64,000 nucleotides of DNA from Ancylobacter sp. WKF20. GTDB taxonomy: Bacteria > Pseudomonadota > Alphaproteobacteria > Rhizobiales > Xanthobacteraceae. Made by a program: the position numbers and the translations under genes. The stretch is taken from contig NZ_CP121679.1 of NCBI RefSeq assembly GCF_029760895.1, positions 1,798,001-1,862,000 on the forward strand. The letters are read 5' to 3'. Numbering within the stretch: position 1 is the stretch's first letter; each line of letters begins with the position of its first letter. Under the pieces are notes generated by a model. The model did no database searches. It was given only the letters and a program-made list of their open reading frames with translations, and had not been told where the DNA came from. Below, piece after piece: positions 1-64,000 of this stretch.

Positions 1-1
1 G

Positions 2-577
2 GCCGATCTCAAGGGCAAGAAGGTCGCCGTGACCAAGGGCGCCGGCAGCCACTATCTCCTGCTGGCCGCGCTGGCCAAGGGCGGGCTGACCTTCAAGGAC
101 ATCACCCCGGCCTATCTGACCCCGGCGGACGGACGCGCCGCTTTCGTCGGCGGCAATGTCGATGCCTGGGTCGCTTGGGATCCGTTCCTCGCCACCACGC
201 AGGCCGCCTCCAAGGCGCGGATCCTGGCGGACGGCTCCAACGGGCTCGCCAGCTACAAGCGCTATTATCTCAGCTCCGAAGCCTTCGCGCAGAGCAGCCC
301 GAAGGTGCTCGCAATCATCTTCGAGAAGCTGAAGGCAAAGGGCGAGTGGGTGAAGGCCCATCCGAAGGAGGCTGCCGCGCAGCTCGCCACGCTGTGGGGC
401 ATTGATGCCAGCGCGGTCGAGGTGGCCAATGGCCGGCGCAGCTACAAGGTCGGCGCCGTGACCAAGGCCGGCCTCGGCGAGCAGCAGAAGATCGCGGACA
501 CCTTCTTCAAGGAAGGCCTGCTTCCGCGGGAAGTCGACACCAGCACGGTGTCCATCTGGCAGCCGGCGGGCCTGTGA
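2..577 (+). CDS. ssuA: Aliphatic sulfonate ABC transporter substrate-binding protein, C-terminal part
   Basis: This is the 3' part of a periplasmic substrate-binding protein of the SsuA/NrtA/TauA group, which delivers sulfonates to an ABC importer. The frame is open to the left edge, so the signal peptide and first lobe lie outside the window. The visible part begins with the usual lobe sequence ADLKGKKVAVTKG and continues through GSHYLLLAAL, a DGRAAFVGGNVDAW stretch and WDPFLATTQ, as in SsuA-type proteins. The GTG at 29 is internal and not a start. The gene converges with metH, with a hairpin in between. The exact ligand cannot be read from this fragment; taurine or another sulfonate is possible. 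Confidence 0.8.
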   Translation, partial: ADLKGKKVAVTKGAGSHYLLLAALAKGGLTFKDITPAYLTPADGRAAFVGGNVDAWVAWDPFLATTQAASKARILADGSNGLASYKRYYLSSEAFAQSSPKVLAIIFEKLKAKGEWVKAHPKEAAAQLATLWGIDASAVEVANGRRSYKVGAVTKAGLGEQQKIADTFFKEGLLPREVDTSTVSIWQPAGL

Positions 578-584
578 GCCTCCA

Positions 585-608
585 CGGAAGGGCCTGCGGG
601 CCCTTCCG
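585..608. terminator. Terminator-like hairpin between convergent ssuA and metH
   Basis: A perfect 10-bp stem (CGGAAGGGCC / GGCCCTTCCG) with a TGCG loop lies just after the ssuA stop and before the metH stop. There is no T-tract on either side, so it is a terminator-like hairpin shared by the convergent genes and not a textbook intrinsic terminator. Confidence 0.5.
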
Positions 609-634
609 CCTCGCCGTTGCATCGTTTGCCGGCG

Positions 635-4375
<3,741 letters not shown>

Positions 4376-4388
4376 GGCAGAACGCTTC

Positions 4389-4760
4389 CTACTCCCTCTC
4401 CCCGTCGGGGAGAGGGTTGGGGTGAGGGGCCCCGCCGCGCAGGGTTTCGAGAATGCGCAGCAGAACCCCGTCGAGATTTGTCAGCACGTCGTTATTCCAG
4501 AAACGAATGACCAGAAAGCCACAAGCTTCGATCATCCTTGTTCGTTCCTCGTCGGTCTCGGCTGTATGCTGACCACCGTCGAGTTCAATCACCAGTTTCG
4601 CATCGACGCAGAGGAAGTCGACGACATATCTGTCGACCGGGGCCTGACGTCGAAACTTCCAGCCTTCCAGCCGACGATCGCGCAAGCGGGACCAGAGAAG
4701 GGATTCGACATCGGTCTGGTCTTTGCGCAACCGACGCGCTCTCGAAGTCTTGCCCGTCAT
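4389..4760 (-). CDS. DUF559 (Vsr-like endonuclease fold) protein
   Basis: This 123-residue protein belongs to the DUF559 family, related in fold to very-short-patch-repair and restriction endonucleases. Seen motifs are [19 protein letters not shown], the nuclease-like core [19 protein letters not shown], and FWNNDVL near the C-terminus. The ATG at 4760 is chosen because the longer frame upstream reads through a palindromic repeat and is Arg-rich. The last residues, [12 protein letters not shown], are encoded by the repeat at 4394-4416. The gene is flanked by that repeat and an inverted copy at 4787-4807, and it interrupts metF-metH. Nuclease activity is inferred from the family; the biological role is unknown. 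Confidence 0.85.
4394..4416. repeat. REP-like palindrome (CTCTCCCCG type), copy 1
   Basis: A 23-bp palindrome with 11-bp arms (CCCTCTCCCCG / CGGGGAGAGGG) around one T. It is followed on the + strand by a GGGTGAGGGG-like tail. It encodes the C-terminus of the DUF559 protein and forms an inverted pair with the copy at 4787-4807. Confidence 0.85.
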
Positions 4761-4786
4761 CCCCCTCACCCGCCGCTGCGCGGCGA

Positions 4787-4807
4787 CCTCTCCCCGACGG
4801 GGAGAGG
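4787..4807. repeat. REP-like palindrome (CTCTCCCCG type), copy 2, inverted
   Basis: A 21-bp palindrome with 10-bp arms (CCTCTCCCCG / CGGGGAGAGG). Its CCCCTCACCC flank is the reverse complement of the flank of copy 1, so the two copies point at each other across the DUF559 gene. It lies just downstream of the metF stop. Confidence 0.85.
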
Positions 4808-4839
4808 TTAAGCTACCGCAACATCGGTACAATTTCCGC

Positions 4840-5763
4840 TCACGCCGCCGCCTGCCCTGCCGCTGTGACCTCCTGCGGCGGGCGCACACCGAGCAGGTGG
4901 CAGACCGCGTAGACGAGATCGGCGCGGTTCAGCGTGTAGAAATGGAACTCGGTCACGCCGCGATCAACCAGGTCGAACACCTGCTCGGCCGCCACCGCCG
5001 CGGCGATCAGCTTGCGGGTCTCGGGATCATTGTCGAGCCCCTCGAAGCGCCCGGCGAGCCAGGCGGGCATGTAGGTGCCGGTCTTCTCCGAGAAGTTCTT
5101 GGCCTGCTTGAAGTTCGACACCGGCAGGATGCCGGGCACGATCGGTACATCAATACCGCGCGCGCGCACCTTGTCGAGGTAGCGGAAGTAGAGGTCATTG
5201 TCGAAGAAGCACTGGGTGATGGCCCGCGTCGCCCCGGCATCGACCTTGGCGGCAAGGATGTCGAGATCGGTGTCGAGGCTGGGGCTTTCCGGGTGCTTTT
5301 CCGGGTAAGCCGAGACGGAGACTTCGAAATTCGCGATGCGGCGAATGCCGGCGACCAGCTCCGCCGAGCTCTTGTAGCCGTCCTCATGCGGCTCATAGGC
5401 CTGCCCGACGCCGCCCGGCGGGTCGCCGCGCAGGGCCACGATGTGGCGCACGCCGGCGTCCCAATAGCCGCGCACGACATCATCCACCTCGTCCTTCGAG
5501 GCGGAGACGCAGGTGAGGTGCGCGGCCGGGGCGAGGCGGGTTTCCTTGACGATGCGTTCGACGGTCGCGTGGGTACGCTCACGGGTGGAGCCGCCCGCGC
5601 CATAGGTGACGGAGACGAATTTCGGCGCCAGCGGCGCCAGACGGGTAATGGAGGACCACAGGGTCGCCTCCATTTCCGGCGTCTTGGGCGGGAAGAACTC
5701 GAACGAGACCGAAATGGGCCGCCCGCCGGCGCGGCGGCTGCGGCGCTCGATATCCGACGACAT
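4840..5763 (-). CDS. metF: 5,10-methylenetetrahydrofolate reductase
   Basis: MetF reduces methylenetetrahydrofolate to 5-methyltetrahydrofolate, the methyl donor used by MetH further down the same unit. The 307-residue protein is a normal-length TIM-barrel flavoenzyme: SVSFEFFPPKT at residues 19-29 carries the catalytic Glu, SVTYGAGGSTRERT is the next strand-loop, and HIVALRGDPP and TRAITQCFFDND follow. Its ATG shares one base with the stop of the upstream ArsR-methyltransferase gene, so the two are translationally coupled. Confidence 0.96.
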   Translation of the reverse strand: MSSDIERRSRRAGGRPISVSFEFFPPKTPEMEATLWSSITRLAPLAPKFVSVTYGAGGSTRERTHATVERIVKETRLAPAAHLTCVSASKDEVDDVVRGYWDAGVRHIVALRGDPPGGVGQAYEPHEDGYKSSAELVAGIRRIANFEVSVSAYPEKHPESPSLDTDLDILAAKVDAGATRAITQCFFDNDLYFRYLDKVRARGIDVPIVPGILPVSNFKQAKNFSEKTGTYMPAWLAGRFEGLDNDPETRKLIAAAVAAEQVFDLVDRGVTEFHFYTLNRADLVYAVCHLLGVRPPQEVTAAGQAAA

Positions 5764-6761
5764 CAGGCGACCTCCCTGTTGTTTTGGGCTGAGGCCAGCG
5801 CGATGCGCGGATCGCGGGCCAGCCAGAGTGACACGGTTAGCTTGCCGTCAGCTTGCGGCGCGAGAAGACGGTGCGATTGAGGGCTAAGTCCTGCCTGAAC
5901 AAGCCAATTTTCCAAGATCTCGGGGGCGAAGCCGAGGCGGCGATGGGCGTGCTGCTCGCGCAGGAACTCCAGATCATGCGGGTCGAAGTCGATCACCAGC
6001 AGCCGCCCGCCCGGACGCAGCACGCGGGCGGCTTCCTTCAGCGCGCGTGGGGCGTCCTCCAGGAAGTGGAGCACCTGATGAACCACCACGACATCGAAGG
6101 AATCGCGTGGCAAAGCAAGGCTGTAGATGTCGCCCTGCCGCACCGTGGCGTTGCGCACGCCGGCGCGCTCCAGATTGGCGCGGGCGACGCTGAGCATTTC
6201 CGAGGACAGGTCGATGCCGACGCCGCGCTCCATCTCGCCGGCGAACAGTTCGAGAATGCGGCCCGTGCCGGTGCCGAGATCGAGCAGGCTGCCGATGGTG
6301 GCGCCGGAAAGCGCTGATTTTATAGCGGCTTCCACCTGTTCTTCCGGCGCGTGGAGGCGGCGGATGGCGTCCCATTCATGGGCATGGGCGCGGAAATAGG
6401 CCTGTGCCTGCGCCGCGCGGGCGGCGCGCACCGCCTCCAGCCGCTCGCGGTCGCGCAGCAGGATGGCGTCGTCGGGGGCAAGGAGGTCCAGCAGCGCGTC
6501 GGTGAGCGCGGCGGCGGGGGCCTCGGTGGCGCGGCGGTAGAACACCCAGCTCGCCTCGCGGTATCTCTCCACCAGACCCGCTTCGGCCAAGAGCTTGAGA
6601 TGACGGGAGATTCGCGGCTGCGACTGGCCGAGAATCTCGGTAAGCTCGGAGACCGTCAGCTCCCCCTCACCGATCAGCGCCAGCAGGCGCAGGCGCGTAT
6701 CCTCGCCGGCCGCCTTGAGGCCGTCGAGCAGCAGCGGGAAGGATAAGGGCAGGCTCGCCAC
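5763..6761 (-). CDS. ArsR-family regulator fused to a SAM-dependent methyltransferase (SahR-like)
   Basis: A two-domain protein of 332 residues. The first roughly 100 residues are an ArsR winged helix (LRLLALIGEGELTVSELTEI, QSQPRISRHLKLLAEAGLV). The rest is a class I methyltransferase with motif I LLDLGTGTGRILEL and DVVVVHQVLHFL. Such fusions commonly head metF/metH units in alphaproteobacteria and resemble SahR, the S-adenosylhomocysteine-responsive repressor. The GTG at 6761 is preferred: a longer frame from 6839 would run through a strong palindrome at 6797-6822, which suits an operator. It overlaps metF by one base. Control of metF-metH is inference from position; whether the methyltransferase domain is catalytic or only a sensor is unknown. 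Confidence 0.85.
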   Translation of the reverse strand: MASLPLSFPLLLDGLKAAGEDTRLRLLALIGEGELTVSELTEILGQSQPRISRHLKLLAEAGLVERYREASWVFYRRATEAPAAALTDALLDLLAPDDAILLRDRERLEAVRAARAAQAQAYFRAHAHEWDAIRRLHAPEEQVEAAIKSALSGATIGSLLDLGTGTGRILELFAGEMERGVGIDLSSEMLSVARANLERAGVRNATVRQGDIYSLALPRDSFDVVVVHQVLHFLEDAPRALKEAARVLRPGGRLLVIDFDPHDLEFLREQHAHRRLGFAPEILENWLVQAGLSPQSHRLLAPQADGKLTVSLWLARDPRIALASAQNNREVA

Positions 6762-6796
6762 GGGTGTCTCGATCTGTCGCTGGTCGCTGGTCGGAA

Positions 6797-6822
6797 AAGA
6801 TATAAAGATATGTTTATGTCTT
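6797..6822. promoter_or_regulatory. Candidate operator of the methionine unit
   Basis: A 26-bp imperfect palindrome with a core of ATAAAGATATGTTTAT flanked by AAGAT and GTCTT. 22 of 26 positions match the reverse complement. It lies 36 bp upstream of the GTG start of the ArsR fusion and is strikingly AT-rich for this genome. ArsR proteins bind such dyads; autoregulation is inferred. Confidence 0.6.
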
Positions 6823-6927
6823 ATTCGACCCGCGCGCAAGAGGGGTGAAGCCGGGCTGGCATACCAGTCTCACGCCGTGGCGGGTCAGTGCAGTGAGGTG
6901 GACGATCAGGCCAACCGGATGACCAGT

Positions 6928-6955
6928 CAGGCTTGTGTGTACAGGCTTGTGTGTA
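6928..6955 (+). repeat. 14-bp perfect tandem duplication
   Basis: CAGGCTTGTGTGTA occurs twice head to tail (6928-6941 and 6942-6955) in the gap between the divergent ArsR fusion and trmO. It lies about 75 bp upstream of trmO and may alter promoter spacing; no function is shown. Confidence 0.7.
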
Positions 6956-7028
6956 TCAGTCGGCACGGCCGGCCCAGGCCGGCAGCGCGCTCCTTGCTGC
7001 CGGTCCCCCACAGAGTAAAGTCGCCGCC

Positions 7029-7577
7029 ATGAACCCGCCCGATGACACCCCCTCGCCCCACCCCTCCGCCCTGCCCGATTTCGGCATCCGCCCGGGCGAG
7101 GTCGCGGTCGAGCTGCCGGCGGCGCCGGATGCGGGGCTTCACTTCATCGGCCGCCTGCGCACCCCCTGGACGCGGCGGGCCGACTGCCCGCGCAACAGCC
7201 GCGAATCGGACGCGCCCTGCACGGTGGAGATCGACGCTCCCTTCCGCCCGGCGCTGGAGGGGCTGGCGGGCACCACCCATCTCTGGCTGCTCTACTGGAT
7301 GGACCATGCGCCGCGGAACCTCGTGGTGCAGGTGCCGCGCAGCTATGGCTTCGGGCGCGGCACTTTCGCGCTGCGCAGCCCGGCGCGGCCCAACCCCATC
7401 GCAATGAGCGCGGTGCGTGTGCTGGCCCTCCGCCCGGACAGCCTCACCGTGGCGGGGCTCGATTGCCTCGACGGCACGCCGCTCCTCGACATCAAGCCCT
7501 ATTTCGCCTCCACCGACTGCTTCCCCGATGCGATTGTCGGCTGGCACCGGGAACACAAGCGGCCCGACGGCGCTTGA
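7029..7577 (+). CDS. trmO: tRNA (N6-threonylcarbamoyladenosine(37)-N6)-methyltransferase TrmO
   Basis: TrmO (old name TsaA/YaeB, UPF0066) methylates t6A37 of some tRNAs using SAM. The 182-residue protein contains the family landmarks FIGRLRTPWTRR, LEGLAGTTHLWLLYW, FALRSPARPNPIAMS, and the C-terminal LDCLDGTPLLDIKPY. The ATG at 7029 gives the normal N-terminus; the frame extends upstream to 6933 but runs into the tandem duplication and lacks conserved sequence. The gene is divergent from the ArsR fusion and looks monocistronic. Confidence 0.9.
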   Translation: MNPPDDTPSPHPSALPDFGIRPGEVAVELPAAPDAGLHFIGRLRTPWTRRADCPRNSRESDAPCTVEIDAPFRPALEGLAGTTHLWLLYWMDHAPRNLVVQVPRSYGFGRGTFALRSPARPNPIAMSAVRVLALRPDSLTVAGLDCLDGTPLLDIKPYFASTDCFPDAIVGWHREHKRPDGA

Positions 7578-7805
7578 TGGGGGCCTGAGGATCGCCGGAG
7601 CGTGGCAAGCCTCGGGTCAGCAACGAGCCGCTAAGTAATGTGTGACATGAATGCATCGGCACTGCGCCAGACGCATGGCTGATCGGCCAAGCAAGGTTCA
7701 ACGCCCACTCTGGTCTTGAACCTGCCTTGATCGTACGTCATGTGCTGTCACAAGCGTCGCGTGACTGTACCCACGCACCCCACCCGGCATTCCAGTTAAG
7801 GCTTG

Positions 7806-8954
7806 ATGATGGTCGTTCGCCTTGGTTTCGTTCCCGCTGTCGCGCTCGCCGTGCTTGCGTCGGCCGGCACCGCCGGCGCGCAGTCCTATCCCGCCGCGCA
7901 GCAGCCCGCCTCTCCCTATGAGGCAGCCACTTCGCCGACCGAGGCCGAGATTCCGGCGGCCTATGACCCCTATGGCACCGCAGCCCCGGCCGCTGGCGCG
8001 CCGCAGGCTGCCGGCGCTCCGCAGGCTCTGGGCACCCCGCCCGGCGTGCGCGATCCCTATGCGCAGCCCACCGGCCAGCCGCCGGTCGTCGTCGCGCCGG
8101 GCAATGTGCCTCCGGGTGTCCCGCCGATTGCCAACGCGCCCTATACCGATCCCTCGCGCCAGCCGGCCGGCTACCCGGCGGGTGCCTATTCCGGCCAGCA
8201 GCCGGCGGGCTATGGGCAGGCGCCGGCCACCAATAATTACGGCCAGCCCCCGGCCTATGGCAGCGCGGGCGCCCCGGCGGGCGTCTATGCCCCGCCGGCC
8301 GCCGTCGGCAGCGCCGCGCGCCCGGATCTGAACAATAATTACGGTGCCAACGGCTCCAGCGTCGCCATGCTGCCGCCGGAAGACCAGCCCGAGGACGGCC
8401 CGGCCAAGCCGCTGCCGGACAATCTGCGCCGCCAGGTGGTGGACTACGTCACCAAGGAAGCGCCCGGCACCATCGTCATCGATACGCCGAACACCTACCT
8501 CTATTACATCCTGCCGGGCGGCAAGGCCGAGCGTTATGGCATCGGCGTCGGTCGCGAAGGCTTCACCTGGGCCGGCACCGAGAAGATCTCCCGCAAGGCG
8601 GAATGGGCCGACTGGCGCCCGCCGGCGGAAATGATCGAGCGCCAGCCCTATCTGCCGCGCTTCATGGCCGGTGGGCCGGGCAACCCGCTCGGCGCCCGCA
8701 CCATGTATCTGGGCGGCACGATCTACCGCATCCACGGCACGAACCAGCCCTCCACCATCGGCCAGTTCATGTCCTCGGGCTGCATTCGCATGCTGAACGA
8801 GGATGTCGAGAACCTCTATGACAAGGTGAAGGTCGGCACCAAGGTCGTGGTGCTGCCGGGCAATGCCTCCCCGCGCACCGCCTCCGCGCCGGACGCCCAG
8901 CCGATCCCGGTCAGCACGGCAGCGAGCGCCCAGCCGGGCGTCGCGGTGCGCTGA
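7806..8954 (+). CDS. Secreted L,D-transpeptidase (YkuD domain)
   Basis: An exported cell-wall enzyme of 382 residues. A signal peptide ends near AGAQS (about residue 25). A long linker rich in Pro, Ala, Gly, Tyr and Gln (to about residue 195) follows, with short repeats such as AGAPQA and NNYG. The YkuD domain starts at PGTIVIDTPN. The catalytic signature is complete: His310 in IHGTN and Cys326 in SSGCIRM. These enzymes form 3-3 peptidoglycan cross-links or attach proteins to peptidoglycan; which one cannot be told here. ATG codons at 7806 and 7809 are both possible starts. A rho-independent terminator follows. Confidence 0.92.
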   Translation: MMVVRLGFVPAVALAVLASAGTAGAQSYPAAQQPASPYEAATSPTEAEIPAAYDPYGTAAPAAGAPQAAGAPQALGTPPGVRDPYAQPTGQPPVVVAPGNVPPGVPPIANAPYTDPSRQPAGYPAGAYSGQQPAGYGQAPATNNYGQPPAYGSAGAPAGVYAPPAAVGSAARPDLNNNYGANGSSVAMLPPEDQPEDGPAKPLPDNLRRQVVDYVTKEAPGTIVIDTPNTYLYYILPGGKAERYGIGVGREGFTWAGTEKISRKAEWADWRPPAEMIERQPYLPRFMAGGPGNPLGARTMYLGGTIYRIHGTNQPSTIGQFMSSGCIRMLNEDVENLYDKVKVGTKVVVLPGNASPRTASAPDAQPIPVSTAASAQPGVAVR

Positions 8955-8981
8955 CGCGCCGCACCTCTTCTGAACGACCTC

Positions 8982-9016
8982 AAATCCCGGCTGGCCCTGC
9001 CCGCCGGGATTTTTGT
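8982..9016 (+). terminator. Rho-independent terminator of the L,D-transpeptidase gene
   Basis: Stem AAATCCCGG / CCGGGATTT (8982-8990 / 9004-9012) followed by a TTTTGTTTG tract, 27 bp after the stop codon. Confidence 0.85.
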
Positions 9017-9041
9017 TTGTGCTCCGGTGGAGCGGCGAGCG

Positions 9042-9713
9042 TCACGGCACCCAGAGCTGCTGCGCCGGCACGCGCACGCTGATCTCGGCGCCCGCCTCCA
9101 ATGCCCCCGCCCGCTCCACCCAGGCGACGAGACCGCGCAACCCCTTTGCCGCCGTGACGAAAGCCAGCGCCAGATCGGCGGCGGGCAAGGCTAGCCCCAT
9201 TTCCGCGATCCCCTCAGCCACCGCCTGCCCGGCGTGACGGCAGGGAGCGTTCTCGCCCTCCACCACCAGCGCCGCCCCGCCGGGGAAATGCAGCCGCGTG
9301 CCGACGGGAAGCCGGGTGAGGCGGGCAAGCCCCTCCACCACCAGATTGGCGCCGAGCCATTCCGGCCGGATCTCCACCACACCGAGCCGGGCGGCGACGG
9401 CGGCAAGCTCGTCCAGCGCCACCAGCGAGACCTGCCGCGTGTTGCGGATCGGCGCGCCGCGCGGATACCACGGCACGCGGGCATCGGCCTTGCGGGCGGC
9501 GCCGGCATGGCGGTCACCGGTAATGCCGTCGAGTGTGAGGTCGAGCGCGGCCACGTCGCGGGTGAGGAAGCCCCGCCCATCCGCCAGCAGGGTGCGGGCG
9601 AGCCGCGCCTTGAGCCGCCGGCCCGGCAGCGCGGCGGGCGCCTCAACGACCGTTGCGCCGAACAGGTCGGGAACCGGCCCCTCGGCCGTCACGGGGGCGG
9701 ATCGCCGGGCCAT
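9042..9713 (-). CDS. MOSC domain-containing protein
   Basis: A 223-residue MOSC (molybdenum cofactor sulfurase C-terminal) domain protein. Visible landmarks are DGITGDRHAG, RQVSLVALDEL, PEWLGANLVVEG, LTRLPVGTRLHFPGGA, and the conserved Cys in ENAPCRHAG. The family binds molybdenum cofactor or sulfur ligands and includes detoxifying molybdoenzymes and sulfur carriers. The ATG at 9713 is preferred to the TTG at 9731. It stands alone, convergent with the L,D-transpeptidase and divergent from the hdeD-like gene. Its substrate is unknown. Confidence 0.85.
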   Translation of the reverse strand: MARRSAPVTAEGPVPDLFGATVVEAPAALPGRRLKARLARTLLADGRGFLTRDVAALDLTLDGITGDRHAGAARKADARVPWYPRGAPIRNTRQVSLVALDELAAVAARLGVVEIRPEWLGANLVVEGLARLTRLPVGTRLHFPGGAALVVEGENAPCRHAGQAVAEGIAEMGLALPAADLALAFVTAAKGLRGLVAWVERAGALEAGAEISVRVPAQQLWVP

Positions 9714-9810
9714 CCTCGCTCCTAGTATCAACTACGGACGTGCGTTCGGGATGTTACCCCTGCGGCGGGGGCGACTATACCATGGGCCACTCGTCGCAGG
9801 ACGAGTCGTT

Positions 9811-9836
9811 GGAACCCATCGGGCCCGGACAGCGTT
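9811..9836 (+). promoter_or_regulatory. EcfG-type general stress promoter upstream of the hdeD-like gene
   Basis: GGAAC at 9811-9815 and CGTT at 9833-9836 are separated by 17 bp. This matches the alphaproteobacterial EcfG (PhyR cascade) consensus GGAAC-N16/17-CGTT. The start codon lies 38 bp downstream. Confidence 0.65.
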
Positions 9837-9874
9837 ACCGCGCTGCCGGCGCGCCGCCTGGAAGAGGATCGATC

Positions 9875-10453
9875 ATGTCACTCCCGACTGACTCCCTGAC
9901 GCCCACGCCCGGCAGCGCCCTTGCGGGGCACCTCAGCGCGCTGCGCGCCAAATGGGGCTGGTTCGTCGCGCTCGGCCTTCTGATGCTGATCGCCGGCGTC
10001 ATCGTGCTCGGCAATACCGCGCTCGGCACGGTGGTTTCCGTTCTCTTTATCGGCGTGGTGCTGGCGATCTCCGGCGTGGCGCAGATCTTCCATGCCTTCC
10101 AGGTCAAGGGCTGGGGCGCCTTCGCCTTCTGGCTGCTGGACGGCCTGCTCTATCTCGCCGCCGGCGTCGTCGCCTTCGCCGAGCCGCTGCTGGCCGCCGC
10201 CGTGCTGACGCTGCTGATCGGCGCGGCGCTGCTGGTCGGTGGCATCTTCCGGCTTGTGGCCGCCTTCCAGATGCGCCCCGCCGCGAACTGGGGCTGGATC
10301 GCCGCCTCGGCGGTGCTGACCGTGCTGCTCGGCCTGCTGATCATCGCCGGCTGGCCGGTGAGCGGGCTGTGGGTGCTCGGTCTCTTCCTCGGCGTCGATC
10401 TCGTCTTCAATGGCCTCGCCGTGCTGATGCTCGGCCTGCGCCTGAAGAAGTGA
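9875..10453 (+). CDS. HdeD family acid-resistance membrane protein
   Basis: A 192-residue inner-membrane protein of the HdeD/DUF308 family with six predicted hydrophobic segments in three repeats (for example WFVALGLLMLIAGVIVLGN, LLDGLLYLAAGVVAF, WIAASAVLTVLLGLLIIAGW). HdeD is linked to acid and stress resistance in E. coli; the biochemical role is unknown. The ATG at 9875 has a good ribosome site (GAAGAGG) at the right distance, and the longer frame upstream would cross a stress promoter candidate at 9811-9836. The opgC gene begins 10 bp after the stop. Confidence 0.88.
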   Translation: MSLPTDSLTPTPGSALAGHLSALRAKWGWFVALGLLMLIAGVIVLGNTALGTVVSVLFIGVVLAISGVAQIFHAFQVKGWGAFAFWLLDGLLYLAAGVVAFAEPLLAAAVLTLLIGAALLVGGIFRLVAAFQMRPAANWGWIAASAVLTVLLGLLIIAGWPVSGLWVLGLFLGVDLVFNGLAVLMLGLRLKK

Positions 10454-10463
10454 GCCGCACCGC

Positions 10464-11708
10464 GTGCTGACCCGCACCACCACGCCGGCCCCCGCCGGGC
10501 GCTCGCCCGGCGCCAACAGGGGGGCCGACAGGGTGGACACGAAGGGAGCGCCGGCCGCGCGGCCGGCGGCTCCCAGCGGGCGCGACCTGCGCCTCGATTT
10601 GTTTCGCGGGCTCGCTTTGTGGTTCATCTTCCTGAACCACATCCCGAACAACGTGGCGAACTGGATCACCAACCGGAATTTCGGCTTTTCCGACGCCACC
10701 GAGATCTTCGTCTTCATCTCAGGCTACACCGCCGCCATGGTCTATGGCCGGCAGATCGACACCGCCGGGGTGATGGTGACCTCCGCGCGTATATTGCGCC
10801 GGGCCTGGCAGCTCTATGTCGCCTTCATCTTCCTGTTCGTCATCTATCTCGCGGAAATCTCCTACGTCGTCGGCTCCTTCTCCAACCCGCTCTATGCGGA
10901 GGAGATGGGCGCGCTGCAGTTCCTCGCGGAACCTGACGTCGCGCTGATCCAGGCGATGCTGCTGAAGTTCCGCCCGGTGAACATGGACGTGCTGCCGCTC
11001 TATATCGTGCTGCTCGCCACCTTCCCGCCCATCCTCTGGGCGCTGAAGAAGAAGCCGGACCTGACGCTCGCCGCCTCCATCCTGCTCTGGGGCATCGCCG
11101 GCTTCACCGGCTTCAACCTGCCGGCCTATCCCGACGACCGGATGTGGTTCTTCAACCCCTTCGCCTGGCAGCTGATGTTCGTGTTCGGCGGCTGGTGCGG
11201 GCTCGGCGGCAGCGACCGGCTGGGCGGTCTCGTCCATTCGCGCCTCGTCCTGTTGCTCTCCGCCGCCTATCTGCTCGTCTCGCTGCTGGTGGTGATCTCC
11301 TGGTGGTGGTCGCCGCTCGAAGGCATCGTGCCCGACGCAATCGGCGCGATCATCTACCCGATCAGCAAAACCGACCTGTCGCCGCTGCGCGTGCTGCATT
11401 TCCTCGCGCTCGCCGTGGTCATCGTCCGCCTGATACCGGTGGATCTGCCAGCGCTGCGTAGCCCGATACTGAAACCGATGATCCTGTGCGGGCAGAATTC
11501 GCTCGAAGTCTTCTGTTTCGGCGTCTTCCTTTCTTTTGCCGCACATTTCGTGCTTAACGAGATTACCGGCGTGCTCTGGATGCAACTCCTGCTCAGCGTT
11601 TCCGGCATCGCCTTAATGGTGGCTCTCTCGTTTCTTCTGTCGTGGTATGGTCGCGTCGAGCGCGAAATTGCCGCGCGTAAATTGGCTGGTCGACGCGGTT
11701 CATCGTGA
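10464..11708 (+). CDS. opgC: OpgC-family membrane acyltransferase
   Basis: A multi-pass membrane protein of the OpgC/MdoC family, which adds succinyl groups to periplasmic glucans. The 414-residue product has a disordered N-terminus, then LRLDLFRGLALWFIFLNHIP, the family signature with the catalytic-type His, FSDATEIFVFISGYTAA, and about ten hydrophobic segments. The GTG at 10464 gives the listed start; a GTG at 10533 with AGGGGGG about 9 bp upstream is a credible alternative. Its stop overlaps the next gene by 4 bp, coupling it to two periplasmic SGNH proteins, which suggests the three act together on an envelope glycan. Confidence 0.88.
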   Translation: MLTRTTTPAPAGRSPGANRGADRVDTKGAPAARPAAPSGRDLRLDLFRGLALWFIFLNHIPNNVANWITNRNFGFSDATEIFVFISGYTAAMVYGRQIDTAGVMVTSARILRRAWQLYVAFIFLFVIYLAEISYVVGSFSNPLYAEEMGALQFLAEPDVALIQAMLLKFRPVNMDVLPLYIVLLATFPPILWALKKKPDLTLAASILLWGIAGFTGFNLPAYPDDRMWFFNPFAWQLMFVFGGWCGLGGSDRLGGLVHSRLVLLLSAAYLLVSLLVVISWWWSPLEGIVPDAIGAIIYPISKTDLSPLRVLHFLALAVVIVRLIPVDLPALRSPILKPMILCGQNSLEVFCFGVFLSFAAHFVLNEITGVLWMQLLLSVSGIALMVALSFLLSWYGRVEREIAARKLAGRRGSS

Positions 11709-12478
11709 AACGCCGGATCCTTGGGTTCGCCCTTCTCTCAGCCCTGACCCTCACGGGTGCGATGAGCGCCCATGCGGGGACCGAACCCGTCTGCGCCGCG
11801 CCGTCCGAACTCACCCGTGCCGGCTTCTCGCTGCCGCGCCTCGCCCGCTCGCTGGCGCAGAAGACGCCGACCACCATCCTCGTGCTCAACTCCTCCACGG
11901 CGAAGAAGCCGGTGAGCACCGCCGCCGAGAAGGACGCCATGCCGCGCGGCTTTCCGGGCACGATCGAGGAGCTGATGCGGGCGCGCTATCCCGATGGCGG
12001 CGTGGTGGTCACCACCCGCAACCAGCCGCGCGCCACCGCCGAGACCATCCTCGCCACGCTGCCGGAGGTGCTGGCGGAAACAAAGCCCGCGCTGATGATC
12101 TGGCAGACCGGCACCTATGACGCCATCCTCGCCGCCGACACCTCGTCCTTCTCCGACGCGGTGTTGCAGGGCATCGAGACCGCGCATGAGGCGGGCACCG
12201 ACGTGATCGTCGTCTCCCCGCAATACAGCCCGCGCACCGCCTTCGCCTTCGACGTCGCGCCCTATACCAGCGCCCTCAGATGGACCACCCGCGCCGGCCG
12301 CGTGCCGTTCTTCGACCGCTATGACGTGATGCGCTTCTGGGAGACCGAGGGCATCTTCGACTTCGACAGCGCCCGCCCCTCCCCCTCCTTGTTCGAGGAT
12401 GTCCACCGCTGCATCGGCCGGCTGCTTGTCGGCATGATCGTCGATGGCGTCGACAGCCGCACTTTGGGTTCACGCTAG
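11705..12478 (+). CDS. Secreted SGNH-hydrolase-like protein with a degenerate nucleophile block
   Basis: A 257-residue exported protein with a signal peptide (MKRRILGFALLSALTLTGA...AHA). It is a paralogue of the next gene: both share the block TLVIWQSG / ALMIWQTG and the sequence VSPQYSPR / VDPQYSPR. In this copy the GDS/GSS nucleophile block reads LNSST, and the block III Asn is not evident (QTGTYD). The C-terminal D-x-H is kept as EDVH. It may therefore be inactive or bind glycans. It starts at a GTG that overlaps the opgC stop and ends 3 bp before its paralogue. The pseudoenzyme idea is inference. Confidence 0.75.
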   Translation: MKRRILGFALLSALTLTGAMSAHAGTEPVCAAPSELTRAGFSLPRLARSLAQKTPTTILVLNSSTAKKPVSTAAEKDAMPRGFPGTIEELMRARYPDGGVVVTTRNQPRATAETILATLPEVLAETKPALMIWQTGTYDAILAADTSSFSDAVLQGIETAHEAGTDVIVVSPQYSPRTAFAFDVAPYTSALRWTTRAGRVPFFDRYDVMRFWETEGIFDFDSARPSPSLFEDVHRCIGRLLVGMIVDGVDSRTLGSR

Positions 12479-12481
12479 ACC

Positions 12482-13357
12482 ATGCGCCGCACAGCCCTCA
12501 CCTTCGCCGCCGCGTTTCTGCCCCTGCTGGCGCTGCCCGCCGGCGCGCAGCCGCTCACCACCCAGCCGCTGAGCGGCGCGCCGCTGCTCGCCGCGCCGAC
12601 CTGCCCGACGCCGAAGGTCGCCAGCAAGCTGACGCAGCCGCTGGCGCGCACGGCGGCCAAGCTGCGGGCCGGCGAGAAGGTGGTGATCGTCGCCATCGGC
12701 TCCTCCTCCACCGCCGGGGCCGGCGCCTCGACGCCGGATGGCGCCTATCCCGCCCAGTTGCAGGCTCAGCTGCGCGAGCGCTTTCCGGGCGCCGACATCA
12801 CCGTGCTCAACCGCGGCGTGAACGGCCAGGATGCGCCGGAAATGCTCGCCCGCTTCGACACCGATGTCGCCGCCGCGCAGCCGACGCTGGTGATCTGGCA
12901 GTCGGGCGTCAACGCGCTGTTCCGCGACAATGGCCTCAGCACCGCCGAGGGTCAGCTGCGCGAGGCCATCGCCCGCGTGCGCGCCATCCATGCCGACCTG
13001 CTGCTGGTCGACCCACAATATTCCCCGCGCGTGGTCGCCGATGCCGACACGGCGCCGATGATCCGCCTGATCGACCGGGTGGCGGCGGAGGAAGGGGTCG
13101 GCGTCTATCACCGCTTCGCGCTGATGCGCGAATGGCACGAGACCGCCGGCATGCCCTTCGAATCCTTCCTGTGGAAGGACGGCTTCCACATGAATGACTG
13201 GAGCTATAACTGCCTCGCCCGCGACCTCGGCCGGGCGATGATCGCCAATATCGACAGCCAGCAGCGCTCCGCCGACATCACCCCCGCGCCCAAGGCGGCG
13301 GACGCCGCCGCCATTCCGGCCTCGGTGACGGCCCCGCGCGCGACGCTCGAGCCGTAG
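12482..13357 (+). CDS. Secreted SGNH/GDSL hydrolase
   Basis: A 291-residue exported esterase-fold protein. A signal peptide ends near AGAQP. The SGNH blocks are visible: block I VAIGSSSTAGAGA with the nucleophile Ser, block II VLNRGVNGQ, block III WQSGVN, and block V KDGFHMNDWSY with Asp and His. Such enzymes transfer or remove acyl groups. The third place in an opgC operon suggests a role in acylation of periplasmic or surface glycan, perhaps together with its degenerate paralogue. The tail after residue 260 is Ala/Pro rich and likely disordered. Confidence 0.85.
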   Translation: MRRTALTFAAAFLPLLALPAGAQPLTTQPLSGAPLLAAPTCPTPKVASKLTQPLARTAAKLRAGEKVVIVAIGSSSTAGAGASTPDGAYPAQLQAQLRERFPGADITVLNRGVNGQDAPEMLARFDTDVAAAQPTLVIWQSGVNALFRDNGLSTAEGQLREAIARVRAIHADLLLVDPQYSPRVVADADTAPMIRLIDRVAAEEGVGVYHRFALMREWHETAGMPFESFLWKDGFHMNDWSYNCLARDLGRAMIANIDSQQRSADITPAPKAADAAAIPASVTAPRATLEP

Positions 13358-13407
13358 GTTCGCCGGCCCGTCTCAGCGCTCCGTCTTCGCCGGTCAGTCT
13401 TCGCCGG

Positions 13408-13692
13408 TCAGTCTTCACCCTTGCCGGAGAAGGCGCCGCCGAAGCGCTTCATCACCGCCTCGCGGGCGGCGAGAACCTTGCGCTCGTAATCCTCGGCCAT
13501 CGGCTCGGTGAGCACGCTCTCCAGCCCGGCGAGCAGAGCCCAGAGCGCGGGCACTTCCGCCTCGTCCTCGATGAAATCCGCCAGTGCCTCGCCATCGGCG
13601 TCATCCACCGTGCGGGACAGGAACTCGAACAGCACGACCGCAACCGCGCGGTCGACCACCAGGGTGATTTCGTCGTCTACCGCGTTCGCCAT
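13408..13692 (-). CDS. Small acidic hypothetical protein
   Basis: A 94-residue soluble, acidic protein not recognised as a named family. It begins MANAVDDEITLVVDRAVAVV, has DDADGEALADFIEDEAEVPALW in the middle, and ends with a Lys/Gly-rich tail. The ATG at 13692 is preceded on its strand by GGAAAGGA; the longer frame to 13800 has no conserved look. It is convergent with the SGNH gene and divergent from prmB. It appears helical with no membrane segment. Confidence 0.65.
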   Translation of the reverse strand: MANAVDDEITLVVDRAVAVVLFEFLSRTVDDADGEALADFIEDEAEVPALWALLAGLESVLTEPMAEDYERKVLAAREAVMKRFGGAFSGKGED

Positions 13693-13839
13693 GGCGTGTC
13701 CTTTCCGCTGATCCCTGTTCCTAGCCATTCCGGCCGGGCGAACACAAGGCCCGTGGCGGGGATGGGGAGACCGGCGCCGGCCGGCGGCCTTGCTTTCCAC
13801 GGCGGGGCGTGCTGCACCTCAGGGATCGACAGGGAGACG

Positions 13840-14787
13840 ATGATGGCGGCAGCCGACGAGCTCAGGACGGTACGGGACTTCGTGCGCTACGCGGTGAGCC
13901 GCTTCAACAAGGCGGAGCTGGCCTTCGGCCATGGCACCACGACGGCGCTCGACGAAGCCGCCTTCATCGTGCTCGAGGCGCTGAGCCTGCCGGTTGATGA
14001 CCTCACCCCTTGGCTCGACGCCCGCCTTGTCAGCGACGAGCGCGCGCGCCTCGCCGACCTGATCGACCGGCGCTGCGCCACGCGCGAGCCGGCGGCCTAT
14101 CTGCTCGGGCGCACCTATATTCGCGGCGTGCCGTTCAAGAGCGACAAGCGCGCCATCGTGCCGCGCTCCTTCATCGGCGAGCTGATGGCGGGCGACCTGT
14201 TCGCCGGCGGCCACAGCTTCTCGCTGATCGAAGACCCCGACGCGGTCGGCCGGGTGTTGGACCTGTGCACCGGCTCGGGCTGCCTTGCCATTCTCGCCGC
14301 CATGACCTTCGACCAGGCGCAGGTCGACGCGGTGGATCTCTCGCCCAAGGCGCTGGAACTCGCCGCCGAGAATGTCGCCGAGCATGAGTTGGGTGCGCGG
14401 GTCAGCCTGATCGAGGGCGATCTGTTCGGGCCGCTGACCGGGCGGCTCTACGACCTCATCATCACCAACCCGCCTTATGTCGACGCGCAGGCCATGGCGA
14501 GCTTGCCGCCGGAATACCGCCACGAGCCGACGCTCGCCTTCGATGGCGGGCCGGACGGGCTCGACATTGTCCGCCGCATCCTTGTTGAGGCGCCCAAGCA
14601 CCTTACCGCCAAAGGCGGCATCATCTGCGAGATCGGCACCGGGCGGGACATCCTCGAAGCCGAGTTCCCGCACCTGCCCTTCCTCTGGCTCGACACCGAG
14701 GAGAGCGAGGGCGAGGTGTTCTGGCTCTCCGCCCGCGACCTCGGCGCCGGCAAGGATCTGCGCGTCATCAGCCGCATGCCGCGCTAG
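13840..14787 (+). CDS. prmB: Protein N5-glutamine methyltransferase, PrmB type (ribosomal protein L3)
   Basis: A 315-residue class I methyltransferase of the HemK/PrmC/PrmB group. It has an N-terminal helical domain, motif I VLDLCTGSGCLAI, the acidic loop DAVDLSPKAL, and the glutamine-methyltransferase signature IITNPPYVDA. The N-terminal domain and AYLLGRTYIRGVPF fit PrmB (methylates L3) better than PrmC (methylates release factors). The double ATG at 13840 and 13843 follows AGGGAGA. The TAG stop lies inside the first unit of a 26-bp tandem repeat. Confidence 0.85.
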   Translation: MMAAADELRTVRDFVRYAVSRFNKAELAFGHGTTTALDEAAFIVLEALSLPVDDLTPWLDARLVSDERARLADLIDRRCATREPAAYLLGRTYIRGVPFKSDKRAIVPRSFIGELMAGDLFAGGHSFSLIEDPDAVGRVLDLCTGSGCLAILAAMTFDQAQVDAVDLSPKALELAAENVAEHELGARVSLIEGDLFGPLTGRLYDLIITNPPYVDAQAMASLPPEYRHEPTLAFDGGPDGLDIVRRILVEAPKHLTAKGGIICEIGTGRDILEAEFPHLPFLWLDTEESEGEVFWLSARDLGAGKDLRVISRMPR

Positions 14788-14884
14788 CGGCGAAGGCAAG
14801 ATCCGCGCGCTAGCGGCAAAAGCGAGAGCTCCGCGCTAGCGGCAAGAGCGGGGCACCCGCGCTAGCGGCAAAGGTGAGCGCTTG
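14781..14884 (+). repeat. Four-unit 26-bp tandem repeat overlapping the prmB stop
   Basis: The core GCGCTAGCGGC recurs at 14781, 14807, 14833 and 14859, exactly every 26 bp. The spacers are related but variable (AAxGCxAGAxC type). The TAG stop of prmB is part of unit 1. It lies upstream of the beta-lactamase gene. Confidence 0.9.
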
Positions 14885-14987
14885 CGCGACGGGAAGGGCA
14901 GAGGCCGCGCGCACGCGCCGCCTCTGCCGCGGCGGCACCCGATTGTCGCCACAGGGCGATGGTCTCGTCCCGGCCCCGCTCCACCGG

Positions 14988-15836
14988 ATGTGCCTCGTGA
15001 CCCGCCACGCCTCACCTTCCCGCCCGCGCCTGTTTGCCACCGCTCTCGCGGCGCTCGCCCTTGCCGGCCTCGCCGCCCCCGCCAGCGCGGCGACGCTCTG
15101 CACGCTCATCGCGGAGGCCTCCACGGGCAAGGTGCTGAGCGAGGAAGGGCCGGGCTGCGCCGGGCGGGTGACGCCGGCCTCGACCTTCAAGATCCCGATC
15201 GCGCTGATGGGCTATGATGCCGGCATAATCACCGATGCGCACGCGCCCGTCTGGTCGTTCAAGCCGGGCTTTCCCGACTGGCGCGAGGAATGGAAGCGCG
15301 ACACCGACCCGACCTACTGGATGAAGGAATCCGTCGTCTGGTACTCGCAGGAGATCACCGGCAAGCTCGGCATGGAGCGGTTCCGGCGCTACGTGACCGG
15401 CTTCGGCTACGGCAATGAGGATGTCTCGGGCACCAAGGACAAAGGCGACGGGCTGACCCGGTCCTGGCTCTCCACCTCGCTCGCCATCTCCCCGCGCGAG
15501 CAGGCGGCCTTCCTCGGCCGGATGCTGCGCGGCGACTTGCCGGTGTCGCCGCAGGCGGTGGCGATGACGGCCGCGATCATCCGCCATGGCGAGGTCGGCG
15601 GCTGGACGGTGCACGGCAAGACCGGCATGGGCTTCGCGCTCGATGCCACCGGCGCCCCCGTGCGCGGCCAGCCCTATGGCTGGTATGTCGGCTGGGCGAG
15701 CAAACAGAGCCGCACCCTGATCTTCGCCCGCCTCGACCGAGATGCCACCCGGCAGGCGACGCCCACCAGCATCCGCGCCCGCGACTCGCTGCTCAGCGAG
15801 TTGCCGACCAAGCTCGACGCGCTGGCGGGGAAGTAG
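14988..15836 (+). CDS. Class D (OXA-type) beta-lactamase
   Basis: A 282-residue exported serine beta-lactamase of class D, or a very close relative. After a signal peptide ending at PASAA, all class D motifs are present: STFK at 65-68 with the nucleophile Ser65 and carbamylated Lys68, SVV at 115-117 followed by WYSQ, YGN at 141-143, Trp160 in LTRSWL, and KTG at 211-213. WYSQ in place of the usual WYYQ is a small variation. The start may be the ATG at 14988 or the GTG at 14997. There are no mobile elements around it, so it looks like an intrinsic chromosomal gene. The hydrolysis spectrum cannot be predicted. Confidence 0.9.
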   Translation: MCLVTRHASPSRPRLFATALAALALAGLAAPASAATLCTLIAEASTGKVLSEEGPGCAGRVTPASTFKIPIALMGYDAGIITDAHAPVWSFKPGFPDWREEWKRDTDPTYWMKESVVWYSQEITGKLGMERFRRYVTGFGYGNEDVSGTKDKGDGLTRSWLSTSLAISPREQAAFLGRMLRGDLPVSPQAVAMTAAIIRHGEVGGWTVHGKTGMGFALDATGAPVRGQPYGWYVGWASKQSRTLIFARLDRDATRQATPTSIRARDSLLSELPTKLDALAGK

Positions 15837-15847
15837 GGGCGCTGCAC

Positions 15848-15937
15848 CGTCATCCCCGGGCTTGGCCCGGGGATCCACGACTTTCCACAAGCGGCCGGCC
15901 AAGTCGTGGATGGCCGGGCCACGCCCGGCCATGACGG
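15848..15937. repeat. Long palindromic intergenic repeat, copy A
   Basis: This element opens with CCGTCATCCCCGGGCTTGG and closes with GGCCATGACGG, with internal arms around ATCCACGACTT / AAGTCGTGGAT. It can fold end to end as a long imperfect hairpin. A related copy lies at 16196-16304. Confidence 0.8.
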
Positions 15938-16150
15938 CGCGTGGGATGGGAAAGGGCGCGGGCAAAGCAACGCAACGTTTCCCGGCCCAGCGGAGCCGAA
16001 GGCGGAGCGCCGCGCCGGGATCCAGGGGAGACTCCGCCGCAGGCGTCAGCATTGGCGGTCGTCACACGCTGCGCGTGGGAGGGTGAGCGGTCGGGGACGC
16101 CACAGGAATTCAGCCGCTACGCGAGTGTTCCGCTGGATCCCGGCTCGCCT
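15938..16150. other. Non-coding repeat-rich gap
   Basis: No convincing gene is seen in this part of the 553-bp gap between the beta-lactamase and the lytic transglycosylase. It holds an inverted pair of about 13 bp (GCCGGGATCCAG near 16015 and CTGGATCCCGGC near 16133). ORFs crossing it are low-complexity products of the repeats. Confidence 0.6.
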
Positions 16151-16183
16151 TCCGCTGACGCTACAGGCGTCCGGGACACGGGG
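16151..16183. repeat. 32-bp dispersed direct repeat, copy 1
   Basis: Begins TCCGCTGACGCTACAGGCG and ends GACACGGG. The same 32 bp recurs at 16346-16377, so the two copies bracket palindromic element B. Confidence 0.9.
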
Positions 16184-16195
16184 CCCACCATCGCG

Positions 16196-16304
16196 CCGTC
16201 ATCCTCGGGCTTGGCCCGGGGATCCACGACTTCCGCGAGCATCCGGCTAAAGACGTGGATGGCCGGGCTGATCCCCGGATCAAGTCCGGGGACGGCCATG
16301 ACGG
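16196..16304. repeat. Long palindromic intergenic repeat, copy B
   Basis: Related to copy A at 15848-15937: it begins CCGTCATCCTCGGGCTTGG, contains GGGGATCCACGACTTCCGC and ends GGCCATGACGG, with a longer middle that includes an extra GATCCCCGGA segment. It can form a long imperfect hairpin. Confidence 0.8.
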
Positions 16305-16345
16305 AGTGTGGGGTGGAAAGGCCCGCGGGCAATGGCAACTCGCCC

Positions 16346-16377
16346 TCCGCTGACGCTACAGGCGTCCGGGACACGGG
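16346..16377. repeat. 32-bp dispersed direct repeat, copy 2
   Basis: Identical to 16151-16182 across 32 bp. It ends 12 bp before the 3' end of the lytic transglycosylase gene. Confidence 0.9.
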
Positions 16378-16389
16378 CGAGCGTGCCCC

Positions 16390-17607
16390 CTACCCGCCCT
16401 TCTTCATATGGGCGAGCACCGCCGCGTCCGGCCAGCAATCCACCGCCAGCCCCTTGGCCTTCTGATAAGCGCCGAGCGCCGAGCGGGTCTTCATGCCGGC
16501 CTTGCCGTCGATCTTGTCGGCGTAGAAGCCCTCGCGGGTGAGCACCTTCTGCATGAATTCGAGATCGGCGGTCTTCACCAGCGCGATGTCCTTCCAGCCC
16601 TGCGCGAAGGGCTTGTCGTCCTCGATGCGGTCGGCGAGGTGGCCGACATAGAGCACGTAGAGATCGGCGAAGTTGTAGCTCTTGAGCACGAAATAATTGT
16701 CGGGCGTCAGGAAGGCCGGCCCATAGGGCCCGGCCGGCATGATGATCGAGGCCTCGTCCTTGAGCGCAGCGGGCGGCACGCGGCGGCCATCGGCGATCGT
16801 CACCCCGCGCTTCAGCCACTCGCCGATGGGCAGGCGCGTCTCGGGCTCGGCCAGCGTGCAGTCGAAACCCTGCGGCACGGTGATCTCATAGGCCCAGCGC
16901 TTGCCGGGCTGCCAGCCCTTCTCCTTCAGCAAGCTCGCCGTGGCGGCCAGCGCTTCGGGCACGTCGGTCCAGATATTGGCGGTGCCGTCGCCGTCGAGAT
17001 CGACGCCATAGGTCAGATAGCCGGTGGGCATGAACTGGGTGAGGCCCATGGCGCCGGCCCAGGAGCTCTTCATCTGCCCGCGCGCCACATGGCCCTCGTC
17101 GAGGATCTTCAGCGCGGCGAGGAATTCGGCGCGGAATTCGTCCTTGCGGCGGCCGACATAGGCCTGCGTCGCCAGCACGCGCAGCGCGTCGCGGTCGAGC
17201 TTGGCCCCGCCATAGGAGGTCTCGCGCGCCCAGATGGCGAGCAGGATCGGGCCGGGCACGCCGAAGCGCTTTTCCAGCGCGGCGAGCTGCGGGCCGTATT
17301 GCCTGGCCAGCGCCCGGCCGCGCGCGGCATAGGTGGCGATCGCCTTGTCGGAGACATAGGTGGCGGGCGTCTGCACGAACTCGGCCTGCCGGTCCGGCGC
17401 CTTCGGCTTGCCGGGCAGAGCGAGGTCGGGAAGCGAGAGGTCCGGCTCCAGCCCGCGCGTCTCGCGCTCGAAGGTGGCGCGGGAAATCCCCATCGCCTGC
17501 GCCGCCGGCCACTGCGCCGCCAGCCACCGGTCGAAGGCGGGGTCGGCATGGACCGGCGAAGCGGCCGCGAGAAACAGGGCGAGGAAAAGCGGAAGCCGGA
17601 TGCGCAT
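16390..17607 (-). CDS. Lytic murein transglycosylase, MltB family, with peptidoglycan-binding domain
   Basis: A 405-residue exported peptidoglycan lytic enzyme. A signal peptide (MRIRLPLFLALFLAAASPVHA) precedes the SLT_2/MltB domain, with the catalytic-type sequence IWARETSYGG, MGLTQFMPTGYLTYGVDLDGDG and DVPEALAATASLLKEKGW. The last 60 residues are a PG_binding_1 domain (LEFMQKVLTREGFYADKIDG...). The ATG at 17607 is chosen because it starts the signal peptide; the frame further upstream overlaps the tam gene. No lipoprotein Cys is seen, so it is a soluble periplasmic form. Confidence 0.9.
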   Translation of the reverse strand: MRIRLPLFLALFLAAASPVHADPAFDRWLAAQWPAAQAMGISRATFERETRGLEPDLSLPDLALPGKPKAPDRQAEFVQTPATYVSDKAIATYAARGRALARQYGPQLAALEKRFGVPGPILLAIWARETSYGGAKLDRDALRVLATQAYVGRRKDEFRAEFLAALKILDEGHVARGQMKSSWAGAMGLTQFMPTGYLTYGVDLDGDGTANIWTDVPEALAATASLLKEKGWQPGKRWAYEITVPQGFDCTLAEPETRLPIGEWLKRGVTIADGRRVPPAALKDEASIIMPAGPYGPAFLTPDNYFVLKSYNFADLYVLYVGHLADRIEDDKPFAQGWKDIALVKTADLEFMQKVLTREGFYADKIDGKAGMKTRSALGAYQKAKGLAVDCWPDAAVLAHMKKGG

Positions 17608-17686
17608 GCTCCCGGAGATACCCCGAATCGCGCCGGGCCGGAACCGCACCCGGGTCCTCCGCGCCAGAGTTGACCGGCCGCCGCCC

Positions 17687-18463
17687 CTAGCGCACCGCGA
17701 GGATGAACAGGCGCGGAAAGCGCAGCAGCGAGGTGCCGTCGACCCGCAAGGGATAGGCGCTCGCCAGCCGGGCGGTGTAGTCGGCCAGGAAGGCGGCGCG
17801 TGCCGTCTCGTCCAGCGGCCCGAGATAGGGGCGCAAGGCCGTGGAGCGGAACCAATCCGCGATGGCGGCGGGCCCCGCCAGCGGGTGGTTGTAATGGGTG
17901 TGCCAGATATCGACATGCCGGGCATGCGGCTTCAGCAGGTCGTAATAGGTGCCGATCGCCGGCAGTTCCTCGCGCGCCGCGCCGGCGAGCCTGTCCGCCC
18001 ACGGGCCTCTGGCGGCGGTCTCGGCCATCAGACGGTGCGAGGGCTCGGCGACATTGTCCGGCATCTGCACCGCCAGCACGCCGCCCTCCGGCAGCGCCGC
18101 CAGCAGGCGGGCCAGCACGGCGGGATGGTCCGGCACCCACTGGAACACGGCATTGCCGAAGATCAGGTCGGTGCCAGGCTCGGGCGCCCATGTCGCGACA
18201 TCGGCCACTTCGAAGCGCAGGCCCGGAAGCCGCTCGGACGCCTGCTTCACCATGCTGGGTGAGGAATCGAGGCCGATCACCTCGGCCTCCGGCCAGCGTT
18301 CGGCCAGCAGCTGGGTGGAGTTTCCCGGCCCGCAGCCGATATCGACCACACGGCGCGGACGCACCAGCGGCACCTGCGCCAACAGATCGCGCGGCGGGCG
18401 CGTGCGCTCGTCCTCGAACTTCAGATAAAGCGACGGATTCCAGTCTTCGGCAGCCTGACGCAT
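17687..18463 (-). CDS. tam: Trans-aconitate 2-methyltransferase
   Basis: A 258-residue class I methyltransferase with close likeness to Tam, which methylates trans-aconitate, an inhibitor of aconitase. It begins MRQAAEDWNPSLYLKFEDER, a typical Tam start. Motif I is VVDIGCGPGNSTQLL, motif II includes VIGLDSSPSMV, and LIFGNAVFQWVPDH and THYNHPL follow. The length equals the family norm. An in-frame ATG three codons upstream (18472) is also possible. The gene lies after ettA on the same strand, separated by a terminator. Confidence 0.88.
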   Translation of the reverse strand: MRQAAEDWNPSLYLKFEDERTRPPRDLLAQVPLVRPRRVVDIGCGPGNSTQLLAERWPEAEVIGLDSSPSMVKQASERLPGLRFEVADVATWAPEPGTDLIFGNAVFQWVPDHPAVLARLLAALPEGGVLAVQMPDNVAEPSHRLMAETAARGPWADRLAGAAREELPAIGTYYDLLKPHARHVDIWHTHYNHPLAGPAAIADWFRSTALRPYLGPLDETARAAFLADYTARLASAYPLRVDGTSLLRFPRLFILAVR

Positions 18464-18573
18464 GGCCCTCACGTGCGGTTCAATCGGGCGGAACATGCCC
18501 CAAAAGCGCCACGCCGCCAAACGGCGACGCCCGGGCGCTGCGCCACCGCCCGCCGCCTCGCCTCCCCTCAGCA

Positions 18574-18606
18574 AAAAGCCGGCGCGGATCGCTCCGGCCG
18601 GCTTTT
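18574..18606 (-). terminator. Rho-independent terminator after ettA
   Basis: Stem AAAAGCCGGC / GCCGGCTTTT (18574-18583 / 18597-18606), 28 bp past the ettA stop. On the minus strand it ends in a run of T, and the + strand also carries TTTT, so it may work both ways. Confidence 0.75.
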
Positions 18607-18633
18607 GGTCGCGTTGGGCGTGAGACCCGCGGA

Positions 18634-20289
18634 TCAGCGCGTCAGCTTCTTGTGCTTCATGCGGTGCGGGATGATCTCGTCGACGCCGAGGCGGCGCTTC
18701 TTGTCTTCCTCATAGTCGTGGAAATTGCCCTCGAACCACTCGACATGGCCCTCGCCCTCGAAGGCGAGCATGTGGGTGGCGATGCGGTCGAGGAAGAAAC
18801 GGTCATGCGAGATGATGACCGCGCAGCCGGCGAAGTCTTCCAGCGCCTCTTCCAGCGCGCGCAGCGTCTCGACGTCGAGATCGTTGGTCGGCTCGTCGAG
18901 CAGGAGGACGTTGGCGCCCTGCTGGAGGATACGGGCGAGGTGCACGCGGTTGCGCTCACCGCCCGAGAGCATGTTGACCTTCTTCTGCTGGTCGCCGCCC
19001 TTGAAGTTGAAGGCGCCGCAATAGGCGCGCGAATTGATCTCGCGCTTGCCGAGATAGAGCACCTCGTTGCCGCCGGAGATTTCCTCCCAGACGGTCTTCC
19101 TGTCGTCCAGCGCGTCGCGGTTCTGGTCGACATAGCCGAGTTGCACGCTGTCACCGATGGTGATGGTGCCGGCATCGGGCGTCTCCAGCCCGTTGATCAT
19201 GCGGAACAGCGTGGTCTTGCCCGCGCCGTTCGGCCCGATCACGCCGACAATGCCGCCCGGCGGCAGCTTGAAGGACAGGTTGTCGATCAGCAGGCGGTCG
19301 CCGAACGACTTGGTGAGGCCGTTGAACTCGATGACGTTGTTGCCGAGGCGCTCGGACACCGGGATGACGATCTGCGCGGTGGTCGGCGCCTTCTCGGAGG
19401 CCTTCTTGACCAGGTCGTCATAGCGCTGGATACGCGCCTTGTTCTTGGCCTGGCGGGCCTTGGGGCTCGCCGCGATCCATTCCTGCTCGGCGGCCAGCGC
19501 GCGCTGGCGGGCCTCGTCCTCGCGATTCTCCTGCTGCATGCGCTTGGTCTTCTGCGCCAGCCAGGAGGAATAGTTGCCCTCATAGGGGATGCCGCGGCCG
19601 CGATCGAGCTCGAGGATCCAGCCGGTCACGTTGTCGAGGAAGTAGCGGTCATGGGTGACGATCAGGATCGCGCCCGGATAGTTGCGCAGATGGCCTTCGA
19701 GCCAGTTGGTGGTCTCGGCGTCGAGATGGTTGGTCGGCTCGTCGAGCAGCAGCAGTTCCGGCTGCGAGAGCAGGAGCTGGCAGAGCGCGACGCGGCGGCG
19801 CTCACCGCCGGAGAGCTTGGCGACGTCGGAGCCTTCCTCCGGGCAGCCGAGCGCGTCCATCGCCTGGTCGATCTTGCTGTCGAGATCCCACAGGCCCTGG
19901 CCTTCGATCTCGTCCTGGAGCGCGGTCATCTCGTCCGCGGTCTCTTCGGAATAGTTCATGGCGAGTTCGTTGTAGCGGTCGATGATCGCCTTCTGCTTGG
20001 CGACGCCGAGCATGACGTTCTCGCGCACCGAGAGCGTCGGGTCGAGCTGCGGCTCCTGCGGCAGGTAGCCGACGCGGGCGCCTTCGGCGACCCAGGCCTC
20101 GCCGGAGAAATCCTTGTCGATGCCGGCCATGATCTTGAGCAGCGTCGACTTACCCGAGCCGTTCGGGCCGAGAATGCCGATCTTGGCCGTCGGGTAGAAG
20201 GACAGGTGCACGTTGTCGAGCACCTTCTTGCCGCCCGGATAGGCCTTGGACATGCCGTGCATGTGGTAGACGTACTGATAGGAAGCCAT
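18634..20289 (-). CDS. ettA: Energy-dependent translational throttle protein EttA (ABC-F ATPase)
   Basis: A 551-residue ABC-F protein with two ATPase domains. Domain 1 has Walker A GPNGSGKST and signature LSGGERRRVALCQ. An inter-domain linker with QAKNKARIQRYDDL follows. Domain 2 has GPNGAGKTT and LSGGERNRVHLAR, and the protein ends with a basic tail. EttA binds the ribosomal E site and gates entry into elongation by ATP/ADP level. The N-terminus MASYQYVYHMHGMSKAYPGGK is the family start, supporting the ATG at 20289. It has its own terminator. Confidence 0.95.
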   Translation of the reverse strand: MASYQYVYHMHGMSKAYPGGKKVLDNVHLSFYPTAKIGILGPNGSGKSTLLKIMAGIDKDFSGEAWVAEGARVGYLPQEPQLDPTLSVRENVMLGVAKQKAIIDRYNELAMNYSEETADEMTALQDEIEGQGLWDLDSKIDQAMDALGCPEEGSDVAKLSGGERRRVALCQLLLSQPELLLLDEPTNHLDAETTNWLEGHLRNYPGAILIVTHDRYFLDNVTGWILELDRGRGIPYEGNYSSWLAQKTKRMQQENREDEARQRALAAEQEWIAASPKARQAKNKARIQRYDDLVKKASEKAPTTAQIVIPVSERLGNNVIEFNGLTKSFGDRLLIDNLSFKLPPGGIVGVIGPNGAGKTTLFRMINGLETPDAGTITIGDSVQLGYVDQNRDALDDRKTVWEEISGGNEVLYLGKREINSRAYCGAFNFKGGDQQKKVNMLSGGERNRVHLARILQQGANVLLLDEPTNDLDVETLRALEEALEDFAGCAVIISHDRFFLDRIATHMLAFEGEGHVEWFEGNFHDYEEDKKRRLGVDEIIPHRMKHKKLTR

Positions 20290-20495
20290 GTGCCAGATCC
20301 TGCGCGTGTGGCGCGTGGGGGACGCGCGGCGCCTTCCGGCGACGGGCCCTGCGACGAGATGAATTGGGTCGGCCGCTATGTAAACCGCGCGCCCGCGAGC
20401 GGCAAGGCCGCAGGCGCCCCCGGCTCGTCGCCACAGACGGAGGGGCCGACCGTCCCGCCCTTCCCTTGCGGCCAGGGATAGAAACCCCGGCGGCG

Positions 20496-20537
20496 TTGAC
20501 ACGCGTCAATTGCAGCGCGGTTACCACCTGCTATAGT
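20496..20537 (+). promoter_or_regulatory. Sigma-70-type promoter and short dyad before the PAS-GGDEF gene
   Basis: A -35 TTGCAG (20510-20515) and -10 TATAGT (20532-20537) are 16 bp apart. Just upstream lies the short palindrome TTGAC-ACGC-GTCAA (20496-20509), a possible operator. The gene starts at 20579. Confidence 0.5.
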
Positions 20538-20578
20538 TAACATTCTTTCATTCATCCCTCCTTTCCAAGTCCGGCGGT

Positions 20579-21565
20579 ATGCTCGCGCACATCTCGGCCG
20601 AAGACCTCCGACGCATCTATCTGGACTTCCCGATCGCGTCCTGCGTCATCGGGCGGGACGGGCGCGTGCTCGCGCATAATCGCGAGTTCGCCGATGTGGT
20701 GCCGACGCCCGGCGGCGACGTGGCCGGCCGCTATGTCGCCGATGTCTTCGGGGCCGTGGTGATGGAGGCCACCGCGCGCACCTTTGCCGCCTTCGACCAG
20801 GGCGCGCAGGAGCCGCAGCAGGAGATCGGCCTGTTCGGTCGCGTCTTCATCGCCGCCGTCCGTCCCCTGCGCGACGAGGCGGGCGAGGTCACGGCGATCT
20901 GCGCCGCGCTGACCGAGATCACCGAGCAGAAGCGGCTGGAAACGCGGCTGGAGAGCGCCAACCGCGAGTTGCAGGCGGCCAATCGCCGGCTCGCCGAGGC
21001 CGCCTCGACCGACGCGCTGACAGGCCTGTGGAACCGCCACGCGCTGGAAGAACTGCTGCCGCGCGAAATCCTGCGCTGCCGGCGCGAGAAGGCGCCGCTC
21101 TCCGTGCTCCTCGTCGATATTGACGACTTCAAGAAGTACAATGACCGCTACGGCCACCTTGCCGGCGACGACACGCTGCACGCGGTGGCGCAGGTGATGG
21201 CGGGCGTGCTGCGCCGCCCCGGCGACATGATCGCCCGCTTCGGCGGGGAGGAATTCATCGTCGTGCTGCCCGGCACCGCCGCGGCCGGCGCCATCCGGGT
21301 GGCGGAAAGCCTCCACAAGGCGGTGGAGTCGCTCGCGATCGAGCATGCGAGCATTGCCGGCGCCCGGCTGTCGATCAGCGTCGGCGCCGCTTGCTTCTCG
21401 CTCATTCCGGCCAACACCGCCATTGGCGAGATTCGCTCGATGCTGATCGAGCGGGCCGACCAGGCGCTCTATGCCGTGAAGGCCGAAGGCGGGCGCGGCA
21501 TTCGCCTGCATTGGGACGGCGGCTCGCTGCCCTCCTCCGACGGCCAGCTCCTGCCGGCGCGCTGA
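20579..21565 (+). CDS. PAS-GGDEF diguanylate cyclase
   Basis: A 328-residue cytoplasmic diguanylate cyclase. Residues 1-125 form a PAS-like sensor (FPIASCVIGRDGRVLAHNREF), a coiled-coil stretch (EQKRLETRLESANRELQAAN) follows, and the GGDEF domain starts near 140 with DALTGLWNR. The active-site motif is GGEEF at 222-226, so catalysis is expected. An RxxD inhibitory site (RPGD, 213-216) is intact, indicating feedback by c-di-GMP. No membrane segment is present. A promoter is seen upstream. Its output pathway is unknown. Confidence 0.9.
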   Translation: MLAHISAEDLRRIYLDFPIASCVIGRDGRVLAHNREFADVVPTPGGDVAGRYVADVFGAVVMEATARTFAAFDQGAQEPQQEIGLFGRVFIAAVRPLRDEAGEVTAICAALTEITEQKRLETRLESANRELQAANRRLAEAASTDALTGLWNRHALEELLPREILRCRREKAPLSVLLVDIDDFKKYNDRYGHLAGDDTLHAVAQVMAGVLRRPGDMIARFGGEEFIVVLPGTAAAGAIRVAESLHKAVESLAIEHASIAGARLSISVGAACFSLIPANTAIGEIRSMLIERADQALYAVKAEGGRGIRLHWDGGSLPSSDGQLLPAR

Positions 21566-21619
21566 GCCGGGGACGCCGGGCGCGGCGCGCTTTACCGCCG
21601 CACTTCCGCAATTGGTATT

Positions 21620-21644
21620 GGAACGCCGCCGCCGCTCGCGCGTT
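21620..21644 (+). promoter_or_regulatory. EcfG-type general stress promoter of the trehalose operon
   Basis: GGAAC at 21620-21624 and CGTT at 21641-21644 are separated by 16 bp, an exact fit to the EcfG consensus. It lies 98 bp upstream of the otsB start. Trehalose synthesis is a classic general-stress output in this class. Confidence 0.65.
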
Positions 21645-21742
21645 GTCGAGAGCGATTACGCCCGCCGGCGCCCTCGCGCGCGCTCGGCGTGGCGGGAGGG
21701 TTCACGGCGCGGCGCACAGCCCGGACGCTACCAGGAAACGGA

Positions 21743-22564
21743 ATGCACACGCTCCCCCAGGCCAAGGGACCAGTTCCCGATCTTGCCGAGACGTCACCCT
21801 CCCCGACACGACTCCCCCCTGCCCCCGCCCCGCGCCCCGACTGGGCCCTGTTCCTCGATATTGACGGCACGCTGATCGAACATGCCGACCACCCGGAAGG
21901 CGTAACCATCCCGGCCTCGCTGGCCGACACGCTGACGCGGGTTCAGGGCGCGCTTGGCGGGGCGGTCGCGCTGGTCTCCGGCCGCACCATCGACTGGATG
22001 GACCGGCGCTTCGCCCCGACCCGTCTCGCCGCCTCCGGCCAGCATGGCGCGGAAATCCGCCTCGCGCCCGACGCGCCCTCGGTGCCGATCACCATTCCCA
22101 GATGGCGCAAGCCGCTCGAAGAGGCGCTCGTCCACGAACTCGCCACCTGGCCCGGCGTGTTCGTCGAGCACAAGCCGCTCTCGCTCGCCGTGCATTTCCG
22201 CGCCGTGCCGCAATGGTCGGACGCGATCATGGACAAGGTGGTGGAGCTGGGACGCGGGCTCGATCCCGGCGTCGAGTTCCTCAAGGGCCGCTTCGTCATC
22301 GAGGTCCGCCCCGCCGGCCACACCAAGGGCACGGCGGTCGACCAGTTCATGCGCACCACCATCTTCGCCGGGCGCGTGCCGATCTTCCTCGGCGACGACG
22401 TGACCGATGAGGACGGCTTCCGCGCCGTGCGCGCGGCGGGCGGCCTTGCCGTCGCCATCGGCCCGCGCGCCACCGCGCAGGCCGACTACCACTTCGCCAC
22501 GCCGGCCGATGTCCGGCGCTGGCTCGAGCAGATTCCGCAGACGCTGGAGCGCGCCGCCCCGTGA
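21743..22564 (+). CDS. otsB: Trehalose-6-phosphate phosphatase
   Basis: OtsB dephosphorylates trehalose-6-phosphate. This 273-residue HAD-superfamily protein has the nucleophile motif LFLDIDGTLIEHADHP, SGRTIDWMDRRFA, SGQHGAEIR, the Lys-containing EVRPAGHTKGTAVD, and the metal loop LGDDVTDEDGF. The N-terminal 35 residues are Pro-rich and probably disordered. The ATG at 21743 follows GGAAACGGA. The stop overlaps the GTG of the GH15 gene by 4 bp, so translation is coupled. First gene of the otsB-GH15-otsA operon. Confidence 0.95.
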   Translation: MHTLPQAKGPVPDLAETSPSPTRLPPAPAPRPDWALFLDIDGTLIEHADHPEGVTIPASLADTLTRVQGALGGAVALVSGRTIDWMDRRFAPTRLAASGQHGAEIRLAPDAPSVPITIPRWRKPLEEALVHELATWPGVFVEHKPLSLAVHFRAVPQWSDAIMDKVVELGRGLDPGVEFLKGRFVIEVRPAGHTKGTAVDQFMRTTIFAGRVPIFLGDDVTDEDGFRAVRAAGGLAVAIGPRATAQADYHFATPADVRRWLEQIPQTLERAAP

Positions 22565-24354
22565 CCAATCTGAACCTCGCCGCCATCGGCAACGGCACCA
22601 TCTCCGCCCTTGTCGATCCGAACGGGCGTCTCGCCTGGTGCTGCTGGCCGCGCATTGATGGCGACCCGATCTTCTCCTCCATGCTCGGGGGCACCGAGCC
22701 GGAGGCCGGCTTCTTCGATGTGCTGCTCGACGGGCAGGTGAAGGCGACGCGCCGCTACCAGCGCAATACCGCCATCATCGAGACCATTCTGGAGGATGCG
22801 GACGGGGCGAAGCTGCGCATCACCGACTTCGCGCCGCGCTTCAAGCTCTATGATCGCATCTACCGCCCGGCCATGCTGGTGCGGCGGATCGAACCGCTCG
22901 CCGGCACCTGCCGCGTCACCATTCGCCTGCGCCCGCATTTCAACTGGGGTGAGCAGCGCCCGGTGGCGGTGCGCGGCTCCAACCATATGCGCTTCGCCGG
23001 CGAGGACTTCACCGTCCGCGCCACCACCGACCTGCCCATCGTCTATGTGATGGAAGAGCGCCCCTTCGTGCTCAGCAAGGCCGGCACGCTGGTGCTGGGG
23101 CCGGACGAGCCCTTCGCCTCCAGCCTCGCCGAGACCGCGCATGCCTTCGAGGAGAAGACGCGCGATTACTGGTGGGAGTGGGTGCGCTACCTCTCCATTC
23201 CCTTCGAGTGGCAGGACGCGGTGATACGCGCCGCCATCTCGCTGAAGCTGTGCGCCTATGAGGAGACCGGCGGCATCGTCGCCGCGCTCACCACCTCGAT
23301 CCCCGAGGCGCCGCATTCGATCCGCAACTGGGACTACCGGCACTGCTGGCTGCGCGATTCCTACTTCACGGTGCGGGCGCTGAACCTTCTCGGCGCCACC
23401 CGCACCATGGAAGACTACATCCGCTATCTGACAACGGTGATCGCCGCCGAGCCCTCCGGCCGGCTGGCGCCGGTCTATTCCATCGTTCCCGGCACGCCGC
23501 TGGAGGAACGCTTCGCCCCGGCGCTGGCGGGCTTTTCCGGCATGGGGCCGGTGCGTGTCGGCAACCAGGCGGCCGAGCAGGTGCAGAATGACGGCTACGG
23601 CCATGTCGTGCTCGCCGCCGCGCAGATGTTCTTCGACGAACGCCTGCCCAACAAGGGCGACCGGGCGCTGTTCGAGCTGCTGGAGGGCGTCGGCGCCAAG
23701 GCGGTGGAATTCGCCTTCGAGCCCGATGCCGGCCTGTGGGAGCTGCGCGGCAAAAGGCGCGTTCACACCTTCTCGGCGGTGATGAGCTGGGCGGCCTGCG
23801 ACCGGCTCGCCCGCATCGCCCGCGTGCTGGAGCTGCCCGAGAGGGCGCAGTTCTGGCTGGAGCGGCGCAACGAGATTCGCGCCCGCATCCTCACCTTCGC
23901 CTGGAGCGAAGCGCGTAACAGCTTCGTCGATGCGGAGGAGGACGGCCAGCTCGACGCCAGCCTGCTGCTGCTCGCCGAACTCGGCTTCGTGCGGCCGGAC
24001 GACCCGCGCTATGTCGCGACGGTGGAGGCCATCGGCCGCGAGCTGATGCGCAACGGCTACCTCATGCGCTACGCCGGCGAAGATGATTTCGGCCTGCCGG
24101 AGACCTCCTTCACCATCTGCTCCTTCTGGTACGCCGGCGCGCTCGACCTGATCGGCCGGCGCGACGAGGCGCGCGAGCTGTTCAACAACCTGCTCGCCCG
24201 CCGCAACGAGGCGGGACTGCTGTCGGAAGACATCGACAACCAGACGCTCGAGCTGTGGGGCAACATTCCGCAGACCTATTCGATGGTCGGGCTGATCGAC
24301 ATGGCCATGCGGCTCTCGAAGACATGGGAGGAAGCGTTTTGGCGCGGCTCGTAG
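22561..24354 (+). CDS. Glycoside hydrolase family 15 protein (glucoamylase/trehalase-like)
   Basis: A 597-residue GH15 enzyme with an N-terminal beta-rich domain (IGNGTISALVDPNGRLAWCC) and a C-terminal alpha/alpha barrel. The barrel signature NWDYRHCWLRDSYFTVRAL and the late motif LWGNIPQTYSMVGLI are clear. GH15 members include glucoamylases, glucodextranases and bacterial trehalases. Placement between otsB and otsA, overlapping both, suggests action on trehalose or a related glucoside; the substrate is inference. There is no signal peptide, so it is cytoplasmic. The GTG start overlaps the otsB stop. Confidence 0.9.
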   Translation: MTNLNLAAIGNGTISALVDPNGRLAWCCWPRIDGDPIFSSMLGGTEPEAGFFDVLLDGQVKATRRYQRNTAIIETILEDADGAKLRITDFAPRFKLYDRIYRPAMLVRRIEPLAGTCRVTIRLRPHFNWGEQRPVAVRGSNHMRFAGEDFTVRATTDLPIVYVMEERPFVLSKAGTLVLGPDEPFASSLAETAHAFEEKTRDYWWEWVRYLSIPFEWQDAVIRAAISLKLCAYEETGGIVAALTTSIPEAPHSIRNWDYRHCWLRDSYFTVRALNLLGATRTMEDYIRYLTTVIAAEPSGRLAPVYSIVPGTPLEERFAPALAGFSGMGPVRVGNQAAEQVQNDGYGHVVLAAAQMFFDERLPNKGDRALFELLEGVGAKAVEFAFEPDAGLWELRGKRRVHTFSAVMSWAACDRLARIARVLELPERAQFWLERRNEIRARILTFAWSEARNSFVDAEEDGQLDASLLLLAELGFVRPDDPRYVATVEAIGRELMRNGYLMRYAGEDDFGLPETSFTICSFWYAGALDLIGRRDEARELFNNLLARRNEAGLLSEDIDNQTLELWGNIPQTYSMVGLIDMAMRLSKTWEEAFWRGS

Positions 24355-25721
24355 TCGTCTCCAACCGTGTGGCCTCGCCGCGCGAGCGCGCGGCCAAGGC
24401 GGGCGGCCTGGCGGTCGCCCTGCGCGAGGCGCTGAGCCAGCGCGGCGGCCTGTGGTTCGGCTGGAGCGGGGAGACGCAGGTGAACCCGCCCCCGCCCAAG
24501 GTCTTCCGCTCCGGGCGCGTGACCTATGCGCTGCAGGATCTCGACCCCGACGACCAGCGCGCCCATTATGCCGGCTATGCCAATGGCACGCTCTGGCCGC
24601 TCTGCCACTACCGGCTCGGCCTGCTCTCCTTCCGCCGCTCGGACTGGGAGGGCTATCGCCGGGTCAATGAGCATTTCGCCCGCGCCATGCTGCCGCTGCT
24701 GAAGCCGGACGACATCATCTGGGTGCATGATTATCACTTCATCCCGCTGGCGGCGGAGCTGCGCAACCTCGGCTTTACGGGGCGGATCGGCTATTTCCAC
24801 CACATCCCCTGGCCGACGCCCGAGGTGTTTCTGAGCCTGCCCTCGCATGCCGCGCTGGTGGGCGACCTGTCGCATTACGACCTCGTCGGGCTGCAGACCG
24901 AGGATGATGTGCGCGCGCTGCTCACCTACATCTCCTCGGAAGCCCATGGCTGGATCGCGCCGGGCGGCGGCGTGGGCCTCAACGACCGGCGCTTCCGCGT
25001 CGTCGCCTACCCGATCGGCATCGACGCCGAGGCCTTCGTGAAGGACGCTCGCGCCTCGGTCGGCAAGGAGGAGGAGAAGCGCCTCAAGGCCAGCCTTGCC
25101 AAGCGGGCGCTGGCGGTGGGCGTCGACCGGCTCGACTATTCCAAGGGCCTGCCGGGCAAGTTCGCCGCCTTCGGCGACTTCCTCGCCCGCTATCCCGAGC
25201 ACCGCTCGAAGATGACGCTGATGCAGATCGCCCCGCTCAGCCGCAGCGAGGTCGCCGAATATCAGGCGCTGCGCCGCGAGCTGGAAGAGCTGGGCGGCGC
25301 CATCAATGGCGAATATGCCGAGTTCGACTGGGTGCCGCTGCGCTACCTCAACCGACCCTTCCCGCGCGCCACCCTCGCCGCGATCTACCGCAACGCCCGG
25401 CTCGGCATCGTCACGCCGCTGCGCGACGGCATGAACCTCGTCGCCAAGGAATATGTCGCGGCGCAGGACCCGGAGAACCCCGGCGTGCTGGTGCTCTCGC
25501 GCTTCGCCGGGGCGGCACATGAGCTTTCCGGCGCGCTGCTGGTGAACCCCTATGACGTGGAAGGCATGGCGGACGCGTTCCACCGCGCCTTCACCATGCC
25601 GCTCGAGGAACGGCGCGAACGCTGGCGCGCCAATATGGATCAGGTGGAGAAAACCACGATCCATAGCTGGTGCGAGGATTTCCTCGCCGACTTGTCACAG
25701 GTCTCCGACCATTTCGGCTGA
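24339..25721 (+). CDS. otsA: Alpha,alpha-trehalose-phosphate synthase (UDP-forming)
   Basis: OtsA joins a glucosyl nucleotide and glucose-6-phosphate to form trehalose-6-phosphate. The 460-residue GT20 protein has LVVVSNRVASPRERAAKAGG, WVHDYHFIPLAAELR, VDRLDYSKGLPGKFAAF and LRDGMNLVAKEYVAAQ. The start is taken as the TTG at 24339: GGGAGGAAG lies 5-13 bp before it, and LARLVVVSN matches the usual N-terminus. An ATG at 24324 would overlap that ribosome site. The gene overlaps the end of GH15 by 16 bp, the third coupled gene of the operon. Confidence 0.95.
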   Translation: MARLVVVSNRVASPRERAAKAGGLAVALREALSQRGGLWFGWSGETQVNPPPPKVFRSGRVTYALQDLDPDDQRAHYAGYANGTLWPLCHYRLGLLSFRRSDWEGYRRVNEHFARAMLPLLKPDDIIWVHDYHFIPLAAELRNLGFTGRIGYFHHIPWPTPEVFLSLPSHAALVGDLSHYDLVGLQTEDDVRALLTYISSEAHGWIAPGGGVGLNDRRFRVVAYPIGIDAEAFVKDARASVGKEEEKRLKASLAKRALAVGVDRLDYSKGLPGKFAAFGDFLARYPEHRSKMTLMQIAPLSRSEVAEYQALRRELEELGGAINGEYAEFDWVPLRYLNRPFPRATLAAIYRNARLGIVTPLRDGMNLVAKEYVAAQDPENPGVLVLSRFAGAAHELSGALLVNPYDVEGMADAFHRAFTMPLEERRERWRANMDQVEKTTIHSWCEDFLADLSQVSDHFG

Positions 25722-25799
25722 GCGACGAAGGTTGTAAAAGGGGTGGATGGCTCGCCGCCCGGCCCGGCATGCGCGCGAGCCACGCTCGGAGCATCGTGC

Positions 25800-26837
25800 A
25801 TGTGGCGGCCCCCCGCGCCTCCGTCGAACGAGATGCAGCGTCTGCAGGCCCTCGAGGCCTGCAGCATCATGGATTCGCCCCCCGATGCGCGTTTCGACCG
25901 CATCGTCTGGCTGGCGCGTCACATCTACCAGAGCGATATCGCCTTCATCAGCTTCATCGACGCGCAGACCCAGTGGATCAAGGCCTCGGCCGGCCAGCCG
26001 ACGGAGGCCAGCCGCCCGCGTGAGCAGTCGATCTGCCAGCTCATGATCTCCAGCGGGCAGCCTCTTGTCTCGCGCGACCTGGCCACGGACCCGCGTTTTA
26101 CCGGACATCCCCAGCTCGAGGGCCACCGCATCGGCTTCTATGCCGGCGTGCCGCTGCTGCGCGACGGCCTGCTGCCGATCGGCTCGCTCTGCGTGCTCAG
26201 CGCCGCGCCGCATACGCTGGGCGCGATCGACATCGAGCCGCTGCGCGTGCTCGCCACCATCGCCGCCGACGAGGTGGAGCTGTTCCGGCGCAATGAGGAA
26301 CTGACGCGCCATTCCCGCATCGACCCGCTGACGGGTCTGGAAAACCGCCGCGCCTTCGACGAGGGGCTCGCCCGCGCCGCCAGCCGCTCCCAGCGCACCG
26401 GCGAGCCATTGGCGCTGGTGATGCTGGATCTCGACAGCTTCAAGGACGTGAATGACCGCTTCGGCCACCCCGCCGGCGACGCATTGCTGCGCCAGGTGGG
26501 CGCCGCCCTCGCGGCGATGGAGCGGCGGGCCGGTGACGTGCTGGCCCGCTATGGCGGCGAGGAATTCGGCCTGATCCTGCCCGGCGCCGATGCCCGCGCC
26601 GCGCAGAAAGTGGCCGAGCGGCTGCACGCAACGCTCAGCAATGCCGGCATTCGCCGGCCGGACCGCCGGCGGCTCACCGCCAGCATCGGCGTCGCCCACC
26701 AGCATGCCAGCGTGCTGGACACAGAGCGGCTGGTGGCCTCGGCCGATGCCGCGCTCTACCGCGCCAAGCAGGAAGGCCGCGACCGGATCGCCACGGCGGG
26801 CGAGCCGCTGGCAGTCGAGCAGCCCCGATCGGCGTGA
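25800..26837 (+). CDS. GAF-GGDEF diguanylate cyclase
   Basis: A cytoplasmic diguanylate cyclase of about 345 residues. A GAF domain covers residues 10-165 (FDRIVWLARHIYQSDIAFIS, GFYAGVPLL, GSLCVLS), and the GGDEF domain begins at RIDPLTGLENRRAFDE. The active-site motif GGEEF is at 252-256 and an intact RxxD site (RAGD) at 243-246, so product inhibition is expected. The start is unsure: the ATG at 25800, the ATG at 25833 and the GTG at 25743 are all in frame. It follows otsA by about 80 bp on the same strand and might be cotranscribed. Confidence 0.88.
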   Translation: MWRPPAPPSNEMQRLQALEACSIMDSPPDARFDRIVWLARHIYQSDIAFISFIDAQTQWIKASAGQPTEASRPREQSICQLMISSGQPLVSRDLATDPRFTGHPQLEGHRIGFYAGVPLLRDGLLPIGSLCVLSAAPHTLGAIDIEPLRVLATIAADEVELFRRNEELTRHSRIDPLTGLENRRAFDEGLARAASRSQRTGEPLALVMLDLDSFKDVNDRFGHPAGDALLRQVGAALAAMERRAGDVLARYGGEEFGLILPGADARAAQKVAERLHATLSNAGIRRPDRRRLTASIGVAHQHASVLDTERLVASADAALYRAKQEGRDRIATAGEPLAVEQPRSA

Positions 26838-26846
26838 AGCCCGCGC

Positions 26847-27758
26847 CTAGCGGCCGACATCCGGCAGCCAGCGCACCGCCATGGCGAAGCTCTTCGAGCC
26901 GCCCGGCGGGATGTGGCTGAGGCCGGGCTTCTGCGTGAACTCGGCCGGCGCGTTCTCGGGCGAGGCGTAGCCCGACCATGGCTCGATGCACAGGAAGGGC
27001 GCGCCCGGCTTCGACCAGATGCCGAGCTGCTCCATGCCGGGATAGGCAACCTCCAGCCCCGGCTCGCCGGGCACGCCGAAGCGCACATGGTGCGAGCGCG
27101 GGTGCAGGAAGATCAGCGCGTCGCGCTCAAACAGCGCGTCGGTCGGGGTCAGCACCGTGTCGATCGCCGGATTGGGCTCGGAGGCCGCCGCGAGCAGACC
27201 GCCGACCGGGCGATGCACCGGCTCGACCTCTGCCTTCTCGAACACCAGCCGGTGGTCGGCCCGCGTGCCGCCATAGGGCAAGGGCCAGCGGAAGGCCGGG
27301 TGGAAGCCGACGCTCGCCGGCAGCGTCACCGCGCCGGGATTGGCCACCACCACCTCGATGGTCAGCGTCGCTTCCTCCAGCGTGTAGGTGACCATCAGCG
27401 TGAAATCGAACGGATACTGCTTGCGCGTCTCCTCATCCGGCCGCAGCGAGAACCGCGCCTGCGCGCCGCTATGGTCGATCAGCTCGAACACCCGGCGGCG
27501 GGCGAAGCCGTGCTGGCTCATCGGATAGGCCGTGCCCTCATGCACCAGCTGGTCGTTCGGCAACCGCCCGACAATGGGAAAGAGCAGCGGCGCCCGTCCG
27601 GTCCAGAAGGCCGCGTCGCCATTCCATAGAAGGTCGCGCCCCTGCGCGTCCTTCAGGCTCTGCATCTCCGCCCCGAGCCGGGCGATCTCGACGCTCAGGA
27701 AGCTCGAGTGGAGTTTCACCGGCTGGTCGCTCGCAGAACCGCTACCTTGATTGCTCAT
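26847..27758 (-). CDS. Aldose 1-epimerase family protein (LacX/YeaD-like)
   Basis: A 303-residue galactose-mutarotase-fold protein. Seen landmarks are LGAEMQSLKDAQGRDLLWNGD, LLFPIVGRLPNDQLVHEG, SQHGFARRRVFEL with the catalytic-type His, VGFHPAFRWPL with the second His, and FLCIEPWSG with the catalytic-type Glu. Members act on aldose or phosphorylated sugars. The ATG at 27758 gives a normal N-terminus. It is convergent with the GAF-GGDEF gene and divergent from the MFS gene. The true substrate is unknown. Confidence 0.88.
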   Translation of the reverse strand: MSNQGSGSASDQPVKLHSSFLSVEIARLGAEMQSLKDAQGRDLLWNGDAAFWTGRAPLLFPIVGRLPNDQLVHEGTAYPMSQHGFARRRVFELIDHSGAQARFSLRPDEETRKQYPFDFTLMVTYTLEEATLTIEVVVANPGAVTLPASVGFHPAFRWPLPYGGTRADHRLVFEKAEVEPVHRPVGGLLAAASEPNPAIDTVLTPTDALFERDALIFLHPRSHHVRFGVPGEPGLEVAYPGMEQLGIWSKPGAPFLCIEPWSGYASPENAPAEFTQKPGLSHIPPGGSKSFAMAVRWLPDVGR

Positions 27759-27881
27759 TGCTGCACGCTCGCCTTTTCGCTGTCTCGACTTGAGGGCGGA
27801 ACGGGAATACGGGAAGAAGGATAAAGGCTTGATTCCAGCCGGAATCGCTTCCCCGTTTGCCCGCTCACTGCCGGTCCCATC

Positions 27882-29207
27882 ATGGCCCAGACTCTCGGCC
27901 CTGTCGCCGCGCTCCTGCTCGGCGTGTTCTTTCTGGTTACCGGCAGCGGCCTGCAGAACACGCTGCTCCCGCTGCGCGGCGCGTTTGAGGGCTTCAGCGC
28001 CATCAATCTCGGCATATTGGGATCGAGCTATTATCTCGGCTTCGTCATTGGCTGCCTCGCCGTGCCGCACCTCGTGCGCCGCTCCGGCCATATCCGCGCC
28101 TTCGCCGCCCTGACCTCAGGCGTGGTGGCGACGATGATGGGCCATCTCATCGTCATCGACCCCTTCGTCTGGTTCGGGCTGCGCGCCATCACCGGCTTCT
28201 GCTTCGCCGGGCTCTATCTCGTCATCGAGAGCTGGCTGAACGACCGCGCCACCAACCAGACGCGCGGCTTCGTCATGAGCGCCTATGTCATGGTGGACTA
28301 CGCCGCGCTCACCGCCGGGCAGATGATGATCACGCTCTACCCGGTGCGCGGCTTCGAGCTGTTCGGCCTTGCGGCCATCCTGTTCTCCCTCGCCACCCTG
28401 CCGGTGGTGATGTCCAATGCCGGCCAGCCCGCGCCGATCGAGACCGCGCGCATCCGCCCGCTGCGCCTGTTCCGCGCCGCGCCGGTGGCAATGGTGGGCT
28501 GCTTCGTCATCGGCCTGACCAATGGCTCGCTCTGGTCGCTCGGGCCGATCTTCGGCATCGGCCGGGGCCTCACCGCCGATGGCGCGGCGACCTTCATGAG
28601 CGCGGTGGTCGTCGCGGGCGCCGTGGCGCAATGGCCGGTCGGCTTCTTCTCGGACCGCACCGACCGCCGGCGCATCCTTGCCGGGCTGATGGTGGGCGCC
28701 ATGCTCGCCGGGCTGGCGCTCGGCATGTTCGATTTCGGCCTGCTCGGCCTGTGCCTGCTCGGCCTGTTCTACGGCGCGCTGTCGCTGCCGGCCTATTCGC
28801 TCGCAGCCGCCCATGCCTATGACCGCACGCCCGCCTCGCAGGCGGTGGAGACGGCGGCGGGGCTCCTGCTGCTCTATGGCATCGGCTCGGTGGTCGGCCC
28901 GGCACTCGCCTCCTACGGCATGCAGCATTACGGGCCGGGCTCGCTGTTCTACTTCACCGCCGCCTCGCACACGCTGCTGCTGCTGTTCGTGGTCTGGCGC
29001 ATGTGCTGCCGGGATACGCCGGCCGGCACGGTGCACGCGGCTGTCGACGAGGCGAGCGCCGCCTCCGCCATCACCGGCACGGTGCCCCAGCCCGAGGACG
29101 ACACGGCGGAAAGGCCCGCCGCCGCCGACCGCCGGGCGCAGATGCGCCGATCGACCGACGCCGGCAGCTTCCCCACCGAGCAGGACGGGCGCTCGGACGG
29201 CGGCTGA
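27882..29207 (+). CDS. MFS transporter
   Basis: A 441-residue major facilitator protein with 12 predicted hydrophobic segments, starting VAALLLGVFFLVTGSGLQNTLLP. It contains the MFS loop-like SDRTDRRRILAG between segments 8 and 9 and GFCFAGLYLVIESWLND in the first half, typical of the YcaD/UMF-like group. The last 60 residues after the final segment are charged and probably disordered cytoplasmic tail. The substrate cannot be inferred. It is divergent from the aldose epimerase gene, and a DUF1328 gene with its own stress promoter follows. Confidence 0.85.
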   Translation: MAQTLGPVAALLLGVFFLVTGSGLQNTLLPLRGAFEGFSAINLGILGSSYYLGFVIGCLAVPHLVRRSGHIRAFAALTSGVVATMMGHLIVIDPFVWFGLRAITGFCFAGLYLVIESWLNDRATNQTRGFVMSAYVMVDYAALTAGQMMITLYPVRGFELFGLAAILFSLATLPVVMSNAGQPAPIETARIRPLRLFRAAPVAMVGCFVIGLTNGSLWSLGPIFGIGRGLTADGAATFMSAVVVAGAVAQWPVGFFSDRTDRRRILAGLMVGAMLAGLALGMFDFGLLGLCLLGLFYGALSLPAYSLAAAHAYDRTPASQAVETAAGLLLLYGIGSVVGPALASYGMQHYGPGSLFYFTAASHTLLLLFVVWRMCCRDTPAGTVHAAVDEASAASAITGTVPQPEDDTAERPAAADRRAQMRRSTDAGSFPTEQDGRSDGG

Positions 29208-29222
29208 GGCGCGGCAGAACCG

Positions 29223-29247
29223 GGAACCTTGCCGCCGGTACGCCGTT
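29223..29247 (+). promoter_or_regulatory. EcfG-type general stress promoter of the DUF1328 gene
   Basis: GGAAC at 29223-29227 and CGTT at 29244-29247 with a 16-bp spacer fit the EcfG consensus exactly. The DUF1328 ATG is 30 bp further downstream. Confidence 0.65.
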
Positions 29248-29276
29248 CTTGGCGTGAAGGCCGCAGGGATCCCGCC

Positions 29277-29456
29277 ATGTTCAAATACGCCGTCATCTTT
29301 CTCATCATCTCGATCATTGCCGGCGCCATCGGCATGACCAATGTGTCCGCCCTGGCGCGCCGGCTGTCGCTGATCCTGTTCGGCCTGTTCTTCCTGATCT
29401 TCATCGCCCTCATCGGCCTCGCTTTGCTGGTCGATCAGGCGATCACCACGCCCTGA
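29277..29456 (+). CDS. DUF1328 small membrane protein (YtjA-like)
   Basis: A 59-residue membrane protein with two hydrophobic helices, KYAVIFLIISIIAGAIGM and LSLILFGLFFLIFIALIGLALL, separated by a short basic loop (ALARRLS). This is the DUF1328/YtjA pattern. The molecular role is unknown; in alphaproteobacteria such genes are often stress-induced, and a matching EcfG-type promoter lies 30-54 bp upstream. The ATG at 29277 is used because the longer frame crosses the promoter. Confidence 0.88.
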   Translation: MFKYAVIFLIISIIAGAIGMTNVSALARRLSLILFGLFFLIFIALIGLALLVDQAITTP

Positions 29457-29559
29457 GCCTTCCGCAAGGTGAGGAATTGCGCACCGCATTGACGTACCGC
29501 AAAGCGGGCGCGACGGCGGGCGCCTAGGGTTGCCTCATCCAACGATGGGGAGAACGCCA

Positions 29560-29691
29560 ATGCCCATGGAAACCGTGCTTTTTCTCGCCTTCACGCTGCT
29601 GGCCTTCGGCGGCTTCGCTGGCACGCTGGCCTATGTCGACATCTCGACCAAGGCCACCCGCCGCCACAACCACCCGCTTCCGGGCGAATGA
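29560..29691 (+). CDS. 43-residue single-span membrane peptide
   Basis: A very short gene with a strong ribosome site (GGGGAGA) 7 bp before its ATG. The product begins MPMETVLFLAFTLLAFGG, forms one membrane helix through about residue 25, and ends in a polar, His/Arg-rich tail (TRRHNHPLPGE). It is not recognised as a family. It lies after the DUF1328 gene and is followed by a terminator at 29797. Good codon usage and the ribosome site favour a real small protein. Confidence 0.6.
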   Translation: MPMETVLFLAFTLLAFGGFAGTLAYVDISTKATRRHNHPLPGE

Positions 29692-29796
29692 GCCCGAGCT
29701 GAAACTTTCGGTCATCCCGTCCCCAACCGGGCCCTCCGGCCGAAAGCGGCGCGTTCCAGGCGCCCGTGCTTGACGGCACGCTCTGCCCCGTTCACC

Positions 29797-29822
29797 AGCC
29801 CCCGGTGGACGGGGCTTTTGTT
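29797..29822 (+). terminator. Rho-independent terminator after the small membrane genes
   Basis: Stem AGCCCCC / GGGGCT (29797-29803 / 29811-29816) followed by TTTTGTTT. The convergent lysE-like gene ends at 29830. Confidence 0.7.
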
Positions 29823-29829
29823 TGGGCGA

Positions 29830-30453
29830 CTAGCGCTCGCTCATGGCAAGCTTCGCGCCGAGCGCCACGAAAGCCGCGGCAAAGCCCCGCCGCATCCAGG
29901 CGAGGATGGCCGGGCGCGCGGCGAGTTGGCCACGGATCGCCGCCGCGAACAGGCCATAGAGTGCGAAGACCACGAAGGTCATCGCCATGAACACCGCCGA
30001 CATTTCCATCATCCTCAGCAAGACGGCCGGTTCCGCGGGCGCGATGAACTGCGGCAGGAAGGCCACGAAGAAGATGGAGAGCTTGGGGTTGAGCAGGTTG
30101 AGCAGGATGCCGTCGGCGATCACCCGCCCCGGCCGCAGCCGTGCCGCTTCCGGGGTGATGCGCAGCGGCCCGTCCGCCCGCAGCACCTGCCACGCCATAT
30201 AAAGGAGATAGGCGACGCCGGCATAGCGCAGCGTCTCATAGGCCAGCGCGCTGGCATGCAGCACCGCCGCGAGCCCGAGCATGGCGGCGGCGAGATGCGG
30301 CACGATACCGAGCGTGCAGGCAAAGGCGGCGAGCAGGCTGGCCGCGCGCCCCTGCCCCAGCCCGGCGGCCATCGTGTAGAGCGCGCCGGTTCCCGGCGAG
30401 GCGACGACGATGAAGCAGATGAGAAGGAAGTCGGGCGACAGGGCGGCGGTCAT
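29830..30453 (-). CDS. LysE family translocator (RhtB-like)
   Basis: A 207-residue inner-membrane exporter of the LysE/RhtB family with five to six hydrophobic helices. The family signature SPGTGALYTMAAGLGQGRAA is at residues 19-38, and GILLNLLNPKLSIFFVAFLPQF marks the second half. Such proteins export amino acids or homoserine lactones; the ligand cannot be told. It appears monocistronic. Confidence 0.88.
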   Translation of the reverse strand: MTAALSPDFLLICFIVVASPGTGALYTMAAGLGQGRAASLLAAFACTLGIVPHLAAAMLGLAAVLHASALAYETLRYAGVAYLLYMAWQVLRADGPLRITPEAARLRPGRVIADGILLNLLNPKLSIFFVAFLPQFIAPAEPAVLLRMMEMSAVFMAMTFVVFALYGLFAAAIRGQLAARPAILAWMRRGFAAAFVALGAKLAMSER

Positions 30454-30538
30454 CGGTTCGCGCTCCGCGAGGGGAATGCGCGAAGGCTAACGGCGGGCAG
30501 GCGGGCCGGACACCCGAAACCGCCAGCGCACGAAAAAG

Positions 30539-30564
30539 AAAAGGCGGCCCGCAGGCCGCCTTTT
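30539..30564 (-). terminator. Rho-independent terminator of rpoD
   Basis: Stem AAAAGGCGGCC / GGCCGCCTTTT with a short GCA-type loop, 21 bp past the rpoD stop. On the minus strand the stem is followed by a TTTTC-TTTTTC run. Confidence 0.85.
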
Positions 30565-30584
30565 CGCATTCCGTTGAGACGCGC

Positions 30585-32582
<1,998 letters not shown>

Positions 32583-32761
32583 ACGTGTGCTCCTCAACCG
32601 CCGTCCGGCTTTCGCCCGGCGCCCGACAGCGTCCGGTTGATCCGGCCACCGCCCTTCGACCTTAAACCTCGCGCCACGATCGCCGAGACGATCACGACGC
32701 AAACGGGGCCACACGCTCCACGGCGCAGGTGATGCGCGGGGCGGGCGACCCAGAGGACTTT

Positions 32762-34705
32762 CTACATCGACCGCCCGGAACGACCCGATGCGGCGCCGAA
32801 CCCCTCTACCAAAGCTTCGGTGCCGTCAAGTGCCGCGAGCTGTCTTTGTATGTCGAGAAAGCGTGCCCAGTTCATCTCGGTGGGCTCCTCTGCGAGGCGT
32901 TTCTCCGCTTCCTTCAGGTCTTTAGATAGGGCATGGCTGCGCCGGTGCAAGACCAGCCGCTGGTGCCACCACAATTCCACATCAGCCCGCCCGGCATCGG
33001 CGAAGGCCGGCCAGTCGTGCCGCGCCACCGCGATCTGGGCGAGGCGCTGGGCCACCGGGGCGACACCGACCGCCTCCAGCCGCGCGGCCAGATGCTCGGC
33101 ATCCTCATCCGCCCCTTCCATATGGGCGTCGAGCAGCGCCTGCCGCAAACGGGCAGCGTCCTTGTTCTGCAAGGGCAGGTCGGCGATTTCCTCGGCGAAG
33201 CGCTCCATCAGCCAGGGATGGTTCATCGCGGCGAAGAGAAGCAGCGCCTCGTTGCGCGGAATTTCCGCCGCCGCGCCGCGCAGCAGGGCCGAGCGGCGCA
33301 TGCCCTCGCCGGCCGAGCCGGCGGCGCCGCGTCCACCCACGCCCCGGCGTTCCCCCGGCCCGCCACGTCCCGCAAAGCGCGTGCCGAAACGTCCCGGCTC
33401 GCGCCGCCCGCCCCCTCCCCCGCCCGGCGCATAGACCGGGGCGAACAGCCGGCGGAAGCGCTCCATCAGCTCGGCGCGGTAATGCTTGCGCACCGTCTCG
33501 TCGGCAATGACGCGGACGATCTCGCCAATACGGGCCTCCAGCGCGGCGCGGCGCTCGGGCGTATCGACATTGGCGCTCTCCAGCTCGCGCTCCCACAGCA
33601 CGTCGGCAAGCGGGCGGGCCTGGGCGAGCACCGCCTCCACTGCCTCGCGGCCGCCGGCGCGGACGAGATCGTCGGGATCCTGCCCGTCCGGCAGCGTGCC
33701 GAAGCCGAGGCTCACGCCGGGCTTCAGATGGGGCATGGCGAGATCGAGCGCACGATAGGCCGCGCGCCGGCCGGCCTTGTCGCCGTCGAACAGCAGCACC
33801 GGCTCGGGCGCCATCTTCCAGAGCAGCGCGAGCTGGTCCTCGGTCAGCGCCGTGCCGAGCGGGGCCACCGCCGCCGGAAAGCCGGCCTCGACCAGCGCGA
33901 TGACGTCGACATAGCCCTCGACCGCGATCACTGGCGCGCCCTTATGGGCGGCCGCGCGGGCGTTGAAGCCGTTATAGAGCAGCGAGCCCTTGTGAAAGAG
34001 CGAGGTCTCCGGCGAGTTGAGGTACTTGGCCGAGACATCCTTCTCCAGCGCCCGCCCGCCAAAGGCCACGACCCGGCCGCGCAGATCGGTGATGGGGAAC
34101 ATCACGCGGTCGCGGAAGCGGTCATAGGGAATGGCGATGTCGTCGGCGGAAATCAGCAGGCCGGCCTCGATCATGTCCTCGATCGGCACGCCCTTGCCGC
34201 CCAGCGCCTCCTTCAGCGCGTAGCGGTCGGGCGGGGCGTAGCCAAGGCGGAAACGCTGCTGCGTCGCGGGGCCGAGGCCACGGTCGGCGAGATAGCCGCG
34301 CCCCTTGGCGCCGGCGCGGTTCTGCAGCGTGGTCTCGAAGAATTTGGTGGCGAGCTCCATCACCTCATGCAGCGTCTTGCGACGGCTCTCGCGCTTCTCC
34401 TCCTCGCGCGACTGCACGGGCATCGGCACCCCGGCCATGCCGGCAAGCCGCTCCACCGCCTCCGGGAAGGGCAGGCCCTCGACCTCCATCATGAAGTCGA
34501 ACTGGTCGCCATGCTTGCCGGAGGAGAAGCAGTGATAGAAGCCCTTCTGGTCGTTCACATAGAAGGACGGGGTCTTCTCGGGATTGAACGGCGAGAGGCC
34601 GCGCCATTCGCGCCCCTGCTTCTTCAATTGCACGCGCTTTCCCACCACCTCCGACACCGGGAGGCGGGCGCGAATCTCGTCGAGGAACGAGGGCGGGAAG
34701 CGCAT
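32762..34705 (-). CDS. dnaG: DNA primase with variant zinc-binding domain
   Basis: DnaG makes RNA primers for replication. The 647-residue protein has the N-terminal domain (residues 1-100), the TOPRIM core ([30 protein letters not shown]) and a C-terminal helicase-binding domain. In the N-terminal domain the four zinc ligands C-H-C-C are replaced at three of four places: S38 (in LSPF), N41, C59 and S62 (in YHCFSSG). The spacing is unchanged. A Gly/Arg-rich linker lies at about 425-475. The gene is upstream of rpoD. Function as primase is not in doubt from the core; zinc binding is. Confidence 0.95.
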
Positions 34706-34870
34706 GGGGGAATCGGTACTCCGAGGCGAATGCCCCTTCTATCAGGCAAGAGGTAGGCCGGATGACGGCGCCGCCCCCTCAGGTGGCGTGCCGACCCCCT
34801 GTCGGCAATCCCTGCCCGCTATCCCCACTATTCACCGGGACGGGCGCGAGACGGATATTAAACTTAATGG

Positions 34871-34899
34871 TTGACAGTTCGCCGCCGAACCCCAATATT
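34871..34899 (+). promoter_or_regulatory. Strong promoter of the ArsR-SRPBCC pair
   Basis: A perfect -35 TTGACA (34871-34876) and -10 AATATT (34894-34899) with a 17-bp spacer. The predicted transcription start falls at 34906-34908, on the ATG at 34907, which points to a leaderless mRNA; no ribosome site is seen. Confidence 0.6.
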
Positions 34900-34915
34900 C
34901 AACCACATGGTTGAA
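34898..34915. promoter_or_regulatory. ArsR operator over the start codon
   Basis: A palindrome with perfect 8-bp arms, TTCAACCA-CA-TGGTTGAA, spans the -10 end, the expected transcription start and the ATG. A further half-site TGGTTGA lies at 34868-34874 next to the -35. Autorepression by the encoded ArsR protein is inferred. Confidence 0.6.
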
Positions 34916-35281
34916 CAAATAGACATCGCCGATCCCCGGCTGGACCACATCTTCCACGCCCTCGCCGACCCGACCCGACGTGCCATGCTGCAAAGCCTCA
35001 GCGAGCGGGAGCGCACGGTGGGCGAACTGGCGGAGCCTTTCGCCATGTCGCTCGCCGGGGCCTCCAAGCACATCAAGGCGCTGGAGGCCGCCGGGCTGGT
35101 GCGGCGCGAGGTGCGCGGGCGCCAGCATCTGTGCCGGCTCGAGCCGGCCCGGCTCGCCACCGCCCATGACTGGCTCAGCTTCTACGAGCGGTTCTGGACC
35201 GGGCGCCTCAACACCCTCGACGCCCTGCTGCGCGCCGAGGACGCCGCCGCCGCCGCCCGCCAACAGGGAGAAACGCCATGA
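34907..35281 (+). CDS. ArsR-family winged-helix regulator
   Basis: A 124-residue ArsR protein of the type paired with AHSA1/SRPBCC proteins. The helix-turn-helix is RTVGELAEPFAMSLAGASKHIKALEAAGL, preceded by HALADPTRRAMLQSL and followed by the wing REVRGRQHLCRLEP. It has no metal-binding CxC motif, so it is probably not a metal sensor. It starts directly at a promoter and palindromic operator, and its stop overlaps the SRPBCC gene by 4 bp (ATGA). The inducer is unknown. Confidence 0.92.
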   Translation: MVEQIDIADPRLDHIFHALADPTRRAMLQSLSERERTVGELAEPFAMSLAGASKHIKALEAAGLVRREVRGRQHLCRLEPARLATAHDWLSFYERFWTGRLNTLDALLRAEDAAAAARQQGETP

Positions 35282-35835
35282 CCGCGCAAGCAAACGCCTC
35301 CACTGACGACTTCGCCCGCCTCGACGCCCCCGACACGCTGCGCTTCGAACGCATCCTCCCCGGCCCGGTCGAGCGGGTCTGGTCCTATCTCACCGAGCCG
35401 GAGAAGCGCCGGCTCTGGCTGGCGGACGGGGCGATGGAGCTGCGGAACGGCGGCGCGGTCGATCTGGTGTTCCGCAATGGTGAGCTCAATGCCGGCCAGC
35501 CGACGCCGGAGAACTTCGCCAAATTCGCCGGCGAGATCCACAATCCGGGCACCGTGCTCGCCTGCGAGCCGAACCGGCTGCTGCGCTTCACCTGGGAGTC
35601 CGACGGGCCGAATGAGTCGGAAGTGACCTTCGAGCTGGCGCCGCGCGGGGAGCGGGTGCTGCTCACCGTCACCCACCGGCGCCTCGTCCAGCGCAGCACC
35701 CGGCTCGGCGTCGCCGGCGGCTGGCACGCCCATCTCACCTTGCTGGCCGACCTGCTCGAAGCGCGCGAGCGCAGCGCCCTGTGGCCGCTCTTTGCGCAGT
35801 ACCGCGCGGCATACGAGACGCGCCTGCCGGAATGA
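35278..35835 (+). CDS. SRPBCC (AHSA1-like) domain protein
   Basis: A 185-residue protein of the START/Bet v1-like superfamily, AHSA1 group. It shows TLRFERILPGPVERVWSYLTEPEKRRLWL at the start of the domain and LRFTWESDGPNESEVTFELAP in the middle strands, then a C-terminal helix beginning GGWHAHLTLLADLLE. These proteins form a deep hydrophobic pocket and are often encoded with an ArsR regulator. It overlaps the regulator by 4 bp. The ligand and role are unknown. Confidence 0.9.
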   Translation: MTAQANASTDDFARLDAPDTLRFERILPGPVERVWSYLTEPEKRRLWLADGAMELRNGGAVDLVFRNGELNAGQPTPENFAKFAGEIHNPGTVLACEPNRLLRFTWESDGPNESEVTFELAPRGERVLLTVTHRRLVQRSTRLGVAGGWHAHLTLLADLLEARERSALWPLFAQYRAAYETRLPE

Positions 35836-35854
35836 GGCCCTGCTAGAAACAAAC

Positions 35855-35874
35855 GGCCGGGCACACGCCCGGCC
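35855..35874 (-). terminator. Hairpin after azlD
   Basis: Stem GGCCGGGC / GCCCGGCC with an ACAC loop, directly at the 3' end of azlD. On the minus strand it is followed by GTTTGTTT, so it can serve as its terminator. Confidence 0.6.
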
Positions 35875-35875
35875 C

Positions 35876-36184
35876 TCAGCTCACGCCCATATGAGCGCGC
35901 CACAGCGCCGCCGCGAGGATGCCCAGCGCAATGGCCGGCAGCGCCTTGCGCAGCAGCAGACGGGCGAGGATGGCGACGCCCACCGCGACATAGCCCTCCG
36001 GCCCGCCGCGCACCGTCGCCGGCACCACCAGCGCGACCAGCACCGCCCCGGCGAGATAGCGCAGGAAGTTTTCGGTCCGGGCGGACATCGGCACGAAGCC
36101 GACGAGGAATATCCCGCCAGCCCGCGTCGCATAGGTGACGAGGGCCATGGCGAAGACGACGAGCAGGGCTTGCGTGGTGGTCAT
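35876..36184 (-). CDS. azlD: AzlD-type branched-chain amino acid export subunit
   Basis: A 102-residue membrane protein with about four helices and the AzlD landmarks ALVTYATRAGGIFLVG and FLRYLAGAVLVALVVP. AzlD is the small partner of AzlC in branched-chain amino acid export (AzlCD/YgaZH). It lies 7 bp downstream of azlC on the same strand, so the two form one unit. Confidence 0.9.
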   Translation of the reverse strand: MTTTQALLVVFAMALVTYATRAGGIFLVGFVPMSARTENFLRYLAGAVLVALVVPATVRGGPEGYVAVGVAILARLLLRKALPAIALGILAAALWRAHMGVS

Positions 36185-36191
36185 GGGCGGA

Positions 36192-36917
36192 TCACCTCGG
36201 ACGCTTCAGCTCGTCGCGCAGGAGGCCGGCGAGGCCACCCGCCAGTCCCCCGACCATGACGTGCCAGTTCGGCGGCAGAAACCACACCGCGCCCATGGCC
36301 GCCAGACCCGCCACCAGCCAGGGCAGATCGTCCACCCGCCCCCGCCGCAGCCCGACCAGCGTGGTGGCGAAGAACGCCACCAGCACGAGATCGAGCGCAT
36401 AGGTCTTCACATCATCCAGCGTCAGCCCGCCGGCGACCGCGCCCAGAATCGTCGCCGCCACCCAGGTCGCCCACATCAGCAGGCCGCCGCCGACGAGATA
36501 GCCGAGATCACGCTCGCCCTTGCGCTCGGCAGCGATCAGCGCCGCCCAGTTGAGGTCGCTCAGCAGCGTCATCGCCCCATAGACCTTCCACGGCGCCAGC
36601 CCCCGGCATAAGGCCCGCAGCGAGGCGCCCAGCAGGATGTGCCGGGCATTGATGGCAAAGGTCGCCACCAGCAGCGGCAGCCACGGCACCGGGCTTGTCC
36701 ACAGGTCCAGCACCGCGAACTGCGACGCCCCGGCGAAGACGACGACGCTCATCAGCGCCGCAAGCCAGCCCTCCAGCCCGGCGCCGCGCGCGGCGATGCC
36801 AAAGGCGACGCCGAACACGAAGACGGGCGGGAGAACGGCAATGATCGCACGCGCCCCGCGCCAGCACCCCGCCCAGGTCAGCGTGGCCGGCGTGGGCGTT
36901 TGGGGGTCTGGGGACAT
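36192..36917 (-). CDS. azlC: AzlC-type branched-chain amino acid permease
   Basis: A 241-residue membrane protein of the AzlC/YgaZ family. Landmarks are FVFGVAFGIAARGAGLEGW, SVVVFAGASQFAVLDLW and FAINARHILLGASL, the family core. It forms the larger half of the two-part exporter with azlD, 7 bp downstream. Substrate range is inferred from the family. The unit lies between yqeY and the ArsR-SRPBCC pair. Confidence 0.92.
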   Translation of the reverse strand: MSPDPQTPTPATLTWAGCWRGARAIIAVLPPVFVFGVAFGIAARGAGLEGWLAALMSVVVFAGASQFAVLDLWTSPVPWLPLLVATFAINARHILLGASLRALCRGLAPWKVYGAMTLLSDLNWAALIAAERKGERDLGYLVGGGLLMWATWVAATILGAVAGGLTLDDVKTYALDLVLVAFFATTLVGLRRGRVDDLPWLVAGLAAMGAVWFLPPNWHVMVGGLAGGLAGLLRDELKRPR

Positions 36918-36957
36918 GGCAATATTGTGCGTAAGGGAATTGGCCAGACGCCCTGAC

Positions 36958-37413
36958 TCAGGCCGTCAGCAGCGCCTTCACCGTACCGCTCGCCTTGCCG
37001 AAATCCATCACGCCGGTGTGACGCTCCTTGAGCGCCGCCATGGTGCGGCCCATGTCCTTGAGGCCGTGGGCGCCGATCTCGGCGATGATGGCGGCGATGG
37101 CGGCCTGCGCCTCGGCTTCCGTCATCTGCGTCGGCAGGAAGCCCTGAATGACCGCGATTTCCTCGCGCTCCTGCGTCGACAGGTCGGCGCGGCCGGCTTC
37201 CTCATAGACCTTGGCGGATTCTTCGCGCTGCTTGATCATCTTGGTCAGCAGGCCGAGCAGTTCCTCGTCGGAGAGCGGGTCCTTGCCATGGCCGCGCGCC
37301 TCGATGTCGCGGTCCTTGATCGCCGCATTGATGAGCCGAAGCGTACCGAGGCGGACCTTGTCGCCCGCCTTCATCGATTCCTTCAGCGAAGTGTTGATCT
37401 GGTCGCGCAGCAC
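36958..37413 (-). CDS. GatB/YqeY domain protein
   Basis: A 151-residue YqeY-family protein, related to the C-terminal tRNA-binding domain of GatB. It begins LRDQINTSLKESMKAGDKVRLGTLRLINAAIKDRDIE, contains LTKMIKQREESAKVYEEAGR and ends with the helical domain IGAHGLKDMGRTMAALKERHTG. The GTG at 37413 fits the normal family start; the longer frame to 37644 reaches the carA promoter region. It is divergent from carA, a frequent alphaproteobacterial arrangement. A role in tRNA amidation or binding is suspected but not shown for the family. Confidence 0.88.
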   Translation of the reverse strand: MLRDQINTSLKESMKAGDKVRLGTLRLINAAIKDRDIEARGHGKDPLSDEELLGLLTKMIKQREESAKVYEEAGRADLSTQEREEIAVIQGFLPTQMTEAEAQAAIAAIIAEIGAHGLKDMGRTMAALKERHTGVMDFGKASGTVKALLTA

Positions 37414-37663
37414 CTTGTCCGCCTTGCTTCTGTTCGCGGGCCGGCGGCGCCGGAAGCTCTCCGCGCCGTCCCACACCCACGAAGCGATTGTTGATCCGCC
37501 CCGAAAACCGGTCTCGAAACCTTCGGGCCGCCGCATCTCGGGCGTTCGGCCGCGATTTCGCCGCAGCCATCCGCTTGACGAGGGACAGATGCGCAGCCTG
37601 GAGGCTGGCGTCCGGCGCGGCGACCGACTAATTAGGGCACACAACGACAGGGAACAAGATCAG

Positions 37664-38869
37664 ATGAGCGGTAGCGCTGAACAGCTCTCCGGCGGCGACG
37701 TGTGGGCCGAGCCCCTCCCGACCGCCCTCCTCGTGCTGGCCGACGGCACCGTCCTTGAAGGCTTCGGGCTGGGTGCTACCGGCCAGGCAGTCGGCGAGGT
37801 GTGCTTCAACACGGCGATGACGGGTTATCAGGAAGTGCTGACCGATCCGTCCTATGCCGGGCAGATCATCACCTTCACCTTCCCCCATATCGGCAATGTC
37901 GGCACCAATGAGGACGACATCGAGACGATCTCGATGGCCGGCGCCTCGGGCGTGCGCGGCGTGGTGCTGCACTCGGCCATCACCGATCCCTCGAACTACC
38001 GCGCCACGCGCCATTTCGACCAGTGGCTGAAGGCCCGCGGCATTATCGCCATTTCCGGCATCGACACGCGCGCGCTCACCGCGCTGATCCGCGACAAGGG
38101 CATGCCCAATGCGGTGATCGCCCATGCCGCCGACGGGAAGTTCGATGTCGACGCGCTGAAGAAGGAAGCGGCCGCGTGGCCGGGCCTCGTCGGCATGGAC
38201 CTCGTGCCGATGGTCACCAGCGCCCAGCGCTTCACCTGGGACGAGACCCCGTGGCAGTGGCCGCAGGGCTATGGCCAGCAGACCGCGCCGGCCCACCACG
38301 TCGTCGCCATCGACTACGGCATCAAGCGCAACATCCTGCGCCTGCTCGCCCGCGCCGGCTGCAAGGTGACCGTGCTGCCGGCGACCGCCACCTCCGAGGA
38401 GGTGCTGGCGCTGAACCCGGACGGCGTGTTCCTCTCAAACGGCCCGGGCGACCCGGCGGCGACCGGCGAATATGCCGTGCCGGTGATTCGCGACATCATC
38501 GACCGGGGCATCCCGACCTTCGGCATCTGCCTCGGCCACCAGATGCTCGGCCTCGCCGTCGGCGGGCGCACGATGAAGATGCATCAGGGCCATCACGGCG
38601 CGAACCATCCGGTCAAGGACATGACCACCGGCAAGGTCGAGATCACCTCGATGAATCACGGCTTCGCGGTTGATCGCGACAGCCTGCCGGCCACCGCGCG
38701 CGAGACCCATGTCTCGCTGTTCGACGGCTCCAATGCCGGCATCGAGCTGACCGACAAGCCGGTCTTCTCCGTGCAGTATCACCCCGAGGCGAGCCCCGGC
38801 CCGCAGGACAGCCACTATCTGTTCGACCGCTTCGTCGATCTGATCGCGAAGACCAAGAAGGCGGCCTGA
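37664..38869 (+). CDS. carA: Carbamoyl-phosphate synthase small subunit (glutaminase)
   Basis: CarA supplies ammonia from glutamine to CarB for arginine and pyrimidine synthesis. The 401-residue protein has the N-terminal CPSase domain (LVLADGTVLEGFGLGATG, FNTAMTGYQEVLTDPSYAGQ) and a class I glutaminase domain with the nucleophile Cys289 in GICLGHQ, plus His373 and Glu375 in YHPEASPGP. The ATG at 37664 gives a typical start. carB lies 3.6 kb downstream in the same direction, separated by three unrelated genes. Confidence 0.96.
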   Translation: MSGSAEQLSGGDVWAEPLPTALLVLADGTVLEGFGLGATGQAVGEVCFNTAMTGYQEVLTDPSYAGQIITFTFPHIGNVGTNEDDIETISMAGASGVRGVVLHSAITDPSNYRATRHFDQWLKARGIIAISGIDTRALTALIRDKGMPNAVIAHAADGKFDVDALKKEAAAWPGLVGMDLVPMVTSAQRFTWDETPWQWPQGYGQQTAPAHHVVAIDYGIKRNILRLLARAGCKVTVLPATATSEEVLALNPDGVFLSNGPGDPAATGEYAVPVIRDIIDRGIPTFGICLGHQMLGLAVGGRTMKMHQGHHGANHPVKDMTTGKVEITSMNHGFAVDRDSLPATARETHVSLFDGSNAGIELTDKPVFSVQYHPEASPGPQDSHYLFDRFVDLIAKTKKAA

Positions 38870-38883
38870 ACAACGGAATTTGC

Positions 38884-38907
38884 GTGCCCGGCCCCGCGGC
38901 CGGGCAC
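38884..38907 (+). terminator. Hairpin after carA
   Basis: Perfect 10-bp stem GTGCCCGGCC / GGCCGGGCAC with a CCGC loop, 15 bp after the carA stop. There is no T-tract, so termination is plausible but not certain; it separates carA from the radical SAM gene. Confidence 0.5.
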
Positions 38908-38971
38908 CACACCCCGCGGGGGTTGACCGTCGCACAAGAGAACATAACATGAATGCGGAAGGAGTTTCCGC

Positions 38972-40186
38972 GTGGATGACACTCTCAAGGCCAAGCTCGG
39001 CATTCTTGCCGACGCCGCGAAATATGACGCCTCCTGCGCTTCCTCCGGCGGGCGCGGGCGCAAGGCGGAGAAGGACGGCATCGGCTCCACCACGGGCGCC
39101 GGCATCTGCCATTCCTACACGCCGGACGGGCGCTGCGTGTCGCTGCTGAAAATCCTGCTGACCAATTACTGCCTGTTCGACTGCGCCTATTGCATCAACC
39201 GTCGCTCCTCGAATGTGGAGCGGGCGCGGCTCTCGATCGACGAGGTGGTGCGCATCACGCTCGGCTTCTACAAGCGCAACTACATTGAGGGGCTGTTCCT
39301 CTCCTCCGGCATCATCCGCTCGCCCGATTACACGATGGAGCAGATGATGCTGGTCGCGCGCACGCTGCGCCGCGACCACGGCTTCGCCGGCTATATCCAC
39401 CTCAAGGCCATTCCCGAGGCGAGCCCCTGGCTCATCGAGCAGGCGGGACTCTGGGCCGACCGGCTCTCGGTCAATATCGAGCTTGCCTCCGACATCAGCC
39501 TGAAATCGCTGGCGCCGGAGAAGAACGCGCCCGGCATCAAGGCGACGATGGGCCAGATGCAGGAGCGCATTGTCGAAGCGAAGGAAGAGCGCCGCCGCTT
39601 CGCCCCGGCCGGGCAGAGCACGCAGATGATCGTCGGCGCGGACGACACCACGGACGAGACGGTGCTGCGCACCAGCGCCGGGCTTTATGGCGGCTATGGC
39701 CTGCGGCGCGTCTATTACTCAGCCTTCAGCCCGATCCCGGAGGCGAGCCGCGTGCTGCCGGTGAAAGCCGCCCCGCTCCGGCGCGAGAACAGGCTGTACC
39801 AAGCCGACTGGCTGCTGCGCTATTATGGCTTCAGCGTTGACGAGATCGCCGCCGGCGGCAGCGCGGGGATGCTCGACCTCGATATTGACCCCAAGCTCGC
39901 CTGGGCGCTGAAGCACCGCGACCGCTTCCCGGTCGATGTGAACGCCGCCGACCGCGAGCTTCTGCTGCGCGTGCCGGGCCTTGGCGCGCGGGCGGTCGAC
40001 CGCATCCTGCGCGCCCGGCGCCAGACGCGGCTGACGCTGGACGATATCGGACGGCTGAGCACGGGCGTGAAGCGGGCCCGCGCCTTCCTCATCACTGCCG
40101 ACCATCACCCGTTGAAACTGACCGACCGCTCGGATTTGCGCGAGCGCCTCGCACCGCCGGCGCGGCAGCTGGAGCTGTTCGCGTGA
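38972..40186 (+). CDS. Radical SAM protein of the putative DNA modification/repair family (UDG-linked)
   Basis: A 404-residue radical SAM protein. The iron-sulfur motif is C67-x3-C71-x2-C74 in LTNYCLFDCAYCINR. The core has LSSGIIRSPDYTMEQM, and the C-terminus (about 305-375) is a helix-hairpin-helix module (DVNAADRELLLRVPGLGARAVDRIL) that usually binds DNA. Extra Cys residues near 22, 46 and 55 could hold another ligand. This matches the family always found beside a UDG-like gene. GTG at 38972 has GGAAGGA 9 bp upstream. Its stop overlaps the next gene by 4 bp. The reaction is unknown. Confidence 0.88.
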   Translation: MDDTLKAKLGILADAAKYDASCASSGGRGRKAEKDGIGSTTGAGICHSYTPDGRCVSLLKILLTNYCLFDCAYCINRRSSNVERARLSIDEVVRITLGFYKRNYIEGLFLSSGIIRSPDYTMEQMMLVARTLRRDHGFAGYIHLKAIPEASPWLIEQAGLWADRLSVNIELASDISLKSLAPEKNAPGIKATMGQMQERIVEAKEERRRFAPAGQSTQMIVGADDTTDETVLRTSAGLYGGYGLRRVYYSAFSPIPEASRVLPVKAAPLRRENRLYQADWLLRYYGFSVDEIAAGGSAGMLDLDIDPKLAWALKHRDRFPVDVNAADRELLLRVPGLGARAVDRILRARRQTRLTLDDIGRLSTGVKRARAFLITADHHPLKLTDRSDLRERLAPPARQLELFA

Positions 40187-41661
40187 GCGGGTCAGGCGCG
40201 CCTGCCCGCGCCATGGAGGCCGTGAACCTGGCCTATGGCGCGGACCGCGACGGCTTCCGCCGCGCCGTACGGCGGCTGATTGCGGCGGGCGTGGCGCCAG
40301 AACATGTCGTCTGGCGGATGCGCGAGCCGGGTGAACCTGAGGCCGAGAGCGCCTCCGGCGATCTGTTCGGAGCCCTCCCCTCCGGCCCGGCCGAGGCGGG
40401 CGAGGGGGGCCCTGCCCTCGCGCTGCCGCGGGCGCTCGGCGAGCTCATCCCGCTGGTGCTCTGCCATCACGACCCCGACCGCTTCGCCCGGCTCTACACG
40501 CTGATCTGGCGTGCCCTACATGGCGAGCGGCGGCTCATCGACAATCCAGCCGACCCGCTGGTGCATCGGCTCGCGCTGATGGCAAAGGCGGTGCGGCGCG
40601 ACATTCACAAGATGCACGCCTTCGTGCGCTTCCGAGCGCTGGGCGCCGAGAACGGGCGCGAGCGCTTCGTCGCCTGGTTCGAGCCCGAGCATTTCATCGT
40701 CGAGGCGGCCGCCCCCTTCTTCCGCACGCGCTTTCCCGCCATGGACTGGGCGATCCTGACGCCGAAGGGGACGGTTGGGTGGGATGGGCAGGCGCTGACC
40801 TTCGGCCCGCCCGCCGCGCGCCCGCCTCTGCCGGAGGTGGACGGTTTCGAAGAGGGCTGGCTCGCCTATTACGCCAGCGCCTTCAACCCGGCCCGTGCCA
40901 ACCCGGCGATGATGCGCACGGAAATGCCGAAGAAGTATTGGGCCAACCTGCCGGAGGCGCGGCTGATCCCGGAGCTTCTGGAGAGCGCCCCGGCCCGCGT
41001 CGCCGCCATGATCGAGCGGGAGGCGCAGGCGCCGCGCAAGCGCGATCCCGCCAAGGCTGTCGCCGCCATGGCGCAGCAGGCGCCGTTGAGCCTTGCCGCG
41101 CTGAACGACCTCATCCGCGCGACGCCCTCCTTCGTGCCCGGCGGCACGCGCGCCGTGCTCGGCGAAGGGCCGGAAGGCGCCGCGCTGGCATTGGTGGGCG
41201 AGCAGCCGGGCGACCAGGAAGACATCGAGGGCCGCCCCTTCGTCGGCCCGGCCGGGCAGCTTCTCATGCGCGCGCTGGGTGAAGCGGGCCTGCAGCGCGA
41301 GCGGCTCTACCTCACCAATGCGGTGAAGCACTTCAAATTCGTGCCGCGCGGCAAAAGGCGCCTGCACCAGAAGCCGACCGGCGGCGAGGTGAAGCATTAT
41401 CGCTGGTGGCTGGAAGCGGAGCTCGATTTCGTGCGCCCGCGCCTCGTGGTCGCGCTCGGCGGCACAGCGGCGCTGGCGCTCACCGGGGAGGCGTTGGCGG
41501 TGACGCGGGAGCGCGGCCCGCGCGTGCTCGGCCGTCATCCGGGCTTCGTCACCACCCATCCATCCTATCTACTGCGCCTGCCCGATCCGGCCGCGCAGGC
41601 CGAAGGCTTCGCCGCTCTGGTGGCGGATCTGCGGCAGGCGCGCGAGCTGGCGGGCGGGTGA
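40183..41661 (+). CDS. DUF4130 - UdgX-type uracil-DNA binding fusion protein
   Basis: A 492-residue fusion. Residues 1-about 260 are the DUF4130 domain (YGADRDGFRRAVRRLI, AFVRFRALGAENGRERFVAWFEPEH). The rest is a family-4-like uracil-DNA glycosylase of the UdgX group. It has GEQPGDQED at 339-347, the R-loop KRRLH at 391-395 (the His that forms a covalent bond to uracil sites in UdgX), and HPSYLLR late in the protein. UdgX captures uracil in DNA covalently. The GTG start overlaps the radical SAM stop, so both proteins are made together. The role of DUF4130 is not known. Confidence 0.88.
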   Translation: MSGSGAPARAMEAVNLAYGADRDGFRRAVRRLIAAGVAPEHVVWRMREPGEPEAESASGDLFGALPSGPAEAGEGGPALALPRALGELIPLVLCHHDPDRFARLYTLIWRALHGERRLIDNPADPLVHRLALMAKAVRRDIHKMHAFVRFRALGAENGRERFVAWFEPEHFIVEAAAPFFRTRFPAMDWAILTPKGTVGWDGQALTFGPPAARPPLPEVDGFEEGWLAYYASAFNPARANPAMMRTEMPKKYWANLPEARLIPELLESAPARVAAMIEREAQAPRKRDPAKAVAAMAQQAPLSLAALNDLIRATPSFVPGGTRAVLGEGPEGAALALVGEQPGDQEDIEGRPFVGPAGQLLMRALGEAGLQRERLYLTNAVKHFKFVPRGKRRLHQKPTGGEVKHYRWWLEAELDFVRPRLVVALGGTAALALTGEALAVTRERGPRVLGRHPGFVTTHPSYLLRLPDPAAQAEGFAALVADLRQARELAGG

Positions 41662-41731
41662 GGTCCGCAAAGGGAACCGCCGCGCCGGCCTCCGGCTTGC
41701 CAATAGGCCGGGGAAGCATAGGAGGGACGCG

Positions 41732-42235
41732 ATGCCGATGATCGAGCCGGAGGCCCGGCTTTTTCCGCCTTCCGGCGGCGTGCCGAACCACCCGGCCTTC
41801 CCCGTGCTGATCTACCGCGCCGCGCTGCCGGCGGACGCCGCCGCCATTGAGGAACAGGTCGGCGCCAATGGCTGGGAGTGCCGCTGGCGCAACGGCGTGT
41901 TCGACTTTCACCACTTCCACTCGACAGCGCATGAGGCGCTGATGGTGGCGCGCGGGCAGGCCACCGTGCAGATCGGTGGCCCCGATGGTGTGAGTGTAGA
42001 GATCAAGGCGGGCGACGCGCTGGTGCTGCCGGCCGGCACCGGGCACAAGCGGCTCGCGGCAAGCGCGGATTTCCTCATCATCGGCGCCTACCCGCCCGGT
42101 CAGGACTACGACATCGAGCGGCCGGATGCGGCCGGCCTCGCGGCGGCGCAGGCCCGCATCGCCGCCGTCCCGCGCCCCGCAAGTGACCCGGTAACCGGCC
42201 CGGCGGGCGCCCTTACCCGGCTGTGGAACGGCTGA
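41732..42235 (+). CDS. Cupin protein (YjlB-like)
   Basis: A 167-residue single-domain cupin. It includes [30 protein letters not shown], which carries the first cupin motif with several His and Glu ligands, and [15 protein letters not shown], the second motif. Metal binding is therefore expected. It resembles the YjlB family of unknown function. It lies about 70 bp after the UdgX gene on the same strand. A strong intrinsic terminator follows before carB. Confidence 0.85.
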
Positions 42236-42378
42236 GCCGCCGGCGCTCCCCGTCTGTCGCGCCCAAGCTATGCACGGACGGGACGCCGCGTGCCCTTCCC
42301 CCGGGGGGGAATCTGGTTTATGGGAAGCCCCCAATTGCGGGGTCCGACCTCGCCCAGAAAGTTCAATCCGGGTCCACC

Positions 42379-42408
42379 AAAGGACGCGTCACCCAACGCG
42401 TCCTTTTT
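42379..42408 (+). terminator. Strong rho-independent terminator or attenuator just before carB
   Basis: Perfect 11-bp stem AAAGGACGCGT / ACGCGTCCTTT with a 6-nt loop and a TTTTT tract. It ends 40 bp before the carB ATG and 144 bp after the cupin stop. It may end the cupin transcript or attenuate carB. Confidence 0.85.
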
Positions 42409-42447
42409 CGTGCGCCCGGACCAATTGCGCGAGCCGCACGGGATCCG

Positions 42448-45783
<3,336 letters not shown>

Positions 45784-45845
45784 GAACGCCTCCCGGCGTT
45801 TTCAAACGGACGTGAACGACAAACAATCGAGCCTGTCGCGGACGG

Positions 45846-45883
45846 CTTACCGACCCCCCGGTCGGCAAGCCCCCGCGGGGGCT
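45846..45883 (+). terminator. Twin hairpins between carB and greA
   Basis: A stem around CCGACC / GGTCGG (45850-45855 / 45860-45865) is followed by the perfect 16-bp palindrome AGCCCCCGCGGGGGCT (45868-45883), then CCATTTGCTTTT. They may end carB or structure the greA leader; GGGAGG before greA lies downstream. Confidence 0.5.
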
Positions 45884-45915
45884 CCATTTGCTTTTGGGAG
45901 GTCAGAAAAAGACCG

Positions 45916-46389
45916 ATGGAAAAGATCCCGATGACCGCTGGCGGCCACGCCGCGCTGGAAGTTGAACTCAAGCATCGCCAGCAGGTCGAGCGTCCCCGCA
46001 TCATCGAAGCGATCTCCGAAGCGCGCGCCCATGGCGACCTTTCCGAGAACGCCGAGTATCATGCGGCCAAGGAACAGCAGGCGCTGAACGAGGGCCGGAT
46101 CGCCGAGCTCGAGGACAAGCTGTCGCGCGCCGAGATCATCGACGTCGCCAAGCTCACCGGCGATGTCGTGAAGTTCGGCGCCACCGTGACGCTGATCGAC
46201 GAGGACACCGAGGAAGAGCGCGTGTGGCAGATCGTCGGCGACATGGAAGCCGATGCCAAGGCCGGCCGCATCTCCATCTCCTCGCCCATGGCACGCGCCC
46301 TGATCGGCAAGAAGCTCGGCACCTCGGTGGAAGTGGTCACGCCCAAGGGCGCCCGCTCCTACGAGATCGCCAAGGTCCGCTTCGCCTGA
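45916..46389 (+). CDS. greA: Transcription elongation factor GreA
   Basis: GreA rescues backtracked RNA polymerase by stimulating transcript cleavage. The 157-residue protein has the N-terminal coiled coil ([35 protein letters not shown], with the acidic tip) and the C-terminal FKBP-like domain ([17 protein letters not shown]). Length matches E. coli GreA (158). A good ribosome site GGGAGG is upstream. Confidence 0.97.
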
Positions 46390-46415
46390 TTGCGCGCCCG
46401 CCTGGCGCGGCTCCC

Positions 46416-47501
46416 ATGGACAACAGCCCCCTCACTCCCGAACCCTGGCCCGACGGCATCGTTGCCGTCGCGCCGAGCTTCAAGAAGCGCTTTTCGGGCG
46501 TGGTGGCGACCGTCATCGGCGTCGTGCCAGCACAGGCGAAGCACATCGCCATCCGCGCGCTCGGGCCGCTGCCCGCCAGCGTGCCGCAGATCGGCTGGGG
46601 CGTCTTCCGCCTTGGCAGCTGGCGCCGCCCTACCGGGCGGCGCTGGCGCATCTGGCACGCCCGGCGCGACACCGAGATGATGTTTGGCCTCCTGCTGCGC
46701 GATGTGCTGCGCCAGCCCTGGAAGCTCGTCTTCACCTCGGCGGCGCAGAAGCGGCACGGGCCTTTCCTGCGCTTCCTCATCGGCGCCATGGACCGGGTGA
46801 TCGCCACCTCGCCGCAGGCCGCGTCCTATCTCGATGTGCCCTCGACCGTGGTGATGCACGGCGTCGATACCGAGCGCTACCATCCCGCTCCCGACCGCGC
46901 GGCGGCCTGGGCGGCGACCGGCCTGCCGGGGCGCTACGGCATCGGCGTGTTCGGCCGGGTGCGCTACCAGAAGGGGCAGGATCTCTTCGTCGAGGCGATG
47001 GCCGAGCTGTTGCCGGATCATCCCGACTGGACGGCGGTGGTGATCGGCCTCTCCACCCCTTCCGAACAGCCCTTCCTGAACGGCCTCAAGGCCCGCATCG
47101 CCGCGGCGGGGCTGGAGGAGCGCATCATCATTCTCGGCGAGCAGCCGATCGAGAAAATGCCGGAGTGGTTCCGCTGCCTCTCCATCGCGGTCATCCCTGC
47201 CCGCTGGGAGGGCTTCGGCCTCGTGCCGATCGAGGCGATGGCGAGCGGCACCCCCGTGGTCGCCGCCCGCTCCGGCGCCGCGCCGGACCTCGTGAAGGAT
47301 GGCGAGACCGGCCATCTCGTCCCGGTGGACGACCAGGGGACGCTCACCGCCGCCATCGCCCGGCTGATGGACATGGACGAGGCCGCGCGCGAGGCGGTCG
47401 GCCAAGCGGCGCGGGCGCATGTGCTGGCGGAATATTCGATCGAGCGCGAGGCGCAGAAGATCAACGCCGTCTATGAGGACATCTGGGCGGCGCGCCGTTA
47501 G
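46416..47501 (+). CDS. lpcC: LPS core mannosyltransferase, LpcC/LpsB type
   Basis: A 361-residue GT4 glycosyltransferase resembling rhizobial LpcC/LpsB, which adds mannose to the LPS inner core. Landmarks are VAPSFKKRFSGVVATV at the N-terminus, WRIWHARRDTEMMFGLLLRDVL, LVFTSAAQKRH, VMHGVDTERYHP, and the GT4 motif ARWEGFGLVPIEAMASGTPVV. The ATG at 46416 lies 26 bp after the greA stop. Its stop overlaps, tail to tail, the end of the opposite-strand GT gene. Confidence 0.85.
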   Translation: MDNSPLTPEPWPDGIVAVAPSFKKRFSGVVATVIGVVPAQAKHIAIRALGPLPASVPQIGWGVFRLGSWRRPTGRRWRIWHARRDTEMMFGLLLRDVLRQPWKLVFTSAAQKRHGPFLRFLIGAMDRVIATSPQAASYLDVPSTVVMHGVDTERYHPAPDRAAAWAATGLPGRYGIGVFGRVRYQKGQDLFVEAMAELLPDHPDWTAVVIGLSTPSEQPFLNGLKARIAAAGLEERIIILGEQPIEKMPEWFRCLSIAVIPARWEGFGLVPIEAMASGTPVVAARSGAAPDLVKDGETGHLVPVDDQGTLTAAIARLMDMDEAAREAVGQAARAHVLAEYSIEREAQKINAVYEDIWAARR

Positions 47502-48322
47502 CTCTTCGGGCCCCTGTCGCGCGCCGCGAAGGCCGCGCGCGTGCCTTCAAGACCCCGCTTCCAATAATCCCGCACCCAGTCCACCGGCCCAAAGCCCGGC
47601 CGCATCTTGGTGCCCCACGCCTTGGAATCGTCCCGGGCCACGTCGATGGGCTTGGGCACGCCATGGAACACCACCAGCGCCGCCTTGCGTGGTGGGCGGA
47701 TGCGGCTGAACAGAAGGTTCAGCGGGTAATGCGGCACGAGGTGCCGGCGGAACGAGACCGCGAAGCTTTCGGGGAGATAATGGCAGTTGCGCGCCTTGAT
47801 ACCGATATAGCGCTGGTCGTTCTTGGCGATGGCATAGGCCGCCTCGGGGTTGGCCATCGCCTCGATATAGAGATGGTCCTGCTCGCCCGGCCGCCAGGCG
47901 ACCATGGAGCTCTGCGCCCCACGATCCGGCCGCAGCGAGACCGGCAGCAGCTCCCACACATTGGGGTTCCACTCGCGCAGCACATGCAGGCCGGGAATGG
48001 AACGGATATGGGCGAGGATCGGGTCGAAGGAGCGCAGGATCACCACATCGAGATCGAGGAAGACGGCGAGGTCGACGCCCTCCAGCAGGCCCGGCGTGAA
48101 CATGCCGAGCTTCGGCCAGCAGCCGCCCCAGCGCAGGTTCAGCGCGCCGGTGGCGGGAAGATCGGCGACCTCCACCTCGGGGCGCAGCCCGTCCGGCCGG
48201 TCGGTCAGGCAGATGAAGCGGAACGGCTCGCTCACATGGTCGCGCACGCCCTGATAGAGCACGTTCACGTCCTCGGCCGGGTAGGCCTCGCCCCATTTCA
48301 GGCAGATGAAGGCGAGGGTCAT
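47498..48322 (-). CDS. Glycosyltransferase-like protein with a DxD motif
   Basis: A 274-residue soluble protein that begins LAFICLKWGEAYPAEDVNVLYQG and has FLDLDVVI, a DxD-type sugar-nucleotide site, near residue 92, then LHVLREWNP and KNDQRYIGIKARNCHYLPESF. This suggests a GT8/DUF-type glycosyltransferase near the LPS core locus. The start overlaps the ELM1-like gene by 4 bp (ATGA), so the two are coupled. The sugar and acceptor are unknown. Confidence 0.75.
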   Translation of the reverse strand: MTLAFICLKWGEAYPAEDVNVLYQGVRDHVSEPFRFICLTDRPDGLRPEVEVADLPATGALNLRWGGCWPKLGMFTPGLLEGVDLAVFLDLDVVILRSFDPILAHIRSIPGLHVLREWNPNVWELLPVSLRPDRGAQSSMVAWRPGEQDHLYIEAMANPEAAYAIAKNDQRYIGIKARNCHYLPESFAVSFRRHLVPHYPLNLLFSRIRPPRKAALVVFHGVPKPIDVARDDSKAWGTKMRPGFGPVDWVRDYWKRGLEGTRAAFAARDRGPKS

Positions 48323-49365
48323 GACATGCTCCGGGAAATGACGCCGTGTCCTTCAAGGAACGGGGCGACGGCGCGGGCAATGGCGTCGCGCGCATCCTCG
48401 GCCGGGGGGACAAGGCGGGTCAGGGTCTGCGCGAAACGTTCCGGCGTCACGCTCGCCATGGGCAGGATGGCGAGGCTCGCCCCCTCAAGGCGGGGACCGG
48501 CCATGCCGGCGATCACTTCATCCGCATAGGCCTTATGAACGCGCGCTGACTTGAGCGCGACGACCGGCCGGCGGGCGGCCAGCCCTTCGGCCAGCATGGA
48601 CATGGAATCCTCGGTGACGACAAGCGCATCCGCGCCGAACAGATCGCGCACAGAGCCGGCGCCGGCGTCGCGATAGTCAATGAGCTTTGCGAGCGCGCCC
48701 GCCTCACCCAGCGCCTTGAAACGGTCAGCGACCGCATCGGGCGTGCGGCGCGAGGTCGAGACCTGCCAGCGCACGCCGTAACGCGCCGCCACCGCCGGCA
48801 CGAAGGCGAGCAGCGCGTCCCATTCCTTCTGCGGGAACTCGCGCCGATAGGCCGAGCCGCCGATGAGCAGGGAGAGCGTCGCCCCGGCAAGATCCTCCGG
48901 CCGCGTCAGCCGGCGTGGGGCGGGGTAGGCGTCGGCATCGACGGTGCATGGAATCGGCGCCAGCGCCGCGCCGGGATCGCCGGCCTGCCGGGGCGAGGCG
49001 ACGAGGCTGAGCAATTTCGGTCCGGTGCGGTAGCCACCAATGGGGCCGGCGAAGATGAAGGGCACGTCGAAATGGCGCGACAGCAGCAGCCCGGCGGCAA
49101 TGGTCGGCCAACCGGAGCCGACGATCACGTCGGGCCGCACCAGCGTGGCGAGGTCGATGCCGAACATCGCTTTCAGCCAGAAGCGCGCATCCTGCGCGAG
49201 GCGCCGCAGGATGAATTTGCGGGCATCGCTGGTGGCCCAGCGCGCCGGGCGCACCTCCAGCCGGTCGGCCTCCAGCGGGGTGAGGCGGGCAAGCGCCAGC
49301 GCTACGCCTTCGGCCTGATGGAAATGGCCGGGCTTCTCATCGCGCAGGATGAGCACGCGCGTCAC
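48319..49365 (-). CDS. ELM1/GtrOC1-family protein (glycosyltransferase-like)
   Basis: A 348-residue protein of the mitochondrial-fission ELM1 family, whose bacterial members have a GT-B-like fold. Landmarks are LILRDEKPGHFHQAEGVALAL, DVIVGSGWPTIAAGLLLSR, FAGPIGGYRTGP, LSLLIGGSAYRREF and DALVVTEDSMSMLAEGLAARRPVV, which is typical of nucleotide-sugar binding. It is the first gene of a leftward pair with the DxD glycosyltransferase, next to lpcC. Envelope glycan work is inferred from context. Confidence 0.85.
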   Translation of the reverse strand: MTRVLILRDEKPGHFHQAEGVALALARLTPLEADRLEVRPARWATSDARKFILRRLAQDARFWLKAMFGIDLATLVRPDVIVGSGWPTIAAGLLLSRHFDVPFIFAGPIGGYRTGPKLLSLVASPRQAGDPGAALAPIPCTVDADAYPAPRRLTRPEDLAGATLSLLIGGSAYRREFPQKEWDALLAFVPAVAARYGVRWQVSTSRRTPDAVADRFKALGEAGALAKLIDYRDAGAGSVRDLFGADALVVTEDSMSMLAEGLAARRPVVALKSARVHKAYADEVIAGMAGPRLEGASLAILPMASVTPERFAQTLTRLVPPAEDARDAIARAVAPFLEGHGVISRSMS

Positions 49366-49405
49366 GCGGGCGCGCCCCGGCTCCGCCCGTCGCTCATGCC
49401 GCGCC

Positions 49406-49882
49406 TCATGGGAGCGTGTTCTCCATCGGCACCACGGCGGCGTCCTTGGTCTGCTTGAGCGTCAGCGCGGTCTTCACATTGCGCACATTCGGCGCACCGG
49501 TGAGCTCCAGCACGAAGTTCTGGAAGGTCCGCAGGTCCGGCGCCACGCAGAGCAGAATGAAATCGGTTTCGCCCGAGAGCATCCAGCAGGCGCGCACCAG
49601 CGGCCAGCGCTCCACCTGGTCGGCGAAGGCGGTGAGGTCGGCCTCGGCCTGGCTGACGAGATGCACCATGGCGAAGGCCATCAGGTCGAAACCGAGCTTC
49701 TTCTCGTCGAGCAGGGCGCGGTAGCCCTTGATGATGCCCTCCTCCTCCAGCGAGCGCACGCGGCGCAGCGAAGGCGGGGCGGATATGCCGACACGCTGGG
49801 ACAGCTCCACATTGGTGATGCGGCCGTCATCCTGCAGCTCGCGCAGGATGTTCCAGTCGATCGCGTCGATGCGTCGAACCAC
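49406..49882 (-). CDS. Lrp/AsnC family transcriptional regulator
   Basis: A 158-residue Lrp/AsnC protein. The N-terminal helix-turn-helix (IDWNILRELQDDGRITNVELSQRVGISAPPSLRRVRSLEEEG) is followed by an AsnC ligand domain (VERWPLVRACWMLSGETDFILLCVA). The start is the GTG at 49882, with CGGAG upstream on its strand; the longer frame lacks family sequence. It is divergent from trxB with a 289-bp gap. The effector is probably an amino acid; the target genes are unknown. Confidence 0.9.
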   Translation of the reverse strand: MVRRIDAIDWNILRELQDDGRITNVELSQRVGISAPPSLRRVRSLEEEGIIKGYRALLDEKKLGFDLMAFAMVHLVSQAEADLTAFADQVERWPLVRACWMLSGETDFILLCVAPDLRTFQNFVLELTGAPNVRNVKTALTLKQTKDAAVVPMENTLP

Positions 49883-50171
49883 GCGAAATCTCCGGTTGGG
49901 GCCGCCACGAGGCGGCCGGCAGAGCAGTGGGCGTTGACAGTCACCTTGGCAATTATCTTGCGCGCCCGCCCCGCGCAATGTTCCCTCTGGAAAACTAAAG
50001 GATACCGCGGCGCACACCCATGCCCTTCTTGCGGATGAGGGCGTCAGTCCCTACATTTTCGCATGGCTGACGGCCTGCCCTAGCGGCAGGGGATACCGGG
50101 CGGCCTTCTGGCCTTGTTTTACCGCGGCTGCGGCGGTTCGTCCCCGCGCCGGAACCTCGAGCGAGCCTCCC

Positions 50172-51149
50172 ATGTCGGCGCCCACCTCCGCCACCAACCA
50201 CGTCAAGGTGCTGATCATCGGTTCCGGCCCCGCCGGCTACACCGCCGCCGTCTATGCCGCGCGCGCGATGCTGGAGCCGGTGCTGATCCAGGGCATCCAG
50301 CCCGGCGGGCAGCTCACCATCACCACCGATGTCGAGAACTATCCCGGCTTCGCCGATCCGATCCAGGGCCCGTGGCTCATGGAGCAGATGCAGGCGCAGG
50401 CGGAGAAGATGGGCACGCGCATCGTCACCGACATCGTGACCAAGGCGGACTTCGCCAGCCGCCCGTTCCGGCTGGAAACCGATTCCGGCGATGTGTGGAT
50501 CGCCGAGACCGTGATCCTCGCCACCGGCGCGCAGGCGCGCTGGCTCGACCTGCCTTCGGAGCAGGCCTATCGCGGCCATGGCGTCTCCGCCTGCGCCACC
50601 TGTGACGGCTTCTTCTACCGCGGCAAGGAGGTCTTCGTGGTCGGCGGCGGCAACACCGCGGTCGAGGAAGCGCTGTTCCTCACCAACTTCGCCGCCAAGG
50701 TCACCGTGGTCCATCGCCGCGACAGCTTCCGCGCCGAGCGTATCCTGCAGGAGCGGCTGTTCGCCCACCCCAAGGTCGAGGTGGTCTGGAACGCCGCGCT
50801 GCATGAGGTGAAGGGTCAGGACGAGCCGACCAAGGTCACCGGCGTGGTGCTGAAGGATTTGAACACCGGCGCCCTCACCGAGCGCCCGGCCGACGGCGTG
50901 TTCATCGCCATTGGCCATGCCCCGGCGACCGATCTGGTGCAAGGTCAGCTCAAGCTCAAGCCGTCAGGCTATATCTGGACCGTCCCCTCCTCCACCCAGA
51001 CCTCGGTGGAAGGCGTGTTCGCGGCCGGTGACGTCGCCGACGATGTCTTCCGTCAGGCCGTGACCGCCGCCGGCATGGGCTGCATGGCCGCGCTGGAGGC
51101 GGAGCGTTTTCTCGCCGCCCGGGAGCCGCTGGCGCAAGCGGCGGAATGA
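50172..51149 (+). CDS. trxB: Thioredoxin-disulfide reductase
   Basis: TrxB reduces thioredoxin with NADPH through FAD. The 325-residue protein has the FAD motif IIGSGPAGYTAA at 16-27, the redox pair C141-A-T-C144 in SACATCDGFF, the NADPH motif VVGGGNTAVEEALFLT, and the C-terminal FAD motif VFAAGDVADDVFRQAVTAAG. It is followed after 14 bp by a LysR gene (lsrB/vtlR type), a conserved order in Rhizobiales. Confidence 0.97.
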   Translation: MSAPTSATNHVKVLIIGSGPAGYTAAVYAARAMLEPVLIQGIQPGGQLTITTDVENYPGFADPIQGPWLMEQMQAQAEKMGTRIVTDIVTKADFASRPFRLETDSGDVWIAETVILATGAQARWLDLPSEQAYRGHGVSACATCDGFFYRGKEVFVVGGGNTAVEEALFLTNFAAKVTVVHRRDSFRAERILQERLFAHPKVEVVWNAALHEVKGQDEPTKVTGVVLKDLNTGALTERPADGVFIAIGHAPATDLVQGQLKLKPSGYIWTVPSSTQTSVEGVFAAGDVADDVFRQAVTAAGMGCMAALEAERFLAAREPLAQAAE

Positions 51150-51163
51150 GGAAGCCCTGACCG

Positions 51164-52087
51164 ATGGATAACAAGGCAAACCGCGCACGCGACATGGACT
51201 GGGACAAGCTCAAAGTGTTCCACGTCGCGGCGGAGGCTGGCTCCTTCACCCATGCGGGCGAGGCGCTGGGCCTGTCGCAATCCGCGGTGAGCCGGCAGGT
51301 CTCGGCGCTGGAGCAGGATCTCAACATCCCGCTGTTCCACCGCCATGCGCGCGGGCTGATCCTGACCGAGCAGGGCGACCTGCTCTACCGCACCGCGCAC
51401 GAAGTCTTCATGAAGCTGGAGGCGGCGCGGGCCAAGCTGACCGACAGCCGCGAGAAGCCGAATGGCGAGCTGCGCGTCACCACCACCATGGGCCTTGGCA
51501 CCCACTGGCTGACCGCGCGCATCGGTGAGTTCCTTGAGCTCTATCCCGACATTCGCATCACGCTCATCCTGACCGATGACGAGCTCGACCTTGCCATGCG
51601 CGAGGCCGACGTCGCCATCCGCCTGCGCCAGCCGGTGCAGCCCGACCTGATCCAGCGCAAACTGTTCACCGTGCATTTCCACGCCTTCGCGTCGGCGGAA
51701 TATCTCAAGCGCAACGGCCATCCGCGCACGCTGGACGAGCTGGACAAGCACCGCATCATTCTGCTGGGCGGCCCCATCCCCTCCTATTTCCAGGACCTGA
51801 ACTGGCTGGAGCGCGCGGGGCTGGAAGACGGGCAGGAAGGGCGCATGCCCTCGCTCTCGGTCAACAACGTGCTCGGCCTCAAGCGCGCCGTCGAGCGCGG
51901 TGTCGGCATCGGCATCGTGCCGGACTATCTCCTGGAGGATTCCGCCACGCTGGTGCAGCTCTTCCCCGAGCGCACCACGCCGACGCTGGAAGCCTATTTC
52001 GTCTACCCGCAGGAAATGCGCTCGGTCGCGCGCATCCAGGTGTTCCGCGACTTCCTCGTCGCCAAGGCGCAGCGCTGGAATTTCTGA
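51164..52087 (+). CDS. lsrB: LysR-family regulator, LsrB/VtlR type
   Basis: A 307-residue LysR protein closely like LsrB of Sinorhizobium and VtlR of Brucella. It has the winged HTH at MDWDKLKVFHVAAEAGSF and GLSQSAVSRQVSALEQDL, FHRHARGLILTEQGD, and a periplasmic-binding-like effector domain. It follows trxB by 14 bp on the same strand. Oddly it has no Cys at all, so redox sensing by thiols, as proposed for some LsrB homologues, cannot apply. The first Met of MDWDKL (codon 11) is an alternative start. Confidence 0.88.
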   Translation: MDNKANRARDMDWDKLKVFHVAAEAGSFTHAGEALGLSQSAVSRQVSALEQDLNIPLFHRHARGLILTEQGDLLYRTAHEVFMKLEAARAKLTDSREKPNGELRVTTTMGLGTHWLTARIGEFLELYPDIRITLILTDDELDLAMREADVAIRLRQPVQPDLIQRKLFTVHFHAFASAEYLKRNGHPRTLDELDKHRIILLGGPIPSYFQDLNWLERAGLEDGQEGRMPSLSVNNVLGLKRAVERGVGIGIVPDYLLEDSATLVQLFPERTTPTLEAYFVYPQEMRSVARIQVFRDFLVAKAQRWNF

Positions 52088-52104
52088 CCCGCCTGCCCGC
52101 CCGC

Positions 52105-52710
52105 CTAGGGTGACGCGGCGACCAGCGCCTCTGCCACCTCGCGGGAGAGGAACGAGGCGGCATAGGTCCAGCCCGCCTCGCTGTCCGCGCGGAAGCTCAC
52201 CATCCGGTCGAGCAGCATGTGGCCGGTGGCGGTGTCCAGCACCGACACGCGCATGAGCGCGACCGCCGAGCCGATGCGACGGACATTGCCCACGAGCACA
52301 TGGGTGCCGCCCGCCGCATGAGCGCGACGGCGCAGCCTCTCGACGCCCGCCGCATCGAAACTGCAGCCGGCCTTGCAGCCTATGGAGATGGTTGCGATCA
52401 GCCCACCTTCGGCCACTTCGGAAAGAATGGCCGATGTCACCGCGCTGGAGCGGGCCTCATCCTCTGCCTGGCTGCTCCCCGGCCCGGCAAAATCCACCAG
52501 CCCGATATCGACCACGGCGAGCACGGGCGGATCCGCCGATGTCTGGGCGTGCGCGGCACGTGCTTGGGCGGGGGCACCGAGAATGAGGATCGGAAGCAGG
52601 CACAGCGCAAGCAGGGCCTTCGCACGGAACGCGGCACGCGCGAGCGCAGGTGACACCACACCCAGCCACGAAACGCCTGCGAGCAAAGCCAAGACACTCT
52701 CCCGCGCCAC
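52105..52710 (-). CDS. Exported hypothetical protein (DUF2380/DUF3280-like)
   Basis: A protein of about 201 residues with one or two hydrophobic N-terminal segments (LLALCLLPILILGAPAQARA), best read as a signal sequence, perhaps with an internal start. The mature part has VLAVVDIGLVDFAGPGSSQ, a Cys pair in IGCKAGC, and GTHVLVGNVRRIGSAVALMRVSVLDTATG, similar to small secreted DUF2380/DUF3280 proteins. The function is unknown. It lies antisense to and just after lsrB. Confidence 0.6.
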   Translation of the reverse strand: MARESVLALLAGVSWLGVVSPALARAAFRAKALLALCLLPILILGAPAQARAAHAQTSADPPVLAVVDIGLVDFAGPGSSQAEDEARSSAVTSAILSEVAEGGLIATISIGCKAGCSFDAAGVERLRRRAHAAGGTHVLVGNVRRIGSAVALMRVSVLDTATGHMLLDRMVSFRADSEAGWTYAASFLSREVAEALVAASP

Positions 52711-52853
52711 CGTACCTCTCGCGGTCAGCCTAGCGCTGGGAAAAGTGGCTTACCACAGGGAATGACGCCCCTGCGGCGCACATTTGGCGGGCAGTAACGG
52801 GCATGTGACACGCTCCATGCAAATCAACATGCCTGCCATGCGGGCATACTTTA

Positions 52854-52882
52854 TTGCAGAGTGCCCGAGGATTGACCATATG
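52854..52882 (+). promoter_or_regulatory. Candidate promoter of the sRNA
   Basis: TTGCAG (52854-52859) and CATATG (52877-52882) are 17 bp apart. The expected start is about 52889, 97 bp before the T-tract of a strong terminator. No protein gene uses it. Confidence 0.35.
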
Positions 52883-52888
52883 AAGAGC

Positions 52889-52986
52889 AGACACCGAATG
52901 CATCGATGCTTCGGCTGTTCCCCTCTGGAAGGTTCGCCGCTCAGGCGGCGAGACTCAGCCGGGCTCCTCGTGAGCCCGGCTTTTTT
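52889..52986 (+). ncRNA. Candidate intergenic small RNA with three hairpins
   Basis: About 98 nt between two minus-strand genes that folds as three consecutive hairpins. The first is CCGAA-T-GCAT-CG-ATGC-TTCGG (52894-52914). The second is CGCCGC-TCAG-GCGGCG (52935-52950). The third is GCCGGGCTC-CTCGT-GAGCCCGGC followed by TTTTTT (52958-52986), a textbook intrinsic terminator on the plus strand. There is no reading frame that ends before the terminator and no plus-strand gene upstream to explain it. A promoter candidate sits just upstream. It is tail to tail with msrP. Family not recognised. Confidence 0.45.
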
Positions 52987-53007
52987 CTTGGCTGCGCCGG
53001 GCGCGGC

Positions 53008-54003
53008 TCACATGAACAGCTTCTCGCCCTTCATGTCCTTGTAGAGACCGGCCACCTGCTCGGCATAGCCGTTGTAGAGCAGCGTCGGGCGGCGCTCGCC
53101 GGTGCCGATGTCGCGCTCGCTGGCCTGGCTCCAGCGCCGGTGCGGAACCTCCGGGTTCACATTGGCCCAGAAGCCATATTCCGAGCCCTGCACCTGCTCC
53201 CAAAGACCGACCGGCCGCTCCGCGACGAAGGAGATGCGCACGATCGACTTCACCGACTTGAAGCCGTATTTCCACGGCACGGCGAGGCGCAGCGGCGCGC
53301 CATACTGGTTCGGCGCCGGCTTGCCATAGACACCGGTGACGAAGAAGGCGAGGTCGTTGGTCGCCTCGGCCATGGTGAGCCCGTCGACATAGGGCCAGGG
53401 ATAGACGAAGCCGTTCTGCGCCGGCGCCACCTTCGGGTTCACGAAGGTCTCCATGCGGATGTACTTCGCCCCGGACAGCGGGCGCGCCCAGGCGACGAGT
53501 TCCCGAACCGGAAAGCCGGTCCACGGCACCGCCATCGACCAGGCCTCGACGCAGCGATGACGGTACAGCCGCTCTTCCAGTGGCATGGCGCGGATGATGT
53601 CGTCGATCCCCACCTCGCGCGGCTGCTCGACCAGCCCGTCGATCTTCACCGTCCACGGCCGGCGTGGCATGCGGGCGGCGATGTCGGCGATCTGGTAATT
53701 GCGCCGCTCGGAGCCGAATTCGTAGAAATTGTTGTAGTTGCCGGAAATCTCTTCCGGCGTGACCGGCCGGTCGAGCGTGAAGGTCGGGTTGCGCTTGGCG
53801 GGGTAGAGATCCCTAGTCGGATCGGTGGCGGGATCGCCCACCGCCTGCGCCTCTGCCGGCAGGCCGCCGACGCTGGCGCCGAGGCCGGCGAGCGCCAGCA
53901 GGCCCGCGCCACCGCCGATCAGATGGCGGCGGGAGAGGTAGACGGATTCGGGTGTGGCGGCGCTCTCCGGCAATTCCCAGGGGCGGCGGCGGCGGATGAA
54001 CAT
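53008..54003 (-). CDS. msrP: Protein-methionine-sulfoxide reductase catalytic subunit MsrP
   Basis: MsrP (YedY) is a periplasmic molybdopterin enzyme that repairs oxidised Met. The 331-residue protein has a Tat signal with R25-R26 (YLSRRHLIGGGAGLLALAG) and the Moco ligand C151 in YRHRCVEAWSM. It ends near AEQVAGLYKDMKGEKLFM. The ATG at 54003 is the normal start. MsrQ, the haem membrane partner usually next to it, is not present on either side. A dyad lies 74 bp upstream of the start. Confidence 0.95.
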   Translation of the reverse strand: MFIRRRRPWELPESAATPESVYLSRRHLIGGGAGLLALAGLGASVGGLPAEAQAVGDPATDPTRDLYPAKRNPTFTLDRPVTPEEISGNYNNFYEFGSERRNYQIADIAARMPRRPWTVKIDGLVEQPREVGIDDIIRAMPLEERLYRHRCVEAWSMAVPWTGFPVRELVAWARPLSGAKYIRMETFVNPKVAPAQNGFVYPWPYVDGLTMAEATNDLAFFVTGVYGKPAPNQYGAPLRLAVPWKYGFKSVKSIVRISFVAERPVGLWEQVQGSEYGFWANVNPEVPHRRWSQASERDIGTGERRPTLLYNGYAEQVAGLYKDMKGEKLFM

Positions 54004-54076
54004 GGCGGTCTCCTTGGTATCGCTGCGGAGAATACGCCAGCCGCGGCGCCGATATTTCATCCTCGCCCATCACTAG

Positions 54077-54105
54077 CGCGTGCGCGACGTGGTTTCGCGC
54101 ACGCG
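54077..54105. promoter_or_regulatory. Inverted repeat upstream of msrP
   Basis: Perfect 11-bp arms CGCGTGCGCGA / TCGCGCACGCG separated by 7 bp, between the msrP start (54003) and the DUF992 terminator. It is a possible operator for an msrP regulator. Confidence 0.5.
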
Positions 54106-54117
54106 GATGCGGAAACG

Positions 54118-54143
54118 AAAAAGCCCGGCGCGAGGCCGGGCTT
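54118..54143 (-). terminator. Rho-independent terminator of the DUF992 gene
   Basis: Stem AAGCCCGGC / GCCGGGCTT (54121-54129 / 54135-54143). On the minus strand it is followed by TTTTTCGTTTCC, 25 bp past the DUF992 stop. Confidence 0.8.
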
Positions 54144-54167
54144 CGTCGTCTCAGATGGCGGGTAGGG

Positions 54168-54659
54168 TCACTGCGCGCGGAGCGTCAGGTCGCCCACGCC
54201 GAGCGCGAGGTTCACGCCGGTCTGGCCTTCGACGCTGACAGGCTGCAGGGCGATGGTCTTGTTCGAGCCACCGACCAGCACATTGCCGGCGATACCGAGC
54301 CCGAGCGCCACGCTGCCGGACACGCCGGCATAGGTGCCCGCGAGGTCGGTGGAGCGCACGGCGCGGGTCGGGGCGAGCACGGACCACACCAGCGCGTTGC
54401 GGCCGGTCACGCCGATATCGAGACCCCAGCGGCGGATCGTGCCCTCATAGGCGTATTTGCGGCCCTTCGGCGCGTTGAACGTGCAGTCCAGCGTGCGCTT
54501 GGAGCCGATGATGAAGCTCACCGACTTGGAGCCACGGCATTCGAGCACGCCGACCTGCACACGCCCGCTCTGGGCAGCGGCGGGGGCGGCGAAGAGCCCG
54601 CTGACGCCGGCAGCGAGAGCGGCGGCAAGAAGGCCACGCGAGAGAACGGTACGGATCAT
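54168..54659 (-). CDS. DUF992 exported protein
   Basis: A 163-residue exported protein with a signal peptide (MIRTVLSRGLLAAALAAGVSG, cut near AAAQS). The mature part has VQVGVLECRGSKSVSFIIGSKRTLDCTF, GTIRRWGLDIGVTG and GTYAGVSGSVALGLGIAGNVLVGGSN, the DUF992 pattern common in Rhizobiales. Function unknown; the beta-rich sequence and one Cys pair (in LECRG and LDCTF) suggest an envelope protein. The ATG at 54659 gives a proper signal peptide. Confidence 0.88.
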   Translation of the reverse strand: MIRTVLSRGLLAAALAAGVSGLFAAPAAAQSGRVQVGVLECRGSKSVSFIIGSKRTLDCTFNAPKGRKYAYEGTIRRWGLDIGVTGRNALVWSVLAPTRAVRSTDLAGTYAGVSGSVALGLGIAGNVLVGGSNKTIALQPVSVEGQTGVNLALGVGDLTLRAQ

Positions 54660-54719
54660 TGTCAATCTCCCCTTGTGCGCTTGACCGGCCTTTCGGTCGG
54701 CACCCGCGAGTGCGGAGGC

Positions 54720-54744
54720 CCGGCCGGGGCGCACGCCCGGCCGG
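54720..54744 (-). terminator. Hairpin after the aminotransferase gene
   Basis: Stem CCGGCCGGG / CCCGGCCGG, 12 bp beyond the aatA stop. No T-tract follows on the minus strand, so its role as terminator is unsure. Confidence 0.4.
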
Positions 54745-54756
54745 CACCGTTTCAGT

Positions 54757-55995
<1,239 letters not shown>

Positions 55996-56105
55996 CTAGT
56001 CGAGCCCTTGCGCGCGGGCAAGCGATTCCCCACCTCCGAACGCCGTCGAGATGCGATAAGCTGCCGCTGACGCAACGTCCTTCTTAAGCCCACCGAGATT
56101 CCCGC

Positions 56106-56747
56106 GTGTTCAAGCTCCACTCGATGCAGAGTTCCGGCAACTGCTACAAGGTCCGGCTGCTGCTTGCCCGGCTGGGCCTGCCCTTCGAGCTGGTGGACAT
56201 CGACGTGCTCTCCGGCGCCAACCGCACGCCCGATTTCCTGATGAAGAACCCGGAAGGCCGGGTGCCGCTGCTGGAGCTTCCCGGCGGGCGCTTTCTCGCC
56301 GAATCCAACGCCATTCTTTTTTACTTAGCGGAAGGCACGCGCTTCCTGCCCGTCGACCCGCTGGCGCGCGCCGAGGTGCTGCGCTGGATGTTCTTCGAGC
56401 AGCACAGCCATGAGCCGGCCATCGCCGCCGCGCGCTTCTGGCTCAAGCTGGTGCGCGGCGGGCGCGACCTGCGTACCCATGATGTCGACCGCTGGCAGGA
56501 AGAGGGCTACGCCGCGCTTCGGGTGATGGAACGCCATCTCGGCCGCCGCCCATTTTTCGTCGACGGCACGCTCAGCATCGCCGACATCGCGCTCTACGCG
56601 CACACCCATGTGGCGGAGGAAGGCGACTTCGATCTCTCGACCTTCCCGGCGGTGCGCCGCTGGCTGGCGCGGGTGGCTGATGAGGCCGGCCATGTGGACA
56701 TGGCGTGGCGCCCCGCCGAAAGCCGGCAAATGGTTAGCGCGCTTTAA
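56106..56747 (+). CDS. Glutathione S-transferase family protein
   Basis: A 213-residue GST-fold protein. The N-terminal thioredoxin-like domain has SMQSSGNCYKVRLLLARLGL, with a Ser/Cys near the active site, and the glutathione loop NPEGRVPLLELPGGRFLAESNAILFYLA. The C-terminal helical domain has PFFVDGTLSIADIALYAHTHVAEE. The GTG at 56106 gives the normal start. The substrate is unknown. It stands between the divergent aatA and a small membrane gene. Confidence 0.9.
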   Translation: MFKLHSMQSSGNCYKVRLLLARLGLPFELVDIDVLSGANRTPDFLMKNPEGRVPLLELPGGRFLAESNAILFYLAEGTRFLPVDPLARAEVLRWMFFEQHSHEPAIAAARFWLKLVRGGRDLRTHDVDRWQEEGYAALRVMERHLGRRPFFVDGTLSIADIALYAHTHVAEEGDFDLSTFPAVRRWLARVADEAGHVDMAWRPAESRQMVSAL

Positions 56748-56879
56748 CTATTTGCCCCCAAATTGCCCTGAAATGATACCGGGTGCAGCAAAGTCGCGCC
56801 GAAGCCGGGCCGGGATCAGCCGCGAAGTTACCTCCCATCGAAGACGCACCCGACGCCGTCGATCGGAAAGGAGTTCGCC

Positions 56880-57239
56880 ATGTCGCAGATCTCGAACCGC
56901 CATGCGCCTGCCGCCACCGCTCACGTCGATGCCCTCGCCGGCACCGCCGGTGCGGCACCCGCCCGCCACACCGCTGGCCGCCGCCTGCGCCGCGCTCTGA
57001 TGGAAGCGGGCGTCGTCCTCTCCCTCACCTTCGCCATCGTCGCCGTGCTCTGCCTGTTCGGCCTGCAGCGCGCCTCGGCGCTGGAGCTCTCCGCCCTGCC
57101 GGATGCGGATGGCCGCGTCGCCGTCGGCGCCGTGCTGCTGACCGCCTTCATCGGCCTGTGCGGCCTGACCACCTTCATGCTGCGCGACACGCTCGACAAT
57201 GCCCGGGGCATCGAGAGCCCGCGCCAGCGCGAAGGCTGA
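56880..57239 (+). CDS. Hypothetical small membrane protein with two helices
   Basis: A 119-residue protein not recognised as a known family. The first 40 residues are Ala/His/Arg rich and probably disordered. Two hydrophobic segments follow, VVLSLTFAIVAVLCLFGLQ and VGAVLLTAFIGLCGLTTFML, joined by a polar loop ELSALPDADGR. The ATG at 56880 has AAAGGAG upstream. The gene stands alone, with no sign of partners. Confidence 0.7.
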   Translation: MSQISNRHAPAATAHVDALAGTAGAAPARHTAGRRLRRALMEAGVVLSLTFAIVAVLCLFGLQRASALELSALPDADGRVAVGAVLLTAFIGLCGLTTFMLRDTLDNARGIESPRQREG

Positions 57240-57343
57240 CGCTTTCCTAACGTCATCACTCGCTTGTCACCGCCGCCCGGATTGGCGCCGGCGCCTCAGC
57301 GCCCTAACCATTCCCGCGACGGTGACAGACGAGGAAGACCCGC

Positions 57344-58522
57344 GTGATCCGAGCCCAACTCTCCGCCCTCGCCCTCAGTGCCCTTCTGGCGACCAGCGCC
57401 CCGGCGCTGCTGACGAGCGCTCACGCCCAGACGACGCAAGACCCGGTCCGCATCACCTCCTCCGCCGGCCCCCTGACTGTGGAGACCGTGGCGGGCGGGC
57501 TGGAAAACCCGTGGAGCCTCGCCTTCCTTCCGGATGGGCGGATGCTGGTGACCGAGCGGCCGGGCCGGCTGCGCATCGTCAGCCGCAACGGGACGGTGTC
57601 CGAGCCGATTGCCGGCGTGCCCCCTGTTTTCGCGCGCGGCCAGGGCGGCCTCCTCGATGTCGTGCTCGCCCCTGATTTCGACACCAGCCGGCTGATCTTC
57701 CTCTCCTATGCCGAACCGCGCGAGGGCGCCGGTGGCACCAGCGTCGCCCGCGCGAAGCTGGTGGAGGAAGGTGGCGCCGCCCGGCTCGAGGCGGTGGACG
57801 TGATCTTCCGTCAGGAGCCGGCGGCGAGCGGCGGGCAGCATTTCGGCTCGCGCCTCGTCTTCGGCCGCGACGGCACGCTGTTCATCACGCTCGGCGACCG
57901 CGGCTCGCTGCGCACCGAGGCGCAGAACCTCTCCACCCATATCGGCAAGGTGGTGCGCATCCTCCCCGATGGTGGCGTGCCGCAGAACAACCCCTTCCGC
58001 ACGACACCGAATGCGCGCCCGGAAATCTGGAGCTATGGCCATCGCAACGTGCAGGGCGCGACGCTCGATCCGGCAACGGGCCGGCTCTGGACCATCGAGC
58101 ACGGTGCGCGCGGCGGCGACGAGCTGAACCATCCCGAAGCCGGCAAGAATTATGGCTGGCCGGTCATCACCTATGGCCGCGACTATAGCGGGGCGGCGAT
58201 CGGCCAGGGCACGCAGAAGCCCGGCATGGAACAGCCAGTGAAATACTGGGATCCCTCCTTCGCCCCCTCGGGCCTCGCCTTCTACACCGGCGATCTCATC
58301 AAAGGCTGGAAGGGCAGTCTGTTCACCGGCGGGCTCGGCGGCGCGCGGCTGGTGCGGATGACGCTCGACGCCTCCGGCGAGCGGGTGACTGAGGAAGAGG
58401 TGCTGCTGGGCGATCTTGGTGAGCGCATTCGCGATGTGCGGCAGGGGCCGGACGGGGCGCTGTGGCTGCTGACCGACGATCCCGGCAATGGCCGCGTGCT
58501 GCGCCTCGTCCCCGCCGACTGA
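57344..58522 (+). CDS. PQQ-dependent sugar dehydrogenase (soluble aldose dehydrogenase type)
   Basis: A 392-residue exported six-bladed beta-propeller of the YliI/GdhB group. A signal peptide ends near AHAQT. The propeller shows [51 protein letters not shown] with the catalytic-type His, [15 protein letters not shown] and [22 protein letters not shown], which match PQQ and metal-binding sites. It oxidises aldoses in the periplasm; the true sugar is unknown. A near-perfect hairpin lies just after the stop. Confidence 0.9.
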
Positions 58523-58531
58523 TGCGCTAGA

Positions 58532-58568
58532 TTGGATCTCGCGCGCCATCGCGGCGCGCGAGATCCAA
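58532..58568 (+). promoter_or_regulatory. 16-bp perfect stem directly before the GFA ribosome site
   Basis: Arms TTGGATCTCGCGCGCC (58532-58547) and GGCGCGCGAGATCCAA (58553-58568) with an ATCGC loop. It ends 1-2 bp before the GGAGG of the next gene. Without a T-tract it is more likely a translational hairpin or an operator than a terminator. Confidence 0.6.
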
Positions 58569-58579
58569 CGGAGGCGCCT

Positions 58580-58972
58580 ATGGAGACGGTCACCGGCGGC
58601 TGCCTGTGCGGCGATGTGCGGATCGAGGCCACGGGTCAACCCTACCGCGTCGGGCTCTGCCACTGCCTCGACTGCCGCAAGCATCATGGCGCGCTGTTCC
58701 ACGCCTCGGCGATTTTCCCGCAGGAGGCGGTGACGGTCAGCGGCGCCACGGCCGACTATAAGGGCCGGCATTTCTGCCCGCGCTGCGGCTCGTCGGTCTT
58801 CGGCCACTCAGGCGATGAGATCGAGGTCTATCTCGGCACCCTCGACACGCGCGATCGGTTCACGCCCACCTATGAGCTCTGGACGATCCGGCGGGAGAGC
58901 TTCCTGCCGCCCTTCCCGCTCGCCCATCATTACGAGCAGGACCGTCCGGGAGCGGGGCGCCGCGAGGATTAG
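58580..58972 (+). CDS. GFA-family zinc protein
   Basis: A 130-residue protein of the GFA (glutathione-dependent formaldehyde-activating, CENP-V-like) family. The zinc-site cysteines are visible: GGCLCGDVRI, CHCLDCRKHHG and HFCPRCGSSVF. Members are Mss4-like zinc folds; many have unknown activity, so the GFA enzyme name should not be taken as proof. The ATG at 58580 follows GGAGG. A strong hairpin lies just upstream. Confidence 0.88.
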   Translation: METVTGGCLCGDVRIEATGQPYRVGLCHCLDCRKHHGALFHASAIFPQEAVTVSGATADYKGRHFCPRCGSSVFGHSGDEIEVYLGTLDTRDRFTPTYELWTIRRESFLPPFPLAHHYEQDRPGAGRRED

Positions 58973-58979
58973 AGGCGGC

Positions 58980-59333
58980 TCACCACTTCTGGAAAATGAA
59001 CCACGCCCCGAGGGCGATGAAGCCGAAACCGATGGCGTGGTTCCAGCCCAGCGGCTCCTTCAGCCAGAACACCGAGAAGGCGGCGAAGACCAGGAGGGTG
59101 ATGACCTCCTGCATGGTCTTCAGCTCCGCCGTCGCATAGACCGCCGAGCCATAGCGGTTGGCCGGCACGGCGAGGCAATACTCGAAAAAGGCGATGCCCC
59201 AGCTCGCCACGATGGCGATGAGAAGCGGCGAGCCCTTGTGCTTGAGATGGCCGTACCAGGCGAAGGTCATGAAGATGTTCGAGGCCAGCAGCAGCACGAT
59301 GGGCAGCACGGCCGGCGGCAGAAAATTCGTCAT
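58980..59333 (-). CDS. DMT-family small membrane protein (DUF486)
   Basis: A 117-residue four-helix membrane protein of the DUF486 group. It begins MTNFLPPAVLPIVLLLASNIFMTFAWYGHLKHK and shows AFFEYCLAVPANRYGSAVY and EVITLLVFAAFSVFWLKEPL, the family core. The start lies 3 bp after the SemiSWEET stop, so both genes are likely cotranscribed. Substrate unknown. Confidence 0.9.
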   Translation of the reverse strand: MTNFLPPAVLPIVLLLASNIFMTFAWYGHLKHKGSPLLIAIVASWGIAFFEYCLAVPANRYGSAVYATAELKTMQEVITLLVFAAFSVFWLKEPLGWNHAIGFGFIALGAWFIFQKW

Positions 59334-59336
59334 GGA

Positions 59337-59603
59337 TCACCCGTAGCGCAGCTTGAGCGAGAGGATGCCCAGGAGAAGGACCAGCGTCACCGCATTGGCC
59401 GCGATCACCGGCCAGGAGACGATCAGCAACCCGTAGACCAGCCACAGCGCCACCCCGGCGGCAAAGGCGAGATAGGCGATAAGCGACAGGTCGCGCGTCT
59501 CCCGCGTGCGCAGGATCTTCAGCGCCTGCGGTAGCCAGCACAGGGTGGTGAGCAGGGCGGCAAGGCCGCCGATGGACTCGGTGAGAAAAGGAGAAAAGAC
59601 CAT
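59337..59603 (-). CDS. SemiSWEET sugar transporter
   Basis: An 88-residue membrane protein with three helices and the PQ motif in TTLCWLPQALKILRTR, followed by RDLSLIAYLAFAAGVALWLVYGLL. This is the SemiSWEET pattern, which works as a dimer to move small sugars. The first gene of a two-gene unit with DUF486. The sugar is unknown. Confidence 0.92.
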   Translation of the reverse strand: MVFSPFLTESIGGLAALLTTLCWLPQALKILRTRETRDLSLIAYLAFAAGVALWLVYGLLIVSWPVIAANAVTLVLLLGILSLKLRYG

Positions 59604-59686
59604 CGATTCCGCCTCGTGAGCGGTCGAGCCGTCCCACGGGCCCGGAGCCCTGTCAATCGCGCGGGGGTGGCTGACGCAGCGCGCGC

Positions 59687-60370
59687 CTAGAGCTCCGCCC
59701 AGTGGCGCAACAGGTTGTGATAGACATTGGCGAGCGACAGCACGGCCGGATCATCGTCCGGCAGCTTCGCCCGCGCATCCATGATCGCCATGTCGAGATC
59801 GTAGAGCATGGCGCGCTGGCCGGCGTCCTTCACCATGGACTGCGTCCAGAAGAACGAGCCCCAGCGGCTGCCGCGGGTGATCTCGTTGACGCTGTGCAGG
59901 CTGGAGGCGGGATAGACCACCGCATGGCCCGCCGGCAGCTTCACCTCCTGCGTGCCGAACGCGTCCTCGATGACCAGTTCGCCGCCGTCATACTCCTCGG
60001 GGTCGGTGAGGAAGATGGTGGTCGACACGTCCGAGCGCAGCCGCTGGCCGGTGCCGGGAATGGTGCGGATCGCGCCATCGACATGGGCGCCGAACTTCAT
60101 GCCGACATCGTAGCGGTTGAACATGGGCGGCAGCACGCGCAGCGGCTGGGCGGCGGCGTTGAAGATCGGGTTGCGGCCAAGCGCGTGCAGGATGAGATCG
60201 CCAAGCTCCTGCGCCTCGCGCGACTCGACGGGGATCTGCAGGTTCTTCTTGGCAAGGGCCGCCTGCGCCCCGGCGGTGACGCGCCCATCCACCCATTGCG
60301 AACCTTCCAGCACGCGGCGGCAATGGGCGACTTCGGCGGGCGTCAGAATGTCGGGGATCTGGATCAGCAT
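59687..60370 (-). CDS. piuC: Fe(II)/2-oxoglutarate dioxygenase, PiuC/YbiX type (PKHD hydroxylase)
   Basis: A 227-residue dioxygenase. The metal site is H96-x-D98 in FGAHVDGAI and H159 in SSLHSVNEITRG, and R169 is placed to bind 2-oxoglutarate. PiuC-type genes lie beside catecholate siderophore receptor genes, here also the case: the TonB receptor ends 92 bp upstream in the same direction. A strong intrinsic terminator lies between them. The substrate is unknown. Confidence 0.92.
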   Translation of the reverse strand: MLIQIPDILTPAEVAHCRRVLEGSQWVDGRVTAGAQAALAKKNLQIPVESREAQELGDLILHALGRNPIFNAAAQPLRVLPPMFNRYDVGMKFGAHVDGAIRTIPGTGQRLRSDVSTTIFLTDPEEYDGGELVIEDAFGTQEVKLPAGHAVVYPASSLHSVNEITRGSRWGSFFWTQSMVKDAGQRAMLYDLDMAIMDARAKLPDDDPAVLSLANVYHNLLRHWAEL

Positions 60371-60381
60371 GGCGGCCTGAA

Positions 60382-60423
60382 TGAAAAAGAGGGGGAAAGC
60401 CGCGCGAAAGCGGGCCTTCCCCC
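60382..60423 (-). terminator. Terminator between the TonB receptor and piuC
   Basis: On the minus strand an imperfect stem of GGGGGAA..GCCCGC with GCGGC..TTCCCCC is followed by TCTTTTTC. It lies 39 bp after the receptor stop and 12 bp before the piuC ATG, so it may limit read-through into piuC. Confidence 0.65.
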
Positions 60424-60462
60424 AGAGGGTCGACGGTCAGAAGTTCCGAAGGGCGTCGCCCG

Positions 60463-62781
60463 TCAGAAGGTCGCCCCGACGGTGAGGGTGAAGGTGCGGC
60501 CCGAGGCCGGCACCGCGCGGTTACCCCAACCGGCCGAATAGTTCAGCTCGTCCGTCAGGTTGTAGGCGTTGAGCGCCACCCGGTAATTGTCCTTCTTGTA
60601 GGAGATGAGCGCGTCCAGCGAGAAGGTGTCGGGGATGATGGCGGTGTTGGCGGTATTGGTGAAATACTCGTCGGCATAGGTCACGCCGGCGCCGACCAGC
60701 AGCTCGCCGGGAATCTGCTTCCACAGGTCGCTGAGGTTGTAGGTCGTCCACAGGGTGAAGTTGTTCGGCGAGACGAAGGGCACTTCATTGCCCTCATAGG
60801 CATTGGCCGCCAGCGTTGTGCTCGGCGCGCTGGTCTGGATCTCGCTGTCGTAATAGGCGTAGGAGGCCTGAATGGTCCACGCCTTGGTGATGTTGCCCGT
60901 GAGGCCGAGCTCGACGCCCTGCACGCGCTGGTTCTCGCCGGTCTCGACCGAGTCGCCCGTCACCGGATCGGTGTAGAAGGCGTTGCTCTTGTCGGTGCGG
61001 AAGATCGCGCCGGTGACGCCGAGGCGACCTTCGAGGAAGGAAACCTTGAAGCCGGCCTCATAGGTCTCGTTGTCCTCCGGCTCCAGATCGTTCTGGGTCG
61101 GGCTCACGACGGTCACGTCATTGGTCGGGAAGGCGCCCTGGGGAGTGAAGGACTTGGCCCAGGACACGTAATAGGTCTGGAACGGCGTCGGCTCCCAGAT
61201 CAGGGCGAGCTTCGGGCTCCAGAAATCGGTCTGGCTGTCGGCGTTCACCCAGGTGCCGACATTATTGGTGACCGACCAGTAGCGGTAATCGGCCGAGTAA
61301 TTGTCGTAGCGCGCGCCGGCCAGGAACGAGATGGCATCGGTGAACCAGATGCGGTCGCTGACGAAGGCGCCGAAATCGGTCGAGCTGGAATAGCGCTGGC
61401 CGTTATTGCCCGACGGGTTGGAGTACAGATAGTAGCCCGTGGTGTTGTCGAACACCGGATCATAGATGGTCGAGGTGCCCTTCGAGCCCTGAACCGAGAT
61501 CAGCGTACGGCTGTCATTCACCGAGTACATGTCGAGGCCGGCGACGACCTCGTGGCGCAGGGCGCCGGTCTCGAACTTCGCCGTCAGGGTGGAGACGTTC
61601 TGGGCGCTCCAGGTCTCCTGATAGAAGCCGGGATTGCCGCCGCCGAAGGTGATCGCGGGATTGCCGCCGGCGAGGAACTGGCCGGTGCAGCTCGCATAAT
61701 AGGCGGACGCCGAGGTGGTGGAACTGCCGCAGCCCGGCACGCTGGTCGAGAAGTCGCGGGTGTAATAGCCGACGCGGGTATCGTTGGTGAAGGTCAGCCA
61801 GTCATTGACCTCCCGCTTGAAGTTCACCGTCAGCATGTTGGTGTCGGTGACGTCCATGTCCGTCACCTTGCCGTAGAAGGTCGAGCTCGGAACGCCCCAC
61901 TCCGTCACCGGCTGGCCCAGCGCGCCATACTTGGCGACATCGCCATAGCCGGGCGTGACGACCGGGACGCCATAGTCTGGCGTGCGGTCACCGTGCTGGT
62001 AGAGATAGTTGATGTGCAGGGTCTGATCGGTGCCGAGACCGAAGCCGACATCGCCCATGAAGCCGTAGCGGTTCGATTCGACGTTGTCGCGGTCGGCGAC
62101 ATCCTGCTCGTTCACCATGCCGACGATGCGCACGGCGGTGGTGGAATCGATCTGCTTGTTGACGTCAAACACGCCGCGATAGAGCGGGCCGGTGCCGAAC
62201 TGACCCTCGACATCATACTTGTCGCCGAGATGCGCCGCCTTCAGCGTCGAGTTGATGGCGCCGCCGGTGGTGCCGAGACCGAAGGCTTCCGAGCTGGAGC
62301 CCTTGAACACTTCGACGCTCTCATAGGCGAAGCTGTCGCGGACATAGACGCCGAAGTCGCGCAGGCCGTTGATGAAGATGTCGCCCTTGGCCTGGAAGCC
62401 ACGGATGCGGAACTGGTCGCCATTCATGCCGCCGCCGCCCTCGCCGATGCCGGCGGTGACGCCCGGAACGTTGCGCAGCGCCTGTTCGAGCGTGGTGACG
62501 CCCTGCTGCTGCATCGTCTCCTGGGTGATGACGTTCACGATCTGGGGCGTGTCCTGGATCGTGCCGGGCAGGCGGCTGAGGCCGGTGGACGCCTCCAGCG
62601 TGTTGGCGGGAGAGCCCTCGTCCTCGACCGTGACGGTCGGCAGTTCTTCACCGGAGGCGGGCGTGGTCGCCGCCTGCTGCGCGGCGGCGCCGAACAGCGG
62701 AACCGCCGTCATGGTCGCGGCCATGCCAGCGGCCAGCGCGGCGTTTGGTGCAACGGAACGGAGCGTTCTCAAGGTCTTCAT
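60463..62781 (-). CDS. TonB-dependent siderophore receptor (catecholate, Fiu-like)
   Basis: A 772-residue outer-membrane receptor. A signal peptide (ending near GAAAQQ) is followed by LPTVTVEDEG, the TonB-box area. The plug (TPQIVNVITQETMQQQGVTTLEQALRNVPGVTAG, GDQFRIRGFQAKGDIFINGLRDFG) precedes the barrel, which ends in the usual aromatic residue (VGATF). The plug resembles Fiu/PiuA catecholate receptors, and piuC next door supports this. The upstream region has a TTCTTA-AAA-TAAGAA dyad. Iron control is inferred. Confidence 0.93.
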   Translation of the reverse strand: MKTLRTLRSVAPNAALAAGMAATMTAVPLFGAAAQQAATTPASGEELPTVTVEDEGSPANTLEASTGLSRLPGTIQDTPQIVNVITQETMQQQGVTTLEQALRNVPGVTAGIGEGGGGMNGDQFRIRGFQAKGDIFINGLRDFGVYVRDSFAYESVEVFKGSSSEAFGLGTTGGAINSTLKAAHLGDKYDVEGQFGTGPLYRGVFDVNKQIDSTTAVRIVGMVNEQDVADRDNVESNRYGFMGDVGFGLGTDQTLHINYLYQHGDRTPDYGVPVVTPGYGDVAKYGALGQPVTEWGVPSSTFYGKVTDMDVTDTNMLTVNFKREVNDWLTFTNDTRVGYYTRDFSTSVPGCGSSTTSASAYYASCTGQFLAGGNPAITFGGGNPGFYQETWSAQNVSTLTAKFETGALRHEVVAGLDMYSVNDSRTLISVQGSKGTSTIYDPVFDNTTGYYLYSNPSGNNGQRYSSSTDFGAFVSDRIWFTDAISFLAGARYDNYSADYRYWSVTNNVGTWVNADSQTDFWSPKLALIWEPTPFQTYYVSWAKSFTPQGAFPTNDVTVVSPTQNDLEPEDNETYEAGFKVSFLEGRLGVTGAIFRTDKSNAFYTDPVTGDSVETGENQRVQGVELGLTGNITKAWTIQASYAYYDSEIQTSAPSTTLAANAYEGNEVPFVSPNNFTLWTTYNLSDLWKQIPGELLVGAGVTYADEYFTNTANTAIIPDTFSLDALISYKKDNYRVALNAYNLTDELNYSAGWGNRAVPASGRTFTLTVGATF

Positions 62782-63036
62782 GGTTCCCCAACCCCTTAAT
62801 TATGTATTTTCGTCTCATAACTTTCATCCTCAGTAGCTTCAAACAGTATGTTTTTGAGTGCTTCCAACTTTGCTGGAGTCTGACCGGCAAAAACCCTTCT
62901 TTGGAATTCTTAAAATAAGAAACTAGACATTCTCTCTTGCGAATGGGTCAAAGCTGTCCTTATGGAATCCACGAGAAATCGGGCGTTCTTCTCATTCAGC
63001 ACGGCGCCAACCACCCCGGACCGAACGGACCAACCC
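62782..63036. other. AT-rich divergent control region
   Basis: The 255-bp gap between the TonB receptor and the Sel1 gene is clearly more AT-rich than its surroundings from about 62796 to 62940. It holds the palindrome at 62907-62921 and little else that is clear. No small gene is supported. Confidence 0.6.
62907..62921. promoter_or_regulatory. Candidate iron-regulator site
   Basis: TTCTTA-AAA-TAAGAA is a perfect dyad with 6-bp arms, in the AT-rich divergent region. Its place before a siderophore receptor suggests Fur, Irr or RirA control; which one cannot be told. Confidence 0.45.
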
Positions 63037-64000
63037 ATGCGCGAGCGGTGGATTTCCTACGCGGAGCTCAAGCGATTAGGCCCGGATGTGTTGCGCGCGC
63101 GCATCAGTCAGGGGCCGGAGGACGCCGCCCGCTGGGTCGAGGCCGGAGCGCTGAACGGGCTGGTCAACGCCCAGCTCGCCTTCGGCCAGATGCTGGTCGA
63201 CGGCCATGGCGTGCCGCGCGACCCGGTGGCGGGGCTGCGCTGGTTCGCCATCGCCGCCGCGTCGGGCAGCGCGGAGGGAATCAACATGGTCGGGCGTTGC
63301 CATGAGCTCGGCTGGGGCGTGCCGGCCGACGCCACGGAGGCCGCACGCCATTACCGCGCCGCCGCCGAGAAGGGCGACGCGTGGGCGCCGTTCAACCTCG
63401 CCACCCTGCTGCTCGACGGAAAAGGCGTGCCCGCCGACCGGAAGGAAGCGCTGGCCTGGTATGTCTGCGCCGCCCGCCGCGGCAACGCCAAGGCGATGAC
63501 CCTCATCGGACGCTATCTCGAACAGGGCTGGGACCGCCCCGCCCGCCCCGAAGCGGCGCTGCGCTGGTATCGCCGCGGCGCGGAAGGCGGCGATTATCGC
63601 GGCCAGTTCGACTATGCGCGCCTGCTGCTGGAGCGCACCGGCGATCTCGGCGCCGCGCTGCCCTGGTTCGCGCGGGCCGTGGAGAACGGCGTTCCCGCCT
63701 TCTGCCGCAACATAGGCGCGGGCTTGCGCGAAACCGATGTCCTTCCGCTCCAGCGCGTCGCCCGGCAGGCCCTTGAGAAAGCGGCCACCAGCGGCGAGCC
63801 GGCGGATCTGCGCGCCTTTGCCGCCGCGCTCGCGCAGGGGCTGGGCGCGCCGCCCGATCCCGAAGCAGCCCAGCAATGGTTCGCCCGTGCCCGCGAGATC
63901 GAAGCGGCGGCGCCGCTTTCGCCGCTCCCGAGTCGGGCAAGCGTCCGGCACTCGTTTCTGCAGAAATTGCGGCGCCGGCTGTTTCTCTGGCGTTACGCCC
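63037..64000 (+). CDS. Sel1-like repeat protein (partial, runs off the window)
   Basis: The frame is open from the ATG at 63037 to the window end, giving at least 321 residues with no stop. The sequence shows tandem Sel1/TPR-like units of about 36 residues, for example LVDGHGVPRDPVAGLRWFAIAA, ELGWGVPADATEAARHYRAAA, LLLDGKGVPADRKEALAWYV. No signal peptide is seen. Sel1 proteins often lie beside piuC and a TonB receptor, as here, where it is divergent. It is a protein-binding scaffold; its partner is unknown. Confidence 0.85.
   Translation, partial: MRERWISYAELKRLGPDVLRARISQGPEDAARWVEAGALNGLVNAQLAFGQMLVDGHGVPRDPVAGLRWFAIAAASGSAEGINMVGRCHELGWGVPADATEAARHYRAAAEKGDAWAPFNLATLLLDGKGVPADRKEALAWYVCAARRGNAKAMTLIGRYLEQGWDRPARPEAALRWYRRGAEGGDYRGQFDYARLLLERTGDLGAALPWFARAVENGVPAFCRNIGAGLRETDVLPLQRVARQALEKAATSGEPADLRAFAAALAQGLGAPPDPEAAQQWFARAREIEAAAPLSPLPSRASVRHSFLQKLRRRLFLWRYA

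What the first reader, a model, noticed from the sequence alone, without database searches (positions are those of the whole stretch)
38972..41661. Coupled radical SAM - DUF4130/UdgX pair: a candidate uncharacterised DNA repair or modification pathway
The two genes overlap by 4 bp. The first product has a radical SAM cluster motif (C67-x3-C71-x2-C74) and a C-terminal helix-hairpin-helix DNA-binding module. The second fuses DUF4130 with a UdgX-type domain whose R-loop reads KRRLH at 391-395. UdgX is known to trap uracil in DNA through that His. A radical enzyme with a DNA-binding tail next to a covalent uracil-capturing protein suggests that one makes or resolves the lesion handled by the other. 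The chemistry is not established.
Basis: partly seen in the sequence, partly recalled or inferred. Interest (0 to 1): 0.85.

Follow-up and report, generated by a model that had tools for sequence, protein, structure and literature searches.

The report
SOS-controlled clamp-tethered radical repair pair
Two overlapping bacterial genes make a radical enzyme and a uracil-trapping partner that look like a DNA-damage response module steered to the replication machinery; the gene pair is already known but its chemistry is not, and the new clues here make it testable.

Summary
In detail: two ORFs overlapping by 4 bp, a radical SAM protein with a helix-hairpin-helix segment and a DUF4130-UdgX fusion with an intact KRRLH loop. 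The pair is not new: NCBIfam names it (TIGR03916, TIGR03915, TIGR03914), and papers of 2013 and 2021 link such domains and report SOS control.

What the tools add:
(1) The core is radical SAM + DUF4130. Of 398 genomes, 84 have the radical SAM protein and all 84 have DUF4130, within 720 bp in 82. UdgX is usual in Alphaproteobacteria but optional, which weakens the idea that one enzyme makes or resolves the other's lesion.
(2) LexA boxes proper to each lineage lie upstream (exact in 47 of 48 alphaproteobacterial loci; the exception is the window, 7 of 8).
(3) The radical SAM protein ends in a sliding-clamp-like motif (QLELF); forms of it occur in 125 of 142 relatives, against 4.8 expected from shuffled tails.
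(4) It has exactly six cysteines, two triads, invariant in 41 aligned sequences.
(5) The window's UdgX belongs to a clade without the Fe-S ligand cysteines.

Most likely: an SOS-induced, clamp-recruited DNA-damage enzyme. Lesion and chemistry remain unknown.

The parts
38923..38928 (+). -35-like hexamer TTGACC, 16 bp before the -10-like TAACAT
   Evidence: sequence; of 13 loci looked at, 5 have such a hexamer (5 of 6 matches) 17-18 bp before the box start
38940..38954 (+). LexA-box-like GAACATAACATGAAT (7 of 8 of GAACN7GAAC); contains the -10-like TAACAT (38945-38950)
   Evidence: exact box at nearly the same place in the same-genus locus L051; exact boxes near lexA and recA of this genome; the 15-mer occurs once in the genome
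38955..38971 (+). inverted repeat GCGGAA-GGAGT-TTCCGC overlapping the Shine-Dalgarno; a hairpin of different sequence lies at the same place in L051
38972..40186 (+). radical SAM protein, TIGR03916 (404 aa)
39035..39136 (+). codons 22-55: N-terminal Cys triad C22, C46, C55, invariant in 41 aligned sequences (window included); possible auxiliary Fe-S cluster
   Evidence: region 20-56 has pLDDT under 50
39170..39193 (+). radical SAM motif C67-x3-C71-x2-C74
39932..40024 (+). helix-hairpin-helix segment (residues 321-351)
   Evidence: HHH_3, sub-threshold
40166..40180 (+). C-terminal QLELF (399-403), sliding-clamp-binding-like motif in a disordered tail
   Evidence: consensus QL[S/D]LF or QxxLF from passages of PMC12309361
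40183..41661 (+). DUF4130-UdgX fusion protein (492 aa)
40474..40956 (+). DUF4130 domain (98-258); G24, R149, F150, R183, R238, P249, E258 of this protein are invariant in the 28 rows of A5
41161..41631 (+). UdgX-type UDG domain (327-483), without Cys
41197..41211 (+). motif A GEQPG (339-343)
41353..41367 (+). R-loop KRRLH (391-395); His395 aligns with the cross-linking His109 of M. smegmatis UdgX
41557..41577 (+). motif B HPSYLLR (459-465)

Best explanation
A LexA-controlled DNA-damage module. After damage LexA is cleaved and the operon is made (inferred from operators). The radical SAM protein, which has a helix-hairpin-helix segment and a flexible tail ending in QLELF, is brought to DNA at or behind the fork by binding the sliding clamp (inferred from the motif). 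With its near-constant partner DUF4130 it does 5'-deoxyadenosyl-radical chemistry on a damaged nucleotide, probably helped by a second Fe-S cluster on C22/C46/C55 (inferred). In lineages where UdgX is fused to DUF4130, that domain excises uracil and holds the resulting abasic site covalently through His395 (inferred from intact catalytic residues), shielding it near the same complex. Shown by computation: gene pairing, operators, motif conservation, domain make-up. Not shown: the lesion, the reaction, clamp binding, cross-linking.
For: Families: 542.3, 201.7 and 279 bits, all above cut-off. Co-occurrence: radical SAM 84 of 398, DUF4130 87 of 398, both 84; within 720 bp in 82 of 84. Operators within 120 bp upstream: alpha GAACN7GAAC (35) or only GTTCN7GTTC (12), together exact in 47 of 48 fetched loci (0 of 239 coding control segments for each orientation); CTGTN8ACAG in 7 of 11 other Proteobacteria (0 of 55); GAACN4GTTC in 26 of 82 mostly clostridial loci (1 of 410); no type was found upstream in another of these groups. 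Exact boxes lie 69 bp before the lexA match and 109 bp before the recA match in this genome. Clamp motif: strict form in 107 of 142 tails and loose form in 125 of 142, against 1.2 and 4.8 from shuffled tails (both patterns were written after I had seen tails); Q399 invariant and F403 at least 90% in A3 (41 rows). L049 and L050, not in the 142, also carry it (QLSIF, QLSLW). Six and only six Cys, all invariant in A3. UdgX residues matching Msm E52, Q53, D56, D59, F65, N91, K94, R107, H109, H178 and R184 all present (their roles). SOS control of a COG1573-COG4277 operon is in print.
Against: The window's own box has one mismatch and is the only one of 48 alpha loci without an exact box; a second one-mismatch match, GAAGGCGGCCTGAAC, lies in the same upstream stretch, and I estimate one such match in about 8% of random 200-bp stretches per orientation (uniform base composition). 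Exact boxes are common in the genome: 89 against 54 for the reversed control. Motif conservation is not proof of clamp binding; six of 142 tails end in QLGFGF, a poorer match, and a few have nothing recognisable. Pfam radical SAM and HHH hits are sub-threshold. The N-terminal Cys region is modelled with low confidence. Three genomes carry DUF4130 without the radical SAM protein; in the class survey one radical SAM match, at a contig end, had no DUF4130 (G045). 56 of 82 mostly clostridial loci and 4 of 11 other proteobacterial loci lack the exact box.
Confidence: 0.7

Rival explanations
1. Spore-photoproduct-lyase-like enzyme: direct reversal of a pyrimidine photoproduct, as the label 'SplB-like photolyase' in PMC3765255 implies.
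For: Radical SAM fold, SOS operators, published label (passages); splB itself is reported as SOS-regulated (passages).
Against: The only NCBIfam family reported for it is TIGR03916. No Cys lies after C74, whereas B. subtilis SPL uses a Cys well after the cluster motif as hydrogen donor (recalled). It has an extra Cys triad. Several relatives are MAGs from gut, rumen or rectum by their titles, where UV is not the obvious lesion.
Confidence: 0.15
2. One reading: the radical enzyme makes, releases or repairs the UdgX-DNA adduct or the lesion UdgX recognises.
For: Shared operon; fusion of UdgX to DUF4130 in 40 of 48 alpha loci and 6 of 10 genomes of the class survey.
Against: The pair without UdgX is common: 5 of 48 alpha loci and 7 of 11 other proteobacterial loci, 3 of 10 genomes with no UdgX over the cut-off, none found in 86 loci. 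UdgX without the pair: 9 of 16 genomes.
Confidence: 0.06
3. Constitutive DNA modification or anti-phage defence module.
For: NCBIfam name 'putative DNA modification/repair'; relatives in 10 of 50,697 phage records and 158 of 72,556 plasmid records.
Against: No PADLOC hit; SOS operators; site between carA and carB here and in the congener.
Confidence: 0.04
4. Enzyme on a non-DNA substrate (tRNA, protein, cofactor), like the nearest solved folds MqnE, lipoyl synthase and HydE.
Against: HHH segment, clamp-like motif, SOS operators, near-constant partner fused in places to a uracil-DNA glycosylase.
Confidence: 0.05

Closest known systems
TIGR03916 (rSAM_link_UDG) + TIGR03915 (SAM_7_link_chp)
   Same: Both proteins score far above the curated cut-offs; adjacent genes
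   Different: Nothing: the pair belongs here. I found no reaction for the family in the searches made (open-licence papers only)
M. smegmatis UdgX (6ajo, 6io9)
   Different: Fused to DUF4130; no Cys in the UDG part, Msm Cys120 is Tyr406; operon with a radical SAM gene and a LexA-like box
Spore photoproduct lyase (SplB)
   Same: Radical SAM, DNA-repair setting, SOS link
   Different: No Cys after the cluster motif, an extra N-terminal Cys triad, HHH segment and clamp-like tail (features of SPL recalled)
Lipoyl synthase / MiaB / RimO (radical SAM enzymes with an N-terminal three-Cys auxiliary cluster; recalled)
   Different: Cys spacing CX23CX8C, not CX4CX5C; HHH and clamp-like tail; the model is low-confidence there
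Other SOS-controlled clamp-using systems such as ImuB-DnaE2 (recalled)
   Same: LexA control and sliding-clamp motif
   Different: A radical enzyme rather than a polymerase complex

Membership tests
TIGR03916 | score over the curated cut-off 343.5 | tested here: met
   542.3 bits
TIGR03915 / DUF4130 | score over the curated cut-off 112.25 | tested here: met
   201.7 bits
UdgX (TIGR03914) | score over the cut-off 189.95; GEQPG, KRRxH and HPSxLLR motifs | tested here: met
   279 bits; motifs at 339, 391 and 459
UdgX (TIGR03914) | [4Fe-4S] ligand cysteines, as M. smegmatis UdgX is described | tested here: not met
   no Cys in the UDG part. The other UdgX features are met, so it is called a cluster-less variant, not a typical UdgX
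UdgX (TIGR03914) | covalent bond to abasic DNA through the R-loop His | not testable with these tools
   needs a gel assay
Radical SAM superfamily | CX3CX2C and radical SAM fold | tested here: met
Spore photoproduct lyase | hydrogen-donor Cys C-terminal to the cluster motif (recalled) | tested here: not met
   no Cys after C74
Spore photoproduct lyase | matched by an SPL family model (whether the library holds one was not checked) | tested here: inconclusive
   only TIGR03916 listed
Lipoyl synthase | N-terminal CX4CX5C (recalled) | tested here: not met
   spacing is CX23CX8C
LexA regulon | GAACN7GAAC-type box in the promoter | tested here: inconclusive
   window 7 of 8; exact in 47 of 47 other fetched alpha loci
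Sliding-clamp clients | QL[S/D]LF or QxxLF motif, accessible | tested here: met
   QLELF 399-403 in a tail with pLDDT under 50; consensus from passages of PMC12309361
Sliding-clamp clients | measured binding to DnaN | not testable with these tools
   needs a binding assay
Anti-phage defence (PADLOC) | profile match | tested here: not met
   0 families for both proteins at E 0.01

The most novel reading that the evidence does not exclude
A sliding-clamp client among radical SAM enzymes: a two-cluster (six-Cys) enzyme loaded on the clamp during the SOS response that processes a DNA lesion by chemistry different from spore photoproduct lyase (perhaps of the auxiliary-cluster type seen in lipoyl synthase and MiaB), with a DUF4130 partner and, in one clade, a UdgX domain that traps uracil sites without an Fe-S cluster.
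Probability: 0.4. Interest if true: 0.88.

Novelty: new variant of a known kind. Interest (0 to 1): 0.62.

Why it matters
In this sample 84 of 398 genomes of the phylum carry the pair, and DUF4130 lay beside the gene in 80 of 86 further loci, mostly Clostridia; yet the paper searches made here showed no reaction for it. If the clamp-like tail and LexA boxes mean what they seem to, the lesion should be sought at replication forks, and a peptide-binding assay, a deletion and an anaerobic assay become direct tests. The cluster-less UdgX clade would show that uracil trapping needs no Fe-S cluster, which is useful for uracil-mapping tools.

Tried and rejected
Minus-strand loci from the genome search are not turned to the gene; my first box scan read them wrongly and was redone.

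Rows dropped before counts: L011 (shortened radical SAM gene, G182) was left out of the 48 alpha loci, although it too has an exact box; L047, L050 and L151 were in none of the three box groups; L049 and L050 were not in the 142 tails and were looked at later. I had first taken L050 to lack the clamp-like tail; one search shows QLSLW there, so the tail may be older than the pairing with DUF4130.

Fold of DUF4130: the list from the protein-2 model was filled by UDG structures, the viral library gave mostly UDG or polymerase rows at the top, and a profile search of the PDB gave one weak row, 9b2z, E 0.007, profile positions 8-118, which I take as chance. No spore photoproduct lyase row is among the 50 shown or; that excludes nothing.

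Fe-S loss as a trait of all fusions: rejected. Of 59 rows (those passing a motif filter), the script labelled 42 fused and 17 standalone, but six labelled standalone (L022, L030, L041, L042, L061, L063) are fused. Put right, 33 of 48 fused rows keep the Cys and 15 lack them; of 11 standalone rows 8 keep them, 2 lack them, 1 is partial. Four genomes appear twice, and 8 rows are homologues that I chose.

Defence reading: no PADLOC hit. Phage or plasmid origin: few phage records, and the window copy lies between carA and carB.

PMC9380542 (passages) lists a LexA-bound radical SAM gene in Streptomyces, vnz_31145; I did not test whether it is this family.

Literature: ten searches used, of open-licence papers only. 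(radical SAM with clamp-binding motif; radical SAM with sliding clamp and SOS response) listed 0 and 2 papers; the two are on other subjects by title. Two papers cited for UdgX in PMC10359453 were not held.

Full report
What is there. The two ORFs are 38972-40186 and 40183-41661 on the + strand, overlapping by 4 bp. The first matches TIGR03916, 'putative DNA modification/repair radical SAM protein' (542.3 bits, cut-off 343.5); the second matches TIGR03915 (201.7, cut-off 112.25) and TIGR03914, UdgX (279, cut-off 189.95). Pfam gives Radical_SAM and HHH_3 below their gathering scores, and DUF4130 and UDG well above. One match to TIGR03916 was found in the genome. The closest named relatives of both proteins are Ancylobacter; the same-genus genome G267 has a contig of the same length (488,274) as that of an Ancylobacter polymorphus homologue, so the window is probably an Ancylobacter (inference).

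The pair is a known, uncharacterised family pair. In a sample of 398 genomes of the phylum, the radical SAM model is over its cut-off in 84 and DUF4130 in 87; all 84 have both, within 720 bp in 82, and about 2.8 and 3.1 kb apart in G413 and G401. In the class survey of 190 genomes each is over cut-off in 10, nine with both; G045 has the radical SAM gene alone, at a contig end, and G182 has DUF4130 beside a shortened radical SAM gene. [quoted passage not shown] that COG4277 is this radical SAM family is my recollection. So the linkage and the SOS link are in print.

UdgX is an add-on. In the class survey, DUF4130 is over cut-off in 10 genomes; UdgX is fused in 6, elsewhere in 1 (G033), and below cut-off in 3 (G162, G175, G182). 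UdgX is over cut-off in 16 genomes, 9 of them without the pair. In the 48 fetched alphaproteobacterial loci UdgX is fused in frame in 40, out of frame in 1 (L036), absent in 5; L005 ends too soon and L010 has no DUF4130. In 11 loci of other Proteobacteria it is fused in 4 and absent in 7. None was found in the 86 loci. So the fusion is the usual form in Alphaproteobacteria, but the pair occurs without it elsewhere, which argues against a scheme in which the radical enzyme exists to serve UdgX.

Regulation. Alphaproteobacterial LexA boxes are direct repeats GTTCN7GTTC (recalled). Within 120 bp upstream of the gene, 47 of 48 fetched alphaproteobacterial loci have an exact box, 35 as GAACN7GAAC and 12 only in the other orientation; five coding segments per locus gave 0 of 239 in each orientation. 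In other Proteobacteria an exact CTGTN8ACAG occurs in 7 of 11 (0 of 55 control), and in mostly clostridial loci GAACN4GTTC in 26 of 82 (1 of 410). No box type was found upstream in another of these groups. The loci were those in hand, chosen by score and then by hand, so they are not a random sample and many are related. The one alpha locus without an exact box is the window: GAACATAACATGAAT, 7 of 8, at 38940-38954, over the -10-like hexamer and starting 17 bp after the start of TTGACC; L003 and L004 have the same layout, and the congener L051 has an exact box at nearly the same place. A second one-mismatch match lies further upstream in the window. Exact boxes lie 69 bp before the lexA match and 109 bp before the recA match of this genome. 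Genome-wide, exact boxes number 89 against 54 for the reversed control pattern, so a box alone is weak evidence.

Clamp tail. The protein ends QLELFA. The consensus clamp-binding motif is QL[S/D]LF or QxxLF (PMC12309361, passages; PMC4549789 gives QLxLF, passages). In 142 sequences (window included) a strict form was found in 107 tails (after residue 375) and a loose form in 125; shuffling each tail gives 1.2 and 4.8 on average, and the first 375 residues hold 11 and 35 such matches in 53,147 residues. I wrote both patterns after seeing tails. Of the remaining 17, six end in QLGFGF, four have six-residue forms (QLSLAF, QMSLAL, QMALAL, QLILPF), L010 is cut by a contig end, and the rest have poorer or no matches. 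In alignment A3 (41 sequences) Q399 is invariant and F403 at least 90%, in a tail that is otherwise variable and modelled as disordered. Searches showed no report of this.

Judgement. The family is known; no reaction for it was found. The evidence places the radical SAM-DUF4130 core in the SOS response and, by motif, at the sliding clamp, with UdgX as an optional trap. The chemistry is open; spore-photoproduct-lyase-like repair is the published label but fits the cysteine pattern poorly.

Noticed in passing
38955-38971: A perfect inverted repeat covers the Shine-Dalgarno between the LexA-like box and the start codon; L051 has a hairpin of different sequence and the same predicted energy (-11.2 kcal/mol), perhaps a translational control.
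   Followed up: partly
37211-45783: The operon and a cupin gene (41732-42235) sit between carA and carB; the same order is seen in the congener L051.
   Followed up: partly
L011 (G182:C1:4828094-4831465): A DUF4130 gene stands beside a shortened radical SAM match (positions 270-399 of the model), still with an exact upstream box.
   Followed up: no
G373, G389, G458 (no locus): DUF4130 over cut-off without the radical SAM gene, all in one genus of the window's family.
   Followed up: no
L190, L191: UdgX proteins without DUF4130 and without Cys that fall inside the Cys-less fusion clade, perhaps split from a fusion.
   Followed up: no
L050 (Gemmatirosa plasmid): A distant relative with a clamp-like QLSLW but without the N-terminal Cys triad and without DUF4130 in the locus; perhaps a sister family.
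   Followed up: partly
L036: DUF4130 and UdgX matches lie in different frames, perhaps a frameshift or a split gene.
   Followed up: no
MT839232.1 and seven other unnamed phage records from human faeces, and two Acinetobacter phage records: Relatives of the radical SAM protein in phage records; some may be bacterial fragments.
   Followed up: no
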